Shown here: positions 1-56,180 of the stretch, piece by piece | Layout: each line of letters starts with the position of its first letter | Numbering within the stretch: the stretch's first letter is position 1 | Origin: a virus | Length of the DNA stretch: 56,180 bases | Virus record (IMG/VR): IMGVR_UViG_3300028595_000015 | Span: 1-56,180 of that record | Direction: 5' to 3' (one strand) | Position numbers and translations under genes: made by a program | Notes under the pieces: generated by a model | Databases searched by the model: none | Told to the model about the DNA's origin: nothing | What the model saw: only the letters and a program-made list of their open reading frames with translations

Positions 1-6
1 CCTAAA

Positions 7-24
7 AATTCCCCCGGGGGAATT
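7..24. repeat. perfect 18-bp GC-core palindrome
   Basis: Five C followed by five G flanked by AATT on both sides forms a perfect palindrome in otherwise AT-rich DNA. It lies upstream of the packaging genes. It could be a terminator stem, part of a cos/pac region, or a contig-end feature. The shape is seen directly; the role is not known. Confidence 0.6.
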
Positions 25-40
25 ATCGATGAGATGTTTT

Positions 41-156
41 TAAGTATCTACCCAGATATATATGTATCTAGCGCACCTGGGATTTTCTTTCTAAGTTCTC
101 CTTACCTTCTATATTTTTAAATGCGTAAAAGTGCTATATATCTGGTTAGATACTTA
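41..156. repeat. 22-bp inverted repeat with 72-bp spacer, candidate packaging (pac/cos) recognition region
   Basis: The arms 41-62 and 135-156 are inverted copies differing at about one position, and an extra GTATCTA occurs at 64-70 in the spacer. The repeat sits immediately upstream of the gene read here as a terminase small-subunit candidate. Small terminase subunits usually bind repeated sites near their own gene, so a packaging site is a reasonable inference. A transcription operator is the alternative. Confidence 0.4.
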
Positions 157-184
157 ACTATATTACATTGAAAGGAGGGTTAAT

Positions 185-523
185 GTGTCAACAAGTAAAC
201 AAAAAGTAATAAGAACTAATGGTAAAAATATTAGGCCAGCTCTTTCTCCAGAAGCAGAAGAGCAAAAAATGATATCTCTTGCCGTTGACTTAGCAAAAAG
301 ACAGTTAATTGATGGCACGGCCTCCTCACAAGTCATAACACACTATTTACAATTAGGTTCTAGCAAGAAAAAATTGGAAATGGAAAAAATGGAAATAGAA
401 AAACAATTATTAGAAGCAAAAACGAAATCGTATCAGTCTGGCGAGAATGTTGAAAAACTTTACAACGAAGCAATAAAAGCTTTTACTTCTTACTCAGGCA
501 CAATGGATAAAGATTATGAATAG
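185..523 (+). CDS. putative terminase small subunit-like protein
   Basis: A 112-residue protein starting at GTG behind a strong AAAGGAGGG site; the ATG two bases upstream is out of frame and closes quickly. Residues 22-60 look like a compact helical region ending in HYLQLGS, followed by a charged coiled coil (about 62-85, KLEMEKMEIEKQ) and a short tail. I recognise this architecture from small proteins that open the packaging module of Bacillota phages. Position first in the module, just before an HNH gene and close to the large terminase, supports a DNA-recognition role. It overlaps the HNH gene by 8 bp. No catalytic motif is visible and no classical helix-turn-helix is obvious, so the assignment rests mainly on context. 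Confidence 0.45.
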   Translation: MSTSKQKVIRTNGKNIRPALSPEAEEQKMISLAVDLAKRQLIDGTASSQVITHYLQLGSSKKKLEMEKMEIEKQLLEAKTKSYQSGENVEKLYNEAIKAFTSYSGTMDKDYE

Positions 524-944
524 TGGATATTTGCGAACTTACTCTGAACTTTGTACATTGAACTCATATGATGAGCGTTTTGAATATTTGTTGTTAAATG
601 GGAGAGTTGGAGCAGAAACATTTGGATTTGATAGATATCTAAATCAAAAACTATATAAATCAAAAGAATGGCAAAGAGTTAGAAACCATGTAATAATGAG
701 AGATATGGGTTGCGACTTAGGTTTGGAGGGTTATGATATTTTTGGAACAATATATGTTCATCATATGAACCCAATAGGACCAGACGAAATATTAAATGAT
801 CCAGAGTATGTTTTAAATCCAGAATACTTAATATGTGTTACAATGGATACCCATAATGCCATACACTATGGTGATGGGTCTCATTTAAATAGGATGAAGG
901 TCATAGTTAGAAAACCAAATGATCATTGTCCTTGGAAAAAATAA
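516..944 (+). CDS. HNH endonuclease
   Basis: A 142-residue protein. The segment after KEWQRVRNHVIMRD is followed by VHHMNPI (residues about 84-90) and then by TMDTHNAIHYGD (about 112-123), which supply the His-His, Asn and His of the HNH (beta-beta-alpha-metal) fold. The usual zinc-binding CxxC pairs are missing; only one cysteine (MGCDL) is at the expected place. HNH proteins next to terminase genes are common in HK97-type phages and in several cases are needed with TerL for cos cleavage and packaging. That role is inferred here from position. A free-standing homing nuclease is the alternative. Confidence 0.85.
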   Translation: MNSGYLRTYSELCTLNSYDERFEYLLLNGRVGAETFGFDRYLNQKLYKSKEWQRVRNHVIMRDMGCDLGLEGYDIFGTIYVHHMNPIGPDEILNDPEYVLNPEYLICVTMDTHNAIHYGDGSHLNRMKVIVRKPNDHCPWKK

Positions 945-958
945 TAAGGAGAGATAAA

Positions 959-1384
959 ATGCCAAAAAGTAAATCATCTACGAAAAAGAAAGTAGAAAAA
1001 GAAGAAGTATTAGAAGAAGTAGTAGAAGAAGTAGAAGAAGAAGTAGTGGAGTCAGAAGTAGCAGAAGAAGTTGTTGAATTAGAAGGCGGACCAATCGAGG
1101 AGGTTTTTGAAAAAGCACCACACGAAGACGTTGCGCCAGACCCAAAACCTATTAAGAAAAAGGCATTGGGAAAAGTAAGTGGTGTTGTCTTTAATTGCAA
1201 CGCACTAAGACTAAGAGAAGGTGCAAATCTTAAAACAGGAACAATGGCTATCATGGAAAATGGGTCTAAGGTAGTTGTTGATTTAGACAATTCAACAGAG
1301 TCTTTCTATGAGGTTACGTATAACTCAAGTGGTCAAGAGTTGATTGGATATGCCCTTAAAAAGTATATTGAAGTAGTAGGTTAA
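959..1384 (+). CDS. acidic protein with bacterial SH3-like domain
   Basis: The ATG at 959 follows AAGGAGAGATAA and is preferred over an in-frame ATG 33 bp upstream that lies inside the HNH gene. The first part is a very acidic low-complexity stretch of Glu/Val repeats (about residues 13-45). The C-terminal 70 residues (KVSGVVFNCNALRLREG ... GYALKKYIEVV) match the pattern of SH3_3-type domains: Asn-x-x-Leu-x-Leu-Arg near the start and a Gly-Tyr-x-hydrophobic stretch at the end. Such domains normally bind peptides or cell wall. Its place between packaging and head genes suggests a virion or assembly role rather than lysis, since no catalytic domain is attached. Confidence 0.6.
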   Translation: MPKSKSSTKKKVEKEEVLEEVVEEVEEEVVESEVAEEVVELEGGPIEEVFEKAPHEDVAPDPKPIKKKALGKVSGVVFNCNALRLREGANLKTGTMAIMENGSKVVVDLDNSTESFYEVTYNSSGQELIGYALKKYIEVVG

Positions 1385-1388
1385 GATC

Positions 1389-1793
1389 ATGGCAGTTCCT
1401 ATCGTAGGCAACGACGACTCTATCTTAGTACAAGTTAAAAAAATATTAGGAATGAATGAGGCGTATACGGCTTTCGATATCGATATAACATTGCACATAA
1501 ATACAGTTCTTAGCAACCTAACTCAAATGGGGGTTATAAAGGAATCAGGATTTATGGTAACTGGTGTTGATGAAAAATGGTCCGACTTAGGTTTGACAAG
1601 TATTATTAAAACACAACAAATAAAATCTTACATACCTTTAAAAGTAAGGATGATGTTTGACCCACCAACAAATGCTAATGTTAAAAAAGCCATCGACGAG
1701 TCTATAGAAGAGATTGAATTTCGACTATTCGTTGAAGAGGAAAATAATAGATACGATAGCCTTATAGTATCAGAAGAGGAGGAATCGTCATGA
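1389..1793 (+). CDS. head-tail connector (gp6-like adaptor)
   Basis: A 134-residue protein resembling phage head-tail connectors. It has an N-terminal helix of the type DSILVQVKKILGM, a middle block containing LHINTVLSNLTQMGV, and the helical hallmark YIPLKVRMMFDPPT before a C-terminal helix ending in an acidic Glu-rich tail. This helical adaptor normally forms a ring beneath the portal. It overlaps the next gene by 4 bp (ATGA), suggesting translational coupling. It lies before the large terminase rather than after the capsid gene, which is an unusual order. Confidence 0.7.
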   Translation: MAVPIVGNDDSILVQVKKILGMNEAYTAFDIDITLHINTVLSNLTQMGVIKESGFMVTGVDEKWSDLGLTSIIKTQQIKSYIPLKVRMMFDPPTNANVKKAIDESIEEIEFRLFVEEENNRYDSLIVSEEEESS

Positions 1794-2332
1794 TAAAAAA
1801 ATATATTGCGCATAGTGATTTATCTCATGCTGGTATAAAAGGTCAAAAATGGGGAATTCGCCGATATCAAAACGAGGATGGTAGTTTAACCGAAGAGGGT
1901 AAATTACGATATGGTAAAGGCGGAACTCATGAAAAGATAACAACTATCGAAAAAGATTACCATAATGTTAGTACAAAAGCTGCTAAAGAAGGTTTAAAAG
2001 GAGTTTCTGATGCTTCAAAAACTGCTGATAATGCCCTTAGAACAATCGGTACTAATAAATCAAAAGCTGTTAATTATAAAGACTATAGTAAAATTAGTGA
2101 TTCAGAACTAAGAGCAAGAATCAATAGATTGAATATGGAGAGAAGCTACGGCGAATTAACAGGAGATACTAAAAGAGTTAGAACTGGTCAAGACTGGACA
2201 AGAGAAGTGCTTCAAACTGTTGGGGCTGTTGCTGGTATAGGGGCTACTATTGCAGGAACCGCATATACAATTAGTCAACTTAAAATGCCTGGTTTAGATC
2301 CAAGTAAGAAAAAAGGAGGTAAGTCTAAATGA
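1790..2332 (+). CDS. tagged head-module protein A (HxGIKGQKWG tag)
   Basis: 180 residues. Residues about 13-42 carry a conserved tag (HAGIKGQKWGIRRYQ, then NEDGSLT and RY) shared with three neighbouring proteins. After it come a charged helical middle and a hydrophobic Gly/Ala-rich segment near the C-terminus (about 143-165), followed by a Lys-rich end. This tag occurs in many Bacillota phage proteins, but I know of no demonstrated function. Location beside terminase and portal and the membrane-like segment are compatible with an internal head or ejected protein; this is inference. Start chosen at the ATG behind GAGGAGG, overlapping the connector stop. Confidence 0.55.
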   Translation: MIKKYIAHSDLSHAGIKGQKWGIRRYQNEDGSLTEEGKLRYGKGGTHEKITTIEKDYHNVSTKAAKEGLKGVSDASKTADNALRTIGTNKSKAVNYKDYSKISDSELRARINRLNMERSYGELTGDTKRVRTGQDWTREVLQTVGAVAGIGATIAGTAYTISQLKMPGLDPSKKKGGKSK

Positions 2333-2802
2333 TAAAAAAATATATTACTCATGGCGATTTATCACACCACGGTATAAAAGGTCAAAAATGGGGAGTTCGC
2401 CGTTATCAAAATAACGACGGTAGTTTAACAACTAGAGGTCGCGCAAGATATAATGTTAACGAGGATGGTACTGTTAGGCTTAAAAAGAGTTATAGAACCC
2501 GAAAAAACGTTGTTGGGGGTATTAAAACAGTTGCTGGATTAAACAATATTGTTAAAGGTATCTCTGGGATAAGAGCTGCTAAGAAAGTTGGAATCAAAGG
2601 TGATGATGCCAAAAAATTTATGACCAAAAATGTAACATCAATGTTGATAGGGTCTATAGTTGTTGGGTCTGGGGTTAAGAATTTTGTACAAGCCAATAGA
2701 AGAGTTACATTTAATTCCACTGGGATGGGCGATAGTCCTGAGACATTTGTTGGCAAACCTAAAACGAGAAAACAAGTTTTACAGTATCAACAAAGATTGT
2801 AA
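2329..2802 (+). CDS. tagged head-module protein B
   Basis: 157 residues beginning nearly identically to its left neighbour (MIKKYI, then HGDLSHHGIKGQKWGVRRYQ). After the tag the protein diverges: a basic stretch (RLKKSYRTRKN), then two Gly-rich amphipathic or membrane-like segments (about 66-85 and 100-118), then a basic tail. The two genes overlap by 4 bp. The shared first 40 residues with unrelated remainders indicate a modular tag rather than simple gene duplication. Function unknown; a virion-internal role is inferred from context. Confidence 0.55.
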   Translation: MIKKYITHGDLSHHGIKGQKWGVRRYQNNDGSLTTRGRARYNVNEDGTVRLKKSYRTRKNVVGGIKTVAGLNNIVKGISGIRAAKKVGIKGDDAKKFMTKNVTSMLIGSIVVGSGVKNFVQANRRVTFNSTGMGDSPETFVGKPKTRKQVLQYQQRL

Positions 2803-2813
2803 GGTGAGATGAT

Positions 2814-4559
2814 ATGGCATTATCTAACACAGCCGTCCCAAAGTATTATGGTGAATTTAGAGATGCCGTACTAAGAGGTGATTTGCCTGTTTGTAGGGAA
2901 ATCTCTATGGAAATGAATAGAATAGATGATCTTATAAAAAATCCAGGAGTTTATTATGATGATTTAGCTATAAATGGTTTTATACTATATAGCGAAAAAG
3001 AGTTAACACTTACAGATGGTTCTGATTTGAAACTACTAGACAGTTTTAAATTATGGGCAGAGCAAGCTTTATCTTGGTTTTACTATGTAGAAAGATCCAT
3101 ATACGTAAAAGATAAAAACTCAAAAAGAGGTCATTATGAAAAACGAATGATTAAAAAAAGATTAACGAATAAACAGTATTTAATAGTTGCCAGGGGTGCT
3201 GCCAAATCTATGTATGCGTCATTATTACAAAGCTATATGCTTAATATAGATCCGCACACAACTTATCAGATAACTACCGCCCCAACAATGAAACAAGCAG
3301 AGGAAGTAATGTCTCCTATAAGAACTTCGATAATAAGGTCAAGAGGACCTCTTTTTAAGTTTTTAACAGAGGGGTCGTTACAAAACACTACTGGGTCAAA
3401 AGCTAATCGTGTAAAATTAGCGTCTACAAAGAAAGGGATTGAAAATTTCTTAACAGGTTCCTCGTTGGAGATTAGACCAATGAGGATAGACAAATTACAA
3501 GGTTTAAGGTGTAAGATGGCTACTGTTGATGAATGGCTTTCTGGTGATGTTAGAGAAGACGTTGTTGGAGCAATAGAACAAGGAGCTTCTAAAGTTGACG
3601 ATTATTTAATAGTTGCGGTTTCTTCAGAAGGTACTGTTAGGAATGGTTCAGGGGACACAATCAAAATGGAATTATTAGACATATTAAAAGGCGAATATGT
3701 TGCGCCGCATGTTTCTATATTCTATTATAGATTGGATAGCGTTGATGAAGTTGCGGATCCAGATATGTGGGTAAAAGCAAATCCAAATATAGGTATAACC
3801 GTATCTTATGAGTCATATCAACTAGATGTAGAAAGGGCTGAAAAAGCTCCTGCGGTTAGAAACGATATATTGGCAAAAAGATTTGGAATACCAATGGAGG
3901 GGTTTACATATTTCTTCACATACGAGGAAACAATCCCGCATAATAGAAAAAGTTTTTGGAATATGCCATGTGCTTTGGGTGTAGACCTATCACAAGGTGA
4001 TGACTTCTGTGCATTCACATTTCTATTCCCTCTTCCAAACGGAAGTTTTGGGATAAAAACTAGAAGCTACATTACTGAATACACCATGATGAAATTACCA
4101 ACGGCCATGAAAATAAAGTATAACGAATTTATTCAAGAAGGTTCTTTAATGGTTATGGTTGGTAATATACTAGACATGCATGAAGTATATGAGGATTTAG
4201 ATGCGTTTATAATAAAAGAAGAATATGATGTTAGATGTATGGGTTTTGATCCTTATAATGCGAAGGAGTTTGTTGAATGGTGGCAGACAGAAAACGGTCC
4301 TTATGGGATAGTTAAAGTAATACAAGGTGCAAAAACAGAGACAGTTCCATTGGGTGAATTGAAAAAACTCGCTGAACAGAGAGCTTTATTGTTCGATGAA
4401 CAATTAATGATGTTCGCTATGGGTAATGCTATAACTTTGGAAGACACTAATGGGAACCGAAAACTTTATAAAAAAAGAAGAGAAGCAAAAATAGATAACG
4501 TAGCAGCCTTAGTGGATGCATTTATTGCGTTTAAACAGAATAAGGAGGCGTTCGAATGA
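2814..4559 (+). CDS. terL: terminase large subunit
   Basis: 581 residues, normal length for TerL, the ATPase-nuclease motor that packages DNA through the portal. The N-terminal ATPase shows a Walker A variant ARGAAKS (about 126-132) and Walker B MATVDEW with the Asp-Glu pair near 239-240. The C-terminal RNase H-like nuclease shows LGVDLSQGDD (about 388-397) as the first metal ligand and MGFDPYNAKEF further on. This pattern fits the Terminase_1 type found in HK97-like phages. It is flanked on both sides by tag-bearing small proteins. The ATG follows AAGGTGAGATGAT. Confidence 0.95.
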   Translation: MALSNTAVPKYYGEFRDAVLRGDLPVCREISMEMNRIDDLIKNPGVYYDDLAINGFILYSEKELTLTDGSDLKLLDSFKLWAEQALSWFYYVERSIYVKDKNSKRGHYEKRMIKKRLTNKQYLIVARGAAKSMYASLLQSYMLNIDPHTTYQITTAPTMKQAEEVMSPIRTSIIRSRGPLFKFLTEGSLQNTTGSKANRVKLASTKKGIENFLTGSSLEIRPMRIDKLQGLRCKMATVDEWLSGDVREDVVGAIEQGASKVDDYLIVAVSSEGTVRNGSGDTIKMELLDILKGEYVAPHVSIFYYRLDSVDEVADPDMWVKANPNIGITVSYESYQLDVERAEKAPAVRNDILAKRFGIPMEGFTYFFTYEETIPHNRKSFWNMPCALGVDLSQGDDFCAFTFLFPLPNGSFGIKTRSYITEYTMMKLPTAMKIKYNEFIQEGSLMVMVGNILDMHEVYEDLDAFIIKEEYDVRCMGFDPYNAKEFVEWWQTENGPYGIVKVIQGAKTETVPLGELKKLAEQRALLFDEQLMMFAMGNAITLEDTNGNRKLYKKRREAKIDNVAALVDAFIAFKQNKEAFE

Positions 4560-4560
4560 T

Positions 4561-5049
4561 ATGAATAAATATTACATAGCGCATCATGGTATTAAAGGCC
4601 AGAAATGGGGTTTAAGAAGATATCAAAACCCTGATGGGTCGTTGACACCGGAGGGTTTTAAACGTTATGGAACTGTCGAAAATATGGAACGCTCTAGAGA
4701 TAGAAATAAAAAGATTGCTATTGGGGTTGGTGTTGCTGGCGCAGTAGCGGGGGTAGGTTATCTCGCGGTTAAAAACAGTAAACAAAAATCGAAAATAGAG
4801 TCTTATAAGAAAGCGGACCAGGCAAGAGAAGCTAAAAAAGCTGCCGCAAATGCTAAAAGAGCGGCTACTATAGCCTCTAAAAAAGCAAACGGTACTTGGC
4901 GAACAACTAAAAAAATAAGTATACCAAAGGGGTCTGATGTATCTTTAACTACATTTTTTAGAGATAGAGATGGGCTTAGGACTGATATCATCAAAGACGT
5001 AAAAGAGTATTTGAACGTTTTAGGTGGAACAGTTAAGGCAGGAGGGTAA
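4561..5049 (+). CDS. tagged head-module protein C
   Basis: 162 residues when started at ATG 4561, right after the terminase stop; the Shine-Dalgarno GGAGG lies inside the terminase end. The tag is at the extreme N-terminus (HHGIKGQKWGLRRYQ then NPDGSLTPEG). It is followed by a single hydrophobic span (IAIGVGVAGAVAGVGYLAV, about 56-74) and a Lys/Ala-rich helical region. Domain order is tag, membrane-like helix, basic tail. Function unknown. The proximity to terL and portal and the membrane-like helix make it a candidate internal or ejection protein, by inference. Confidence 0.55.
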   Translation: MNKYYIAHHGIKGQKWGLRRYQNPDGSLTPEGFKRYGTVENMERSRDRNKKIAIGVGVAGAVAGVGYLAVKNSKQKSKIESYKKADQAREAKKAAANAKRAATIASKKANGTWRTTKKISIPKGSDVSLTTFFRDRDGLRTDIIKDVKEYLNVLGGTVKAGG

Positions 5050-5054
5050 TTAAT

Positions 5055-5540
5055 ATGATAAAAACATATATAGCCCACCACGGTATAAAAGGTCAAAAAT
5101 GGGGAATTCGTCGATATCAAAACGAGGATGGTAGTTTAACACCAGCGGGAGTTCGGCGATATCAACGCCTTGACGAACGGTGGGTTAATAAAAAATCCGA
5201 CAAGATATACAAGAAAGCAATTAAAGAATCTAAACCAGAGATGAGAGAATTTGTTAAAGAACTTCAAAAAAATCATCCCACTGCCGGTAAGAGAACCATG
5301 TATAATATGTATAATAAAAAACTAGCAGAAGTGATGAGAACAAAAACAAAAGATATCGAATCGCCGTCTGGAAAAGTAATCGAATGGGTTGCCAAGAGAG
5401 GAACAATAGGCGTGCATATGGCGTTGGCTGATAGAGGATACGATATTAATAATCTTAAGAATGGTGTTTGGGCTGATGGTAGAATAGCCTATAGAGAAAA
5501 CAAAGTTGACATGCAAAATTCAGGAAGGGACGGTAGGTAA
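5055..5540 (+). CDS. tagged head-module protein D
   Basis: 161 residues. The tag is at residues 6-38 (AHHGIKGQKWGIRRYQ then NEDGSLTPAG). DNA in this stretch is nearly identical to the corresponding part of the gene at 1790, so the tag-coding DNA itself is duplicated or exchanged. The rest is charged and helical (KKAIKESKPEMREFVKEL), with no membrane span, and lacks a recognisable domain. It ends two bases before the portal start. Function unknown. Confidence 0.55.
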   Translation: MIKTYIAHHGIKGQKWGIRRYQNEDGSLTPAGVRRYQRLDERWVNKKSDKIYKKAIKESKPEMREFVKELQKNHPTAGKRTMYNMYNKKLAEVMRTKTKDIESPSGKVIEWVAKRGTIGVHMALADRGYDINNLKNGVWADGRIAYRENKVDMQNSGRDGR

Positions 5541-5542
5541 AC

Positions 5543-6823
5543 ATGGGAATGATTGATAGATTAAAACACGCTTGGAATTCCTTTGTTAATGAGGAAAGCA
5601 ATCCTAAAATATTCACTCAAAATTTAGGATATTCAACGTCCTACAGACCTGATAGAAGAACATTTACAAGAGGAAACGAGAAATCTATAGTTACGTCAGT
5701 ATATAATAGAATAGCAATAGATTGTTCAACAATGCCTATAAAACATGTTAAATTGGATGATAACGACAGGTATGATAAATTAATAAAATCTAATTTGAAT
5801 TCCTGTTTGACGTTAGAAGCCAATAAAGATCAACATGCTAGAGCATTTATGCAAGATATAGTTATTTCTTTATTTGATGAAGGGGTTGTTGCTGTAGTCC
5901 CCGTTGACACAAGTGTTAGTATAGAAAAAGGGTCTTTCGATATACATAGTATGAGAACTGGTAAGATAATACAATGGTATCCAGATCATGTTAAGGTTGA
6001 AGTGTATAATGATCGTGAAGGTGTAAAACAAAATTTAACACTACCTAAGAATCGAGTTGCTATTATAGAGAATCCATACTATGCTATAATGAATGAGAAA
6101 AACTCAGTATTACAACGTTTAATAACTAAATTGAATTTGCTGGATACGATAGATAATCAATCAGGGTCCGGTAAGTTAGATTTAATTATACAGTTACCAT
6201 ACGCTATAAAAAGTGAGGCTAGGGAAAAACAAGCCGATCTAAGAAAACAGCGTTTGGAACAACAATTAGCGGACTCTAAATACGGTATTGCATATACCGA
6301 TGGTTCAGAGAAGATAACACAACTTAATCGTCCCGTAGATAACAATTTATTAAAGCAAGTCGAATACTTAACGAGTATGCTGTATAGCCAGTTAGGAATA
6401 AGTAATGCGATATTAAATGGTACTGCGAGCGAGACAGAAATGTTAAATTATCTGCACGGTACTGTAGAACCTATTTTATCCGCGATAATTCTTGAGTTCA
6501 ATAGAAAGTTTTTAACAAAAACTGCAAGAACGCAAGGTCAAACATTAAAATACTTTAACGATCCTTTTAGGTTAGTTACAGTTGCTAATTTGGCAGAAGT
6601 TGCGGATAAGTTCACAAGAAATGAGATAATGACATCAAATGAAATCAGACAAATCATAGGTTTAAAACCTGTAAATAATCCTGACGCAGATTCTCTTAGA
6701 AATAAGAATCTTAACAAGGAAAAAGATTCTGGTGATATTAAAAAAGATGGTGAATTTATCAAAGAGAAACAAGTAGAAGAATCAAATTCTGATACTGGAA
6801 ATGGAGAAATTCAAAATGGATAA
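5543..6823 (+). CDS. portal protein
   Basis: 426 residues, the size of HK97-type portal proteins, which form the dodecameric DNA channel at one capsid vertex. Visible hallmarks are the N-terminal SVYNRIAIDCSTMPIKHVKL helix region, the wing region rich in beta strands, the stem/crown stretch with QLNRPVDNNLLKQVEYLTSML, and then SNAILNGTASETEMLNYL, typical of the clip/stem helices. The C-terminal 50 residues are charged and probably disordered. Located immediately upstream of the protease-capsid gene as expected. Its stop overlaps the start of that gene. Confidence 0.9.
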   Translation: MGMIDRLKHAWNSFVNEESNPKIFTQNLGYSTSYRPDRRTFTRGNEKSIVTSVYNRIAIDCSTMPIKHVKLDDNDRYDKLIKSNLNSCLTLEANKDQHARAFMQDIVISLFDEGVVAVVPVDTSVSIEKGSFDIHSMRTGKIIQWYPDHVKVEVYNDREGVKQNLTLPKNRVAIIENPYYAIMNEKNSVLQRLITKLNLLDTIDNQSGSGKLDLIIQLPYAIKSEAREKQADLRKQRLEQQLADSKYGIAYTDGSEKITQLNRPVDNNLLKQVEYLTSMLYSQLGISNAILNGTASETEMLNYLHGTVEPILSAIILEFNRKFLTKTARTQGQTLKYFNDPFRLVTVANLAEVADKFTRNEIMTSNEIRQIIGLKPVNNPDADSLRNKNLNKEKDSGDIKKDGEFIKEKQVEESNSDTGNGEIQNG

Positions 6824-8630
6824 TTATGATTTTAAAGGTTGGGCTACTAGACATAATGTTCTATGTAGTGATGGACGTGTTATTAAACCGAACGCGTTCA
6901 AACATAACGACCAACAAACAGTGCCATTAGTTTGGAACCATAACCACAAAGATGCTGATAATGTATTAGGACATGCATTTCTTGAGTATCGTGATGAAGG
7001 TGTTTATGCTTACGGAAAGTTTAATAACACAAGTCAAGGTATGAATGCTAAAGAGTTAGTTAGAAATGGTGATATAACTGCCTTATCTATCTACGCTAAT
7101 AAGCTAAAAGAAGAGTCTAAAAATGTTCTTCACGGAGATATCAGGGAAGTAAGTCTTGTTTTAGCAGGAGCAAACCCTGGAGCGCATATCGTGGATGTAT
7201 TGGCACATGGTGATGATGGCGAAGTAACAGGAGCCGTTATTTGGTTTGAAGAACTTGGAATGAATGATTTATTATCTCATTCCGATGACGACCCTAAGGA
7301 CGACCCTAAGGACGACCCTAAGGACGACCCTAAGGATGACCCTAAGGATGACCCTAAGGATGACCCTAAGGATGACCCTAAGGATGATCCTAAGGATGAC
7401 CCTGATATTAAACATTCTGAGGAGGATAAAAATATGGGCGACAAAGATAAAAAAGTCGAGGAAAAAACAATTCAAGAAGTATTTGACACATTAAACGAAG
7501 AGCAAAAAACAATGGTGTATGCTTTATTAGCAATCGCACAAGATGAAGGAGAGAAAAAAGACATGAAACAAAACGCATTTGAAAAAGACATCGATGTCAA
7601 AGATGAAAATGTATTAACACATGCAGAATTCGAAGCTGCTTTCGCTGACGCGAAAAAAAATGGTTCTATTAGAGATGCTTTCTTAGCACATGGAATCACT
7701 GATGTAGATGTATTATTCCCAGAAGCACAAGCCTTAAATAAAGAACCAGAACTTATTAAAAGAAACGATGGTTGGGTATCTAGAGTAATTAACGCTGTTT
7801 CAAAATCACCATTCTCAAAAGTTAAAACTACAGGAGCTAACATTACTGCAGAAGAAGCAAGAGCAAAAGGTTATGTTAAAGGTGAACAAAAAGTAGAAGG
7901 TGTTATGGCTGCTTTAAAAAGAGTTACAAGCCCTACAACTGTCTATAAATTTGAAAAACTAGATCGTGACGATGTTTTAGACATTGTTGATTTCGACGTA
8001 GTTGTTTATATGAAAAAAGTTATGCGTACTTTATTAGATGAAGAGTTAGCTAGAGCATTCTTAATTGGTGATGGTCGTAGCGCTATTGATGAAAATAAAG
8101 TTAACCCATTAAACATCCGTCCAATTTGGGGAGATAATGCTGTTTATACTGTTAATAGAGTATTAGTACCTACAGAAGGTGCTTCAGCAGCAGTTAAAGC
8201 AAAACAATTCATTCAAGATATGATTCGCGCACGTAAGTTATATAAAGGTTCTGGTAATCCAAGCCTATATACAACTGAAGACGAACTAGTTGAAATGTTA
8301 TTGTTAGAAGACACAAATGGTAGAGTAATTTATGACACTGTTGATAAATTAAAAACTGCTCTTCGTGTTAAAGAGATTATTACAGTAACACCAATGGAAG
8401 GTGTAAATAGAGTTGATGGTGACGATCAATATGACTTATGTGGAATTATTGTAAACTTAGCGGATTACAATGTAGGTGCTGATAAAGGTGGACAAACTAC
8501 AATGTTTGAAGACTTCGATCTAAACTTCAATAAACATGAGTATTTAATTGAAACTCGTGTATCTGGAGCTCTTAAAATTCCTTATTCTGCTCTTACATTT
8601 GAACGTAAAGGCGCAGTAGTAGCTGGATAA
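6816..8630 (+). CDS. prohead protease - major capsid protein fusion
   Basis: 604 residues from ATG 6816, which has a better-spaced GGAG than the in-frame ATG at 6801. Numbering from 6801, residues 1-140 are an HK97-type prohead (S78) protease: WNHNH (His 47 or 49) and ALSIYAN (Ser 96) are the likely catalytic His and Ser. A DDPK tandem-repeat linker follows (about 161-201), then a scaffold-like (delta-domain) charged helix region, then an HK97-fold major capsid protein (LNIRPIWGDN and the C-terminal LIETRVSGALKIPYSA). An internal GAGGAGG plus ATG at 7434 could also give a free capsid protein. Protease and capsid are usually separate genes. Followed by a GTTTAGGTAAAC palindrome. Confidence 0.88.
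   Translation: MDNYDFKGWATRHNVLCSDGRVIKPNAFKHNDQQTVPLVWNHNHKDADNVLGHAFLEYRDEGVYAYGKFNNTSQGMNAKELVRNGDITALSIYANKLKEESKNVLHGDIREVSLVLAGANPGAHIVDVLAHGDDGEVTGAVIWFEELGMNDLLSHSDDDPKDDPKDDPKDDPKDDPKDDPKDDPKDDPKDDPKDDPDIKHSEEDKNMGDKDKKVEEKTIQEVFDTLNEEQKTMVYALLAIAQDEGEKKDMKQNAFEKDIDVKDENVLTHAEFEAAFADAKKNGSIRDAFLAHGITDVDVLFPEAQALNKEPELIKRNDGWVSRVINAVSKSPFSKVKTTGANITAEEARAKGYVKGEQKVEGVMAALKRVTSPTTVYKFEKLDRDDVLDIVDFDVVVYMKKVMRTLLDEELARAFLIGDGRSAIDENKVNPLNIRPIWGDNAVYTVNRVLVPTEGASAAVKAKQFIQDMIRARKLYKGSGNPSLYTTEDELVEMLLLEDTNGRVIYDTVDKLKTALRVKEIITVTPMEGVNRVDGDDQYDLCGIIVNLADYNVGADKGGQTTMFEDFDLNFNKHEYLIETRVSGALKIPYSALTFERKGAVVAG
7284..7402 (+). repeat. 12-bp tandem repeat (GACGACCCTAAG and variants) encoding DDPK linker
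   Basis: About ten in-frame copies of a 12-bp unit lie inside the protease-capsid gene; early copies read GACGAC and later ones GATGAC. The unit length keeps the frame when copies are gained or lost, so length polymorphism between strains would be tolerated. The encoded Asp-Asp-Pro-Lys chain should be extended and highly charged. Confidence 0.9.
7420..7436 (+). promoter_or_regulatory. internal ribosome-binding site and ATG for free major capsid protein
   Basis: GAGGAGG at 7420-7426 followed by seven bases and ATG (7434-7436), in frame within the fusion gene and directly after the DDPK repeat. It is as strong as the best start sites elsewhere in the window. Initiation here would give a 398-residue scaffold-capsid protein without the protease. 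Confidence 0.6.
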
Positions 8631-8632
8631 TA

Positions 8633-8644
8633 GTTTAGGTAAAC
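8633..8644. promoter_or_regulatory. GTTTAGGTAAAC palindrome, copy 1
   Basis: An inverted repeat (GTTTA-GG-TAAAC) lies between the capsid stop and the next start at 8652. The AGGT inside it is the only Shine-Dalgarno-like sequence for that gene. The same 12-mer, on either strand, recurs at 28030, 28405 and 48273. A protein- or translation-operator role is inferred from recurrence. Confidence 0.45.
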
Positions 8645-8651
8645 ATTTACT

Positions 8652-8972
8652 ATGGGGAAATATTTCGGCAAAATAGGATATGGTGAAAGTGTTGAGACTG
8701 CCCCGGGTGCGTGGGAAATGCAATTCGTCGAAAAGGAAGTTTATGGAGACGTAATTAAAAACAAACGTACTTTAATCGATGCTGGTGACGTAAATGATGA
8801 TGTAAAAGTATCTATAAAGATTAGTTTTATAGCTGACCCGTTTGCCGTACAAAATTTCCTCTTAATAAAATACGCAACTTATATGGGTACTCTTTGGAAA
8901 GTAACTGACGTAGAAGAAGAGTATCCAAGGTTGCTGTTGACTTTAGGAGGACTGTATAATGATGAACGCTAG
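8652..8972 (+). CDS. head completion / head-tail joining protein candidate
   Basis: 106 residues located just after the capsid gene, where head closure proteins are encoded. The protein is short and beta-rich, with DVKVSIKISFIADPFA in the middle and a C-terminal KVTDVEEEYPRLLLTLGG stretch, typical of small beta-barrel joining proteins. No closer family is recognised by eye. The start has only a weak ribosome site, embedded in the palindrome at 8633. It overlaps the next gene by 14 bp. Confidence 0.55.
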   Translation: MGKYFGKIGYGESVETAPGAWEMQFVEKEVYGDVIKNKRTLIDAGDVNDDVKVSIKISFIADPFAVQNFLLIKYATYMGTLWKVTDVEEEYPRLLLTLGGLYNDER

Positions 8973-9279
8973 CAGGCTGAAACTGCATGAGGAGCTAAAG
9001 GCTATCCTTGGAACTAACAACGTCTATTTTCAACCACCAGAGTCATTCAAAATGGTTTTACCTTGTATAGTATATACTAGGTCAAACATAAAAAACGAAC
9101 ATGCCGGGGATAATATTTACAAACAATCTTACATTTACGACGTCACTGTTCTTGATAAAAATCCGGATAGTGAAATAGTAGAAAGATTGTCAAAAAAGAA
9201 TTATGCTGTATACGAAAGACGATATGTTTTAAATAACATAGGTCATGATAAGTTTACAGTCACATATAATAAAAACTAA
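8959..9279 (+). CDS. tail terminator / tail completion protein candidate
   Basis: 106 residues with the pattern LHEELKAILGTNNVYFQPPES near the N-terminus, PCIVYTR, then YDVTVLDKNPDSEIVERL. I recognise this as a conserved small phage protein normally encoded just before the major tail protein, where tail terminators of the lambda gpU type sit. GGAGG lies 9-10 bases before the tandem ATGs at 8959 and 8962. It should cap the tail tube at the head-proximal end; this is inferred from position and family resemblance. Confidence 0.6.
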   Translation: MMNASRLKLHEELKAILGTNNVYFQPPESFKMVLPCIVYTRSNIKNEHAGDNIYKQSYIYDVTVLDKNPDSEIVERLSKKNYAVYERRYVLNNIGHDKFTVTYNKN

Positions 9280-9300
9280 TAAAAAAGGAGAAAAGATCTA

Positions 9301-9963
9301 ATGGCAAAAATTATTTGGGATAAAGCTGGAGAAAAACTTTTCGAAACTGGTGTTTCAAAAGGTGTTCTTTACCCTATGTCGTCTCCAGGAGTTTATGGAC
9401 AAGGTGTACCATGGAATGGTTTAACCAATGTTACAAAAAGTCCAAGTGGAGCAGAACCATCTGCAGTTTATGCGGATAATATTAAGTATTTAAATTTAAT
9501 TTCACCGGAAGAGTTAGAAGCGTCTATTGAAGCTTTTACTTATCCTGAGGAATTTGGTCAATGTGATGGGTCTGCAATTGTTGGACCAGTTGACAGTGGT
9601 GTTGAAATTGGACAACAAACGCGTAAACAATTTGCGTTATGTTGGCAAACAAAAGTTGGTAATGACTTAGATCCTGATTTAGGGTATAAGATTCATATCA
9701 TGTACGGTTGTTATGCAGGACCTAGCGAACGTTCTCATGATACAGTAAATGATAGTCCAGAAGCTATGACTTTCAGTTGGGATATTACAACTACTCCAGT
9801 CGAAGTAACTGGGTTTAAACCAACTGCATCAATCGTATTAGATTCTACTAAAGTAGATCCTACAAAACTAGCTGCAATCGAAGATATTCTATACGGTACA
9901 GAGTCAGTTGAGTCTGCTTTAATGTTACCTGATGCGATTATTACAGAATTAAACGCATCATAA
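9301..9963 (+). CDS. major tail (tube) protein
   Basis: 220 residues. The features of siphoviral tail-tube subunits are visible: an N-terminal strand region with GVSKGVLYPM, the loop SPGVYGQGVPWNGL, the block NLISPEELEASIEAFTYPEEF, then QQTRKQFALCWQTKVGND. The C-terminal part ends in a small helical region. It has its own strong AAAAAAGGAG site and is followed by the strongest intrinsic terminator in the left half, consistent with a highly expressed structural protein. Confidence 0.9.
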   Translation: MAKIIWDKAGEKLFETGVSKGVLYPMSSPGVYGQGVPWNGLTNVTKSPSGAEPSAVYADNIKYLNLISPEELEASIEAFTYPEEFGQCDGSAIVGPVDSGVEIGQQTRKQFALCWQTKVGNDLDPDLGYKIHIMYGCYAGPSERSHDTVNDSPEAMTFSWDITTTPVEVTGFKPTASIVLDSTKVDPTKLAAIEDILYGTESVESALMLPDAIITELNAS

Positions 9964-9980
9964 TTATTTATTAACTAAAA

Positions 9981-10026
9981 AAAAGGGGTTGCATAAAAAA
10001 CAGCCCCTTTTATTTTTTATTTTTTA
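9981..10026 (+). terminator. strong intrinsic terminator after the major tail gene
   Basis: An 11-bp stem AAAAGGGGTTG (9981-9991) pairs with CAGCCCCTTTT (10001-10011) with one G.T pair and a 9-base A-rich loop, followed by a T-rich run. It would limit expression of the tail chaperones relative to the tube protein. Confidence 0.85.
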
Positions 10027-10050
10027 ACTATACTAAAAAAACAAAGGAGA
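10025..10050 (+). promoter_or_regulatory. possible late promoter segment (TTAACTATA)
   Basis: TTTAACTATACTA followed by AAAGGAG, downstream of the terminator. A close relative, CTTAACTATATTA, precedes the first gene at about 152-165. Two AT-rich copies are weak evidence, but both stand where a late transcription start would be useful. Confidence 0.25.
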
Positions 10051-10058
10051 ATTTGGAA

Positions 10059-10433
10059 ATGTTAACAAAAAAAGTAAAATATACCGATTATAAAGGTAAA
10101 GAAAGAGAAGAAGAATTTTTGTTTAACCTAACTCAAGCAGAAGTTGCAGAGTTAGAATTAAGTCATGATGGTGGATTATCTGAAAAAATTAAAAGAATTG
10201 TTGAGGCTGAATCCAACAGTGAAATCATTGTAATCTTTAAAGATATACTTTTACGCTCTTATGGAAAAGTATCTGATGATGGTCGTAGATTTATTAAAAG
10301 TAAAGAATTAAGAGAAGAATTTTCACAAACAGAAGCATACTCTATCTTGTTTATGGAATTAGCAGGAGATGCAGATGCTGCCACAGCATTCATAGAAGGA
10401 ATTACACCAGCGGTTAAAGATATTAAAGCTTAA
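10059..10433 (+). CDS. tail assembly chaperone 1
   Basis: 124 residues from ATG 10059, preferred over TTG 10053 because AAAGGAGA lies 8 bases upstream. The block EEFLFNLTQAEVAELELS followed by DGGLSEKI, then LRSYGKVSDDGRRFIKS and YSILFMELAGD, is the pattern of phage tail assembly chaperones encoded between the tube and tape-measure genes. They bind the tape measure during tail assembly. Here it is a complete separate gene: the downstream partner has its own ribosome site and I see no slippery heptamer before the stop. Confidence 0.75.
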   Translation: MLTKKVKYTDYKGKEREEEFLFNLTQAEVAELELSHDGGLSEKIKRIVEAESNSEIIVIFKDILLRSYGKVSDDGRRFIKSKELREEFSQTEAYSILFMELAGDADAATAFIEGITPAVKDIKA

Positions 10434-10458
10434 AATAGAAAAAAAGGAGATTTAGGGA

Positions 10459-11040
10459 ATGTTAGAATTATTAATACCAAAAACTAGACTTTGGGACCAA
10501 AAAGCGAATAATGGAAATGGAGAATTCGTATACTCTCAAGAGTGTAGGATTAAATTAGAACATTCCCTAGTTTCTGTTGCTAAATGGGAATCTAAATATC
10601 ATAAACCATTTCTTGATGATAAGGATAAAACAAATGAAGAATTGCTATACTATATAAAATGTATGACGATTACTCAAAACGTTAAAGATATAGTATATTT
10701 AGCTTTAACCAAAGAACACACAAAACAAATAACAGATTATATAAGTAATAAAATGACAGCTACATGGTTTAGTGATGAAAAACAAAAACCTGGTAATAAG
10801 GTCGGAAATAAAAAAGAAACCAAAACAAGCGAGTTGATTTATTACTGGATGATATCGCATCAGATACCTTTCGAATGTCAGAAATGGCATCTTAATAGAC
10901 TTTTAACACTTATTAAAGTTTGTAATGCAAAACAAAAAGCAGCGAATTCTACAAAAGGTGGTAAACACAAAAGGGATTTGCTTCGTGAGAACTATAACAT
11001 AAACGCTGCTAGAAGAAAGGCGATGAACACAACTGGTTAA
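10459..11040 (+). CDS. tail assembly chaperone 2-like protein
   Basis: 193 residues; the N-terminal half contains RLWDQKANNGNGEFV and HSLVSVAKWESKYHKPF, and the C-terminal part contains CQKWHLNRLLTLIKVCNAKQ and a basic tail. This matches the second chaperone position (gpGT-like) of siphoviruses. In many phages it is made by programmed frameshift from the first chaperone; here it starts independently at ATG 10459 after AAAAAGGAGATTTAGGGA. It overlaps the next gene by 8 bp. Confidence 0.65.
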   Translation: MLELLIPKTRLWDQKANNGNGEFVYSQECRIKLEHSLVSVAKWESKYHKPFLDDKDKTNEELLYYIKCMTITQNVKDIVYLALTKEHTKQITDYISNKMTATWFSDEKQKPGNKVGNKKETKTSELIYYWMISHQIPFECQKWHLNRLLTLIKVCNAKQKAANSTKGGKHKRDLLRENYNINAARRKAMNTTG

Positions 11041-11410
11041 ATTTAAAATTAAAGGGTCTTGGAAAAGAACGGATCGATTTTTTAAGAAATCTGTTAGAGT
11101 TAGTAAATTTGAAAACATTACCGAGCTAGGAGAATTAATAGTAACTCGGTTAAAGACAGCCACGCCTAAGGATTCTGGAATAACAGCAGATTCTTGGGAG
11201 TATGAGGTTATAAATGAGAAAAATAGTAAAACGCTCAGAATAATGAATAGTAACACTCAAAATGGTATTAATATAGCTCTTCTTGTTGAATTTGGACACG
11301 CTAGCGTCAATGGAACTTGGGTAGAAGGGATAAGTTATATAGAGCCAGTAGTTAGAGATTCTTATAATGAGGTTTTATCTAAAACATGGAAGGAGTTGAA
11401 TAAACTATGA
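11033..11410 (+). CDS. HK97 gp10-like tail completion protein, probable CTG start
   Basis: A 125-residue reading frame with no ATG, GTG or TTG near its beginning. An upstream in-frame TGA at 11024 limits the start; CTG at 11033 (AAAGG 12 bases upstream) or ATT at 11048 are the only sensible choices. The translation begins LVKFKIKGSWKRTDRFFKK and contains ATPKDSGITADSWEYEV, NINIALLVEFGHA-type and YIEPVVRD blocks, which are diagnostic of the HK97 gp10 / minor tail protein family. It overlaps the tape measure start (ATGA). The family normally sits before the tube gene; here it lies after the chaperones. The reading frame is open throughout, so it is not a pseudogene. Confidence 0.8.
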   Translation: MVKFKIKGSWKRTDRFFKKSVRVSKFENITELGELIVTRLKTATPKDSGITADSWEYEVINEKNSKTLRIMNSNTQNGINIALLVEFGHASVNGTWVEGISYIEPVVRDSYNEVLSKTWKELNKL

Positions 11411-14400
11411 GTCGTTTCGTTGATGAAAGAGTTGTTGAAATGTCGTTTGACAATAAAAAATTTGAAAAAAATGTCAAAACAAGCATGGGCACAATAGATA
11501 AATTAAAAAGTAGTTTAGACTTCTCGGGTACATCAAACGCAATAAGTAACGAATTAGGTAGTATAAATGTGAGCGGATTGACTGCCGCCATGTATAGAGC
11601 AAAACAACAATTCACGGCATTAGAAGTTGTAGCAATAACAGCACTAGCAAACATTACAAACAGAATAGTTAATCTTGGAGTAGAGATGGTAAAATCTCTT
11701 AGTACAGATAACATAGCAGCCGGATGGCAAAAACTAGGACAAATTGCTATAAGCGAAGCAACACTACTTGCTCAAGGGTTTGAACAGGATAAAGTAACAG
11801 AAACGTTAGAAAAATTAACGTGGTTTGCAGATGAAACATCATATTCATTAACAGACATGGTTGATAATATGTCAAAGTTTACAGCTTCTGGTAGAGATTT
11901 AGATGAATCTGCAAATGCAATGATGGGTATAGCAAACTGGGCAGCTTTAGCTGGACAAAACTCTACAAAAGCTAGTACAGCAATGTATCAACTATCTCAA
12001 GCATTAGGTAGAGGATATGTTGGTTGGGCTGATTATAAATCTATAGTTAATGCGAATATGGACATGAGAGAATTCAGACAACGCGCGTTAGATATGGCAG
12101 TTCTTAAAGGAGAATTAGTAGCACTTACAGACGGTTCTTATGCTTCAAAAAACGGTGACATATTTAATATTGATAACTTTACTGAATCCCTCTCTACTGG
12201 GCAATGGTTTACTTCAGACGTTTTATTAGCAACACTTAATGAATACGCAGAAGGAGCTAATAAAATATTTCAATTGATAGCAGATGACGATTCTGTAGAT
12301 ACAGCAACTGAAGCTATAAAAAAATATTCAGATGAGATTGATGCATTTCAATTAAAAGCTTTCTTGGCAGCACAAGAGGCTAGAACATTTAGGGACACAA
12401 TACTGGCAGTTCAAGATGCTGTTTCTTCTGGATACATGATGATGTTTACAAAAGTTTTCGGAGCAGTAAGTGAAGCTAAAGTATTCTGGACAGATTTGGC
12501 AAATGAATTATATAATGTATTTATGGATGGTATGTGGAAAAAAATAGACATATTAGACATATGGGCCAATCTAGATGGAAGAGACGATCTTTTTGCTAAC
12601 ACTGAAGAAAATACAGGCGCTTTCTGGAACTTGTTTAATGCTATAGTTGCAATTAAAGATTTGATAAGTGGTGCATGGCAAGACGTGTTTGGATTTTCTG
12701 AAGCGGAAGAATACGGAAAACAAATTAATGAAATAGCTGTAAAATTAAAAGATTTAACCACTAGATTTAAAGAATTTACTTCAAAATTGTTCTTAAATAA
12801 AGAAGCCACTAAGGATTTGAAAAATATTTTTAGAGGGTTATTTAGTATATTAAAAATAGTTGGAAAAACTTTTAAAGCAGTTTATAAAGGGTTGAAACCT
12901 GTATATGAGGTACTTTCTCAAATTACAGGAAATCTTAATTTACTCGGATTCTTTGGCGATATAGGTAATGCAATAGCTAATTTTGCAGACTCAGATGACA
13001 TGTTTGAAAGTATAACAGAATCTATTTCTGGATTCTTAAAAACTATTATAAATTTTATAGAGAAATCAGAAATTATAGAAACAGTCATGACTGGGGCTAC
13101 AATAGCTGTTAGTTGGCTTGGTGATAAACTTAACACTGTGGTGATACCGACAGTAAAGAAAACAGGACTTTTGTTAGGCTGGCTTGGAAAAGAAATCACT
13201 ATATTATTGGATAAAACAGGAGCATTAATTGCCAAATTTATTAATTGGTTTAAAACGAATGAGAGAATTCAAAATGGTTTTGCAAAGTTTAAATCATTAA
13301 TGGTTACTATAGGGGAGTCGTTTAGTTACGCTCGTGATAAAATAGTAGAATTCTTTAAATCGTTTAATAAAGGGGATTCTGATGGATTTTTAGAATTTTC
13401 TGAAGATGCAGAGAAAAGATTAAAGCCGTTTGCTAAATTTGTAGAAGGTTTTGTTACATTATTAGAAGGTTTATGGACTGTAATAAAAAGTGTGTCTAAT
13501 ACAGTAGGACAATTCTTTAAATTTATAGGAGAAAGCCTTACTAAAATAGGTAATAAATTAAAAGAAATTTTTACAAAAGAAAACGGTGATGTAGATTTTG
13601 CAAAATTATTTACTGTAGGTTTTTGGGGGGCTATCGCAGTTGGTGTATATCGATTTGCTGAAGTTCTTCAGTCAATAACTAGTGTTATTAGAGATGCATT
13701 TGAAGGGATGTTTGATTACTTCAATTCTAAAGCAATGCAACAATATATGGAAGCCATAAAAACAATGTCTATAAGTATAATGTTGATGGTTGCTTCTCTT
13801 ATAATACTTGGTTCAATAGATGAGGGCGTTTTAAAAAGGGGTCTTGCCTCTTTAACTGCATTAATCGCATATATAGTAGGAACTATGATACTAATGAAAA
13901 ATTTAGTGAAAGGTTCAAGTACAAAAAGTATAATAAAAGATGGTCGTAAATCAATAAAAGATACAATAGATATGACTTCTAATCTTGTAGGATTGGGTGT
14001 TGCATTTATGGGGCTTGGGGTTGCCGTAATGTTATTGGCAACTTCGATGAAATTGATTAATACCATGGATCCTAAGGAATTGGCTTACGGGTTATTAATA
14101 GTCGGTTCTTTAATGGGGATGTTAACGGTTGTTATGAGATTGGTTTCGTCTAAAGACAAACAGGTCAACAAAGCTGTTAAATCTATGGTTAAAATGGCTT
14201 TATCGATAGCTTTATTAGTTAGACCATTGAAAAGAATAGGAGGCATTGATACAAAAGTTGCAATTAAAGGACTAATTGGGATAGCCTCATTAATGATAAT
14301 AGTTACTGGATATTCTAGATATAGTAAAGTAATGAATAAATCGCAAAAAGCAGTTTATGGTTTGATTGGTATTGCGGTTGCATTAAACTTAATGATTTTA

Positions 14401-16872
14401 CCTTTAACATTAATAGGCATGATGGATATTTTAAAAATAGGTAAGACTCTTTTGTCGTTGGGTGTTTTGTTTGGTCTGGTAACAGCAGCAAGCAAGTCTC
14501 TTAAATTAAAAGATGCCAATAGATTAAAAGTTTTGGCAAAAGAATTAATAAAATTGTCTATTGCTTTATCTTTCTTTGGGACATCAATGTTAATTGTCGG
14601 TCTTAATAGCTGGAACACAATTGCTAAATCAATTGTTTCAATATCAGGTATATTTATTGCAATGGCATATTTAGGTAAGTCATTAACAAAACCAAGAGTC
14701 GCTAATCTTTCTAAATTGATATGGATGTTAATTCCGTTATCTATTGGTTTATTAGCTTTTGGTGCATCTTTGGTTGGAATCTCTTTAATTCCTTGGAAAA
14801 ACATAGGAAAGTCTATGTTGTTGGTAATTGGGATTCTATCAATGTTAACAATATTAACAAAAGTATTAAAATCAGTAGGGTCTGGACCTAAATCATTATT
14901 GATATTAGGTGTTGCGCTTGGTGTTCTTTCTGGCGGACTACTTCTATTTAGTGTAGCTTTAATTGCTTTGGGGAATATACCATTTAAGGTGATCGCAACA
15001 GGACTTTTAGGTATAATGGCATTATTTGGCATTTTAGTTGGCGTTGGATATTTAATAACTCCTATCATACCGTCTTTATTGGCGTTAGCCACAACCATGT
15101 TAATAATGGCCGGTGCAGTAGCTATTTTTGGAGTTGGTGCTGTTCTTTTGGCGAAAGCGTTTGCAATATTTACAGCAGCAGTCGTTGCCGGAGGTGTCGC
15201 ATTTGGTGTAACATTAGGTTTAATGGCTTCTGCAGTATTAGCGGCAATGCCGACCATAATAGCAGCAATAGGCGAATTCGTTAAAGGCCTTATACAGAAA
15301 TGGATTGAAGTTATTCCATTAGTTATAACCAGTTTCAAAGTGTTTATAGTAGAATTTGTTAAAGCACTTGGCGAATTGATACCTGAAATAGGAGCAGTAA
15401 TTGTAACATTAGGGAAAGAATTATTAAACATAATCGATGAGTTAGCACCAACAATAACTAATACAATGTTGAATCTTATGACGTCTATACTAGATGGTCT
15501 AATTAAACACGCGCCAGATTTGGCTACTAAATTGTTAGATTTATACATTGGTATTTTTAATTCATTACAAACAAAGATACCAGAAATAATGGAATCTATG
15601 AGATTGTTTATAACAGAAATAATCATTGCGGCAGTCGATGAGATAACGGCGTTCTATCCAATGTTAGTAGATGAAGGTTTTAGATTAATCATAGGTTTAT
15701 TAGACGGTTTGGGGTTAGCGATAGAAGAGAATTCAAGTAAAATAAATGAAGCAATGAAACGCTTCGGTAATCACATTTTGCAAGCTTTCAAAAACTTCTT
15801 CGGAATAAATTCGCCTTCAACCGTAATGGCTAGTCTTGGAGGTTTCTTAGTACAGGGGCTTATTAAAGGTTTGTGGGATAATTTAGTATATTTACTACAA
15901 TCTATAGGTACTTGGGTAAGAAATATATGGAACACTCTAGTTACAAAATTCCTAGAAGCAATTGACATGGGTAAAACATTGGTCCTTAATATTAAAGATG
16001 GAGCCGCTAGTGCATGGGGTACTATAAAAGAATGGTTTTCGGAAAAAGCTACTTCTATAGTTGACGTATTTAGTAACATTAAAGGCTTTATAAAAAATGC
16101 TGGCCGTGATGTCTTAGGTAATTTTAAAGAAGGATTCAAGAATGCTTGGAATGGAGCTTTGGGTATAGCTAGATGGATTGGCGAGAAAGTTGATTGGATA
16201 AAAGATACGTTTAGGAATTTGCCAGAATCATTTAGAAATATAGGTGGCAACATAATGGACGGTTTAAAAGAAGGCCTTAGAGACACTTGGCATAAGGTAA
16301 AAGAAGTATTAAACACTCTAGTTGGATATTTACCATTATGGGCTCAAGATTTACTTGGTATAGCATCGCCATCAAAGGTATTTAAAGAGATAGGTGGTTA
16401 TGTATCAGAAGGTATGGCCGTCGGTATTGATAGTAACACAAAAATGGTTAAAAAAAGCGCTTTGGATATGGCGGATGGAGCTATAGATAGCGTTGAAAAA
16501 TCTGGTATGAATAATGCACTATCTTCCATTCTAGATATGCTTTCTGGAGAATTTGATAATGAGATAGTTATAAAACCAGTGTTAGATCTTTCAGAAATTC
16601 AAAATGGAAAAAATTTAATGAGTAGTATGTTATCGGGTAATTATGGAATAGATGTGTCAAATTCAATGGCAAATGTTGTAAGAGATAATATTAATAAGCC
16701 CGCTGACAAAAATAACAAAACAAACACCACTTCCTCTGGAGAAAATAATGGTGCAGAAATAATTAACAACACATTTAACATAACAGGAGCAAATCCTAAA
16801 GAAATCGCAGAGGAGGTTTCTAAAGTATTACAAAATCAAGTAGATAGGAGAAAACTTAGATGGGGAGTATAA
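11407..16872 (+). CDS. tape measure protein
   Basis: 1821 residues, the longest gene of the window, in the expected place between chaperones and distal tail protein. Tape measure proteins set tail length and take part in DNA passage into the cell. The N-terminal part resembles TMP domains (TFTASGRDLDESANAMMGIA, QLSQALGRGYVGWADYKSI). The centre (about 770-1300) is a long series of hydrophobic segments, likely membrane-interacting. The C-terminal third has GINSPSTVMASLGG and GIASPSKVFKEIGG, the repeated S-P-S phage motif. I see no lysozyme or peptidase domain in it. At about 0.1 nm per 1.5 residues it predicts a long tail. It overlaps the next gene by 13 bp. Confidence 0.92.
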   Translation: MSRFVDERVVEMSFDNKKFEKNVKTSMGTIDKLKSSLDFSGTSNAISNELGSINVSGLTAAMYRAKQQFTALEVVAITALANITNRIVNLGVEMVKSLSTDNIAAGWQKLGQIAISEATLLAQGFEQDKVTETLEKLTWFADETSYSLTDMVDNMSKFTASGRDLDESANAMMGIANWAALAGQNSTKASTAMYQLSQALGRGYVGWADYKSIVNANMDMREFRQRALDMAVLKGELVALTDGSYASKNGDIFNIDNFTESLSTGQWFTSDVLLATLNEYAEGANKIFQLIADDDSVDTATEAIKKYSDEIDAFQLKAFLAAQEARTFRDTILAVQDAVSSGYMMMFTKVFGAVSEAKVFWTDLANELYNVFMDGMWKKIDILDIWANLDGRDDLFANTEENTGAFWNLFNAIVAIKDLISGAWQDVFGFSEAEEYGKQINEIAVKLKDLTTRFKEFTSKLFLNKEATKDLKNIFRGLFSILKIVGKTFKAVYKGLKPVYEVLSQITGNLNLLGFFGDIGNAIANFADSDDMFESITESISGFLKTIINFIEKSEIIETVMTGATIAVSWLGDKLNTVVIPTVKKTGLLLGWLGKEITILLDKTGALIAKFINWFKTNERIQNGFAKFKSLMVTIGESFSYARDKIVEFFKSFNKGDSDGFLEFSEDAEKRLKPFAKFVEGFVTLLEGLWTVIKSVSNTVGQFFKFIGESLTKIGNKLKEIFTKENGDVDFAKLFTVGFWGAIAVGVYRFAEVLQSITSVIRDAFEGMFDYFNSKAMQQYMEAIKTMSISIMLMVASLIILGSIDEGVLKRGLASLTALIAYIVGTMILMKNLVKGSSTKSIIKDGRKSIKDTIDMTSNLVGLGVAFMGLGVAVMLLATSMKLINTMDPKELAYGLLIVGSLMGMLTVVMRLVSSKDKQVNKAVKSMVKMALSIALLVRPLKRIGGIDTKVAIKGLIGIASLMIIVTGYSRYSKVMNKSQKAVYGLIGIAVALNLMILPLTLIGMMDILKIGKTLLSLGVLFGLVTAASKSLKLKDANRLKVLAKELIKLSIALSFFGTSMLIVGLNSWNTIAKSIVSISGIFIAMAYLGKSLTKPRVANLSKLIWMLIPLSIGLLAFGASLVGISLIPWKNIGKSMLLVIGILSMLTILTKVLKSVGSGPKSLLILGVALGVLSGGLLLFSVALIALGNIPFKVIATGLLGIMALFGILVGVGYLITPIIPSLLALATTMLIMAGAVAIFGVGAVLLAKAFAIFTAAVVAGGVAFGVTLGLMASAVLAAMPTIIAAIGEFVKGLIQKWIEVIPLVITSFKVFIVEFVKALGELIPEIGAVIVTLGKELLNIIDELAPTITNTMLNLMTSILDGLIKHAPDLATKLLDLYIGIFNSLQTKIPEIMESMRLFITEIIIAAVDEITAFYPMLVDEGFRLIIGLLDGLGLAIEENSSKINEAMKRFGNHILQAFKNFFGINSPSTVMASLGGFLVQGLIKGLWDNLVYLLQSIGTWVRNIWNTLVTKFLEAIDMGKTLVLNIKDGAASAWGTIKEWFSEKATSIVDVFSNIKGFIKNAGRDVLGNFKEGFKNAWNGALGIARWIGEKVDWIKDTFRNLPESFRNIGGNIMDGLKEGLRDTWHKVKEVLNTLVGYLPLWAQDLLGIASPSKVFKEIGGYVSEGMAVGIDSNTKMVKKSALDMADGAIDSVEKSGMNNALSSILDMLSGEFDNEIVIKPVLDLSEIQNGKNLMSSMLSGNYGIDVSNSMANVVRDNINKPADKNNKTNTTSSGENNGAEIINNTFNITGANPKEIAEEVSKVLQNQVDRRKLRWGV

Positions 16873-17609
16873 CATTTAATAACATATCTACAAACAGCAT
16901 GGGGGTCGTAGTTCAGGCCCCTCCTGTTTATGAATTTCCAGCTAGGAACATGTCCTCTGCAAGCATTAATGGTCGCAATGGAGATATACTGATAGATAAA
17001 AACTCTTATAAAAACGTAGTTAGAGAGTATAGTTTAGCAGCCGCGTTGGATACGACAGAAGGTGCGTTTGTGGATAAAGTTCGTGAAATAGTTGACTGGT
17101 TATCAACGGTTAATGGTTACGCCAGATTGACTGATACATACGAGCCAGAGTATTTTAGATTGGCTGCTTTTAGATCAGGAGGCGCAATGCCAAACTTTTA
17201 CGACCAAGCAACCGCTATAAAAATAAAGTTTGAGTGTAAACCTCAAAGATTTTTAATATCGGGGGAGGATCCGATAGTAGACAATAACTATCAAGAGGGT
17301 AGATGGATAAATGTCCCAAATCCTACAAAATATATAGCTTTACCAGAAATAACAATCAACGGTGAAGATGTTAATTTAAAATTCTCAGAATCTAATAATG
17401 GTGATATTATTTCTGAGATTAGTATAGACGGAACACTAGTAAACGCCATAATTGATTCTGAATTACAAGATTGTTATGACGAAACACAGTATTTAAATAA
17501 TAACACAGAAACAATAAATGGATTTCCAAAACTATATCCCGGAGACAATTGGATATTCATAAATGAAGGGATAAGCTTATCAATTAAACCAAGATGGTGG
17601 GTGTTATAA
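16860..17609 (+). CDS. distal tail protein (Dit-like)
   Basis: 249 residues. The N-terminal TFNNISTNSMGVVVQAPP and ASINGRNGDILIDKNSYKN are the hallmark of Dit proteins, which form the hexameric hub between tail tube and baseplate. The C-terminal half is a galectin-like beta region typical of longer Dits. The start ATG lies inside the tape measure gene, behind GATAGGAGAAA. It directly abuts the next gene. Confidence 0.85.
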   Translation: MGSITFNNISTNSMGVVVQAPPVYEFPARNMSSASINGRNGDILIDKNSYKNVVREYSLAAALDTTEGAFVDKVREIVDWLSTVNGYARLTDTYEPEYFRLAAFRSGGAMPNFYDQATAIKIKFECKPQRFLISGEDPIVDNNYQEGRWINVPNPTKYIALPEITINGEDVNLKFSESNNGDIISEISIDGTLVNAIIDSELQDCYDETQYLNNNTETINGFPKLYPGDNWIFINEGISLSIKPRWWVL

Positions 17610-20600
17610 ATGATTAGAATATATGATAAGGATGAAACGTCATTCGATAAACTTGGGCTTGGTAGCTTAGATGATACTTTAGCTGCTGTTGTAGTAGAAG
17701 AGTTAAATGGGGAATATGAGCTTGAGATGGAGTACCCATTATCGGGTAGACATTTCGATAAAATAAAGATTCAGAATATTATATTTTGTAAATCAAATGT
17801 TAATTCGGATCCGCAACCTTTTCGTATATACTCTATTACAAAACCTATTGACGGCGTAGTAACAATTAATGCAGAACATATTTCTTATGATATGAATGGT
17901 ATATTAATATTACCAAAAAGAGTGGAGAATTATGTAAGTGTTTATATCATAAGTGATTTAGAAGAGGATAGATACAAAGAGCAATGGCTATCATTGACTG
18001 TTGATGGTAATGCGCTAGATCCAGATTCAGACGCGATTTATATTGTAAAATCTGAAGGAGATTATTATAATAATCTATACGTTTGGGATTATTTACGTAG
18101 TATTTATGAAGAGGTTAATAGTCATGCTTTTCCAATAGCGTCTTATGGAACAAAAGTAACTATTGGTGATGAAGAGGGTTATCAACTAGGAAGTATCATA
18201 GCAGGAATCAATGCAGCAACAGCCCTTCCTTTAAAAAATCCTTTTACAGTTTATAAAGGAAATGATAAGGAAAATGAATTAAAAGAAGAAGGTTTTAAAA
18301 TAAGTAAACCGATGTCTCTAAGACAAGTATTAGGAGGTTCGACAGAGTCTTTGCTTGAAACATTTAAAGGAGAATTGTCTTTTGATGGTTTTAGAGTTTA
18401 CTTAAACAACAAAAGAGGCGTTGATCGCGGGATAACAATTCGTTATGGTAAAAACATGACGGATTTAGAACATGAAGAAGAAGGAACAAGTCTATATACA
18501 GGAATATTTCCTTTTTATTCTAAAGCTTACTCGGAGTCTTTTACAAGTACTAGTCCAGTATTTCAAGAAGCTTATATAGTAGACGGAGCAATAGCATTTA
18601 CCGCTGGATGGTTATCTACAGAGATAGCAGATGCTGATGCATTGACAGGAGGTATTCCTCTAAAACCAATAGTAGAAGCTTCTAGAGTTTTAATTGGCGC
18701 TGTTAATGAAGTGGTAGAAAGATATGCACCAATGATCATTAAAACAGAGGGCGATAATGAAGATAAGATTGTTGTCTTTAAAAAGAATAAAAAAGCAACT
18801 GAAGATGAACCAGCAACATTATTTGATGTTTGGGTAGATTTTGATGTAGTAAATGATTTAGAGGTTGTTTCAAACATTTATAGTAGTATAGATAAAACTC
18901 CAGAAACACTTATGACTCCTGAATTTGGGATGATATACAGAGTTATGGATGAAGAAGCAACAGAATTATTTAGTAAAAATATTATTTACGTTGATTCAGA
19001 AATAGGATTTATCGTGTATGATAGTGATGGGTTTTATCATTTTGCAGAAGATGCAACCAAAGTTAGTGATTCCACACCATTACCTTTAATAATTCCATTG
19101 TATAAAATAAGTTGGAATGAAGTTAATGAAGAATGGGAAAAAGATTTAGATAACGGAAAATACTATGCTAGACCTATCAAACCATCCGTTTCAACAGAGA
19201 GTGTAGAAAAGTATGTTTATGTCGATCTTCAAAGACATCAGGTAGAAGACGGTTCTGATACAATACTTCAAAATGGAATAATATATGTTAATGAAACTTT
19301 AAAAAATAGAGACGTTCAAAACATTTTATCACTTGATTTAACATCTGATATAGATGCAATAGGTGGTTTAAATCCAGAGGATGTCACTAGAGATCACGTG
19401 TTTAATAAAGCAGAGAAATATTTAGAGGATAATGATTTAACAAAAACAAAAGAAACAATAACCATAGCTTTTGCAATGTTATCTGATAGTGCTGAGTATG
19501 AGCATCTTAAAGGGTTAGAAATCGTTGAAATTGGAGATGAAATCGGCGTTGTTTATGAAAATTTAGGAGTTAACGCAAAACACAGGATTATAGCAACAGA
19601 ATATGACGTTTTGACAGACTCTTATATTTCTATAGAATTAGGAGAAAAACAAAAAAGCATAAGTAATAACGTTGTTACTTCTGGTGATAATGTATCTACT
19701 CTTAAAAATGATTCTGAATACACAGACAAAGAATACATAACAAAACTTATTGCGGAGAATGCGGAGATAATAAATGCTGAGATACAAAACGCTTTTATAG
19801 AGACATTGAAAGTTGCCAAGGTAGATGTTACAGGTTTAATTGAAGCAACTAGTGCTTCTATAGATTCGCTAATAGCAAAATTATTGGTTGCAGAAGATGC
19901 AGAAATTAAAAATGCATTAACCGCAGGTGCTTTAAAAGTACGTGGAGATATAGATGTCGATAGTGGTCATATTAAGATAAAAAGAAGAACCGACATAACA
20001 ATTACAAACGTCTACACTAGAGATGGAGAAGAAGCTTACTCATCAACATGGCTAAGCGATTCTTTTGGTGGAACATCATTAATACCTAATGAAAATACTT
20101 CATACCTAATAAAATCAACAGGTAATTATAAAAATATTCTTGTTGGTTGGGATTCAACTAACAGTAGTTACTATAGACTAAGTCAGTATATATTTGAAGT
20201 CGATAGAGAAGGTAATTTAACTGCGCAATCTGTTAATATAGAAGGCGGTATAATAACAATAGGGAATGATATTTTTACAGTTGATCGTAATGGTCTTGTT
20301 AAATCTGAGAATATTTATATAAAAGACGGATATGCTGATAAAATGGACGTTGGAGAAATGAACGTTAATGAAATCACTGTTGATGAGATATTTTTTACAG
20401 ATAGTGACGTTTCGTTAAAAAGAATTTCAGAAGGTAATTTCGAATCGCACGAAGTCAACATCATGGCAAATGGTGTAATAGTTAACAATGTTTTGACGAT
20501 TACAATAACCCCAACGTATAGTTTATATTCCAATAAAGTTATAAAAGTTAGTTATACTTATAAAGATGCATTAGGTAATTTATATCCTGGAATGATTAAT

Positions 20601-20888
20601 ATTACATTAATAGCTGGTGCACCAAACGCGTCGGCTGATATAAATTTAGGACCTGGGACTTGGTTTGTTGAGAACAAATTTAACAGAGTATTTCCAACTA
20701 CTTTTACGGAATCAAGAATTAATGGTAGCAGTGATAGTTTGGTAATAGTTATAAATGGTCAGGAGTACGATATAATAACAGGAATAACGGCCAATGATAA
20801 CGGGCCAATTTCTATAGAAAACGAATTACCAAGCGGAGATGGTATGAGAAATAACTATATGGTATTTGTTTTTAGAGAACAAAGTTAG
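17610..20888 (+). CDS. tail-associated endopeptidase-type protein (Tal/minor structural protein)
   Basis: 1092 residues following Dit, as usual for Tal. Residues 1-120 (RIYDKDETSFDKLGLGSLDD ... ITINAEHISYDMNGI type) match the N-terminal region of phage minor structural/tail endopeptidase proteins, which form the trimeric tail tip. After this barrel region come long insertions, a coiled coil around 690-770 (IAENAEIINAEIQNAFIETL), and a C-terminal beta-rich region. No clear peptidoglycan hydrolase active site is visible, so the peptidase name is by family only. The size suggests a tip with attached fibre stem. Confidence 0.75.
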   Translation: MIRIYDKDETSFDKLGLGSLDDTLAAVVVEELNGEYELEMEYPLSGRHFDKIKIQNIIFCKSNVNSDPQPFRIYSITKPIDGVVTINAEHISYDMNGILILPKRVENYVSVYIISDLEEDRYKEQWLSLTVDGNALDPDSDAIYIVKSEGDYYNNLYVWDYLRSIYEEVNSHAFPIASYGTKVTIGDEEGYQLGSIIAGINAATALPLKNPFTVYKGNDKENELKEEGFKISKPMSLRQVLGGSTESLLETFKGELSFDGFRVYLNNKRGVDRGITIRYGKNMTDLEHEEEGTSLYTGIFPFYSKAYSESFTSTSPVFQEAYIVDGAIAFTAGWLSTEIADADALTGGIPLKPIVEASRVLIGAVNEVVERYAPMIIKTEGDNEDKIVVFKKNKKATEDEPATLFDVWVDFDVVNDLEVVSNIYSSIDKTPETLMTPEFGMIYRVMDEEATELFSKNIIYVDSEIGFIVYDSDGFYHFAEDATKVSDSTPLPLIIPLYKISWNEVNEEWEKDLDNGKYYARPIKPSVSTESVEKYVYVDLQRHQVEDGSDTILQNGIIYVNETLKNRDVQNILSLDLTSDIDAIGGLNPEDVTRDHVFNKAEKYLEDNDLTKTKETITIAFAMLSDSAEYEHLKGLEIVEIGDEIGVVYENLGVNAKHRIIATEYDVLTDSYISIELGEKQKSISNNVVTSGDNVSTLKNDSEYTDKEYITKLIAENAEIINAEIQNAFIETLKVAKVDVTGLIEATSASIDSLIAKLLVAEDAEIKNALTAGALKVRGDIDVDSGHIKIKRRTDITITNVYTRDGEEAYSSTWLSDSFGGTSLIPNENTSYLIKSTGNYKNILVGWDSTNSSYYRLSQYIFEVDREGNLTAQSVNIEGGIITIGNDIFTVDRNGLVKSENIYIKDGYADKMDVGEMNVNEITVDEIFFTDSDVSLKRISEGNFESHEVNIMANGVIVNNVLTITITPTYSLYSNKVIKVSYTYKDALGNLYPGMINITLIAGAPNASADINLGPGTWFVENKFNRVFPTTFTESRINGSSDSLVIVINGQEYDIITGITANDNGPISIENELPSGDGMRNNYMVFVFREQS

Positions 20889-20914
20889 AAAATTATTTAT
20901 GAGGAGAACTTAAA

Positions 20915-21313
20915 ATGAAAGAAAAAAAACCAGTTTCAAAAATGAATAAACCAGAATTACTAGAAGAAGTAAAAAGACTTAAAGATATCGAAGAACGTTA
21001 TTTTAGGGCAGAAACAAAATTTGAAAATATGAAATCGGCTAGAGAGAGTGATTTATTAGAGGTTGACGAGGCTCGAAAAATTAAGAGAGAATCGAAAGCA
21101 AAAGAACAACTGATGGTAAACGCATATAATAGTCAAATTGAACATCTAAAAAAAACAGTAAAAGAGCAATCAGAATTAATCTTAAGTTTGTTTGATACAA
21201 CAGATAATTTATTTAATCAGCAACGTTTCTTTTATAAAAAATATAAAGGGATTTTTATTTCAGACGAAGAAATAAAAAAGGAAGCGATTGATGATGAAAA
21301 AGTAAAAGAATAA
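20915..21313 (+). CDS. coiled-coil protein in tail-fibre region
   Basis: 132 residues, almost entirely charged helix with heptad-like spacing (LLEEVKRLKDIEERYFRAE, IEHLKKTVKEQSELILSL). No domain recognised. Between the tail tip and fibre genes, it may be a trimerisation rod or fibre chaperone; this is inference. Strong site GAGGAGAACTTAAA before ATG. Confidence 0.55.
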   Translation: MKEKKPVSKMNKPELLEEVKRLKDIEERYFRAETKFENMKSARESDLLEVDEARKIKRESKAKEQLMVNAYNSQIEHLKKTVKEQSELILSLFDTTDNLFNQQRFFYKKYKGIFISDEEIKKEAIDDEKVKE

Positions 21314-21330
21314 TAGGAGGTTAAGCTTAC

Positions 21331-22104
21331 ATGGCTACATATAAAGGATTATTTTATGTCTATAATGAAACAGAAAATGATTTTGATATTTTAAAACCTG
21401 ATATAGACGCGGATAATGTTATTGGCGGAGTATTTCATTTAGATAGAATTCCAGAATTGACGCTGGATAAAATACCAACTTTGGATTCTTCTAAAATACC
21501 AGATTTAAATGCTTCTAAAATCACAGATGGAATTTTAGATCCTGCATTATTCCCAGCAATAGCAATTAGTTCTGTGCATACAGTAACATCAATGGCATCT
21601 TTGTCCGTTATTTATACTGGCTCAGAACTACAGTCTGGGGATGTTGTCATATCAATAAATGAAAACAAGTCATATATTCATAACGGAGGTACTGCAGGGG
21701 ATGCCTCTGATTTCACAGAATTAAAAACCCCTACATCAGGAGTTACATCTGTTAATTCCATGACTGGTGCAGTAACATTGACAAAAGCACACATAGGTCT
21801 AAACAATGTTGACAACACTGCAGATGCTTCTAAAAATGTTTTGAGCGCTTCAAAATGGACTAATTCTAGAAAGTTAACATTAGGAGGAGATGCTACTGGG
21901 GAAGTAACTTTTAATGGTGAAAATGATTTTACATTAACGGTTACCGTTGCTAATAATTCGCATGAACACACTATTAGCAACATTACTAATTTAGGAGATA
22001 CGCTTTTAGCGAAACAGGACAAAATAGACGTTATAACACAAGCGACATTCTCGTCGTTGTCAACAAGTGGATTAAATGACGGTAAAATTGTATTTGTCCA
22101 TTAA
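21331..22104 (+). CDS. tail fibre protein
   Basis: 257 residues. The middle contains VTSVNSMTGAVTLTKAHIGL and NNVDNTADASKN, the fibre motif widely seen in phage side-tail and long tail fibres, then HEHTISNITNLGDTLLAKQD. The N-terminal part has leucine/isoleucine repeats (ELTLDKIPTLDSSKIPDL), a short-period repeat typical of fibrous stems. Likely part of the host-recognition apparatus. The fibre is short and ends with a small domain resembling the C-terminal appendage of other fibres. Confidence 0.75.
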   Translation: MATYKGLFYVYNETENDFDILKPDIDADNVIGGVFHLDRIPELTLDKIPTLDSSKIPDLNASKITDGILDPALFPAIAISSVHTVTSMASLSVIYTGSELQSGDVVISINENKSYIHNGGTAGDASDFTELKTPTSGVTSVNSMTGAVTLTKAHIGLNNVDNTADASKNVLSASKWTNSRKLTLGGDATGEVTFNGENDFTLTVTVANNSHEHTISNITNLGDTLLAKQDKIDVITQATFSSLSTSGLNDGKIVFVH

Positions 22105-22129
22105 AATAAAGATATAGGAGGTATATAGT

Positions 22130-22429
22130 ATGGCTGCTCTGAAAGGAACTTTAAAAAAATGGACAGTGGCTGATGATGAATGGTCAGACTTGTATCCAAG
22201 AACGGTTTTTGATGAAGTGATGGTAAGTGAATTAGACGCGACAACACTAACATCAGTAATAAATACAATAAACCAGAGTATATCAAATCTTCAAAGCGGA
22301 GGAGCCGCTGCTGAAATAGTTGATGATAACACAGACAATACAACGAATTTTAAAATATGGACAGGACCATATTCGGATTTGCCGTCTACGCCTGATGATA
22401 GGGTAATATATTTGACGGATGTAGATTAG
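22130..22429 (+). CDS. small tail/fibre-associated protein
   Basis: 99 residues with its own GATATAGGAGG site. It contains ATTLTSVINTINQSISNLQ, a helical segment that could trimerise, and a C-terminal IWTGPYSDLPSTPDDRVIYL, a short motif common at the end of small phage fibre-associated proteins. No function can be assigned; membership of the fibre cluster is from context. Confidence 0.5.
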   Translation: MAALKGTLKKWTVADDEWSDLYPRTVFDEVMVSELDATTLTSVINTINQSISNLQSGGAAAEIVDDNTDNTTNFKIWTGPYSDLPSTPDDRVIYLTDVD

Positions 22430-22443
22430 GAGTTGATTATAGT

Positions 22444-25400
22444 ATGGCAGTAATTATTAAAAATACAAACCCTCAACCAAAAGGACAACAATTATGGGAC
22501 ACGCCTGGTGTTTATACTTTTACAGTACCTGTTGGAGTAACTTCTTTGTCAGGAGTACTCGTGGGCGCTGGAGGCGGTGCTGGTGGTTCTGGTAACAATG
22601 TTGGTGGCGCTGGTGGCGGTGGCGGATGTTTGGCATGGTTTAGAGGTTTAACAGTAACTCCAGGCGAAACTTTTGAAATAAAGGTTGGTGCTGGAGGAGC
22701 TGGAGGAGCTGCTGGTGGTGGAGATGGTTCTCACGGACAATGGGGTTATCTTAAAAGAAATTCTACCGGTGTAAAAATGATTGTCACTAGGTCTGGTAGA
22801 GGCGGCGTTGGAGATGCCGATCAACCAGGAGGAGTTAGCCTATCGGCTACTATAAATACGCCAGACGATTTCGAGGCGTACGATAGATACCTTGGCGGTC
22901 AGGGGGGAGCCTCTGATGGCGGTGCTTGTGGTGGCGCTGGAGGCGGTGCTGGTGGATATTCCGGTAATGGTGGTAAAGGTGGTACATCAAACAGTAATGT
23001 TGGTCAAACTGGTGGTACTGGCGGTGCTGCTGGTGGTGGAGAATCTGATAGTTATGGCGCTGGCGGAGGAGGAGGTACTGGAGTTTATGGCGAAGGTGCA
23101 TCGGGTGCTGCTACTGGTAATTTAGACGGTTCAGAAGGAGCCGGTGGTTATGGCGGTTCTGGTGGTGAAAAAGGCGAAAACGGAGATAATATGGGTGGAA
23201 AAGGTGGATGGCCTGGCGGGGGTGGAGGAGCCCCTGAAGATGACGATTTATTACCTGGTGGAGCAGGAGCTGATGGTGCTTGTCGTTTAATATGGGGAGC
23301 AAATAGGTATTTTCCAGACACTAACACATCAGATGTTGAGGAGAGCGATGATATTTTTGCTAATCTTACACCGAAATCTAAAGATGGAACCTCTTATAGA
23401 GATTTAGCAGCAGTTTATAGAGGAGAAACACTTATATGGCCTGAAGTAAAGAAACCTGTATTAGCTGAAGGAAATACTTACATCGATGGTGCATTCGCTA
23501 TAGATGTAGACAATCCTAATGATTTTCAATGCGGAGTTTATTATGGATTAACAACAGAGAAAGCAAGAACCTATAAAGCTTCTGTATCAGCATTGAGTGA
23601 ATATGGTTTAGATGTTACTGGTCTTAATAATGCTTGGCCATACACTATAAAGGTTAGTCTTAGAAAAGATAATGCATGGTCTACACCAGCATTAATTAAT
23701 GTAATTACTTATGGAGATAGAATTCCTTCTAACTTAGAATTGATTAGATATTGGTTCGATGAAACAAGTATAACAATAAGGGTTAAAAATAAAGACGTAT
23801 TACCAGTATATGTATATTATGAAGAAGATGATTCAACCCCTAATGATAATGCTGGGTTAGTTCAACCAGGAGAAACAGTGGATTGCACAATGTCTGGTCT
23901 TGTAAATGGACAAACTTATGATATTTATGCAAGAGCAAGAGGAGAATCTTTTTGGGGTTCGGATTATTCAGCTGATACGTTACACGTAGTAGTTACAACT
24001 GGTACTCCTACAGAGGAACCAACAATTGTTTACTCTTCAAAAACCCACGATTCAATTAATGTTTTGATAACAAATGAGGATAGTAGAAGCGTTACAATGT
24101 ATGCTGATGAGAATGAAAATCCAACAACATCAGTTGGTACTTTTTCTGCTGGCGAGACTAAGGTAGTAACAATTCCAGGTCTTTCGCCAGAAACAACTTA
24201 TAAAATATATGCAAAAGCTGTATATAATAGTATAGAATCTACTGTTGCAGAAACAATAGATATTACTACAAATACTGCCCCTAGAATACCAACAGAACCA
24301 ATGGTAAATTATGTGAGTAAAGGTATAAATTGGATTTCTGTAAGTGTTATAAATAAAGATATAGAATCCATAACGATATGCGCAGATGTAGATACGGATT
24401 ACCCTACCACCATTAAAGAAAGTGGCGTAGGGTATAATAGCGTTAAAACAATTGTGATTAGTGGGTTAGATGATTACACTTTATACGACGTGGCTGTTAG
24501 GGTTAAAACTTCTGAAAATGCATATTCGACAACGGTTTATATTAATGATGTTAGAACATTATCTAGGATTCCGTCGTCACCTACAATAACATATTTATCA
24601 AAGACAAACAACACAATAGAAGTAAGCGTTACTAATAATGATTCGGAAAGTGTTACATTATATTCAGATGAATTAGCGACGCCTGTTACGAACAGGGGTG
24701 TTTTAAGTTCTGTTCCACCTGGAGATACAGTGGTATTTGATGTGGAGAACTTAGAACCGTCTGCGACATATAGGATAAGAGCTAGAGTAAAGTTGAATGA
24801 TGTGTACTCTAGTACGGTTGAAACATCCGAAATAACAACTTATAGAGTACCAGCTATTCCTGAAATAATTTCTGGGAGTGTTACGGTTACTGCAAACACA
24901 ATAACGCTTATTGTTAAAAATAATGATCTAGAGACTTGTTATATTTGCGTTGACCACGATGATCCAACCCCAGGCACTTCATATGGAGAAGTTGCTTCGG
25001 GTCAAACAAAATCAATAACAATACTTGTGCCTAACTCAAATACTTTCTATGATGTTTATGCGTGCGCAAGATTAAATGGAGTTCATGGTTTGAGTGATAG
25101 TGTAGTTAATATTAAGACACTAGAAAGAGTGCCTGAGATGCCTGCGTTTAATGGGTACACAGCAACTTCTGATAGCATAACCCTTAATGTACACAATATG
25201 GATGATGAGACTGTTGAGTTATACTGTTCATTGGTTTCTGATGCAGGTGATACAACTAATTTATATTTACAACCTAATGGTGACGCTAGTGGTGGCGATT
25301 ACTTAAATTATACGATAGACGGTCTCAATCCAAATACTAGTTACACTGTCTATATAAAAGTTAAACTTGGTACAATGTTCTCACCAATTAATTCAACCAA

Positions 25401-26505
25401 TATGATAACAGACCCAAGGGTACCAGTGTCTCCAACGATTTCTTTAAGCTCTGTTGATACCACATCAATAACTGTTAAGGTTACTAATAAAGATCAAGAG
25501 GATGTTGCCATTTATGTAGAGGAAAACGATTCAACACCAAACGATATTAAGTATTCTGGAGTTGGTTATAATGTTTTGAAATACTGTACCGTAGGAGGCC
25601 TACAACCTAACACATATTATGATATTTATGCAAGGGTTTTATTGGATGGAGTTTACTCGCCTTCTGTTAAGTTAGATAACGTTAAAACAGACTATTCTGT
25701 ACCTAGTAACCCGACCATAACTTTTGTTTCAAAAACAGAGAACTCGATAACTGTAAATGTTAAGAATATTGATTCTAGGACCGTTGATGTTTATTGTGGT
25801 ACATCTTCTTCTCCTGGAGATAGTGGGGTTAATTTGAATGGCGGGGATGATGCAGACATAACTATATCAGGTTTAAGCGCCTACTCGTACTATACAATAT
25901 ATTCTAAGGTGAGATACTTGTCTAAGTACTCAGGGGTAGTCGATACAGGAGCAATTCAAACAGATCCGAGAACCCCGAATGAACCTACTATAACTTTTGA
26001 CTCTAAAACAACTACTACTATTACGGTTTTGGTTGATAATGAGGATTTAGAAGGTGTTTCTTTATATGTAGATACTTCAAGTAACCCAACGGTTTATAGG
26101 GGGACTATGATATCTATGGAGGATGATAAGTCTGTCATGCTATCTGGTTTATCTCCAAATACTAGTTATACTATATATGCTAGGGTAAAATTAAATGGTG
26201 TTTACTCATCTTCGGATTCAGTAAATGTTACTACACTTAAAGTCGATGCTGCCACGCCTACGATAGAGGATGTTAGTACGGTAACATATAAATATAAGGT
26301 AAAAAATAATGACTCTGAAACAGCCGAGATATTCGCAGAACACGGCGATACAACACCGGATGTATCGAGAGGTAATGTTGCATCAGGTAGTTATACTTCA
26401 GTCGTTGATACGGGTATACCGTCTAATTTAGGGACTTTAAATGTTTATGCGCAGGCTAAAGTTTCCGGTAAAAATGATAGTGATGTAGCTAGTATAGTAA
26501 TATAA
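22444..26505 (+). CDS. giant fibre/adhesin: Gly-rich domain plus about eleven FN3-like repeats
   Basis: 1353 residues. Residues about 40-280 are extremely glycine-rich (GGAGGGGG runs), similar in composition to polyglycine domains at the tips of some phage receptor-binding proteins. From about 335 to the end there are some eleven repeats of roughly 90 residues with the pattern P-x-x-PTI-x-Y-x-SKT, ITVxVxNxDxESVxxY, SGLxPxTxYxIYARVKLNG. This is a fibronectin-type-III or Ig-like beta-sandwich repeat. Such repeats on phages can bind surface glycans or mucin. Likely a long accessory adhesin fibre on the tail tip. Confidence 0.8.
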   Translation: MAVIIKNTNPQPKGQQLWDTPGVYTFTVPVGVTSLSGVLVGAGGGAGGSGNNVGGAGGGGGCLAWFRGLTVTPGETFEIKVGAGGAGGAAGGGDGSHGQWGYLKRNSTGVKMIVTRSGRGGVGDADQPGGVSLSATINTPDDFEAYDRYLGGQGGASDGGACGGAGGGAGGYSGNGGKGGTSNSNVGQTGGTGGAAGGGESDSYGAGGGGGTGVYGEGASGAATGNLDGSEGAGGYGGSGGEKGENGDNMGGKGGWPGGGGGAPEDDDLLPGGAGADGACRLIWGANRYFPDTNTSDVEESDDIFANLTPKSKDGTSYRDLAAVYRGETLIWPEVKKPVLAEGNTYIDGAFAIDVDNPNDFQCGVYYGLTTEKARTYKASVSALSEYGLDVTGLNNAWPYTIKVSLRKDNAWSTPALINVITYGDRIPSNLELIRYWFDETSITIRVKNKDVLPVYVYYEEDDSTPNDNAGLVQPGETVDCTMSGLVNGQTYDIYARARGESFWGSDYSADTLHVVVTTGTPTEEPTIVYSSKTHDSINVLITNEDSRSVTMYADENENPTTSVGTFSAGETKVVTIPGLSPETTYKIYAKAVYNSIESTVAETIDITTNTAPRIPTEPMVNYVSKGINWISVSVINKDIESITICADVDTDYPTTIKESGVGYNSVKTIVISGLDDYTLYDVAVRVKTSENAYSTTVYINDVRTLSRIPSSPTITYLSKTNNTIEVSVTNNDSESVTLYSDELATPVTNRGVLSSVPPGDTVVFDVENLEPSATYRIRARVKLNDVYSSTVETSEITTYRVPAIPEIISGSVTVTANTITLIVKNNDLETCYICVDHDDPTPGTSYGEVASGQTKSITILVPNSNTFYDVYACARLNGVHGLSDSVVNIKTLERVPEMPAFNGYTATSDSITLNVHNMDDETVELYCSLVSDAGDTTNLYLQPNGDASGGDYLNYTIDGLNPNTSYTVYIKVKLGTMFSPINSTNMITDPRVPVSPTISLSSVDTTSITVKVTNKDQEDVAIYVEENDSTPNDIKYSGVGYNVLKYCTVGGLQPNTYYDIYARVLLDGVYSPSVKLDNVKTDYSVPSNPTITFVSKTENSITVNVKNIDSRTVDVYCGTSSSPGDSGVNLNGGDDADITISGLSAYSYYTIYSKVRYLSKYSGVVDTGAIQTDPRTPNEPTITFDSKTTTTITVLVDNEDLEGVSLYVDTSSNPTVYRGTMISMEDDKSVMLSGLSPNTSYTIYARVKLNGVYSSSDSVNVTTLKVDAATPTIEDVSTVTYKYKVKNNDSETAEIFAEHGDTTPDVSRGNVASGSYTSVVDTGIPSNLGTLNVYAQAKVSGKNDSDVASIVI

Positions 26506-26520
26506 TAAGGGGGTTCTATT

Positions 26521-26751
26521 GTGGATAAACAGTACCTACTCGATTCTATAGAAGAGTGGAATGGGATCGGGATTATAGAGTTTGATGAGATATTGAACGG
26601 TGGAATTAGAAACCACAGACGCATGCTATGTGGTAAGAAAAAGACTATAGAATTTATAGAAAGATATTTTGATGATGATCTTTATGGTCATTTTGGCGAT
26701 AATGTCATGACAACAATTATTAAATATTACATCAAGGAGGATAATACGTAA
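26521..26751 (+). CDS. small protein of unknown function
   Basis: 76 residues starting at GTG behind AAGGGGG. It shows WNGIGIIEFDEILNGGIRNH and a C-terminal acidic helix. No signal peptide or membrane span. It sits between the adhesin and a membrane protein and overlaps the next gene by one base. Not recognised. Confidence 0.5.
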   Translation: MDKQYLLDSIEEWNGIGIIEFDEILNGGIRNHRRMLCGKKKTIEFIERYFDDDLYGHFGDNVMTTIIKYYIKEDNT

Positions 26752-27311
26752 TGTCAATTTGGCAAATTATAGGGTGGATTTTAGCAGCTATTGTATTCAG
26801 TGCAAGTGTATTGGATTCGATTATACGTTGGTATAGGGCTTATAGAGATGCTAAAAAATCAGCAAACAAAGCAGTAGATGATCATATAAAAGAGGTCATT
26901 AAAGAGGATAGAGAATTTAATTGTCCAGCAATTATTACTCGAGAGAGGGACCTTTTAGATAGGCGTGCTGAGACAGATTCAATTAAGGAATTTATAACTA
27001 GTGAGATTCGTCCGATAAAAGAATCTTTAACCGATATAAAAGATTGGAATAAGAAAATGCATCATTCTATAATGGACGACCTGCAGATAAAACTTAGGGC
27101 TATTTATAAAAGATTTGAGCGCAAAGGAACTTTATCCGAAGTAGACCAAACGAACTGGGATAAATATTACTCAGGATATAAGAATTTAGGCGGGAATAGC
27201 GATATAAAAAGAATGGATGAAATTATTCAAAAGACTAGACTCGAGATTAGTATTGGTAAAGCAAAAAATAAAAAAAGTAGTCAGGAGGACGACGATGAAT
27301 CAAATGATTAA
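26751..27311 (+). CDS. membrane-anchored coiled-coil protein of the lysis region
   Basis: 186 residues: one N-terminal membrane span (IIGWILAAIVFSASVLDSII, about 5-24) followed by a long charged helical domain. The topology resembles small phage lysis-associated or spanin-like membrane proteins of Gram-positive phages, but no family is certain. It overlaps the following holin candidate by 17 bp, suggesting co-translation. Confidence 0.55.
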   Translation: MSIWQIIGWILAAIVFSASVLDSIIRWYRAYRDAKKSANKAVDDHIKEVIKEDREFNCPAIITRERDLLDRRAETDSIKEFITSEIRPIKESLTDIKDWNKKMHHSIMDDLQIKLRAIYKRFERKGTLSEVDQTNWDKYYSGYKNLGGNSDIKRMDEIIQKTRLEISIGKAKNKKSSQEDDDESND

Positions 27312-27699
27312 AAGAATCACGGCAGCATTAGTGTTCTTAACAGGTTTTGTGTTTGCTCTTTTAGGTTTATTTGGAATTAATGTAACCGTGAACCAGACAG
27401 ACGTAAACAATGTTATATTTGGATTGGGTGTGATAGTGGGAGTCATTATCGAATTTGCTCCTATGATTTACGATTTAGTTAAGGACAAAAACTATAAAGA
27501 GTTACTGTCGATTGTTAGTGATGTAGTAAAGGCAGTTGAGGAATCTTCAGAAGGTCTTAGTGGACAAGAGAAGAAGGATAAAGCAATGAATGCAATTAGG
27601 ATTATTTGCGAGAAGCGTGATATTCCATTTGATGTCGAAAAAGTTTCTCATATGATCGAATCCATCATTGCAATTTATAATACAGTAGTTAAACAATAA
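27295..27699 (+). CDS. holin, LL-H-like candidate
   Basis: 134 residues from ATG 27295 (AGGAGGACGACG upstream), preferred over an in-frame start 78 bases upstream within the previous gene. Two adjacent hydrophobic spans (about 6-25 and 39-58: LVFLTGFVFALLGLFGI and FGLGVIVGVIIEFAPMIY) are followed by a soluble helical domain (NYKELLSIVSDVVKAVEE, IRIICEKRDIPFDVEKV). This is the layout of LL-H-type phage holins, which make membrane lesions that release or activate endolysin. No endolysin neighbour is present. Confidence 0.65.
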   Translation: MNQMIKRITAALVFLTGFVFALLGLFGINVTVNQTDVNNVIFGLGVIVGVIIEFAPMIYDLVKDKNYKELLSIVSDVVKAVEESSEGLSGQEKKDKAMNAIRIICEKRDIPFDVEKVSHMIESIIAIYNTVVKQ

Positions 27700-27714
27700 T
27701 AGGAGGAAAGAAAA

Positions 27715-27969
27715 ATGAAAAAACAAGCAGTAATTGAGTTTGAAGCATCAAAAGGTTCATCAGAACCAGTAAAAGCTGAAGTTGAAATGGAGTTAGTAGA
27801 AGTTCCTGACTACTCTGAATTAGCTAACGGCAATTATAAGTTGAGCGTTACTGATGGAGTTGCAACTTGGGTCGAGGTAATTGAATTACCTGATCATTCC
27901 GAATTAGCTAATGGCGACTATAAGTTGACTATGGTTGATGGTACTGCAACTTGGGAATTAATCGTTTAA
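27715..27969 (+). CDS. two-repeat small protein after the holin
   Basis: 84 residues. The last two thirds consist of two near-identical units, each about 25 residues: PDYSELANGNYKLSVTDG then ATWVEV, and PDHSELANGDYKLTMVDG then ATWEL. Such duplicated YKL-TxDG-ATW units occur in phage proteins near the lysis genes but without known function. Good ribosome site (AGGAGGAAAGAAAA). The gene ends the late block, immediately before an intrinsic terminator. Confidence 0.6.
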   Translation: MKKQAVIEFEASKGSSEPVKAEVEMELVEVPDYSELANGNYKLSVTDGVATWVEVIELPDHSELANGDYKLTMVDGTATWELIV

Positions 27970-27980
27970 TGTGATTTATT

Positions 27981-28026
27981 AAAAACCAATGACCTTTGTA
28001 TATTTTACATGGGTTCTTGGTTTTTT
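27981..28026 (+). terminator. intrinsic terminator closing the late block
   Basis: AAAAACCAA plus ACC pair with GGT plus TTGGTTTTT across a 2-base internal loop (27981-27994 with 28011-28025), followed by T run. It separates the structural/lysis genes from the small-gene region. Confidence 0.75.
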
Positions 28027-28029
28027 ATT

Positions 28030-28041
28030 GTTTACCTAAAC
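28030..28041. promoter_or_regulatory. GTTTACCTAAAC palindrome, copy 2
   Basis: The same 12-bp inverted repeat as at 8633, on the other strand, abutting the first promoter-like element of the small-gene region. Its position suggests an operator controlling that promoter. Confidence 0.5.
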
Positions 28042-28069
28042 ACGCATAATTAACATACCTCTTTATAGA
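28042..28069 (+). promoter_or_regulatory. early promoter-like element 1 (ACGCRT-N5-ACATA-N6-TATAG)
   Basis: ACGCAT, ACATA and TATAG are at the fixed spacing shared by thirteen sites. It is followed by the ribosome site of the gene at 28104. Confidence 0.6.
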
Positions 28070-28103
28070 AATAACTATATATAATATAAGGAGGATATTA
28101 GTA

Positions 28104-28385
28104 ATGGTTAATGTTTTAAAAGATAAAATTTATTTATGGGATTTCCATAAGAACGAGTTGATTAATATGAACTATCATAGTTTATATTGTTGTAATCGTT
28201 TGGGTTGGGAACCAGTACTTAAAGATTTTGCTGAAAGCATTAAAGTTAGTAATGACGATTTAGATTTTATTACGGTTGAACAAAAAGAAAGAGTAGATGA
28301 ATACTATAGAAATAGAGAAGATTATGATATGACATATATACAAGTGGTCGATTATATACAGGCTTTAGATAAGGGTATTTTATAA
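28104..28385 (+). CDS. small protein of unknown function
   Basis: 93 residues; soluble, mixed charged. No recognised domain: a central NMNYHSLYCCNRLGWEPV and acidic C-terminal helix. First gene of the right-hand region, under the element at 28042, and it ends in a terminator hairpin that includes its stop codon. Likely an individually transcribed early gene. Confidence 0.5.
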   Translation: MVNVLKDKIYLWDFHKNELINMNYHSLYCCNRLGWEPVLKDFAESIKVSNDDLDFITVEQKERVDEYYRNREDYDMTYIQVVDYIQALDKGIL

Positions 28386-28399
28386 TACTCTTTTTTTTA
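28371..28399 (+). terminator. stop-codon-overlapping terminator
   Basis: AAGGGTATT pairs with AATACTCTT (one G.T pair), followed by an eight-T run; the stop codon lies in the loop. The first of many such terminators in this region. Confidence 0.7.
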
Positions 28400-28404
28400 T
28401 TTTT

Positions 28405-28416
28405 GTTTAGGTAAAC
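28405..28416. promoter_or_regulatory. GTTTAGGTAAAC palindrome, copy 3
   Basis: A second palindrome directly abutting a promoter-like element (28417). As at 28030, its end is immediately followed by ACGC. Confidence 0.5.
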
Positions 28417-28444
28417 ACGCATAATATGCATAGCTCTTTATAGA
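28417..28444 (+). promoter_or_regulatory. early promoter-like element 2
   Basis: ACGCAT, GCATA (variant of ACATA) and TATAG in register, upstream of the gene at 28466. Confidence 0.6.
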
Positions 28445-28465
28445 AAATAAAAGGAGGAATTTTTA

Positions 28466-28660
28466 ATGAAATTGTTTTGGAAAATTGCTGGGGTTAGTAT
28501 CCTTGCTAGTATTCTTACGAATACAGCGGTGAACACTGCTAGTAGAATCAGAAGAAGTAAAATTGAAGATGATGACTATGAGGAAAAATTAAAAGAAAAG
28601 AGAGAAATGAAACGTCAACAAAAATTAGATAAGAAAAAATCTAAAAAAGTTGAGGAATAA
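28466..28660 (+). CDS. small single-span membrane protein
   Basis: 64 residues: an N-terminal hydrophobic span (about 3-22, FWKIAGVSILASILTNTAV) followed by a highly charged, lysine-rich cytoplasmic-looking tail. No family known to me. It is one of a set of short membrane proteins here, each with a promoter-like element in front and a hairpin behind. Confidence 0.55.
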   Translation: MKLFWKIAGVSILASILTNTAVNTASRIRRSKIEDDDYEEKLKEKREMKRQQKLDKKKSKKVEE

Positions 28661-28678
28661 ACATTTCCTCTTTCTTTA
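28652..28678 (+). terminator. terminator hairpin
   Basis: GAGGAA pairs with TTCCTC around the stop codon, followed by TTTCTTTA. Short stem but same arrangement as its neighbours. Confidence 0.55.
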
Positions 28679-28708
28679 TATTAAAAAAAAGAAGGAGAAC
28701 TTAGAAAA

Positions 28709-28981
28709 ATGAAAGAAAAAAACAAAACAGAAGGAATTATAAACTTTAGAAAACAAAGAAGAAAATTCAGAGTAACATTCCTTGCCGAAGTATATTATGA
28801 GGATGGGAGTGAATCTTTAGTACCTATGAATCGTAATTGTATTATTGATGGTGTAAATAGAGGAGAGACAGAAACATTTGAACAATTGAGTAAGAAGCTG
28901 GAAGACCGTCTAGATGAGCTTTTACCAAATAATACATGTGTTAATTATATTCAGGACGCGGAATATGTTGGTGTTGCGTAA
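28709..28981 (+). CDS. small protein of unknown function
   Basis: 90 residues, soluble. It contains YYEDGSESLVPMNRNC and a possible cysteine pair. Behind an AAGGAGAACTTAGAAAA start site that recurs in front of many genes here. It overlaps the next gene by one base, so these two are likely translated together. Confidence 0.5.
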   Translation: MKEKNKTEGIINFRKQRRKFRVTFLAEVYYEDGSESLVPMNRNCIIDGVNRGETETFEQLSKKLEDRLDELLPNNTCVNYIQDAEYVGVA

Positions 28982-29451
28982 TGTTTAAGAAAAATTTAAA
29001 ATACAGAACGTTTAGCGTATATTCGGCAGTTGTTGGGGAAGAAATTGTAATAAAAAATGATATTTGGAAGGTTTTAGCAATAACTGGTGAGGAGATTATA
29101 AGCCATGGTTATGGAGGAACAATTAAAAAAGTGGTATATTGTGAGCATCAGTGTACTATATTAGAAAGAATGAGAGAAGAAATTAAAGACCTACAAGATA
29201 AAGTCCTTTTTATTGAAAAGGATATACCTAATCGTCCAGGGGTTCTTGAAAAACCTCCTTTAAGTATTTCGCCATTGTCTGAAGATGATGGAAAAGAACC
29301 CCGACGATTAAAAGCAAACTGTGGAGTTTGTGGAGCTATGTTATATGAGGCAGATAGTATTTATACATTCAAAGAGGTTTTTGACGTAGAAAGACCGTAT
29401 TGTTTTCACTGTGGTAACAGGATTCAGTTTAGAAATAGGATTGTAAAATAG
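28981..29451 (+). CDS. zinc-ribbon-like protein
   Basis: 156 residues. The C-terminal part has CGVCG (about 118-122) and CFHCG (about 141-145), two CxxC pairs about 20 residues apart, typical of a zinc ribbon. The N-terminal part is unrecognised, with a helical middle. Zinc ribbons usually bind DNA, RNA or proteins; nothing more specific can be said. Confidence 0.6.
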   Translation: MFKKNLKYRTFSVYSAVVGEEIVIKNDIWKVLAITGEEIISHGYGGTIKKVVYCEHQCTILERMREEIKDLQDKVLFIEKDIPNRPGVLEKPPLSISPLSEDDGKEPRRLKANCGVCGAMLYEADSIYTFKEVFDVERPYCFHCGNRIQFRNRIVK

Positions 29452-29479
29452 TCGCATTAATTGCATACTCCTATATAGG
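29452..29479 (+). promoter_or_regulatory. early promoter-like element 3
   Basis: TCGCAT, GCATA and TATAG in register. Here TATAG runs directly into GGAGGAG, so an ordinary -10 box at this place would put the transcript start beyond the Shine-Dalgarno sequence. Confidence 0.55.
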
Positions 29480-29489
29480 AGGAGATATT

Positions 29490-29732
29490 ATGAAAATATT
29501 ATTTGGTTGGACTACCATATTTAGATGGAACCCTGTAACCAGAATTAAAAGATCAACAAAAGTAATAGACGCCATATATGAAGTATTAGTTATTGATGTT
29601 TTATTAGGTGCTATAACTGGATTAGCTAGAGCTTTTAGATGGTTATTCTGGGTAATGTGGACAATATTGGGAGTCGATTGGAAAAAAGTTTATTATAATA
29701 TTAAAGAAAAATTAGAGGCAGTTTTTACGTAG
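29490..29732 (+). CDS. small membrane protein
   Basis: 80 residues with a hydrophobic stretch in the middle to C-terminal half (AIYEVLVIDVLLGAITGLA, FRWLFWVMWTIL). Aromatic-rich. No family recognised. Ends at a terminator hairpin. Confidence 0.55.
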   Translation: MKILFGWTTIFRWNPVTRIKRSTKVIDAIYEVLVIDVLLGAITGLARAFRWLFWVMWTILGVDWKKVYYNIKEKLEAVFT

Positions 29733-29745
29733 CCTCTTCTTTTTC
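29714..29745 (+). terminator. terminator hairpin spanning the stop codon
   Basis: AGAGGC pairs with GCCTCT around a loop containing the stop; TTCTTTTT follows. Confidence 0.7.
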
Positions 29746-29779
29746 GAAGTTTAGGCAAAAAAATAGGAGGGATACGAAG

Positions 29780-30145
29780 ATGTCACAGAAACTTTATACA
29801 GTTGTATGTGTTTTTTATAACACAGATGGTATAGTTGAAAAAGATTTATATGAAGTTTTAAAAGATCTTCGTATAAATGACATTAGTGATTATATGAAAG
29901 TCGTATATGATCACGTTTATTCTGGTCAGGCTGTTCAGTACAAGATTAAATTAGTATATCGTGATATTTTAATAAATGAAGAAACTTCTAAATTCTATTC
30001 TAAAATAGAACCTTATTTTTTAGGGTATACCGCATATTTAGATTTAAAAGAAGTGGATAGAATGAATCGGATGACTATAGAAGCTAGATTAACAATGTCT
30101 GATTTTGATTTTAATTATATTTTTGGAGGTAAAAATGAGAAATAA
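29780..30145 (+). CDS. protein of unknown function
   Basis: 121 residues, soluble, mixed alpha/beta by appearance (KLYTVVCVFYNTDGIVEKDL). No recognised motif. The site ATAGGAGGG precedes ATG. The 3' end overlaps the following gene by 11 bp. Confidence 0.5.
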   Translation: MSQKLYTVVCVFYNTDGIVEKDLYEVLKDLRINDISDYMKVVYDHVYSGQAVQYKIKLVYRDILINEETSKFYSKIEPYFLGYTAYLDLKEVDRMNRMTIEARLTMSDFDFNYIFGGKNEK

Positions 30146-30371
30146 AAAAGTATTAATAGCTGGTGCAGTAGTTAGTTTAATAACAAGTTCTTTTATTGTT
30201 GGTTTTAGGGTTGGATTAAAAAGTTCTGAAAAAAATACGAAGTACGCAGGCGTTCTTAGCATAGCCCCCGATGAAAATGGCGATGATCTGTTATATGTAT
30301 CTTTAGATGAACATCCCAAAAATTTATACGGTCTATCGAACGTTGTATTTAAGGTTAATAAATTAGCATAA
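30135..30371 (+). CDS. small membrane protein
   Basis: 78 residues when started at ATG 30135 (GGAGG six bases upstream), inside the end of the previous gene. An N-terminal membrane span (LIAGAVVSLITSSFIVGF) and a soluble C-terminal domain with YAGVLSIAPDENGDDLLYV, a recurring small-protein pattern of Bacillota phages. Unknown function. Confidence 0.55.
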   Translation: MRNKKVLIAGAVVSLITSSFIVGFRVGLKSSEKNTKYAGVLSIAPDENGDDLLYVSLDEHPKNLYGLSNVVFKVNKLA

Positions 30372-30391
30372 TTTACATACTGTATAATAGG
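30364..30391 (+). promoter_or_regulatory. early promoter-like element 4 (variant)
   Basis: TAGCAT and ACATA in register, but TATAAT at a three-base-shifted position. Weaker member of the family, before the gene at 30421. Confidence 0.4.
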
Positions 30392-30420
30392 AAAAATACT
30401 TAAAAATAGGAGGAAAGAAA

Positions 30421-30987
30421 GTGAAAAAAGACATTAAGGATAATCTTAATAATTTAGTATTAGACGTTTCTAAAGATTATGGGACGGCTACACCAAATGA
30501 GAAAAATGATTTATTTAATCGAATTATTAAAGGTGTTAGTACTGTAAAAGAAGTTGAAGGTCAATCTGTTGAGAATTCAGTTAAACGTAAACAAGTTAAA
30601 CTAGAAGAAAGCAAACAAGAGTTAGAGCGAGATAAGTTAGAATTAGAGCGTAGTAAAGTGAATAATGATATTCGAAAAATAGGGCTTGAAGAGAGCAAAA
30701 TTAATTTTGAGATGAAAAGATTTGAAGCTACTATGAATAATGAAACTTTAAAACTAGAACTAGAGAATGCGAAATTCGGTTTTGAAAAACTAAAATACGA
30801 ACATGAATTATCGAAAGAGAAATCTGACAGACGTTACAATACTATCATAAAATGTATTGAGATTGGATTACCATTATTCGTATATGGAGGCCTGTCTATA
30901 CTATCGTTAAAAGCGATCTATAAAGATGATGAGAGAATTCCTAGTGATACTTGGAACTTCATTAAAGGTGTTTTGAGAAAAAAATAA
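30421..30987 (+). CDS. coiled-coil protein with C-terminal membrane segment
   Basis: 188 residues from a GTG start behind AGGAGGAAAGAAA. Long charged helices (KLEESKQELERDKLELERSK, KLELENAKFGFEKLKYEHE) form a clear coiled coil of about 90 residues. A hydrophobic segment near the C-terminus (IEIGLPLFVYGGLSILSL, about 141-158) could be a membrane span. Function unknown; anchored scaffolding role possible. Confidence 0.55.
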   Translation: MKKDIKDNLNNLVLDVSKDYGTATPNEKNDLFNRIIKGVSTVKEVEGQSVENSVKRKQVKLEESKQELERDKLELERSKVNNDIRKIGLEESKINFEMKRFEATMNNETLKLELENAKFGFEKLKYEHELSKEKSDRRYNTIIKCIEIGLPLFVYGGLSILSLKAIYKDDERIPSDTWNFIKGVLRKK

Positions 30988-31012
30988 GGGTTACACATAC
31001 CCTTATTATTTA
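30983..31012 (+). terminator. hairpin at the stop codon
   Basis: AATAAGGGT pairs perfectly with ACCCTTATT, the stop codon lying in the stem. The following T-run is broken, so termination may be weak. Confidence 0.5.
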
Positions 31013-31034
31013 TATTTAGAAGGAGGAACTTAGG

Positions 31035-31286
31035 TTGTTATTTAAAAAAACATTGGAAAAAGTACACTCAGTAGTAAGTGAGGGTAGTGATAAATTAGAA
31101 AGTTTAGTTTCTAAAGCAGAAGGTTTCGTAGAACAAACAGAAGCTTTAGTTAAAGTAAGCGACAATACAATTAAGATATTAGCTGGTTTTGTTATCGCTT
31201 CAATGGCTATGCAGACATTGGTGTCATACACACAACTACGAGTTAATATTAAGATGTTAAATATTTTAAAGGAGTATAAAAGATAA
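31035..31286 (+). CDS. small membrane-associated helical protein
   Basis: 83 residues from TTG 31035, behind AGAAGGAGGAACTTAGG. Amphipathic helices (LEKVHSVVSEGSDKLESLV) and a hydrophobic segment (IKILAGFVIASMAMQTLV). No family recognised. It overlaps the next gene by one base. Confidence 0.5.
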   Translation: MLFKKTLEKVHSVVSEGSDKLESLVSKAEGFVEQTEALVKVSDNTIKILAGFVIASMAMQTLVSYTQLRVNIKMLNILKEYKR

Positions 31287-31528
31287 TGAGACATAGGATT
31301 AATAATAATCAGAACGAACTATCTATTCGTAATCGTAGTATATATGAGGAACGGGTAGGTGGGGCAATGGTTATAGAGTTGTCCGACAAGTATGGACTAT
31401 CTATACCTAGGATACACAGAATTTGTCAACAAGAAGAGCTTAAAGAGCTTAGAGAAACAAATATTAGATTGGAAAATCGTGTAAATTCTTGTGAGAATAT
31501 ACTGCAACATAAAAGGAAAGAAAAGTAA
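31286..31528 (+). CDS. small helix-turn-helix protein
   Basis: 80 residues. The segment IYEERVGGAMVIELSDKYGL then SIPRIHRIC has the spacing of a helix-turn-helix like that of sigma-region-4/Mor-type regulators, with a short coiled-coil tail. A DNA-binding regulator of phage genes is plausible, and it is a candidate ligand for the repeated palindromes, but this is inference. Confidence 0.6.
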   Translation: MRHRINNNQNELSIRNRSIYEERVGGAMVIELSDKYGLSIPRIHRICQQEELKELRETNIRLENRVNSCENILQHKRKEK

Positions 31529-31555
31529 CGCGTTTTTTACATATAATTATATAGA
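31528..31555 (+). promoter_or_regulatory. early promoter-like element 5
   Basis: ACGCGT, ACATA and TATAG in perfect register; upstream of the gene at 31586. Confidence 0.6.
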
Positions 31556-31585
31556 ATCATAAAACTATAAGGAGGATTTAAAGTT

Positions 31586-31951
31586 ATGAAAAAAGAAATT
31601 GTTAAAGGTTTATTAAAGAAAGCTGATGGTGTAATAGTAGCAACCTTAACCGGTTTAGCAACCGGCGGAGGATTGTATATTGCGTTAGTAGGCTTAGATA
31701 AAAGAGGACCTAGGGCTATTTCTAGAGCTGCAAATTTGGCTGTATATCATGGTTTAAAAGAAGGAGACATTCAGGAAGTCTTACTATTTGATTATGGCAT
31801 TCCATTTATCGAAGGTAAAACAGCTACTTGCGTTGCAATGTATAAAGTTAAAAAGATTAAAGATAACGGGAAATACAAAATGCAATATGTAGCCGAAAGA
31901 ACTTTTACAAAAGATGAAGTAGAAGATGCTGTAATGGTTGGATTTTTGTAA
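31586..31951 (+). CDS. small membrane protein
   Basis: 121 residues; a hydrophobic N-terminal segment (GVIVATLTGLATGGGLYIALV) followed by a soluble domain with YKVKKIKDNGKYKMQYVAE. Unknown function. Ends at a terminator hairpin. Confidence 0.5.
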   Translation: MKKEIVKGLLKKADGVIVATLTGLATGGGLYIALVGLDKRGPRAISRAANLAVYHGLKEGDIQEVLLFDYGIPFIEGKTATCVAMYKVKKIKDNGKYKMQYVAERTFTKDEVEDAVMVGFL

Positions 31952-31980
31952 GGAAGAGCGTTTGCTCTCCTTTTTATTTT
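31951..31980 (+). terminator. terminator hairpin
   Basis: AAGG-AGAGC pairs with GCTCTCCTT (one bulged base), followed by TTTTTATTTTT. Confidence 0.6.
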
Positions 31981-31995
31981 TATAGGTATATTCTT

Positions 31996-32355
31996 ATGGG
32001 AAAAAAGAGTAAGTATATAGTTCATAGTTTATCTCCTAGATGGTCATTTTTAGATGGATATTCTTGTAACTCTTTAGATGAAGGGCATTTTATAAGACAT
32101 TTAGGTTATCGATTTAAAAATTATTGTGCTATGCATGAAATAAATGTAGCCAAAGATAACTTGGAAATAGCTATAGAGAAATGCAAAAAGAAAACAAGTA
32201 ATGTTAAATCAAGACCAATGAAAAAGTATTACTTGGTCGATGAATATTGGGGAGATTATGGATATATTATAGTTGTTAGGTATGGCGATACTGAATTGAA
32301 AAAGCAGTTTGTCTCTGATTCAGAAGCATTACAGTGGATGTCGGAAAATTGCTAA
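31996..32355 (+). CDS. protein of unknown function
   Basis: 119 residues, soluble. Aromatic C-terminal half (YYLVDEYWGDYGYIIVVRYGD) resembles small beta domains but is unassigned. Weak ribosome site. No more can be said. Confidence 0.45.
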   Translation: MGKKSKYIVHSLSPRWSFLDGYSCNSLDEGHFIRHLGYRFKNYCAMHEINVAKDNLEIAIEKCKKKTSNVKSRPMKKYYLVDEYWGDYGYIIVVRYGDTELKKQFVSDSEALQWMSENC

Positions 32356-32358
32356 GCT

Positions 32359-32386
32359 ACGCAAATTATACATGCCCCTTTATAGA
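32359..32386 (+). promoter_or_regulatory. early promoter-like element 6
   Basis: ACGCAA, ACATG and TATAG in register, upstream of 32418. Confidence 0.55.
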
Positions 32387-32417
32387 AAGTATTAAAAATA
32401 AAAGGAGGATTTTTAGA

Positions 32418-32627
32418 ATGAATTCATTAACAAAAATTACATTAGTAACTGGGATTGCTAGTTTAGCAGTGTCAATTGGTTTTGGTATTATGGATGTACG
32501 TGATGCACGAAAGGGTAAGAAACGTATGCACAAGGAAGACATTAGTCAATTGGCTGCTGAGATTGCTTTATTCCAGACTGTAATTAACAGTTCGAATTCT
32601 GTAGAAGAAAAAGAACCTAAGAAATGA
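32418..32627 (+). CDS. small single-span membrane protein
   Basis: 69 residues from ATG 32418 (AAAGGAGGATTTTTAGA upstream); an in-frame ATG 84 bases earlier lies inside the previous gene. N-terminal span (TLVTGIASLAVSIGFGIMD type) and a basic tail. Typical of the monocistronic membrane-protein set. Confidence 0.55.
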   Translation: MNSLTKITLVTGIASLAVSIGFGIMDVRDARKGKKRMHKEDISQLAAEIALFQTVINSSNSVEEKEPKK

Positions 32628-32638
32628 TATTTTTAATT

Positions 32639-32676
32639 AAGTATTAGTGTTATAAACAAACACTGATACTTTTTAT
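32639..32676 (+). terminator. terminator hairpin
   Basis: AAGTATTAGTGTT pairs with AACACTGATACTT (one G.T), then TTTTATT. Confidence 0.75.
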
Positions 32677-32709
32677 TAATAAAAAAAATAAATTAGAAGG
32701 AGACTTAGA

Positions 32710-33576
32710 GTGAATATTAGAACTAAACAAAATTTTGCTATCACCCTAGCGTTATTAAGCGCTGTTGGAACTGTCGCTACTGGATATTTGACTAGGGAAG
32801 CTGCAAAGAAAGAAGTAAAAACTTATAATGGCGTGTTGCCTTATAAGAAAGGAAACTTTATAGATATAATTAAAATCTATAAATACCCATTATTAGTAGG
32901 TGGAGTAACTGTGTCATCTATAATCGGTTCTACTATTATGAGTAGAAAAGCAGAGGCATCTTTGCTTAGTATGGCGGTAATGGCCGACCAAGGATGGCGT
33001 CGATATAAACATCAGGTAAAAGATGCATTAGGCATTGAAGCTCATGAAAATATCGTAAAAGGAATTGCTAAGAAAAATCCTCCAAAAATAAAAAGTGGCG
33101 GGGATGATGATTTGACTCTCTATTACGATGAGATAATAGGATATTTTCAAGCAAAACCAGAAGATATGATGTATGCATATGCTACAATGAATGAGATGCT
33201 TACAACGTCTTTTGGAGATTCTTCCGTTAACAAGTATGGTGGTATAACATTGATGGATTTTGTTAGATTGTCTAAAGCAAGGTTAGTAAATGATGTTGAT
33301 GAAGAAATTTTAACTTCTTGGGGTTGGGGAATGGATTATCTAAATGAATGTTATGGTGAAATTTGGATACATATGGGATTCTCCCCTGAAAAAACAGATG
33401 ATGATGTTATAGACATTGTTGCGATAACTTGGTTAGAAGAACCAGTTTTAATAATGGATTATGATGATAATCTTGATGCTAAATTTTCTCATGAGGAAAC
33501 AAGAAAATTGGTTTTTAATGATTATATCGAAGATGGTGTTTTAAAAGATACTTCAGTAAAAAGAAATAAGAAATAG
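32710..33576 (+). CDS. two-span membrane protein with C-terminal YxxxG/GW domain
   Basis: 288 residues from a GTG start. Two hydrophobic segments near the N-terminus (ITLALLSAVGTVATGYLT and PLLVGGVTVSSIIGSTIM), then a Met/Ala helical region and a C-terminal domain with LTSWGWGMDYLNECYGEIWI. The architecture parallels the neighbouring genes at 33590 and 35472, which resemble the DUF6353 family of gut phages, so these look like diverged paralogues. Function unknown; membrane-associated by prediction. Confidence 0.55.
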   Translation: MNIRTKQNFAITLALLSAVGTVATGYLTREAAKKEVKTYNGVLPYKKGNFIDIIKIYKYPLLVGGVTVSSIIGSTIMSRKAEASLLSMAVMADQGWRRYKHQVKDALGIEAHENIVKGIAKKNPPKIKSGGDDDLTLYYDEIIGYFQAKPEDMMYAYATMNEMLTTSFGDSSVNKYGGITLMDFVRLSKARLVNDVDEEILTSWGWGMDYLNECYGEIWIHMGFSPEKTDDDVIDIVAITWLEEPVLIMDYDDNLDAKFSHEETRKLVFNDYIEDGVLKDTSVKRNKK

Positions 33577-33589
33577 AGGTGTGCCGAAA

Positions 33590-34360
33590 ATGAAGAATAA
33601 CTTACTTAAATCAATAAAACCCTTTGTGGTTAGACATGAGCCTGAGGTTTTAATAACTATGGGTATTATGGGAATGATATTTTCAACCGTATGGGGTGTT
33701 AGAGCTACTGAAAAAGCGGTGCGAAAGTTGGATATTAAAAAGAAAGAGTTAGATAAGGACAAACTTACATTACCAGAAGTACTTAATGAAACATGGAAAT
33801 TATATTTACCTGTTGTTATAAGTACGGCGGTATCTATTCCTTGTATAATAGCAAGTAATCGGGTTTCGAATAACAGAAATGTTGCTTTGGCTGCTGCTTA
33901 TACTGTAACAGAAACAGCCTTACAAGAGTATCAGGATAAGACAAAAGAAGTTATTGGAGATTCTAATTATGAGAAGATTCAAGAAGCTTTATCGGACGAT
34001 AAAGTTAAAAATAATTACGCTCAAGGCAATGTTATTATGATAGGCGATGGTGACGCAATGTTTTATGAACCAATCTCTAATAGATATTTTAAATCTAACT
34101 GGAATAGAATATCTAAGGCTGCTAACGAATTAAACGCATCAGCAATAAGCGATATGTGTGGCGAAGTTACGCTTAATGATTGGTATGATATTTTAGGTTT
34201 ACCTCCGATTTATGGCGGAGATGGTAATGAACGTGGTTGGACCATTATTGATGGTAAGGATGGACTGATTGATATTTCAATCGATGCTGTTCTAACACCG
34301 AAGGACGAACCATGTGGCGCAATAAGATATAACGTATTGCCTAAACACCTTGGTAAGTAA
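33590..34360 (+). CDS. DUF6353-like membrane protein
   Basis: 256 residues from ATG 33590 (AGAGGTG eight bases upstream), preferred over GTG 33581. Two membrane spans (VLITMGIMGMIFSTVWGVRA and YLPVVISTAVSIPCIIASN), then NRNVALAAAYTVTETALQEY, which closely matches the gene at 35472, and a C-terminal VTLNDWYDILGLPPI with GW. The family is widespread in Bacillota phages and of unknown function. Confidence 0.6.
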   Translation: MKNNLLKSIKPFVVRHEPEVLITMGIMGMIFSTVWGVRATEKAVRKLDIKKKELDKDKLTLPEVLNETWKLYLPVVISTAVSIPCIIASNRVSNNRNVALAAAYTVTETALQEYQDKTKEVIGDSNYEKIQEALSDDKVKNNYAQGNVIMIGDGDAMFYEPISNRYFKSNWNRISKAANELNASAISDMCGEVTLNDWYDILGLPPIYGGDGNERGWTIIDGKDGLIDISIDAVLTPKDEPCGAIRYNVLPKHLGK

Positions 34361-34490
34361 GGTTATTAGGTTTCTATATTCTCCAATGGTATGGTGTAAA
34401 AAATAACTGTGTTGAGTCGCGTTCGCTGAATGATAAATTCTTAAATATGCGCTGTATTCAACATGGTTACGTTGGAACACATATCTTTAA
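34361..34490 (+). other. non-coding stretch with possible structured RNA (34411-34462)
   Basis: No reading frame is convincing between the previous stop and the promoter-like element at 34491. A stem GTTGAGT with ATTCAAC encloses CGCG/TGCG and the local hairpin GAATGATAAATTC. The element is too short and lacks TTCRA for a tRNA. It may be a small structured RNA or simply a spacer. Confidence 0.3.
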
Positions 34491-34515
34491 ACGCGTTTTT
34501 TACAAAGGTTATAAT
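34491..34515 (+). promoter_or_regulatory. early promoter-like element 7 (variant)
   Basis: ACGCGT and ACAAA in register with TATAAT shifted by three bases, as in element 4. Upstream of 34562. Confidence 0.45.
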
Positions 34516-34561
34516 GAGGGAAACCTTATTTTATAAAAATAATGAAGAAGGAGATTTAATT

Positions 34562-34753
34562 ATGGACAAAAATGAAGTTTTAGCAGAAGTTGCAGAAGCA
34601 ACGGTAGAACAAGCTAGTATTGTTAAGAAAGCTGCTCCTGTAGTATTACCAGCGGTAGTATTATTTGGATTAGGATTTTTAGGATTCAGAGTTTGGAAAA
34701 ACCGTAAAGCTAAAAAGAACGTTTTAGAAGTAAATCCACCTGTCAGTGAATAG
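34562..34753 (+). CDS. small single-span membrane protein
   Basis: 63 residues from ATG 34562 (AGAAGGAGATTTAATT upstream). Short acidic N-terminus, one clear membrane span (APVVLPAVVLFGLGFLGF), then a basic Arg/Lys cluster consistent with an N-out, C-in orientation. No family recognised. Ends ahead of a perfect terminator. Confidence 0.6.
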   Translation: MDKNEVLAEVAEATVEQASIVKKAAPVVLPAVVLFGLGFLGFRVWKNRKAKKNVLEVNPPVSE

Positions 34754-34774
34754 ATAGTTGGGCCCCTTAAGGAT

Positions 34775-34816
34775 TATAAAGGATGGTATTGAAAACACCG
34801 TCCTTTATATTTTTTT
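34775..34816 (+). terminator. strong terminator hairpin
   Basis: TATAAAGGATGGT pairs with ACCGTCCTTTATA, one G.T pair, followed by TTTTTTT. Confidence 0.8.
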
Positions 34817-34848
34817 AACAAAATTAAATATATTAGATAGGAGTTATT

Positions 34849-35460
34849 ATGAATAGATTTGAAGGTAATTCCAATGCGAATAAAAAAGAACCTGAGAAAA
34901 GGAAAAAATTAGATACGGTTACAACTAATGTTGCTGTAAAAAAAGAATCTGAGTTTAAGAAGTTTAAACAGAATTTTTTCGCTGAGGATGCAAAAACAGT
35001 TAAAGGGCAAGTGTTTACTGGTGTTATTATACCTGGGATACAGAGGTTAATAACTGATATGGTTAAGACTGGTATAGATGTTCTTATCTATGGAGGAAGA
35101 GCCAAAGATAGTAAAAGCAGAAGTAGTCATATAAGTTATTCTGGGTATTATCAAGATAGAAATAACAATTATAACTATAACAAAATACCGGGCGGAACAT
35201 CATATGCTAGAAGAGATATATTCTCTTTTAATGAGGTTTCTTTTTATGATAGAGTAGAAGCTGAAGAGGTATTAATTAATTTAAATGAACAAATAGAATC
35301 ATACGGAATGGTTTCGGTTGCTGATTTTTATGACATGATAGGTCAATCAGCACCTTATACGGCAAATAAGTATGGTTGGAGAGATTTACGAGATGTTGCG
35401 ATAATTAGTGTGAGAGGTGGATATTCCATAGACTTGCCTAAGGCACATCCATTAGATTAG
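34849..35460 (+). CDS. conserved phage protein with YDMIG/YGW domain
   Basis: 203 residues. Basic N-terminus, then a conserved block (FFAEDAKTVKGQVFTGVIIP then GIQRLITDMVKTGIDVLIYG) and a C-terminal domain MVSVADFYDMIGQSAP, NKYGWRDL, GYSIDLPKAHPL. I recognise this family from other gut-type Bacillota phages, without known function. The C-terminal domain resembles those of the genes at 33590 and 35472. No clear membrane span. Confidence 0.6.
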   Translation: MNRFEGNSNANKKEPEKRKKLDTVTTNVAVKKESEFKKFKQNFFAEDAKTVKGQVFTGVIIPGIQRLITDMVKTGIDVLIYGGRAKDSKSRSSHISYSGYYQDRNNNYNYNKIPGGTSYARRDIFSFNEVSFYDRVEAEEVLINLNEQIESYGMVSVADFYDMIGQSAPYTANKYGWRDLRDVAIISVRGGYSIDLPKAHPLD

Positions 35461-35471
35461 GAGGATTTTAT

Positions 35472-36458
35472 ATGAACAAATTTGGAATGATATTTAACAG
35501 AGCTAGTTTTTTAGTAAAGAAAAAATCACCAGAATTATTGGTGATAAGTAGTATTGTAGCAGCTGCAGGAAGTATTGTTTTGGCAATTAAAGCTACACCT
35601 AAAGCACAAAATATTCTATCGGACGCTAATAAAAATATTGATCGTATCAAAAGTGACATGACTGATTACAATAAGTTAACAAACGACCAATACTCTGTTA
35701 GTTTAGGCAAAAAAGAATTAACGAAAGAATATGCTTTAACTGTTGTTAAATTAGGTAAAGTTTATGCACCGACTATTATTGGTTTTGGGTTAACTGTTGG
35801 AGGAATCCTTGGTTCTCATAAAATTATGAAGGGTCGTCAAGTTGCCTTAGCAGCTGCCTATACAACTTTAGAAAATGGTTATCGTTCTTATAGAGAGCGT
35901 GTTGCTGATAAGGTTGGAGAAAAAGTTGAGAATGATATTTTCAGAAATGTTTATTCTGAAAAGAAAGATGTTATAGAAATTGATAAGGATGGTAATGAGG
36001 TTGTGAAATCTAAGAATGTAAAATGTCCTCATGTAGAAGCGGACAAGGACTTTACAGTTATATTTGATCATAATGCTCCTGATTGGATGAGGGACACAAA
36101 TGCCACCTTAAACCTTTTGGCAATGAAACAGAAATACCTAAACCAAAAATTGGCTTATTCTGGAGCTTTATTCTTACATGAGGTTTATGAGGAAATAGGC
36201 ATTGATATTGCAACATTAGGTGATCGTAAGGCCCAGGCTTCTAGAGTTTTGGGATGGTTATATGACCCGGAAGATCCTACAAGAGATAGCTTTATTTCTT
36301 TAGGGTTATTCGATCAAATGGGGAATAAAAATGAGTATGCAATGAATGCTCTTAGAAGTAACGCACAAGAATTAATTCTTGAGTTTAATGTGGATGGAGA
36401 TATTTTAACTGGAGATAACGGTAATAAAATGTTCGCCAACTATAGAAAGGTGATTTAA
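35472..36458 (+). CDS. DUF6353-like membrane protein, full length
   Basis: 328 residues, the longest of the local family. Two membrane spans (LLVISSIVAAAGSIVLAIKA and VYAPTIIGFGLTVGGILG), GRQVALAAAYTTLENGYRSYRE, a variable middle (FDHNAPDWMRDTNATLNLL), then LHEVYEEIGIDIATLG and RVLGWLYDPEDP, ending with LILEFNVDGDI. Matches the DUF6353 pattern I know from phages of gut Bacillota. Functional role unknown. Coding region overlaps closely with 36460 by spacing of one base. Confidence 0.65.
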   Translation: MNKFGMIFNRASFLVKKKSPELLVISSIVAAAGSIVLAIKATPKAQNILSDANKNIDRIKSDMTDYNKLTNDQYSVSLGKKELTKEYALTVVKLGKVYAPTIIGFGLTVGGILGSHKIMKGRQVALAAAYTTLENGYRSYRERVADKVGEKVENDIFRNVYSEKKDVIEIDKDGNEVVKSKNVKCPHVEADKDFTVIFDHNAPDWMRDTNATLNLLAMKQKYLNQKLAYSGALFLHEVYEEIGIDIATLGDRKAQASRVLGWLYDPEDPTRDSFISLGLFDQMGNKNEYAMNALRSNAQELILEFNVDGDILTGDNGNKMFANYRKVI

Positions 36459-36459
36459 T

Positions 36460-37095
36460 ATGACTAAAAAAATTATTAATTCATTAGTAATTGTGTTGGT
36501 GGGCCTCTCTGGTTATAAAATTGGAGAGGTTTTAACTTCCAGAAAATATGAGAAGCGAATAAATAAGGAAATAAATGATATTCGGTCTTATTATAAAATT
36601 CGTTTGAATAAACTTTACGGAGTTAAAGAAGAAAAAGAGGAAAAAGAGGAAAAAGAAATCGTAAACAATAAAAGAATTACCGATGATTTAAAGAATCCAA
36701 AAAAGAATGAGAAAGACTCTATACGTACTGATGCAATTGATTATTCTAAACCATACAGAACTAATACGCCAGATAGAGTCGTTGGCGAACCTGGTGAAAC
36801 AAAAGTCGCTATTGAAGAAGATTATGTGGACACGACAAAACCTCATATAATTACTCCTGAAGAGTATGGTCTTAGTGAATATCAGACAGTTACACTATTC
36901 TATACGGTTGATAAGGTTCTAACGGACGACGATTTTAATCAAATTGATAACGTTGGAATAGTTGGAGGGTATGTGTTATTAGACCAAATTGGTATTTACG
37001 ACGCAGATTGTCTTTATATTCGCGATATTAATAAAGGTATCGATTATGAGATACTTCTAGAAGAGAGGGAGTTTTCTAAGCTTCAACAGCTTTAA
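36460..37095 (+). CDS. membrane-anchored conserved phage protein
   Basis: 211 residues: an N-terminal membrane span (IINSLVIVLVGLSGYKIG), a Lys/Glu-rich linker with an EEK repeat, and a C-terminal domain with HIITPEEYGLSEYQTVTLF, YTVDKVLTDDDF and DCLYIRDINKGIDYEILLEE. I recognise this C-terminal domain as a recurring one in gut-phage genomes; no function is known. Start behind AAAGGTGATTTAAT. Confidence 0.6.
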   Translation: MTKKIINSLVIVLVGLSGYKIGEVLTSRKYEKRINKEINDIRSYYKIRLNKLYGVKEEKEEKEEKEIVNNKRITDDLKNPKKNEKDSIRTDAIDYSKPYRTNTPDRVVGEPGETKVAIEEDYVDTTKPHIITPEEYGLSEYQTVTLFYTVDKVLTDDDFNQIDNVGIVGGYVLLDQIGIYDADCLYIRDINKGIDYEILLEEREFSKLQQL

Positions 37096-37108
37096 AACTC
37101 ATTAATAG

Positions 37109-37651
37109 ATGTTTTCATTAGAAGGTACTTATTTAGAATGGGTAGCCAGTAAGATAATGCCGTCTATTTATGATAGGCGTAATTACAGCAATTTGATTGA
37201 CCTGTTACATTCTTTTATATTTAGGTATAAACTCCCGATGGACGAAAATCGTATGCTCGATGGAATTGACTTGCGTTATCGGTTTGCGTATGAGAATGGA
37301 TATTCTAATGACGAAGTTAGTTCTATTGGCTACCGTAACTCTTGTAGTGTTTTAGAAATGATGGTTGCGTTATCTATAAAAGGTGACGAGCGTATTTTAT
37401 ATGACTATGAAACAGGAGAGAAAGCAGACTTTATATTTATGTCAATGCTTAGGTCGTTGGAATTAGATGGGATGGTTAATGATGTATTCGACAATGAACG
37501 TGTTAGTTCTGTAGTAGAGGATATGCTCGATCGAGAGTATTGTCCTAATGGAAAGGGTGGATTATTTACCGTTGATTCACCTAGAAAAGATATGAGAGAT
37601 GTTGATATTTGGTACCAAATGAATTGGTACATTCAGCAAATATTAGAATAG
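37109..37651 (+). CDS. conserved phage protein (IPMDENR type)
   Basis: 180 residues, soluble. It has YLEWVASKIM, FRYKLPMDENRMLDGIDLRY, SCSVLEMMVALSIKGDE, and a C-terminal DREYCPNGKGGLFTVDS followed by DIWYQMNWYIQQILE. This is a conserved family of Bacillota phages. Unknown function. No Shine-Dalgarno is evident before ATG 37109, so translation may be coupled to the upstream gene ending 13 bp before. Confidence 0.55.
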   Translation: MFSLEGTYLEWVASKIMPSIYDRRNYSNLIDLLHSFIFRYKLPMDENRMLDGIDLRYRFAYENGYSNDEVSSIGYRNSCSVLEMMVALSIKGDERILYDYETGEKADFIFMSMLRSLELDGMVNDVFDNERVSSVVEDMLDREYCPNGKGGLFTVDSPRKDMRDVDIWYQMNWYIQQILE

Positions 37652-37671
37652 AGAAAAGGAGAATTTAGATT

Positions 37672-37851
37672 ATGATTAGATTACTATTGGAAAGACACCC
37701 TTTTTTAACTGGAGTAGCGGTTGGAATGTTTGGTAGTCGCGCACTTAGAAGAAAATTGAATACGTTTCTGGATAAAAACGTTACTTTCATAAGCGTTAAA
37801 ATGGAAAAACCAGATACTGAAAAAGAATCTAATGAAATAAAAGAAGATTAA
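37672..37851 (+). CDS. very small basic/hydrophobic protein before the polymerase
   Basis: 59 residues starting at ATG 37672 behind AAAAGGAGAATTTAGATT. Begins MIRLLLERHPFLTGVAVGMF, then an Arg-rich stretch and a charged tail. The ribosome site is as strong as in its neighbours, so it is likely real. A short membrane-associated protein; unknown function. Confidence 0.6.
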   Translation: MIRLLLERHPFLTGVAVGMFGSRALRRKLNTFLDKNVTFISVKMEKPDTEKESNEIKED

Positions 37852-37863
37852 GTAGGTATTACT

Positions 37864-40800
37864 ATGCTTGATTTTCTGATAATTTCAACCAGAACAAGAA
37901 AAGGTGTTGTGGAAATATATCCGAAATTCAAAATAACTAGTAAAAGTAAGGACTTAATGACTCGTGGTGGCGATTTTTATGCCATATGGATAGAACAACT
38001 AGGTCTTTGGTCGACGAATGAAGATGATGCTCTAATCCTTATAGATGGATATTTAGATGATTTTGCTCAAAAGAATAAACATCGATATGGGGAAGACAAT
38101 GTCCATATATTATATATGTGGGATTCAGATTCTAACATGATTGATAAATGGCATAAGTATTGTCAGAAGCAGATGCGGACGAACTGGAGACAACTAAATG
38201 ATAATCTTGTTTTCTTGAATCAAGTAGCTAAAAGAGAAGACTATGCAACTACCAGATTAAATTATTCTTTAGATGAGGTTGGTAGTCGTGATAATTGGGA
38301 TGAGTTGGTTGGCACTCTATACAAACCAAATGATCGTCATAAAATAGAGTGGTGCATAGGCGCTATTCTAAATGGTGACTCTAAATGGATCCAAAAATTT
38401 GCAGTTTTTTATGGTCCTCCAGGTAGTGGTAAATCTACTATTCTTGACGTTATTGATAAACTATTTGAAGGCTACGCGAAGACTTTTAAAGCTTCGTCTT
38501 TGGGGTCTTCTCAGGATTTATTTGCTTTGGAACAATTTAAGGAGAATCCTCTTGTTGCTATAAGTCATGATGACGATTTGTCTAGAATTGACTCAAACAC
38601 TAGAATTAATAGTTTAGTATCTCACGAGAAGATGATAGTTAACGAAAAACATAAATCATTATATGAAATGCGATTTCGGTCATTCTTGTTCATGGGGACC
38701 AATACTCCTGTAAAGATAACAAATGCAAAATCAGGATTGCTTCGTAGGCTAATTGATATTTACCCATCTGGTAACACGATTCCTTTAAAGCGATATAATC
38801 GTTTAATTGAAAGAGTTAACTTTGAGCTTGGGGCTATTGCATATCATTGCCTTAGTGTTTATGAGGAAAACAAACATGCTTATGACGAATATAGACCAAC
38901 ACTAATGATTAGTGAGTCAAATGACTTCTATAATTTTGTAGCGGATAGTTATACTGTATTCAATAAGGATAATAGTACAACTTTGAAAGCGTCTTGGGAG
39001 ATGTATAAAATTTATTGCGACCAAGCCAGAGTCCCTTATCCAATGTCTATGCGAGTTTTCAAAAATGAATTAAGAAATTATTTTAAAAATTATGAAGAAA
39101 GAGCAAGAATCGATGGTAACTACGTTCGTTCGTATTATTCTGACTTTAGAAATGATATTTTCGATGAAAAAAAAGAAGATGTCAAACCAAAAGATAAGAA
39201 GATCGAAGACACTTATGAATTAATAAAATTTGGAGAACACCCATCAATCCTTGATATTCATGCTGCTAATTGGGATGCACAATATAGTACGAGATCTGGT
39301 GTCCCTACTAAAAAATGGGCAGAATGTACCACAACATTAAAAGAATTGGATACTTCAAGATTACATTATCTTAAGGTTCCAGAGAATCATATCGTTATTG
39401 ACTTTGATATTCAAGGGGATGACGGTAAAAAAGACTTCAAAAAGAATTTAGAAGAGGCTAGTAAATGGCCGACGACATATGCTGAGTTAAGTAAATCTGG
39501 TGGGGGAATTCATCTACATTATATTTATGAAGGCGATCCAACTCTCCTAAGCAGAGTATATGCGGATAACATTGAGATTAAAGTTTTCACTGGGAATAGT
39601 TCCCTCAGAAGACAATTAACAAAGTGTAATGAAGAAGAGATTAGCACAATCAATTCTGGATTACCTTTACGGGAGGTTGGCCGAGTGATAAACTTCACAA
39701 GCGTTAAAAATGAAAAAGCAATACGAACTATGATTAGAAATAATATTAATAAAAAGTACCACTCAGGAACAAAACCATCTATAGACTTTATATTTAAGAT
39801 TTTAGATGAGGCGTATAATAGTGGGGTTAAATATGATGTCAGTGATTTATATGGTACAGTTATAGCTTTTGCAGCAAGTAGTACCAATCAATCTGACTAT
39901 TGTTTAAACTTAGTTCCGAAAATGAAATTTAAATCGGAAGAACCATCTATAAACGTAGAAAATGATGATAAACCTATAGCTTTTTATGACATTGAAGTGT
40001 TTCCTAATTTATTGATAATTAACTGGAAACTAAGGGGGGTTGGGCGACCTGTAACAAGAATGATTAATCCAAATCCTCATGAAATAGAAATGTTATTAAA
40101 CTATAGACTTGTGGGCTTCAATTGTAGACGTTATGATAATCATATAATATACGGAGCATTACTTGGATATTCTAATATGAAGTTATTTGAGCTTAGTCAA
40201 AAAATAATTCAAGATAAGAAAGGCTTCTTTAATGAAGCTTATAACATCAGCTATACAGATGTTTATGATTATTCAAGAGAGAAAATGTCACTTAAAAAGT
40301 GGCAAATTAAATTAAAAATTAAACATAAAGAGTTAGGGTTACCTTGGGATCAACCAGTTCCAGAAGATAAATGGATTGAAGTTGCTGAGTACTGTGATAA
40401 TGATGTTATAGCAACTGAGGCTGTATTTGATTACACGCAAGGAGATTTCAGGGCTAGACAAATGTTGGTCGCTTTGGTTAAAAACTTTAGAAAGATTAAT
40501 GTTTGCGTAAACGACACTACGAATAGTCTAACAACTAAATTGATATTTGGGTGGGAAAAGAATCCTAAACTTAATTATGTAGATTTATCGAAAGAATTTC
40601 CGGGTTATGAATTCGTTAAAACTTGGAATAATAAAACACGAAGATACGATAAGTTTAATATGTATCGAGGTGTTGATTTAAAATTTGGTGGGTACGTTTA
40701 TGCCGAGCCTGGCATATATACTAATGTTGGTTTACTAGATATTACAAGCATGCATCCAAATTCGGCAATTATTATGAACTATTTTGGCGAATATACAGAG

Positions 40801-41709
40801 ATATACAAATCATTGGTGGTTGCAAGGGTTTATATTAAAGAAGGAAATTTAGATGCGGCGAAAGAACTGTTTGATAGGGTTTTAGAACCTTTCTTAAATG
40901 ACCCATCTTTAGCAGACGATGTGGCTGGAGCTTTAAAAATAGCTATTAACGCTGTATATGGTTTAACTTCTGCAAGATTTAAAAATCCTTTTAAAGACCC
41001 TATGAATGAAAATAATATTGTTGCTCTTCGTGGAGCTCTATTCATGAAGACCTTACAAGATGCTTTAAATGAAAAAGGTGTTAAGGTTATCCATATAAAA
41101 ACAGATTCAATTAAGATACCTGACATCACCGATGATATTATTAACTTCTGTCACAAATTTGCCAAGAAGTACGGATATGAATTTAACCATGAGGCGACGT
41201 ATGATAGAATATGTCTTGTCAATGACGCAGTTTATGTTGCAAGATATGATTCTGAAGGAATGAGAGACAAAAAAGGCAAGAATGCTAATAAGTGGACTGC
41301 AACAGGTACACAATTCAAAGTTCCGTATGTATTTAAGAAACTTTTTAGTAAAGAAAAAATAGAGTTTGAAGACCTATCAGAGGTAAAACAAGTCAAGTCA
41401 GCTTTATATTTAAATATGAATGAGTCAACTGGTAAAGATGACTTAAAATTTATTGGAAGAGTTGGTAACTTTTCACCCGTTGTTTCTGGAGCTGGCGGAG
41501 GTTTACTTGTTAAGCCTGTTGTAAAAAATGATGGGAGTACATCGTACGATGCTGTAACGGGTACAAAAGGTTACAGATGGTTAGAAGCGGAAGTAGTAGA
41601 AGAATTAGATCTAAAAGACTCAATTGACTATTCTTATTACAATAAGATGGTAGATGATGCAGTATCATCTATTAATAAGTATGGTGATTTCGAATGGTTT
41701 ACGAGTTAA
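37864..41709 (+). CDS. fused SF3 helicase - primase - family B DNA polymerase
   Basis: 1281 residues carrying three replication modules. (1) SF3/D5-type helicase: Walker A GPPGSGKST (184-192), Walker B VAISHDDDL (231-239), sensor FLFMGTN (274-280), arginine pair GLLRRL (291-296). (2) An archaeo-eukaryotic primase-type module with DFD (513-515) and SGGGIHLH (545-552). (3) A family B polymerase: 3'-5' exonuclease DIE (709-711), YCDND (843-847), polymerase motif A DITSMHP (959-965), motif B K1025 to Y1032-G1033, motif C KTDS (1079-1082). Motif C has Lys where Asp-Thr-Asp is usual. Uninterrupted by stops. The nearest separate genes (ssDNA-binding, SF2 helicase) follow directly. Probably carries out priming, unwinding and synthesis. 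Confidence 0.88.
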   Translation: MLDFLIISTRTRKGVVEIYPKFKITSKSKDLMTRGGDFYAIWIEQLGLWSTNEDDALILIDGYLDDFAQKNKHRYGEDNVHILYMWDSDSNMIDKWHKYCQKQMRTNWRQLNDNLVFLNQVAKREDYATTRLNYSLDEVGSRDNWDELVGTLYKPNDRHKIEWCIGAILNGDSKWIQKFAVFYGPPGSGKSTILDVIDKLFEGYAKTFKASSLGSSQDLFALEQFKENPLVAISHDDDLSRIDSNTRINSLVSHEKMIVNEKHKSLYEMRFRSFLFMGTNTPVKITNAKSGLLRRLIDIYPSGNTIPLKRYNRLIERVNFELGAIAYHCLSVYEENKHAYDEYRPTLMISESNDFYNFVADSYTVFNKDNSTTLKASWEMYKIYCDQARVPYPMSMRVFKNELRNYFKNYEERARIDGNYVRSYYSDFRNDIFDEKKEDVKPKDKKIEDTYELIKFGEHPSILDIHAANWDAQYSTRSGVPTKKWAECTTTLKELDTSRLHYLKVPENHIVIDFDIQGDDGKKDFKKNLEEASKWPTTYAELSKSGGGIHLHYIYEGDPTLLSRVYADNIEIKVFTGNSSLRRQLTKCNEEEISTINSGLPLREVGRVINFTSVKNEKAIRTMIRNNINKKYHSGTKPSIDFIFKILDEAYNSGVKYDVSDLYGTVIAFAASSTNQSDYCLNLVPKMKFKSEEPSINVENDDKPIAFYDIEVFPNLLIINWKLRGVGRPVTRMINPNPHEIEMLLNYRLVGFNCRRYDNHIIYGALLGYSNMKLFELSQKIIQDKKGFFNEAYNISYTDVYDYSREKMSLKKWQIKLKIKHKELGLPWDQPVPEDKWIEVAEYCDNDVIATEAVFDYTQGDFRARQMLVALVKNFRKINVCVNDTTNSLTTKLIFGWEKNPKLNYVDLSKEFPGYEFVKTWNNKTRRYDKFNMYRGVDLKFGGYVYAEPGIYTNVGLLDITSMHPNSAIIMNYFGEYTEIYKSLVVARVYIKEGNLDAAKELFDRVLEPFLNDPSLADDVAGALKIAINAVYGLTSARFKNPFKDPMNENNIVALRGALFMKTLQDALNEKGVKVIHIKTDSIKIPDITDDIINFCHKFAKKYGYEFNHEATYDRICLVNDAVYVARYDSEGMRDKKGKNANKWTATGTQFKVPYVFKKLFSKEKIEFEDLSEVKQVKSALYLNMNESTGKDDLKFIGRVGNFSPVVSGAGGGLLVKPVVKNDGSTSYDAVTGTKGYRWLEAEVVEELDLKDSIDYSYYNKMVDDAVSSINKYGDFEWFTS

Positions 41710-41735
41710 AAAAAATAAAAAGGAGAACTTAAAAA

Positions 41736-42329
41736 ATGAGTAATGTTATTGAACAAGGTTTAGAAAAAGTTCGAGACACCCATTTTATATTTAATGAGCG
41801 TGGTGGATTCGAGATAAGAAATGCTTATATTTTCTGGACAAATTTCAGAGGAGAAAGAGACCAATTTGGGAATGACGCAAGAAATTTTAATGTTGCCGTT
41901 CCTGAAGAAGTTGGGGTTGAGCTTTTAAAAAGAGGTTGGAGAGTAAGAGAACGTGCCTCTTATGATGATGAAAGTAGAGTCTTATATTTCATCAATATTA
42001 AAGTACGAATGGAGAGTAAAAATCCTCCAATTATTAGTTTATATTCTGAGTTTAGAGGTAAAAGAACAAAAAGAGCATTAGATATTAATACTATCGGAGA
42101 ACTTGATAGATTAGATTTGATGCAGTGTGACTTATCAGTAAATGCTTATGAATCACCTATGTATCCTGGTAAAATAACTGGATATTTAGGCAAATTGAAT
42201 GCTATTCAAACACCTAACATTGAGTTTGGTGGAAAGTATGACGATTGGTTAGACGAGGAGCACGATTGTTTAGCGGATGGCTCTTGTACATTAGAAGAGT
42301 GGACAGAGATGAATAAGAAAGATGAGTAA
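41736..42329 (+). CDS. single-stranded DNA-binding-like protein
   Basis: 197 residues directly after the polymerase. It shows GGFEIRNAYIFWTNFRGERD, FNVAVPEEVGVELLKRGW, then FINIKVRMESKNPP and MQCDLSVNAYES, resembling phage ssDNA-binding proteins of an OB-fold type. The acidic C-terminus (DEEHDC and Glu-rich tail) fits SSB-like acidic tails. Assignment by resemblance and location; moderate confidence. Confidence 0.55.
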   Translation: MSNVIEQGLEKVRDTHFIFNERGGFEIRNAYIFWTNFRGERDQFGNDARNFNVAVPEEVGVELLKRGWRVRERASYDDESRVLYFINIKVRMESKNPPIISLYSEFRGKRTKRALDINTIGELDRLDLMQCDLSVNAYESPMYPGKITGYLGKLNAIQTPNIEFGGKYDDWLDEEHDCLADGSCTLEEWTEMNKKDE

Positions 42330-42579
42330 CGAAAAAATTATATTTGACGACGAAGAGGTTGAAAAATACCTCACCGTCGCTGAAGCAGACATACTTCACG
42401 TACTACATCAAAAAATTATGGATTGTAAAAGGGACAGTATGGATATTCCAAAATTGATTAAAGACCGCGTTGGAAAAATGGTAAATCAAAAAGGGCAATA
42501 CTTACTTAACTGTGGATACAATTCTTTAGAGGTTATTGATATTGATCAATCTAATCTTAAAATAACTATAAATGACTAA
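42322..42579 (+). CDS. small acidic protein of unknown function
   Basis: 85 residues overlapping the previous gene by 8 bp. Helical N-terminal part (YLTVAEADILHVLHQKIMD), no domain recognised. Located within the replication cluster, so a role there is possible. Confidence 0.45.
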   Translation: MSNEKIIFDDEEVEKYLTVAEADILHVLHQKIMDCKRDSMDIPKLIKDRVGKMVNQKGQYLLNCGYNSLEVIDIDQSNLKITIND

Positions 42580-42599
42580 AAAGTTGGGAGGTAACTACT

Positions 42600-42929
42600 T
42601 TGCAGCAGGACAAACTTTACTTATTTGAAAGTAGTAAATTAGAAATACTTAAGAAGCATGGTAATCTTGTATTATCCTTAAAGACTTTTAAAAAGAGTTT
42701 GAGGTATATGGGAGAAGAGATATTACAAATAAAAACTAAAAAGATTTTAAGAGGTACGCCTGATAAAATGGGCGAAGACCAAAAGAAACAATATGATGAG
42801 TTAGTTAATTTAGTACTCGTCGAATTAGAAGCTGTTACTGGTTTTAAAAAATTAGTTTGTAGATTTTTACCAGTTGAGGAAGATGCATCAATGAATGATC
42901 AACCTTGTGTAATTATCGAACAAGCTTAA
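42600..42929 (+). CDS. small protein of unknown function
   Basis: 109 residues from TTG 42600 behind TTGGGAGGTAAC. Helical and charged; it contains GEEILQIKTKKILRGTPDK. Not recognised. Lies between the ssDNA-binding-like protein and the helicase. Confidence 0.45.
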   Translation: MQQDKLYLFESSKLEILKKHGNLVLSLKTFKKSLRYMGEEILQIKTKKILRGTPDKMGEDQKKQYDELVNLVLVELEAVTGFKKLVCRFLPVEEDASMNDQPCVIIEQA

Positions 42930-42942
42930 AAGAGGTGTATTT

Positions 42943-44253
42943 ATGGCAGGAGTACAGTTAAGAGATTATCAATACGATGCGGTAATGAAAATGCGGAATG
43001 GTTGTATTTTAGCTGGTGGTGTTGGGGTTGGTAAATCCCGCACCGTGCTTGCCTATTATTATATTCTTAATGGGGGCGAAGTAAATACGCCTACTTATAT
43101 GAAAATGCATCACTCCCCGAAAGATATTTACATAATAACTACCGCATTAAAAAGAGATAAAAAAGAGTGGGAATTAGAATTACTTAATTTTAAAATGTCA
43201 CCCGATCCGAAAGAATCCAGGTATAGACATAATATAGTAATCGATAGTTGGAATAATATAAAAAAGTATGTGGATGTTAAAGATGCTTTTTTTATATTTG
43301 ATGAGCAGCGTGTTATAGGTTATGGAACTTGGACAAAATCTTTTTTGGCAATAGCAAAAAATAATGAGTGGGTATTACTATCAGCAACACCTGGAGATAC
43401 ATGGTCTGATTATATGCCGGTGTTTATAGCTAATGGTTGGTATAAAAATAAAACAGATTTTAATAGAAAGCATGCCGTATTCTCTAGATGGACAAAGTAT
43501 CCAAAAATAGAAAGATGGGTAAACGAAGGTCGACTAATACGTTTAAGGAAACATATTTTGATAGAGATGAATATGATTCGGTCGACGGTAAGAAATCACG
43601 AATATATAACAGTTGATTATGATAGGGTATTATATGCGGAGACTGCTAAAAAAAGATGGAATCCATATCTTGATAGACCTATAGAAAATGCTACGGAGTT
43701 TTGTTATACTCTTAGAAAGATTGTTAACAGCGATCCATCAAGACTTTATGCACTAATGGATATTTTAAAGAAGAAAAAAAAAGCTATAATTTTTTATAAT
43801 TTTGATTATGAGTTAGAGTTATTGCGTAAGCTTTTTGGTGATAGTCACTCTATTACAGAAAAAAACAAAGAGAAAGATGATCCTATAATTAAAGAAGATA
43901 TTCCATGGTTGCACCTTGTTGATGAGCGTATAGCTAAGGCCGAATGGAATGGTCATAGACATGAAGATGTCCCGACTGATGATTATTGGGCGTATTTAGT
44001 TCAATATACGGCTGGGTCTGAGGGGTGGAATTGTATAACCACTGACACTATAATATTCTTTTCTATGACTTATTCTTTCAGAGTGCTTGAACAGGCTAGC
44101 GGACGTATTGATAGAATGAACACTGATTATACGGATTTATATTACTTTCATTTTAGAAGTAATAGTAAGATTGATTTAGCAATAAGACAGGCGCAGAAAA
44201 GAAAGAAAAGATTTAATGAAAAAAATTTCGCGCCATTATTCGAGGAGGAATAA
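42943..44253 (+). CDS. SF2 DEAD/SNF2-type helicase
   Basis: 436 residues. Q-like residue at Q10; Walker A AGGVGVGKS (24-32); Walker B DEQR (120-123); motif III SATP (147-150); C-terminal lobe with AIIFYNFDYELELL, AGSEGWNC and motif VI QASGRIDRM. The layout is that of phage DNA helicases of superfamily 2, with a DEQR instead of DEAH box. Probably assists replication or recombination. The last 37 bases overlap upstream of the next gene only if the longer start is used. Confidence 0.85.
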   Translation: MAGVQLRDYQYDAVMKMRNGCILAGGVGVGKSRTVLAYYYILNGGEVNTPTYMKMHHSPKDIYIITTALKRDKKEWELELLNFKMSPDPKESRYRHNIVIDSWNNIKKYVDVKDAFFIFDEQRVIGYGTWTKSFLAIAKNNEWVLLSATPGDTWSDYMPVFIANGWYKNKTDFNRKHAVFSRWTKYPKIERWVNEGRLIRLRKHILIEMNMIRSTVRNHEYITVDYDRVLYAETAKKRWNPYLDRPIENATEFCYTLRKIVNSDPSRLYALMDILKKKKKAIIFYNFDYELELLRKLFGDSHSITEKNKEKDDPIIKEDIPWLHLVDERIAKAEWNGHRHEDVPTDDYWAYLVQYTAGSEGWNCITTDTIIFFSMTYSFRVLEQASGRIDRMNTDYTDLYYFHFRSNSKIDLAIRQAQKRKKRFNEKNFAPLFEEE

Positions 44254-44260
44254 AAGTATT

Positions 44261-44770
44261 ATGAAAAATTTTATTAATGAAGTAGGGAAGTATATATCCA
44301 AACACAAAGTACTATATTATATCCTTAATTTTACTTGGGGGTTGCCATTAACGATTGTTGGATATTTTCTAATGTTGGTGTTAAGTCCTTGGGCAAAGAT
44401 TAAGAAATATGGATATATTTACTACATCGAGATCCAATCAAATGCAAGTTGGGGACTTAGTATGGGTACCACATTTATTACAGGTTTAAGAGGTAGTTCA
44501 AGCTATGGGTTAAAAGAACATGAGTTTGGACACACTGTACAGAATGCTATATTCGGACCTTTTATGATTTTTATTGTGTCTATTCCAAGTTTTATTAGAT
44601 GTAATTATAGGAGTTTTATTAGAACAATAAATCCTAATTTAGTAAAAGGCGCTTATTATGATATTTGGTTTGAATCAACTGCGTCTACAATTGGAGAATG
44701 GTATGAGTCAATTAGGTATATAATGGCAGATGTTAAAACAACAAAAGAAGCAATGAATAGATTCAAATAA
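44261..44770 (+). CDS. membrane zinc-metalloprotease-like protein
   Basis: 169 residues from ATG 44261 (GAGGAGGAATAAAAGTATT upstream; a longer start inside the helicase is less likely). One or two N-terminal hydrophobic spans (about 20-42), then KEHEFGHTVQNAIFGP with HEFGH at 87-91, the HExxH zinc signature, then another hydrophobic segment (FMIFIVSIPSFI). E138 in WFEST is a candidate third ligand as in gluzincins. Phage or host membrane-protein target unknown. Interesting because membrane-embedded proteases are rare in phages. Confidence 0.6.
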   Translation: MKNFINEVGKYISKHKVLYYILNFTWGLPLTIVGYFLMLVLSPWAKIKKYGYIYYIEIQSNASWGLSMGTTFITGLRGSSSYGLKEHEFGHTVQNAIFGPFMIFIVSIPSFIRCNYRSFIRTINPNLVKGAYYDIWFESTASTIGEWYESIRYIMADVKTTKEAMNRFK

Positions 44771-44795
44771 CGTAAACTCTTAAATTTAATTGTTT

Positions 44796-44823
44796 GCGCA
44801 AATTATACATACTCCTTTATAAG
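44796..44823 (+). promoter_or_regulatory. early promoter-like element 8
   Basis: GCGCAA, ACATA and TATAA in register. TATAA runs straight into GGAGG and the ATG at 44837, leaving no room for a normal -10 to +1 gap that would keep the Shine-Dalgarno in the message. Confidence 0.55.
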
Positions 44824-44836
44824 GAGGAATGATAAA

Positions 44837-45178
44837 ATGTTAGTAATTTATATTATTGGATCAAGCAGGTTTAGTGTTGTAAAAGAAGATTTATACAATT
44901 TTTTAAACGGGATTGATAGTGTTGCTCCACTAGCGGTGGGCATTAGTGAAATATATAAGAATTCACTAAATGACAAAAATTATGAGGAGTTACATTACTT
45001 AGAAGATAGAAGTATGGACGAGGCTAATTTTGTTATATTGGTTGATTCTGATTATACGGATTCAAAAGTTCATGTTGGTGAAGACACTCAACGAGAGTTA
45101 AATTATTGTGTTGAAAACAATATTACTGTTTTGAAAAATGATATTAATATTTTAAAAACTTTATTGAAGAAGGGTTAA
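44837..45178 (+). CDS. Rossmann-like small protein
   Basis: 113 residues with an alternating strand/helix pattern (LVIYIIGSSRF; ANFVILVDSDYTDSKVHVGE; TVLKNDINIL). The GSS near the N-terminus and DSD-type loop recall small nucleotide-processing folds such as nucleoside deoxyribosyltransferase relatives, but no catalytic residue can be named with confidence. Ends at a stop-codon terminator. Confidence 0.45.
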   Translation: MLVIYIIGSSRFSVVKEDLYNFLNGIDSVAPLAVGISEIYKNSLNDKNYEELHYLEDRSMDEANFVILVDSDYTDSKVHVGEDTQRELNYCVENNITVLKNDINILKTLLKKG

Positions 45179-45205
45179 CAATGACTCTTCTTCTTTATTT
45201 TATAT
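45166..45205 (+). terminator. terminator hairpin spanning the stop codon
   Basis: GAAGAAGGGTT pairs with GACTCTTCTTC (two mismatched/wobble), followed by T-rich sequence. Confidence 0.65.
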
Positions 45206-45228
45206 TTTAGAAGGAGGAACTTAGAAAA

Positions 45229-46182
45229 ATGAAAAAAGTATTTATAACAAAAACGCCCAGTGCTGACACACGTTCTGCTACTGGATTAATGTCTGTTGAG
45301 GAAGTAACACGTGATACTAATCAGCATATTAAAGATGTTAAGAGTATTATATATTCTTTGGCAGAGGAAATGATGTTAAAAGCATCTAATCATGACCATA
45401 CTAAATTAGAAAATATTGAAGAGTTTACAGAGGCTCTTAATAAAGGTTTTATTGGTGAACAAAAAATCAAAGATAGCCTTTGGTGGACAAAACATTTGGT
45501 TGAAAGACACCATTTAAATGATAGTGTTCCTGCAGATGTAACGTTATTAGATGTTATTGAGATGATTGCGGACGGTGTTGCTGCTGGTAAAGCTCGTACA
45601 GGAGATGTTTATGATATAGAGTTACCTAGTGATATTCTACAAGAAGCTTTGATAAACACTCAGCATTACATAATGGAAAACGCTGAAATAGTAGGTAATG
45701 ACAGTGACGAATGTTGTGAATCTAGTGGATTGGAAAGTGTAAAAAGCGTATTCGAACGTTATAGAGCAATTAACGAAGTAAAATATGATAACCCGGATGC
45801 TTTCGACGTATACTATCAAGATCCAGATACTAGAGAAATAATCAAAGGGCCTAATATATTACCTCATGAACCAGATTACTTTCTTATAGACCATTTGATA
45901 TATATTGGTAATAAGAAAACTTATGATAAGTTTAGCGGTGAATTAGGAATTGATGAGTTTTATTCTTACACTTATAGTCGTTCTAGGGTAGCTATTGTAG
46001 GTAAAAATAGTAAGACTGGAGAATGGTTTGGATGGAGTCATAGAGGATATGGAAAATTTTACCCTGGATATGTCGTAAAAGAGGGTAGTATGTTGTCTAA
46101 AAAGTTTGTAGCTGGATATTCTCCTCAGACCGACGAACAGCTTAGATTGGTCGCAGAAGTATTTGCGGATTTGATGGATTAG
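45229..46182 (+). CDS. DUF5662-like protein with C-terminal conserved phage domain
   Basis: 317 residues. Residues about 25-135 match the pattern of DUF5662: TRDTNQHIKDVKSIIY, NHDHTKLENIEEF, WWTKHLVERHHL, LLDVIEMIADG; the repeated His/Asp resemble metal-binding HD-like enzymes. The C-terminal 100 residues (YTYSRSRVAIVGKNSKTGEW then FGWSHRGYGKFYPGYVVK) form a separate conserved phage module. A phosphohydrolase role for the N-terminal part is plausible but inferred. Confidence 0.6.
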   Translation: MKKVFITKTPSADTRSATGLMSVEEVTRDTNQHIKDVKSIIYSLAEEMMLKASNHDHTKLENIEEFTEALNKGFIGEQKIKDSLWWTKHLVERHHLNDSVPADVTLLDVIEMIADGVAAGKARTGDVYDIELPSDILQEALINTQHYIMENAEIVGNDSDECCESSGLESVKSVFERYRAINEVKYDNPDAFDVYYQDPDTREIIKGPNILPHEPDYFLIDHLIYIGNKKTYDKFSGELGIDEFYSYTYSRSRVAIVGKNSKTGEWFGWSHRGYGKFYPGYVVKEGSMLSKKFVAGYSPQTDEQLRLVAEVFADLMD

Positions 46183-46186
46183 TCTT

Positions 46187-46633
46187 ATGGATATATTAAA
46201 TTACAAAGACATAGATGATGTTATTATATCTTCTGATTTAAGTACTAGTGATAACATCATGACTACTACAATATCTGTTGTTAAAAAAGACGGTTCTATG
46301 ATGGTTGTTTACCAGGAGAAGAATAATATTAAATATGATATTCCTCCAATATCTATTAAAAATGCAAATCTTAGACTTTCAAAATCGCTTTTATCTCAAA
46401 AATACACTCATGATTATAAGGGGGATTCTCTTATTAATATGGGATTTACGGTTACGGTTAATGAATTTAATTCTCAAATTTATTATGTTGGAAAGTATAG
46501 AGGAGAGCGTTGTGTAATTTTGTTTTATCCTTTAGCTAAAACATACCGTGTCGATACAGATTATGTGATAGATGAAGAATTAGATAATGCGATAAATATT
46601 CAGAAAAATAAAATATTTAGGGGGAGTATTTAA
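46187..46633 (+). CDS. protein of unknown function
   Basis: 148 residues, probably soluble and beta-rich (TTTISVVKKDGSMMVVYQEK; MGFTVTVNEFNSQIYYVGKY). Not recognised. ATG follows the previous stop by four bases and has a weak ribosome site, so coupling is likely. It overlaps the next gene by one base. Confidence 0.45.
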   Translation: MDILNYKDIDDVIISSDLSTSDNIMTTTISVVKKDGSMMVVYQEKNNIKYDIPPISIKNANLRLSKSLLSQKYTHDYKGDSLINMGFTVTVNEFNSQIYYVGKYRGERCVILFYPLAKTYRVDTDYVIDEELDNAINIQKNKIFRGSI

Positions 46634-47349
46634 TGAACGATGAAAAAAATGATAAAAAAATAAAAGAGGTATTTAAAATTTCCGGTGAAAGTAAGTTTGG
46701 AAGTCTTGGCACTACTCTAATACTTAATGGTCCAAAACCTAAAAAGAGTACCTTAGAGTTGATGGGCGAGTCAACTATTGATTTGAAAAAACCAGGTATT
46801 ATAATTGCAGTATATCCTGGTATGGGTCAAGAAGTCTATTCAAAATTTTATGATAACTATTTTCATTTAGAATCTTACCCTTACTATACTAAAAAAATGC
46901 CTAGAGGTAAAAGCCAGGGAATGATGTATGCCCTTGACGCTATTAACAAAGTCCAACAAGAGGATTATGATATTTGTTTTGTCGATGCTCATACGGACGT
47001 TTTAAATTATTTAAAAGGGTTAAATCAAGATTTTATTATATTTTATCCAACCCCAACGCAAAAAAAAGAAGTTGTTTTGGAGAGGATTGCTAGGATTTAT
47101 AGTAATAGGATGAGTTTATATTCAGCAGGATTACTTGTTTATGTTACAAAAAATCATGTTAAGAAAATTAATGACCTCAGAATGTATCCTAATTCTATAG
47201 CTTCTTCAAAAGGTATTTTAAACGAAGAGTTACTATTAGAAATCTCTAGAGCCACCCCTTTAGAAAGAAGAAAAATAATAGAAGTATTTTCGGAGATGAA
47301 AAAAACAACCAATATAGTACCTCCGAAGGATCCAAAAAAAGAGGTTTAA
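46633..47349 (+). CDS. nucleotide-kinase-like protein with degenerate P-loop
   Basis: 238 residues. The block IIIAVYPGMGQEVY (57-70) occupies the position of the Walker A loop in a family of phage nucleotide kinase-like proteins that read YPGxGKS/T. The next elements (FHLESYPYY, YDICFVDAHTDVLNYL, FIIFYPTP with VLERIARIY) follow that fold. Here Lys-Ser/Thr is replaced by Gln-Glu (Q66-E67), so normal ATP binding is doubtful. It may be a catalytically dead regulator or have another nucleotide-binding mode. Confidence 0.5.
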   Translation: MNDEKNDKKIKEVFKISGESKFGSLGTTLILNGPKPKKSTLELMGESTIDLKKPGIIIAVYPGMGQEVYSKFYDNYFHLESYPYYTKKMPRGKSQGMMYALDAINKVQQEDYDICFVDAHTDVLNYLKGLNQDFIIFYPTPTQKKEVVLERIARIYSNRMSLYSAGLLVYVTKNHVKKINDLRMYPNSIASSKGILNEELLLEISRATPLERRKIIEVFSEMKKTTNIVPPKDPKKEV

Positions 47350-47350
47350 A

Positions 47351-47632
47351 ATGGATACTTCTAAATTAACTGAGAAGATGTATAAGGCGATGACTTCGAA
47401 TAACATTGGCGTTGTTAAGGATTTATCGGACGAGTTCGCAGAGCAATTTGATTTATACTATTTTACAACTCAAAACGTTACTAGTGTGGACAATGGATTT
47501 ATTGCTGGTTGTATAGAAATGGGAGAACTAATGTTGGCTCTTAACTTCTTAAAGAATGTGTATAAGATGAGTTTAACAGATTCTATAATCCATGTAATTA
47601 AAGTATTAAGAAAGGAGGTTACTATTGTATAA
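47351..47632 (+). CDS. small helical protein of unknown function
   Basis: 93 residues. Helical, with KLTEKMYKAMTSNNIGVVKD and IHVIKVLRKEVTIV. No domain recognised. Overlaps the next gene by one base. Confidence 0.45.
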   Translation: MDTSKLTEKMYKAMTSNNIGVVKDLSDEFAEQFDLYYFTTQNVTSVDNGFIAGCIEMGELMLALNFLKNVYKMSLTDSIIHVIKVLRKEVTIV

Positions 47633-48282
47633 TGAGTAAGAGAAGAAAATTAAGAACTTATGACGATGTTCGTCGGTCTGGAAAATACAAAGACGCTATT
47701 ATTATTGATAATTGGAAGCATCTTCGATCTTGGTATTCTAAACACGGACCTTCTAAAACTCACGAAATAGTATTTACAGAGTACGCCGCTCACATTAAAT
47801 TACGTAGAGATATTCCAGAAAGAGATAAAAAAGATGCTACTTGCTTCTATTACCTTTCAACTCATGCTTTCTATGGTAAGAGATCTTGGTTATGGTCAAC
47901 AGAAGCTTTATATTCTTGTGGTTTTACAGGAATAATAATTCGTAACTGGGATGCTGAAGAAGAAGGAGAAGAGTGGCCTGAAGAAACTTGGGAAAGTGCG
48001 TTAGCAACTAATGAAAAATTAGAGGTATCGAGAGTAATTCAAAGAGAGTCGTTGGCTACAGAATATGGGTTTAACGATAAAGATACATTAGTACCTGAGA
48101 ATTTAGTAGAGAAACTTAATGAGCTTGATTATATTTCCACAGAAGATTTAACAAGAGTGGACAGTAGATACTGGATGACAACTTCTAATGAGGGTACAAC
48201 AGTGGTTTATTGGGACATAGGTAACAATTGGTGCGTGATAAGTTGTATAGTCCCACCAGAAGAAATTGATTTGTTTACCTAA
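47632..48282 (+). CDS. protein of unknown function
   Basis: 216 residues. Aromatic and charged, with a Trp/Glu-rich stretch (RNWDAEEEGEEWPEETWESA) and an N-terminal IIIDNWKHLRSWYSKHGP. No family recognised. Its last codons overlap the fourth GTTTACCTAAAC palindrome. Confidence 0.45.
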   Translation: MSKRRKLRTYDDVRRSGKYKDAIIIDNWKHLRSWYSKHGPSKTHEIVFTEYAAHIKLRRDIPERDKKDATCFYYLSTHAFYGKRSWLWSTEALYSCGFTGIIIRNWDAEEEGEEWPEETWESALATNEKLEVSRVIQRESLATEYGFNDKDTLVPENLVEKLNELDYISTEDLTRVDSRYWMTTSNEGTTVVYWDIGNNWCVISCIVPPEEIDLFT

Positions 48283-48284
48283 AC
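48273..48284. promoter_or_regulatory. GTTTACCTAAAC palindrome, copy 4
   Basis: A perfect copy overlapping the stop codon of the previous gene, with a near-copy (TTTACCTAAAAC) at 48289-48300. Upstream of the lipoprotein gene. Confidence 0.5.
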
Positions 48285-48342
48285 AATATTTACCTAAAAC
48301 TTTTATTAGTTTGCCAAAAAAAAGATAAGGAGAACTTAGAAA

Positions 48343-48720
48343 ATGAAAAAAATTTTATTAATTATTGTGTTTTTATTATTCGTAATCGGATTATTTGGTT
48401 GCGAAAATAGTGAGGTTCCTATTAAAACAGATGAACCTTTAACAACTGATATTTCAGAAGATACTGAAGTAGAAGATGTTGTTTTAGAAAAACCATCAAC
48501 TATGACTTGTTCATTTGATGATAATATTATAGTTTACACCTATGATGACGATGAGATATTTAGTGTTGTTAAAAATAGCGAAGAGATTGAAACTGGTTTA
48601 CATTGGACGACTATTATTGATAATTCATATGATGGCAATGTTAGTGCGTTCATAACAGAAATGCAAGAGTGGTATTTAAACGAGGATATTTATACTGACT
48701 CTTGGTGCGAATTTAAATAA
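48343..48720 (+). CDS. phage lipoprotein, candidate superinfection-exclusion protein
   Basis: 125 residues. Positive N-terminus (MKKI), hydrophobic core (LLIIVFLLFVIGLF) and lipobox LFGC with cysteine at about 20 make a clear lipoprotein signal. The mature part is acidic (TDEPLTTDISEDTEVEDV then VLEKPST) and has a small C-terminal domain. Some Gram-positive phages encode such lipoproteins to block DNA entry of other phages. That role is only a possibility here; the type of sorting is well supported. Confidence 0.75.
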   Translation: MKKILLIIVFLLFVIGLFGCENSEVPIKTDEPLTTDISEDTEVEDVVLEKPSTMTCSFDDNIIVYTYDDDEIFSVVKNSEEIETGLHWTTIIDNSYDGNVSAFITEMQEWYLNEDIYTDSWCEFK

Positions 48721-48736
48721 AAAGGAGAACTTAAAA

Positions 48737-49297
48737 ATGAGTAAAATTAAAAAAGTGATGATGGACCCAGAGAACCATCCAGATACTCTTAATCGCGTAT
48801 ACCTAGTAGGCGATAAAAAGGTAGATAGAGAAACATTTATTAAATCGTTAGCGTATGGTCTTTTTGAATATGTTGATATTGAGATGGAACCGGATTTTCA
48901 AGAAAGTAATGTTTATGACATTAGAGCCATGATTCACGAATTTATCACCGCAGGCAGTCAAGCTAGTTTAAAAATAGATGGTGTAATCTATTCATCTTAT
49001 TATGAGTTTGTAGAGAAGAAGGAATACTCTTTAAAGAGATATAATGTCAGTTTTGATATTTTAGTTCGTCCGGCTTTGAAATTTCATAGTAGAGATAAGT
49101 GGAAAAGAGACAGTGTTGAACAAATCGCTTACAGTTATGCGGACGCTCGAGAAAAATTTAAAAAAGGTTTTAAAGATTTAAATCCAGATCGTAAAATTAA
49201 AAGGGTTAAAGTAGAATTAATCGAAGATATAAAGCCTTTAGATGTTCCTGTTAAAACAGACCCTGATAATCCTGAAAATGAGTTAAAAAATGCTTAA
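48737..49297 (+). CDS. protein of unknown function
   Basis: 186 residues, soluble. It shows DKKVDRETFIKSLAYGLFEY and KFHSRDKWKRDSVEQIAYSY. Behind AAAAGGAGAACTTAAAA. No domain recognised. Overlaps the next membrane protein by 8 bp. Confidence 0.45.
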   Translation: MSKIKKVMMDPENHPDTLNRVYLVGDKKVDRETFIKSLAYGLFEYVDIEMEPDFQESNVYDIRAMIHEFITAGSQASLKIDGVIYSSYYEFVEKKEYSLKRYNVSFDILVRPALKFHSRDKWKRDSVEQIAYSYADAREKFKKGFKDLNPDRKIKRVKVELIEDIKPLDVPVKTDPDNPENELKNA

Positions 49298-49619
49298 AAA
49301 ATGGTGGGGGGATTTTAAATATGACTTCACATGCACTTGGTATGATTTAAAGGGTGACTGGAAAGAATTTTTAGAAGAGATTATTTCTGTTTGGAAAGAT
49401 TACAACCTTGATGATTATAATGTTTTAGGAAAGATAGTGGGATTTATAATAACAACATTTATAAATATCGTATACACATTATCCTTATTTGTGGCGTTGG
49501 TCTTTACATCTATTATGTTAATAGTTATACTATTGTTTCTAGCGATTTTAGGGCCACCACTAGGATTTATATTCTCTTTCATGTGGCATGTAATTATGAA
49601 AATAATAAAAAAAAAATAA
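49290..49619 (+). CDS. two-span membrane protein
   Basis: 109 residues. Aromatic/acidic N-terminus (WWGDFKYDF, WKEFLEEIISVW) then two hydrophobic segments (about 47-65 and 70-92; LFVALVFTSIMLIVILLFLA) and a basic end. No signal family recognised. Confidence 0.55.
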   Translation: MLKKWWGDFKYDFTCTWYDLKGDWKEFLEEIISVWKDYNLDDYNVLGKIVGFIITTFINIVYTLSLFVALVFTSIMLIVILLFLAILGPPLGFIFSFMWHVIMKIIKKK

Positions 49620-49630
49620 TAAAGGCGGTG

Positions 49631-49777
49631 GTGGACAGTGACAGCATTCTTATAAGCACTATTTATAAACTTATAAAAATTAAACTTAATTATGAAAATC
49701 CTACGATTGAGCCAGTAGGTACTTTGAGAAAATTATATAAAAAAAGAAGGGTTTTATCGTACGCTTATTACGCATAG
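49631..49777 (+). CDS. possible 48-residue protein
   Basis: Open frame from GTG 49631 (alternative GTG 49628) with AAAGG just upstream, encoding a short basic protein ending in RVLSYAYYA. The 3' end is followed by a terminator. Short and weakly supported; may not be translated. Confidence 0.3.
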   Translation: MDSDSILISTIYKLIKIKLNYENPTIEPVGTLRKLYKKRRVLSYAYYA

Positions 49778-49794
49778 CCTTTCTTTTTTTTTTT
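49741..49794 (+). terminator. long terminator hairpin
   Basis: AAAAAGAAGGGTT pairs with AGCCTTTCTTTTT with two wobble pairs, followed by a long T run. Confidence 0.75.
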
Positions 49795-49795
49795 C

Positions 49796-49823
49796 ACGCG
49801 TTTAAAACATAGTCATTTATAGA
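49796..49823 (+). promoter_or_regulatory. early promoter-like element 9
   Basis: ACGCGT, ACATA and TATAG in perfect register. Confidence 0.65.
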
Positions 49824-49853
49824 AAAACTAAAAACTAAAGGAGGAATTTTATA

Positions 49854-50093
49854 ATGAGTTTGAATGAAAAATTAATTATTGGAGGATTCGCGATCTTATC
49901 GTTTTCTACTTTGGGTTTATGGCAAAGAACAAGAGAGCATAGAGGGGCTATATCAGTCCATCAAGAAGCTATCGAGTTACTTGCTGATAACCAGGTAGAT
50001 ACTGTAAGTGCATTAAGAGAAAGCGCGAATGTTCATACAATTCATGAGAGTAGAATCAAATCATTAGAGAATTTGAAAAAAAAAAGTTTATAG
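49854..50093 (+). CDS. small membrane protein
   Basis: 79 residues; N-terminal hydrophobic span (LIIGGFAILSFSTLGLW) followed by a charged helical tail. Strong ribosome site AAAGGAGGAATTTTATA. Member of the monocistronic set. Confidence 0.55.
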   Translation: MSLNEKLIIGGFAILSFSTLGLWQRTREHRGAISVHQEAIELLADNQVDTVSALRESANVHTIHESRIKSLENLKKKSL

Positions 50094-50104
50094 TAAGGAG
50101 GAGT

Positions 50105-50136
50105 AGGATATACATATATCCTTTCCTTTTGTTTTT
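50105..50136 (+). terminator. terminator hairpin
   Basis: GGATAT-ACAT-ATATCC stem-loop followed by TTTCCTTTTGTTTTTT. Confidence 0.6.
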
Positions 50137-50137
50137 T

Positions 50138-50165
50138 ACGCGTTTAAAACATAGCGCATTATAGA
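50138..50165 (+). promoter_or_regulatory. early promoter-like element 10
   Basis: ACGCGT, ACATA and TATAG in register. Confidence 0.65.
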
Positions 50166-50186
50166 AAATAAAAGGAGGATTTTATA

Positions 50187-50528
50187 ATGAAAGAAGTATT
50201 TAAAATTGTAGATGTTAGTTTAGCAGATCCGAATAAGTCAATATATGTTAAATATATTAACGGTGAGATTTCTAAGAACGCTTTGGAGTTTGTTAGTAGT
50301 GAAGCAGCAGATAAGTCAATGGGGGTTTTAACAGCCACTGTTGGAGATTGGGTTGAAACAGCTACTAGGATATCTGTAGTAAAAGGAGCTAAGAAAGGAT
50401 TTAGCGTTGGTATGGGAGTTGGTGTATTATTGACAATGACGGCTTTAGTTGGCACATCTGTATTTTTAACTTACAGAGATGTTAAAAGGGACGAAAGTCA
50501 TCCTAATATTAAAGTTAAGGGTAAATAA
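50187..50528 (+). CDS. membrane protein with soluble N-terminal domain
   Basis: 113 residues; N-terminal soluble part (DVSLADPNKSIYVKYINGEI) and a C-terminal hydrophobic segment (GMGVGVLLTMTALVGTSVFL). No family recognised. Monocistronic with a promoter-like element and terminator. Confidence 0.55.
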   Translation: MKEVFKIVDVSLADPNKSIYVKYINGEISKNALEFVSSEAADKSMGVLTATVGDWVETATRISVVKGAKKGFSVGMGVGVLLTMTALVGTSVFLTYRDVKRDESHPNIKVKGK

Positions 50529-50553
50529 CATATACCCTTTTCTTTTTTTTTTT
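50517..50553 (+). terminator. terminator hairpin containing the stop codon
   Basis: AAGGGTA pairs with TACCCTT; stop codon in the loop; long T run follows. Confidence 0.75.
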
Positions 50554-50554
50554 T

Positions 50555-50582
50555 ACGCGTTAAAAACATAGTCATTTATAGA
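50555..50582 (+). promoter_or_regulatory. early promoter-like element 11
   Basis: ACGCGT, ACATA and TATAG in register, immediately after the preceding terminator T run. Confidence 0.65.
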
Positions 50583-50601
50583 AAATAAAGGAGGATATTT
50601 A

Positions 50602-50913
50602 ATGAAAAATTTACTTGGAAAAGGTGTTTTAATATTGGGATATACTGTCGGTATTGGTTATGTGTTTAAGATTTGCACTGCGTTTAGCGATGTAGCGTTA
50701 GTTAATAAGCATTTGAAAAAATCAAAAGGGATGACCACCGATGAAATAATAACAATACTAAATGCAAGAATGAGTAGTAAGGAATTAGATGAATATTTTC
50801 GTATGAAAGCAAAAGAGCTTAGAGGTAGAAAACTTAAAGATGGAGAACTTAAAAAACTTTTAAGATATGATTCAATCGTATCAGAGTGTTATAAGAGTGT
50901 TCCAGTTAGTTAA
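50602..50913 (+). CDS. small membrane protein, paralogue 1
   Basis: 103 residues. N-terminal membrane span (LLGKGVLILGYTVGIGYVF) then a helical domain ending in KAKELRGRKLKDGELKKLL and YDSIVSECYKSVPVS. Its neighbour at 50990 is visibly the same protein with changes along the entire length, so the two are tandem duplicates. Function unknown. Confidence 0.6.
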   Translation: MKNLLGKGVLILGYTVGIGYVFKICTAFSDVALVNKHLKKSKGMTTDEIITILNARMSSKELDEYFRMKAKELRGRKLKDGELKKLLRYDSIVSECYKSVPVS

Positions 50914-50941
50914 GAGCTACATATGCTCTTTTCTTTTTTTT
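50912..50941 (+). terminator. terminator hairpin
   Basis: AAGAGC pairs with GCTCTT at the stop codon, then TTCTTTTTTTT. Confidence 0.7.
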
Positions 50942-50969
50942 ACGCGTTAAAAACATAGCTCTTTATAGA
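50942..50969 (+). promoter_or_regulatory. early promoter-like element 12
   Basis: ACGCGT, ACATA and TATAG in register. Confidence 0.65.
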
Positions 50970-50989
50970 AAAACAAAGGAGGATTTTAT

Positions 50990-51298
50990 ATGAACAAATT
51001 TGGTAAAGGTGTTACACTTTTGGGATATTTTATTGGTATGAATTTCTTAATTGATGTTTGCAAAGATGTTAGAGACGTTATGTTAGTCACTAGATATTTG
51101 ATGAACTCAAAAGGAATAACCAAAGAAATGATCACAAAAATAAGTGACGCAAAAATGGAAGATGGTCAAATGAATGATTACTATAAGTTGAAAGCAAGAG
51201 AGCTTAGAGGTAGAAGACTTACTAATAAGGAATCTAAAAAATTATTAAAGTATGATTCGATCATATTAGGTAGTTTTGAAGATATTCCAATTAGTTAA
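50990..51298 (+). CDS. small membrane protein, paralogue 2
   Basis: 102 residues. Same layout as 50602: N-terminal span (GKGVTLLGYFIGMNFLID), middle helices, KARELRGRRLTNKESKKLL, ending YDSIILGSFEDIPIS. The promoter element, ribosome site and terminator are also duplicated with it. Confidence 0.6.
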   Translation: MNKFGKGVTLLGYFIGMNFLIDVCKDVRDVMLVTRYLMNSKGITKEMITKISDAKMEDGQMNDYYKLKARELRGRRLTNKESKKLLKYDSIILGSFEDIPIS

Positions 51299-51326
51299 GA
51301 GCTACTAATGCTCTTTTCTTTTTTTT
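51297..51326 (+). terminator. terminator hairpin
   Basis: AAGAGC pairs with GCTCTT, then TTCTTTTTTTT; nearly identical to the hairpin at 50912. Confidence 0.7.
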
Positions 51327-51370
51327 AGGTAAACACTTTATATTTACATATACTTTTCGTTTTTACATGT

Positions 51371-51670
51371 TGTGTCACTTTTGAAAATGTTTTTGACACA
51401 TATTTTAATTTTTTTGACACAAATGAATAAAATGACGTTGTTGATATTACACATAAGCGTTTTGTGTCACTTTTGTGTCACTTTTGTGTCACTTTTGACA
51501 TATGTTTTTGACACACTTTTTAAGAGTTTTTAAATGATATTTGGGTAAACCCTGGTTATTATTGCCTAAATAATTGGTGTTTTTTATGATTTGTGTCACT
51601 TGTGTCACTTTTTTTATATACTTTATATTAAATAAAAATATATATATAAAATAAACTACAAATATTTTTT
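51371..51670. repeat. iteron-like TGTGTCA repeat array plus AT-rich tract, candidate replication origin
   Basis: TGTGTCA occurs at 51371, 51463, 51474, 51485, 51592 and 51601, and the inverted TGACACA at 51394, 51415 and 51509. Three direct copies at 51463-51491 are spaced 11 bp apart, and two copies near 51592-51607 are 9 bp apart. A pure A/T tract (about 51606-51670) follows. Regularly repeated initiator-binding sites next to an easily opened AT-rich segment is the typical build of a phage or plasmid origin. The alternative is a regulatory array. No gene lies in 51299-51798. Confidence 0.55.
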
Positions 51671-51693
51671 GACATTTGGCACAAATAGTGTTC

Positions 51694-51721
51694 ACGCATT
51701 AAAAACATAGACTTATATAGA
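51694..51721 (+). promoter_or_regulatory. early promoter-like element 13
   Basis: ACGCAT, ACATA and TATAG in register, upstream of the nuclease gene at 51799 and at the edge of the iteron region. Confidence 0.6.
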
Positions 51722-51798
51722 GAGAATAGGTAACATTGCCTAAAAAAATTTATTCACACACTTTATTTTTTTTATATTTAGAAGGAAGGTAATGTATA

Positions 51799-52119
51799 AT
51801 GAGAGAAACAGGTAGAAATGGTTATATGGGTAAGGTTAAAAAGAAGATAAGAAAAGAATTTCCACAATGTGAAGTGAGAAGGTTAGATCCAAATGAGTAT
51901 CAAGGAAGCCCCGACTTACTTATTATGTGTCCGGTAACATGGGCGACTTTGGAAGTTAAAAATTCTGAAAAAGCAAAAAAACAACCAAACCAAGAAAACT
52001 ACGTCAATAAACACGATGATATGAGTTTCTCAAGTTTTATATTTCCACAAAATGAAAAAGAAGTTTTTAATAGTCTGCATAGACATATTGAATCTTTCAG
52101 CAAAGGAGAACGAAAATGA
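51799..52119 (+). CDS. VRR-NUC-type nuclease
   Basis: 106 residues. The catalytic core is readable: EVRRLDPNEYQGSPDLLIMC (PD with Asp about 39), then TWATLEVKNSEKAKKQPNQE (E-x-K, about 53-55, and QPNQ). This is the VRR-NUC version of the PD-(D/E)XK fold, typical of phage Holliday-junction or structure-specific nucleases. It probably acts in replication or recombination intermediates, next to the candidate origin. ATG behind AGAAGGAAGGTAATGTATA. Confidence 0.8.
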   Translation: MRETGRNGYMGKVKKKIRKEFPQCEVRRLDPNEYQGSPDLLIMCPVTWATLEVKNSEKAKKQPNQENYVNKHDDMSFSSFIFPQNEKEVFNSLHRHIESFSKGERK

Positions 52120-52751
52120 TATTTAATAAGCATGAAACATTAGAAGGTAAGCATGCTTTTCTTGGAGCAAGCACATATCACTGGTTAAGATGGGATGAAA
52201 TGACTTTGGAACAAAGATACTATAGTCAGTACGCCCAAACCATAGGAACTATAATACACGAGCTAGCGGAAGATTTAATTAGAAACAAAATTAAGCTCGC
52301 TAAAAGTGATAAGAAAATTATAGACATAACTTTGTCTAGAATGGGTGTTCATAGAGCAGCGTATAATTCGGATGAAATTCTAAGTAATTTAATGCCATTT
52401 GTTAATGATGCAATAGGATATAGAATGGAACCTGAAGTTTTACTATATTATTCCAATAATTGTTTTGGAACATCTGATGCAATAGGACTTGATGAATACA
52501 ATAAAATTCTTAGGATACATGATTATAAGAATGGTAAAACACCATGTAAGATGGATCAATTGATGATTTATGCCGCACTGTTCTATTTAGAGTATAAATT
52601 AAAACCAATAAACTATACTACCGAATTAAGAATATATCAAAATGGGGAAACTATTATATTTGTACCAGAACCTAATGAAATAGATTATGTTATGAATAGA
52701 ATAGTGGAATCAGATAAATATATAAAAAAACATCTTGAAAGGGGAATATAA
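52116..52751 (+). CDS. RecB/Cas4-like PD-(D/E)XK nuclease
   Basis: 211 residues. It has the RecB-type nuclease motif order: GTIIHELAEDL with His near the N-terminus, FGTSDAIGLDEY (Asp), ILRIHDYKNGKT (D-Y-K), then MDQLMIYAALF (Gln and Tyr motif). No cysteine cluster for an iron-sulfur centre is seen, so it is closer to RecB-like exonucleases than to Cas4. Overlaps the previous gene by 4 bp, suggesting they work together, perhaps in recombination-dependent replication. Confidence 0.75.
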   Translation: MIFNKHETLEGKHAFLGASTYHWLRWDEMTLEQRYYSQYAQTIGTIIHELAEDLIRNKIKLAKSDKKIIDITLSRMGVHRAAYNSDEILSNLMPFVNDAIGYRMEPEVLLYYSNNCFGTSDAIGLDEYNKILRIHDYKNGKTPCKMDQLMIYAALFYLEYKLKPINYTTELRIYQNGETIIFVPEPNEIDYVMNRIVESDKYIKKHLERGI

Positions 52752-52754
52752 TGT

Positions 52755-55724
52755 ATGGATAATCACAAGTTTGATGATATTAGTGATATAAAAGAAGAAG
52801 AACTAATGCATTATGGTACCCCTAGGCATTCTGGTAGATATCCTTGGGGTAGCGGTGACACCCCTTATCAAAGAAGTGGTGATTTCTTATCTAGAGTTGA
52901 ATATTTAAAAAAAGAGGGCATGACGGAATCACAAATAAGTAAATCAATGGATATATCATCTACTAGATTAAGAGCTTTAGTGGCATTAGCTGGTAGAGAA
53001 CGAAGAGCAGATTTATATTCTAAGGCTAAAACTTTAGAAGAAGAAGGTATGAGCAGACCTAAGATAGCTGAAAAATTAGGATTAAAAGGTGAGTCATCGG
53101 TTAGATCATTATTAAATCAAGACTCTAAAGCAAGAATGAATATAGCAGTTGATTTGGCTGACAATCTTAGAGTTTTGGTTGATAAAAAAGGAATGCTTGA
53201 TATTGGTGCAGGAGTGCCTAGACAATTAAAAGTTTCAAGAGAAAAGATGAATCAGGCTGTTGAAATTTTAAAAATGGAAGGGTATGTTGTATATAATAAT
53301 AAAGTACCACAAGTTACAAACAAGGGGAATCTTACCAATTTAAAAGTTTTATGTAAACCTGGTACTGAATACAAGGAAGTTTATAATTTTGAAAACATTG
53401 GTACAGTTAACGACTTAACCTCATACGATGGCGGTAAAACATTTAAAAAATCTTTTCAATATCCAGCTAGCCTAGACTCTGATAGAATTAAAGTCAGATA
53501 TTCAGAAGAAGGTGGTGATAAAAAAGATGGTGTTATAGAACTTCGTAGAGGTGTTGATGATATTTCATTAGGAACTTCTAACTATGCACAAGTTCGTATA
53601 TTGGTCGACGGCACACATTATTTAAAAGGCATGGCTGTTTACAGTGATAACATGCCAGATGGCATTGATGTTATATTTAATACTAATAAGAGTAACAAAA
53701 TAAGTAAAATGGACACTATGAAAAAAATAAAAGACGACCCAGAGAACCCATTTGGTTCAACCATTAAAGAAAATGGAGGTCAGTCTACTTATATTGATAA
53801 AAATGGTGTTGAAAGACTCACTGTTATTAATAAAAGGTCTGATGAAGGTGATTGGGGTGATTGGTCAAGGGAAATATCAGCACAATTCCTTTCTAAACAA
53901 CCACAAAAATTAATAAAAAGACAAATCGCCTTATCTATGAAAGAAAAAAATGACGAATATAACGAGATAATGTCTTTGACAAATCCTACTGTTAAGAGAG
54001 CTCTTTTAGAAGCTTACGCCGATGATTGTGATGCTACATCAGTGAGTTTAAAAGCGGCTGGATTACCAGGAGCAAGGTATAAAGTAATATTACCAGTAAC
54101 ATCTTTAAAGGATACTGAAGTATATGCTCCTCATTTAGATGATGGTAGTGAAGTTGCGCTTGTTAGATATCCTCATGGTGGAACTTTTGAAATTCCAACA
54201 CTAACTGTAAATAATAGGAATAGAGAAGGCGTCAAACTTATGGGGAAACAAGCAGTTGACGCTATAGGTATTAATGCAAATGTCGCCAACATACTATCAG
54301 GCGCTGATTTTGATGGTGATACTGTAATGGTAATACCTATGAATGACAGAATTAAAATTAAATCACAACCACCATTAGAAGATCTTAAAGATTTTGATAC
54401 TGTTTTAAATTATGGTTATGATGATACTAAAATTGTTAATGGTGAGGAACGGTATTATAGAGGTGGTCGCGAATATTCAATAATGGATGAAGGCGCCACA
54501 CAAATACAAATGGGTACCATATCAAACCTGATAACGGATATGACGCTTATAGGGGCAACAAATAAGGAATTGGCTAGAGCTGTAAAACATTCGATGGTTA
54601 TTATAGATGCTAATAAACATAAATTAGACTATAAACAATCAGAAAAAGATAATGGTATTAGAGCGTTACATACCAAATACCAGTCACAAGTTGGGCCAAC
54701 AGGTAGAACTCACAAAGGAGCTGCTACTTTAATTTCAAAATCAAAGGGTAGACAAATAGTTAATGAACGTAAACTTGGGAAGTATGTACACAAGGATACA
54801 GGTAATGAATTAGTTCTATTTGATCCTGAAAATCAGATCTACTTAGATCCTAAAAGAAACACATTTCATACAAAAAATGAAAAGAAAACCCAATATATAG
54901 ACCCAGAGACAGGTGTAAAGTTATACAGATACACTGGTCGTGAATATATTAAGACTAGTTATAAAACGGCTTCTGGTAAAAACAAAACAGTTCCTGTCAT
55001 AGTAAAAGATGAAAAGTTGTTTTATAAGGATGAGAATGGTGAGTACATTCAAGTTACTAATGAACCAATAAAAAAATTTAAAGCAACAATGAACTCTACC
55101 AAGATGGCGGAAGTAGATGATGCACATAAATTGTCTTCTGGTACGCCACAAGAAGAAGCATACGCTGACTACGCAAACCAATTAAAAGGGTTGGCTAACA
55201 AAGCTAGAAAAAATACACTAACAATAATAGACAATCCAACATCTCTATCAGCGAAGAAATCGTATGACACAGAAGTTAAATCATTGGTACATAAGATAAG
55301 CATATCATTATTAAATGCTCCTAAAGAAAGACACGCCCAGATGATAGCAAATTCATTAGTTAGAGCTAAAAAACTAAGTAATCCTAGAATGACTTCTGAA
55401 GAACTTAGAAAAGTAGAACAACAAGCTCTAAGTAGGGCGCGTGTTCAAGCAGGTGCTGCAAGAAGAGAAATAGAGATAACTCAAAAAGAATGGGACGCTA
55501 TTCAAGCTGGTGCAATAAGTACAAACAGATTAAAACAAATAATGGCCCATGCTAATATGGACATTCTTAGACAATATGCAATGCCTAGAGCAACTACAAC
55601 TCTTAGTCCTAATAAGATTAGAAGAATAAAAAACATGGCTGCTTCAGGGTATACAACTGCGGAAATAGCTCGTTCATTGGGTATAAGTACAACCACTGTA
55701 ACTAGAACATTGAAAGGAGAATAA
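52755..55724 (+). CDS. single-chain two-barrel RNA polymerase-like protein with tag and HTH ends
   Basis: 989 residues. Residues about 18-39 are the tag-like HYGTPRHSGRYPWGSG, then two helix-turn-helix-like segments (about 48-75, 90-118). KGMAVYSDNMPDGIDVIFN (291-309) matches the beta-subunit barrel with its Lys, and NILSGADFDGDTVMVIP (512-528) contains the DFDGD triad (518-522) of the beta'-subunit barrel. MGTISNLITDMTL and LARAVKHSMVIIDANKHKL (586-623) resemble the helical block after the barrel in QDE-1/YonO-type polymerases. A final HTH (961-987, TTAEIARSLGISTTTVTRTL) ends the protein. Likely a phage RNA polymerase; the tag suggests it travels with the virion. Confidence 0.8.
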   Translation: MDNHKFDDISDIKEEELMHYGTPRHSGRYPWGSGDTPYQRSGDFLSRVEYLKKEGMTESQISKSMDISSTRLRALVALAGRERRADLYSKAKTLEEEGMSRPKIAEKLGLKGESSVRSLLNQDSKARMNIAVDLADNLRVLVDKKGMLDIGAGVPRQLKVSREKMNQAVEILKMEGYVVYNNKVPQVTNKGNLTNLKVLCKPGTEYKEVYNFENIGTVNDLTSYDGGKTFKKSFQYPASLDSDRIKVRYSEEGGDKKDGVIELRRGVDDISLGTSNYAQVRILVDGTHYLKGMAVYSDNMPDGIDVIFNTNKSNKISKMDTMKKIKDDPENPFGSTIKENGGQSTYIDKNGVERLTVINKRSDEGDWGDWSREISAQFLSKQPQKLIKRQIALSMKEKNDEYNEIMSLTNPTVKRALLEAYADDCDATSVSLKAAGLPGARYKVILPVTSLKDTEVYAPHLDDGSEVALVRYPHGGTFEIPTLTVNNRNREGVKLMGKQAVDAIGINANVANILSGADFDGDTVMVIPMNDRIKIKSQPPLEDLKDFDTVLNYGYDDTKIVNGEERYYRGGREYSIMDEGATQIQMGTISNLITDMTLIGATNKELARAVKHSMVIIDANKHKLDYKQSEKDNGIRALHTKYQSQVGPTGRTHKGAATLISKSKGRQIVNERKLGKYVHKDTGNELVLFDPENQIYLDPKRNTFHTKNEKKTQYIDPETGVKLYRYTGREYIKTSYKTASGKNKTVPVIVKDEKLFYKDENGEYIQVTNEPIKKFKATMNSTKMAEVDDAHKLSSGTPQEEAYADYANQLKGLANKARKNTLTIIDNPTSLSAKKSYDTEVKSLVHKISISLLNAPKERHAQMIANSLVRAKKLSNPRMTSEELRKVEQQALSRARVQAGAARREIEITQKEWDAIQAGAISTNRLKQIMAHANMDILRQYAMPRATTTLSPNKIRRIKNMAASGYTTAEIARSLGISTTTVTRTLKGE

Positions 55725-55728
55725 TGGA

Positions 55729-56010
55729 ATGAATAATAATAAAACAATAAGATTAACCTCTATAGACAATCCTTATGATCCTTTTACACACTGGGAACAA
55801 TGGTATTTATTTGACATGAATGCTGGGTACAATACATGTGGTAGATTAGCTTCTGTTACATTCTTAAGCGAATCAATGACCAATAAAGAACAGAATGAAG
55901 CATTAGAAGAAGGTATGGAACTATTGATTAAAACAGGATGTATTTCTAAAAATGGAAATGTGGTTGAATACAAAAAAGTAATAAAAAATGTTCAGACCCC
56001 ATTGTATTAG
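55729..56010 (+). CDS. small protein of unknown function
   Basis: 93 residues behind AAAGGAGAATAATGGA. It contains NPYDPFTHWEQWYLFDMNAG, NTCGRLASVTFLSES and an acidic helix. Not recognised. Last gene of the window, likely co-transcribed with the polymerase gene. Confidence 0.5.
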   Translation: MNNNKTIRLTSIDNPYDPFTHWEQWYLFDMNAGYNTCGRLASVTFLSESMTNKEQNEALEEGMELLIKTGCISKNGNVVEYKKVIKNVQTPLY

Positions 56011-56017
56011 GAAAAAT

Positions 56018-56036
56018 TTAGAGAGAATAACTCTAA
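56018..56036 (+). terminator. weak hairpin after the last gene
   Basis: TTAGAG-AGAATAA-CTCTAA stem-loop followed by a mixed A/T sequence. No long T tract, so termination is uncertain. Confidence 0.4.
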
Positions 56037-56077
56037 TAATATTGAAAAAAATACATCATCTAGGAAATTATTAGACT

Positions 56078-56178
56078 TACAATGAGCAAATAGCTGCTCT
56101 AGATAGGTGAAACCATCATGTTATATGACATGTTGAGCTACATAGGGGGGAGGTCCCAAAAATTACACCCCCTACAGC
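56078..56178. other. structured non-coding right end with GC-rich stems
   Basis: A series of stem-loops lies after the last gene: a short stem (GAGCA/TGCTC), GGT-GAA-ACC, CATGT-TATATG-ACATG, and a large stem in which TAGGGGG pairs with CCCCCTA, extended by AGCT/AGCT. Six consecutive G in AT-rich DNA is striking. It may be a noncoding RNA, a terminator or part of the packaging end. It is not a recognisable tRNA, group I intron or riboswitch to me. Confidence 0.4.
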
Positions 56179-56180
56179 TT

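Follow-up and report, generated by a model that had tools for sequence, protein, structure and literature searches.

A one-chain two-barrel RNA polymerase of a phage family, probably packaged in the head, and its candidate early promoters

The window analyzed here is a stretch of viral DNA of 56,180 nucleotides (IMG/VR record IMGVR_UViG_3300028595_000015, positions 1 to 56,180), in which an ORF with an ATG start codon at 52755–55724 on the plus strand encodes a protein of 989 residues. Judged by its invariant active-site residues and its predicted fold, this protein is a two-barrel RNA polymerase in one chain. Our best reading, which we hold to be probable, is that the polymerase is packaged in the phage head and fires early promoters; packaging, cleavage, ejection, and promoter recognition are steps that we infer.

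The identity of the polymerase had been proposed in a preliminary description made from the sequence alone, and it was borne out by conservation, structure prediction, and profile comparison. Both active-site motifs were located exactly where that description had placed them. The beta-like barrel (DPBB-A) signature, KGMAVYSDNMPDGIDVIFN, occupies residues 291–309 (53625–53681, plus strand) and resembles HGNKG...VDIVLN of the bacterial beta subunit, while the catalytic DFDGD in DPBB-B occupies residues 518–522 (54306–54320, plus strand). Among 84 homologues, DFDGD, K291, G292, P301, D305, and K323 were invariant. The match to PHROG 4291 spanned residues 9–707 (E=0). An AlphaFold2 model built from the alignment of the 84 homologues had a pLDDT of 86.4 and a pTM of 0.75, with residues 1–38 disordered (pLDDT<50), and the second barrel, marked by the invariant K291 and K323, was predicted in the same chain with its strands at residues 260–363. 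The structure modeling that had been suggested earlier gave a fold class: all 12 PDB matches found by Foldseek with E≤0.001 were one-chain two-barrel RNA polymerases (QDE-1, plant RDR2, or phage P74-26 gp62), although the global TM-scores were low (0.23–0.28), so that fold class and not superposition is claimed. Among the viral models of BFVD, the matches included a P23-45 RNA polymerase and other phage RNA polymerases.

The polymerase also carries helix-turn-helix (HTH) segments. In the N-terminal part, helical HTH-like repeats are predicted at residues 39–128 (52869–53138, plus strand), based on the helices of the model and weak HTH profile matches. The C-terminal HTH proposed earlier was recovered at residues 952–986 (55608–55712, plus strand), the HTH_23 match (PF13384, E=5.6e-9) covering residues 961–987. 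Searches of PDB chains with the single sequence returned chance matches only, and a profile search of PDB sequences returned HTH and designed repeats only.

The homology to YonO-type enzymes is remote. When the family was compared by hhalign with a five-member YonO profile, the region of the catalytic barrel was aligned, DFDGD falling on DNDGD of YonO (E=1.1e-4, probability 56%); the match was detected by hhalign only and over 81 columns. The single YonO sequence gave no match to the polymerase family, and YonO belongs to a separate PHROG (8308). The gp66 protein of the crAss-like phage phi14:2, which is virion-located and larger than the window polymerase, was absent from the top structure matches.

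Two-barrel one-chain phage RNA polymerases and virion RNA polymerases are already known (PMC5467207 for YonO; PMC10770324 for P23-45). YonO of SPbeta shares the one-chain two-barrel architecture and the alignable catalytic barrel, but it differs from the window polymerase in its PHROG, in having no such tag, and in its transcription of late genes (PMC5467207). The gp66 protein of phi14:2 is likewise a one-chain two-barrel phage polymerase (PMC10770324), as are the virion (gp96) and non-virion (gp64) enzymes of the Thermus phage P23-45. The P23-45 virion enzyme has promoters of its own, from which it transcribes the pre-early genes (PMC10770324). It is fused to the tape measure, whereas the window polymerase is free and bears a short head-type tag.

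This N-terminal tag, LMHYGTPRHSGRYPWGSG, lies at residues 17–34 (52803–52856, plus strand) in the disordered part of the model. It had been described as the start of the protein; it is indeed near the start (HYGTPRHSGRYPWGSG, residues 19–34), but preceded by an 18-residue leader that ends in L-M, with LMHYG at 17–21. Scanning with SGRYPWGSG returned mostly polymerases, and since a scan with SGRYPWG is circular for tag conservation, 71 homologues with an N-terminal region were picked instead by the catalytic core alone, the tag being ignored. SGR[YF]xxGSG was present in 69 of these 71 polymerases, and [LIF]xHxG lay upstream of it in 69 of 71 (68 by script and L141 by eye); the exceptions were L143, whose contig starts inside the gene, and L153, with Q for H. 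The tag is therefore a property of the whole family, and it does not set this polymerase apart as had been thought. Moreover, the distance from HxG to SGRY differed by up to approximately 8 residues among homologues. Thus, [LI]xHxG and SGRYxxGSG are separate elements, of which only [LI]xHxG is in register with the head-protein tag, and the RY and Trp/Gly positions did not show the agreement in spacing that had been claimed earlier. DUF7211 was not matched on the polymerase N-terminus among the 25 Pfam families listed, only [LI]xHxG being common to both, and a literature search for the tag sequence found nothing.

The head-protein tag corresponds to Pfam DUF7211 (PF23847), for which Pfam gives no function; the polymerase-type tag is outside its coverage. 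The four tagged head-module proteins named in the preliminary description were all found on the plus strand, at 1790–2332 (SHAGIKGQKWGIRRYQ), 2329–2802 (SHHGIKGQKWGVRRYQ), 4561–5049 (IAHHGIKGQKWGLRRYQ; the ORF opens at 4516), and 5055–5540 (IAHHGIKGQKWGIRRYQ). DUF7211 was matched over the cut-off in the 2329–2802 protein (E=9.6e-7) and below the cut-off in the other three (8e-5 to 2e-3). In the Rhodococcus phage Poco6, the polymerase starts with DDYLAHYGILRRSGRYPWGSG and the head proteins with DNFLAHYGVKGMKWG, both tags sharing [LI]xHxG.

Polymerase-type tags were also found on head-module proteins that are not polymerases: two that flank the terminase gene in MT835616, three by the head adaptor gene in L033, and one in L066 that lies between terminase and portal. 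The MT835616 protein at L004:1305-1895 matched two profiles, that of the polymerase N-terminus (3.3e-10) and that of phrog_7021, a head-protein family (2.4e-7), and the latter match was retained without the tag (6e-5). The 1790–2332 protein of the window, also without its tag, matched the same family (1.1e-8). In most phages, phrog_7021 proteins bear the DUF7211 tag; in MT835616, the tag on this family is of the polymerase type. As one family carries either tag, the two tags look interchangeable. The earlier proposal that the tag links the polymerase to head proteins is accordingly supported, beyond what the sequence alone could reveal, by these proteins and by the deposit of the 1706 homologue as structural (see below); the part that the two tags share is limited to [LI]xHxG. 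Enzymes are among the tagged proteins: Poco6 gp15, Eddiemania gp15, and Kardashian gp6 have 2H/LigT-like domains, and GNAT acetyltransferases are represented by two proteins of L033 and by gp6 of the Streptomyces phage Bilo, which is laid out as tag, GNAT, tag, and helical part.

The LxH element recurs in the head protease. In the window, an S78 prohead protease (PF04586, E=6.6e-9) is fused to the major capsid protein (6801–8630, plus strand), and the linker between them (residues 129–298) is rich in [LIVMF]xH[AGS]. LAHG at residues 295–298 (7683–7694, plus strand) is the presumed cut that would release the mature capsid protein before ITDVDVLFP. The protease-capsid linkers of 11 phages contained 86 His; position −2 was hydrophobic for 75 of these, and 59 of the 86 were in [LIVMF]xH[AGS], compared with 0/34 in the capsid part and 55/1041 in the rest of four proteomes; in 13 further fusions, 61/90 linker His were in this motif. 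As the linkers are homologous and the LxH counts are not independent, the Fisher values are indicative only. The number and positions of the sites varied widely between linkers, and LxH directly preceded the presumed mature capsid start in 11/11 fusions and then in 11/13 of the further ones. From these patterns, we infer that LxH is a protease motif present in both the tags and the protease-capsid linkers, suggesting that the tag includes a head-protease cut site. The two differ in the residue after LxH (P1'), the tags having Y/H/F there and the linker A/G/S; thus, the tags may go uncut.

Comparable arrangements are known in other phages. In T4, the head protease cleaves the capsid targeting sequence at LxE. 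The T4 internal proteins and Alt and the internal virion RNA polymerases of SPN3US and phiKZ likewise combine a short N-terminal leader with a head-protease motif in injected enzymes. The phage of the window differs from these in a motif that ends in His and not Glu, in the S78 protease-capsid fusion, in being a siphophage, and in a conserved tag part after the site. In the case of SPN3US, the head carries an internal RNA polymerase, and the protease (gp245) cleaves behind AXE; its substrates show repeated sites in long propeptides and leaders of 20–24 residues (PMC10052503).

The polymerase gene is the third gene of an operon on the plus strand, following a VRR-Nuc-like endonuclease (51799–52119; phrog_93, E=7e-5, with syntenic VRR-Nuc in relatives) and, directly upstream, an exonuclease (52116–52751; phrog_3953, E=3.5e-62); a small conserved protein lies 3' of it (55729–56010; phrog_4303, E=1.2e-21). 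Before this operon, a promoter-like motif was found that can be written in one gapless register as CGCR-N6-ACA-N7-TATnATRRRA. Intergenic sites of the window matched CGCGTTAAAAACATAGNNNTTTATAGA five times where none was expected, and Poco6 has repeated copies of a related motif, with TATAATGAGACCCC, which is also present in HotFries. A weight matrix was trained on 11 window and 11 Poco6 sites and applied to ten other phages of the family, in which 61 coding-strand matches were obtained, with 0 on the opposite strand and 0 in shuffles; HotFries, which helped suggest the register, is not fully independent. Copies in Camille, Kardashian, and HotFries that were missed by the strict regular expression were found by the matrix. 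On SPbeta, the matrix gave one weak match.

The window has 13 sites, all on the plus strand; they are spread from 28.0 to 51.7 kb, and the first 27 kb contain none. The candidate phage promoters (matrix score in brackets) lie at 28043–28072 (28.9), 28418–28447 (28.4), 29453–29482 (28.1), 31529–31558 (16.9), 32360–32389 (32.1), 44797–44826 (28.1), 49797–49826 (27.3), 50139–50168 (29.4), 50556–50585 (28.7), and 50943–50972 (31.1), with two more outside the training set at 30365–30394 (21.9) and 34492–34521 (15.5). The candidate promoter of the endonuclease-exonuclease-polymerase operon lies at 51695–51724 (28.8), in the same place as in relatives. A site before this operon, approximately 1.6 kb or less from the polymerase, was present in 9/12 phages; no copy preceded the polymerase in 1706, P162, and Kardashian. 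No motif was found in the head/tail part of the window, Poco6, and five relatives, and the three matches of 1706 lie just past its tail genes. In Lactococcus phages, copies of the motif are few or weak.

The sites end approximately 10–35 nt before start codons, with the ribosome site between. They have no sigma-A TTGACA, and a sigma-70 promoter scan gave no clear excess over shuffles. The actinophage copies contain TATAAT, which is readable by a host sigma factor. Although the hosts belong to two phyla, the CGCR..ACA part stays in register, which the −10 hexamer does not in the window. As the hosts belong to Bacillota and Actinomycetota, a co-inherited phage factor is likely the reader of the motif, and the polymerase is the obvious candidate.

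The polymerase family is not rare but widespread. By tblastn, it was detected in 250 of 50,697 phage records, in 245 of which at least 80% of the polymerase length was covered at <60% identity, and at least 517 relatives were confirmed in IMG/VR when the catalytic core served as the query. Members are usually annotated as 'helix-turn-helix DNA-binding protein' or 'RNA-dependent RNA polymerase'. The polymerase and the protease-capsid fusion have a near-identical distribution among phages (Arthrobacter 95, Gordonia 55, Streptomyces 54, Lactococcus 13, Curtobacterium 7, Rhodococcus 4, Microbacterium 4, and Faecalibacterium 2), and DUF7211 was matched in 24/27 long polymerase-carrying contigs and 0/14 control genomes. 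This shared distribution shows co-inheritance in one phage lineage, which by itself does not imply function. PHROG 4291 members such as 1706 gp75, Poco6 gp106, and the SEA-PHAGES 'HTH DNA-binding domain protein' are homologous over the full length and have the same operon and the same position by the genome end; in the literature that could be read, they are unstudied annotations, and no tag, protease link, or promoter motif is described for them.

Hints of a virion location come from deposited annotations. In the original deposit of the Lactococcus phage 1706, the polymerase homologue orf75 (gp75) is a 'structural protein'. Two other genes, orf62 and orf71, have the same label and, like orf75, are outside the structural module. 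These labels outside the head-tail module suggest that they derive from virion mass spectrometry. In addition, 1706 gp07, which has two tags, is a 'structural protein' in the RefSeq version, and Poco6 gp106 carries the same label by similarity. A literature search for virion proteomics of relatives found nothing usable.

Taken as a mechanism, the disordered N-terminus of the polymerase would act as a head-targeting tag composed of a short leader, [LI]xH-Y-G, and then SGRYPWGSG. The leader would take the polymerase into the prohead together with the other tagged proteins (DUF7211 proteins, some of them acetyltransferases or 2H-phosphoesterases), where the capsid-fused S78 protease would cut the tags after LxH, as it would cut many LxH[AGS] sites of its own linker and the site just before the mature capsid protein. 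During infection, the polymerase would enter the cell together with the DNA and start transcription at the CGCR-N6-ACA-N7-TATnATRRRA copies that precede its own operon and the small early genes; these promoters may be recognized by its HTH domains. Later transcription of the operon would supply new heads. Packaging fits this scheme, since early promoters can fire only once the enzyme that serves them is in the cell. More tentatively, and with somewhat less than even confidence, we propose for the whole family, with its hosts in Bacillota and Actinomycetota, a transferable head-loading tag that a His-specific (LxH) capsid-fused protease recognizes and trims, a packed two-barrel RNA polymerase with changing accompanying enzymes, and an ancient cross-phylum early promoter kept in register with the polymerase.

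Several other explanations were weighed. The polymerase could be a non-virion enzyme made after infection for middle or late genes, with the tag serving another purpose, as the remotely homologous YonO is a late-gene polymerase (PMC5467207) and the early-gene motif before the operon would allow synthesis after infection. This is unlikely, because the tag is common to head-module proteins and is swapped on the phrog_7021 family, 1706 gp75 was deposited as structural, and the head/tail region, the expected place of late promoters, lacks the motif. That the polymerase is a true RNA-dependent RNA polymerase, as PHROG 4291 and RefSeq name it and as its nearest solved folds (QDE-1 and RDR2) might indicate, is hardly credible: the database name reflects the similarity of the folds, YonO is a DNA-dependent member of the same superfamily (PMC5467207), and both the context of a dsDNA phage and the HTH segments, which are of the DNA-binding type, favor DNA.

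The tag and the motif each permit another interpretation as well. The tag may be an uncut element that binds portal, capsid, or scaffold, with the linker LxH repeats as docking sites; the difference at P1' and the conservation of the downstream SGRYxxGSG, which equals that of LxH, agree with this. We nevertheless regard it as doubtful, since LxH precedes the presumed mature capsid start in nearly all fusions, repeated sites in a removed linker and short leaders fit known head-protease systems (PMC10052503), and the tandem tag-domain-tag proteins resemble precursors. A slightly stronger contender, though still not the favored one, is that the host RNA polymerase reads the motif with the help of a phage activator, or that the copies form a repressor/operator array like those of cluster A actinophages. 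TATAAT in the actinophage copies speaks for host reading, and same-orientation intergenic repeats are stoperators in cluster A phages (PMC5559632). Against both stand the placement of the sites just before the ribosome site and start codon, the CGCR..ACA register kept across two host phyla while that of the −10 hexamer is not kept in the window, and the absence of TTGACA.

A search of the literature outside subscription papers found no account of tag-based loading common to head proteins and enzymes, of a link between LxH and the capsid-fused protease, or of a cross-phylum motif; the enrichment of LxH[AGS] in the protease-capsid linker and a gapless motif in phages of two phyla are new here. 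If the preferred reading of a head-packaged polymerase is true, approximately 250 sequenced phages, many of them in teaching collections (Arthrobacter, Gordonia, and Streptomyces), carry an overlooked virion RNA polymerase labelled 'HTH protein', together with a directly testable candidate promoter. The tag would then be a compact address label that loads enzymes into siphophage heads, which would give DUF7211 a function, and a one-chain two-barrel polymerase with candidate promoters would become available for studying DNA recognition by such enzymes. The phage would thus pack its own transcription enzyme, inject it, and turn on its early genes.

The promoter-like motif CGCR-N6-ACA-N7-TATnATRRRA was found at 13 sites in the window, between 28043 and 51724, and also across hosts in the related-phage loci L005, L273–L276, and L132 (Streptomyces phage HotFries); throughout, it was confined to the coding strand and the early region. 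Two adjacent, paralogous small ORFs (50602–50913 and 50990–51298) each had their own copy of the promoter-like motif and a terminator-like hairpin on the 3′ side. In the long, AT-rich intergenic stretch at 51299–51798, GTGTCACTTTT and TTTTTGACAC units were repeated, and these repeats are possibly iterons of a replication origin.

In the case of the HotFries polymerase (L132:40565–40664), the annotated start appears to be too far downstream; in tblastn, the N-terminal region gave a match that began upstream of it. Two small proteins of Lactococcus phage 1706 from outside the structural module, gp62 and gp71 (L007/L009), were deposited as 'structural protein', and no tag was seen in either.

In the protease-capsid fusion, the acidic linker was observed to contain DDPK repeats, at 7270–7410. 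A further case of LxH close to the N-terminus was the [LI]xH[YEA]...YDPVKAREYYLRTRELKGR protein, which was conserved in L131, L135, L136, L138, and L006, where its gene sits between the portal and the protease fusion; the window was without this protein. Acetyltransferase or 2H-phosphoesterase domains were present on proteins with the DUF7211 or polymerase-type tag (L216:2269–3171, L006:14111–15727, L217:4948–6636, and L033), some with a tag-domain-tag layout. These tagged proteins are possibly packaged enzymes.
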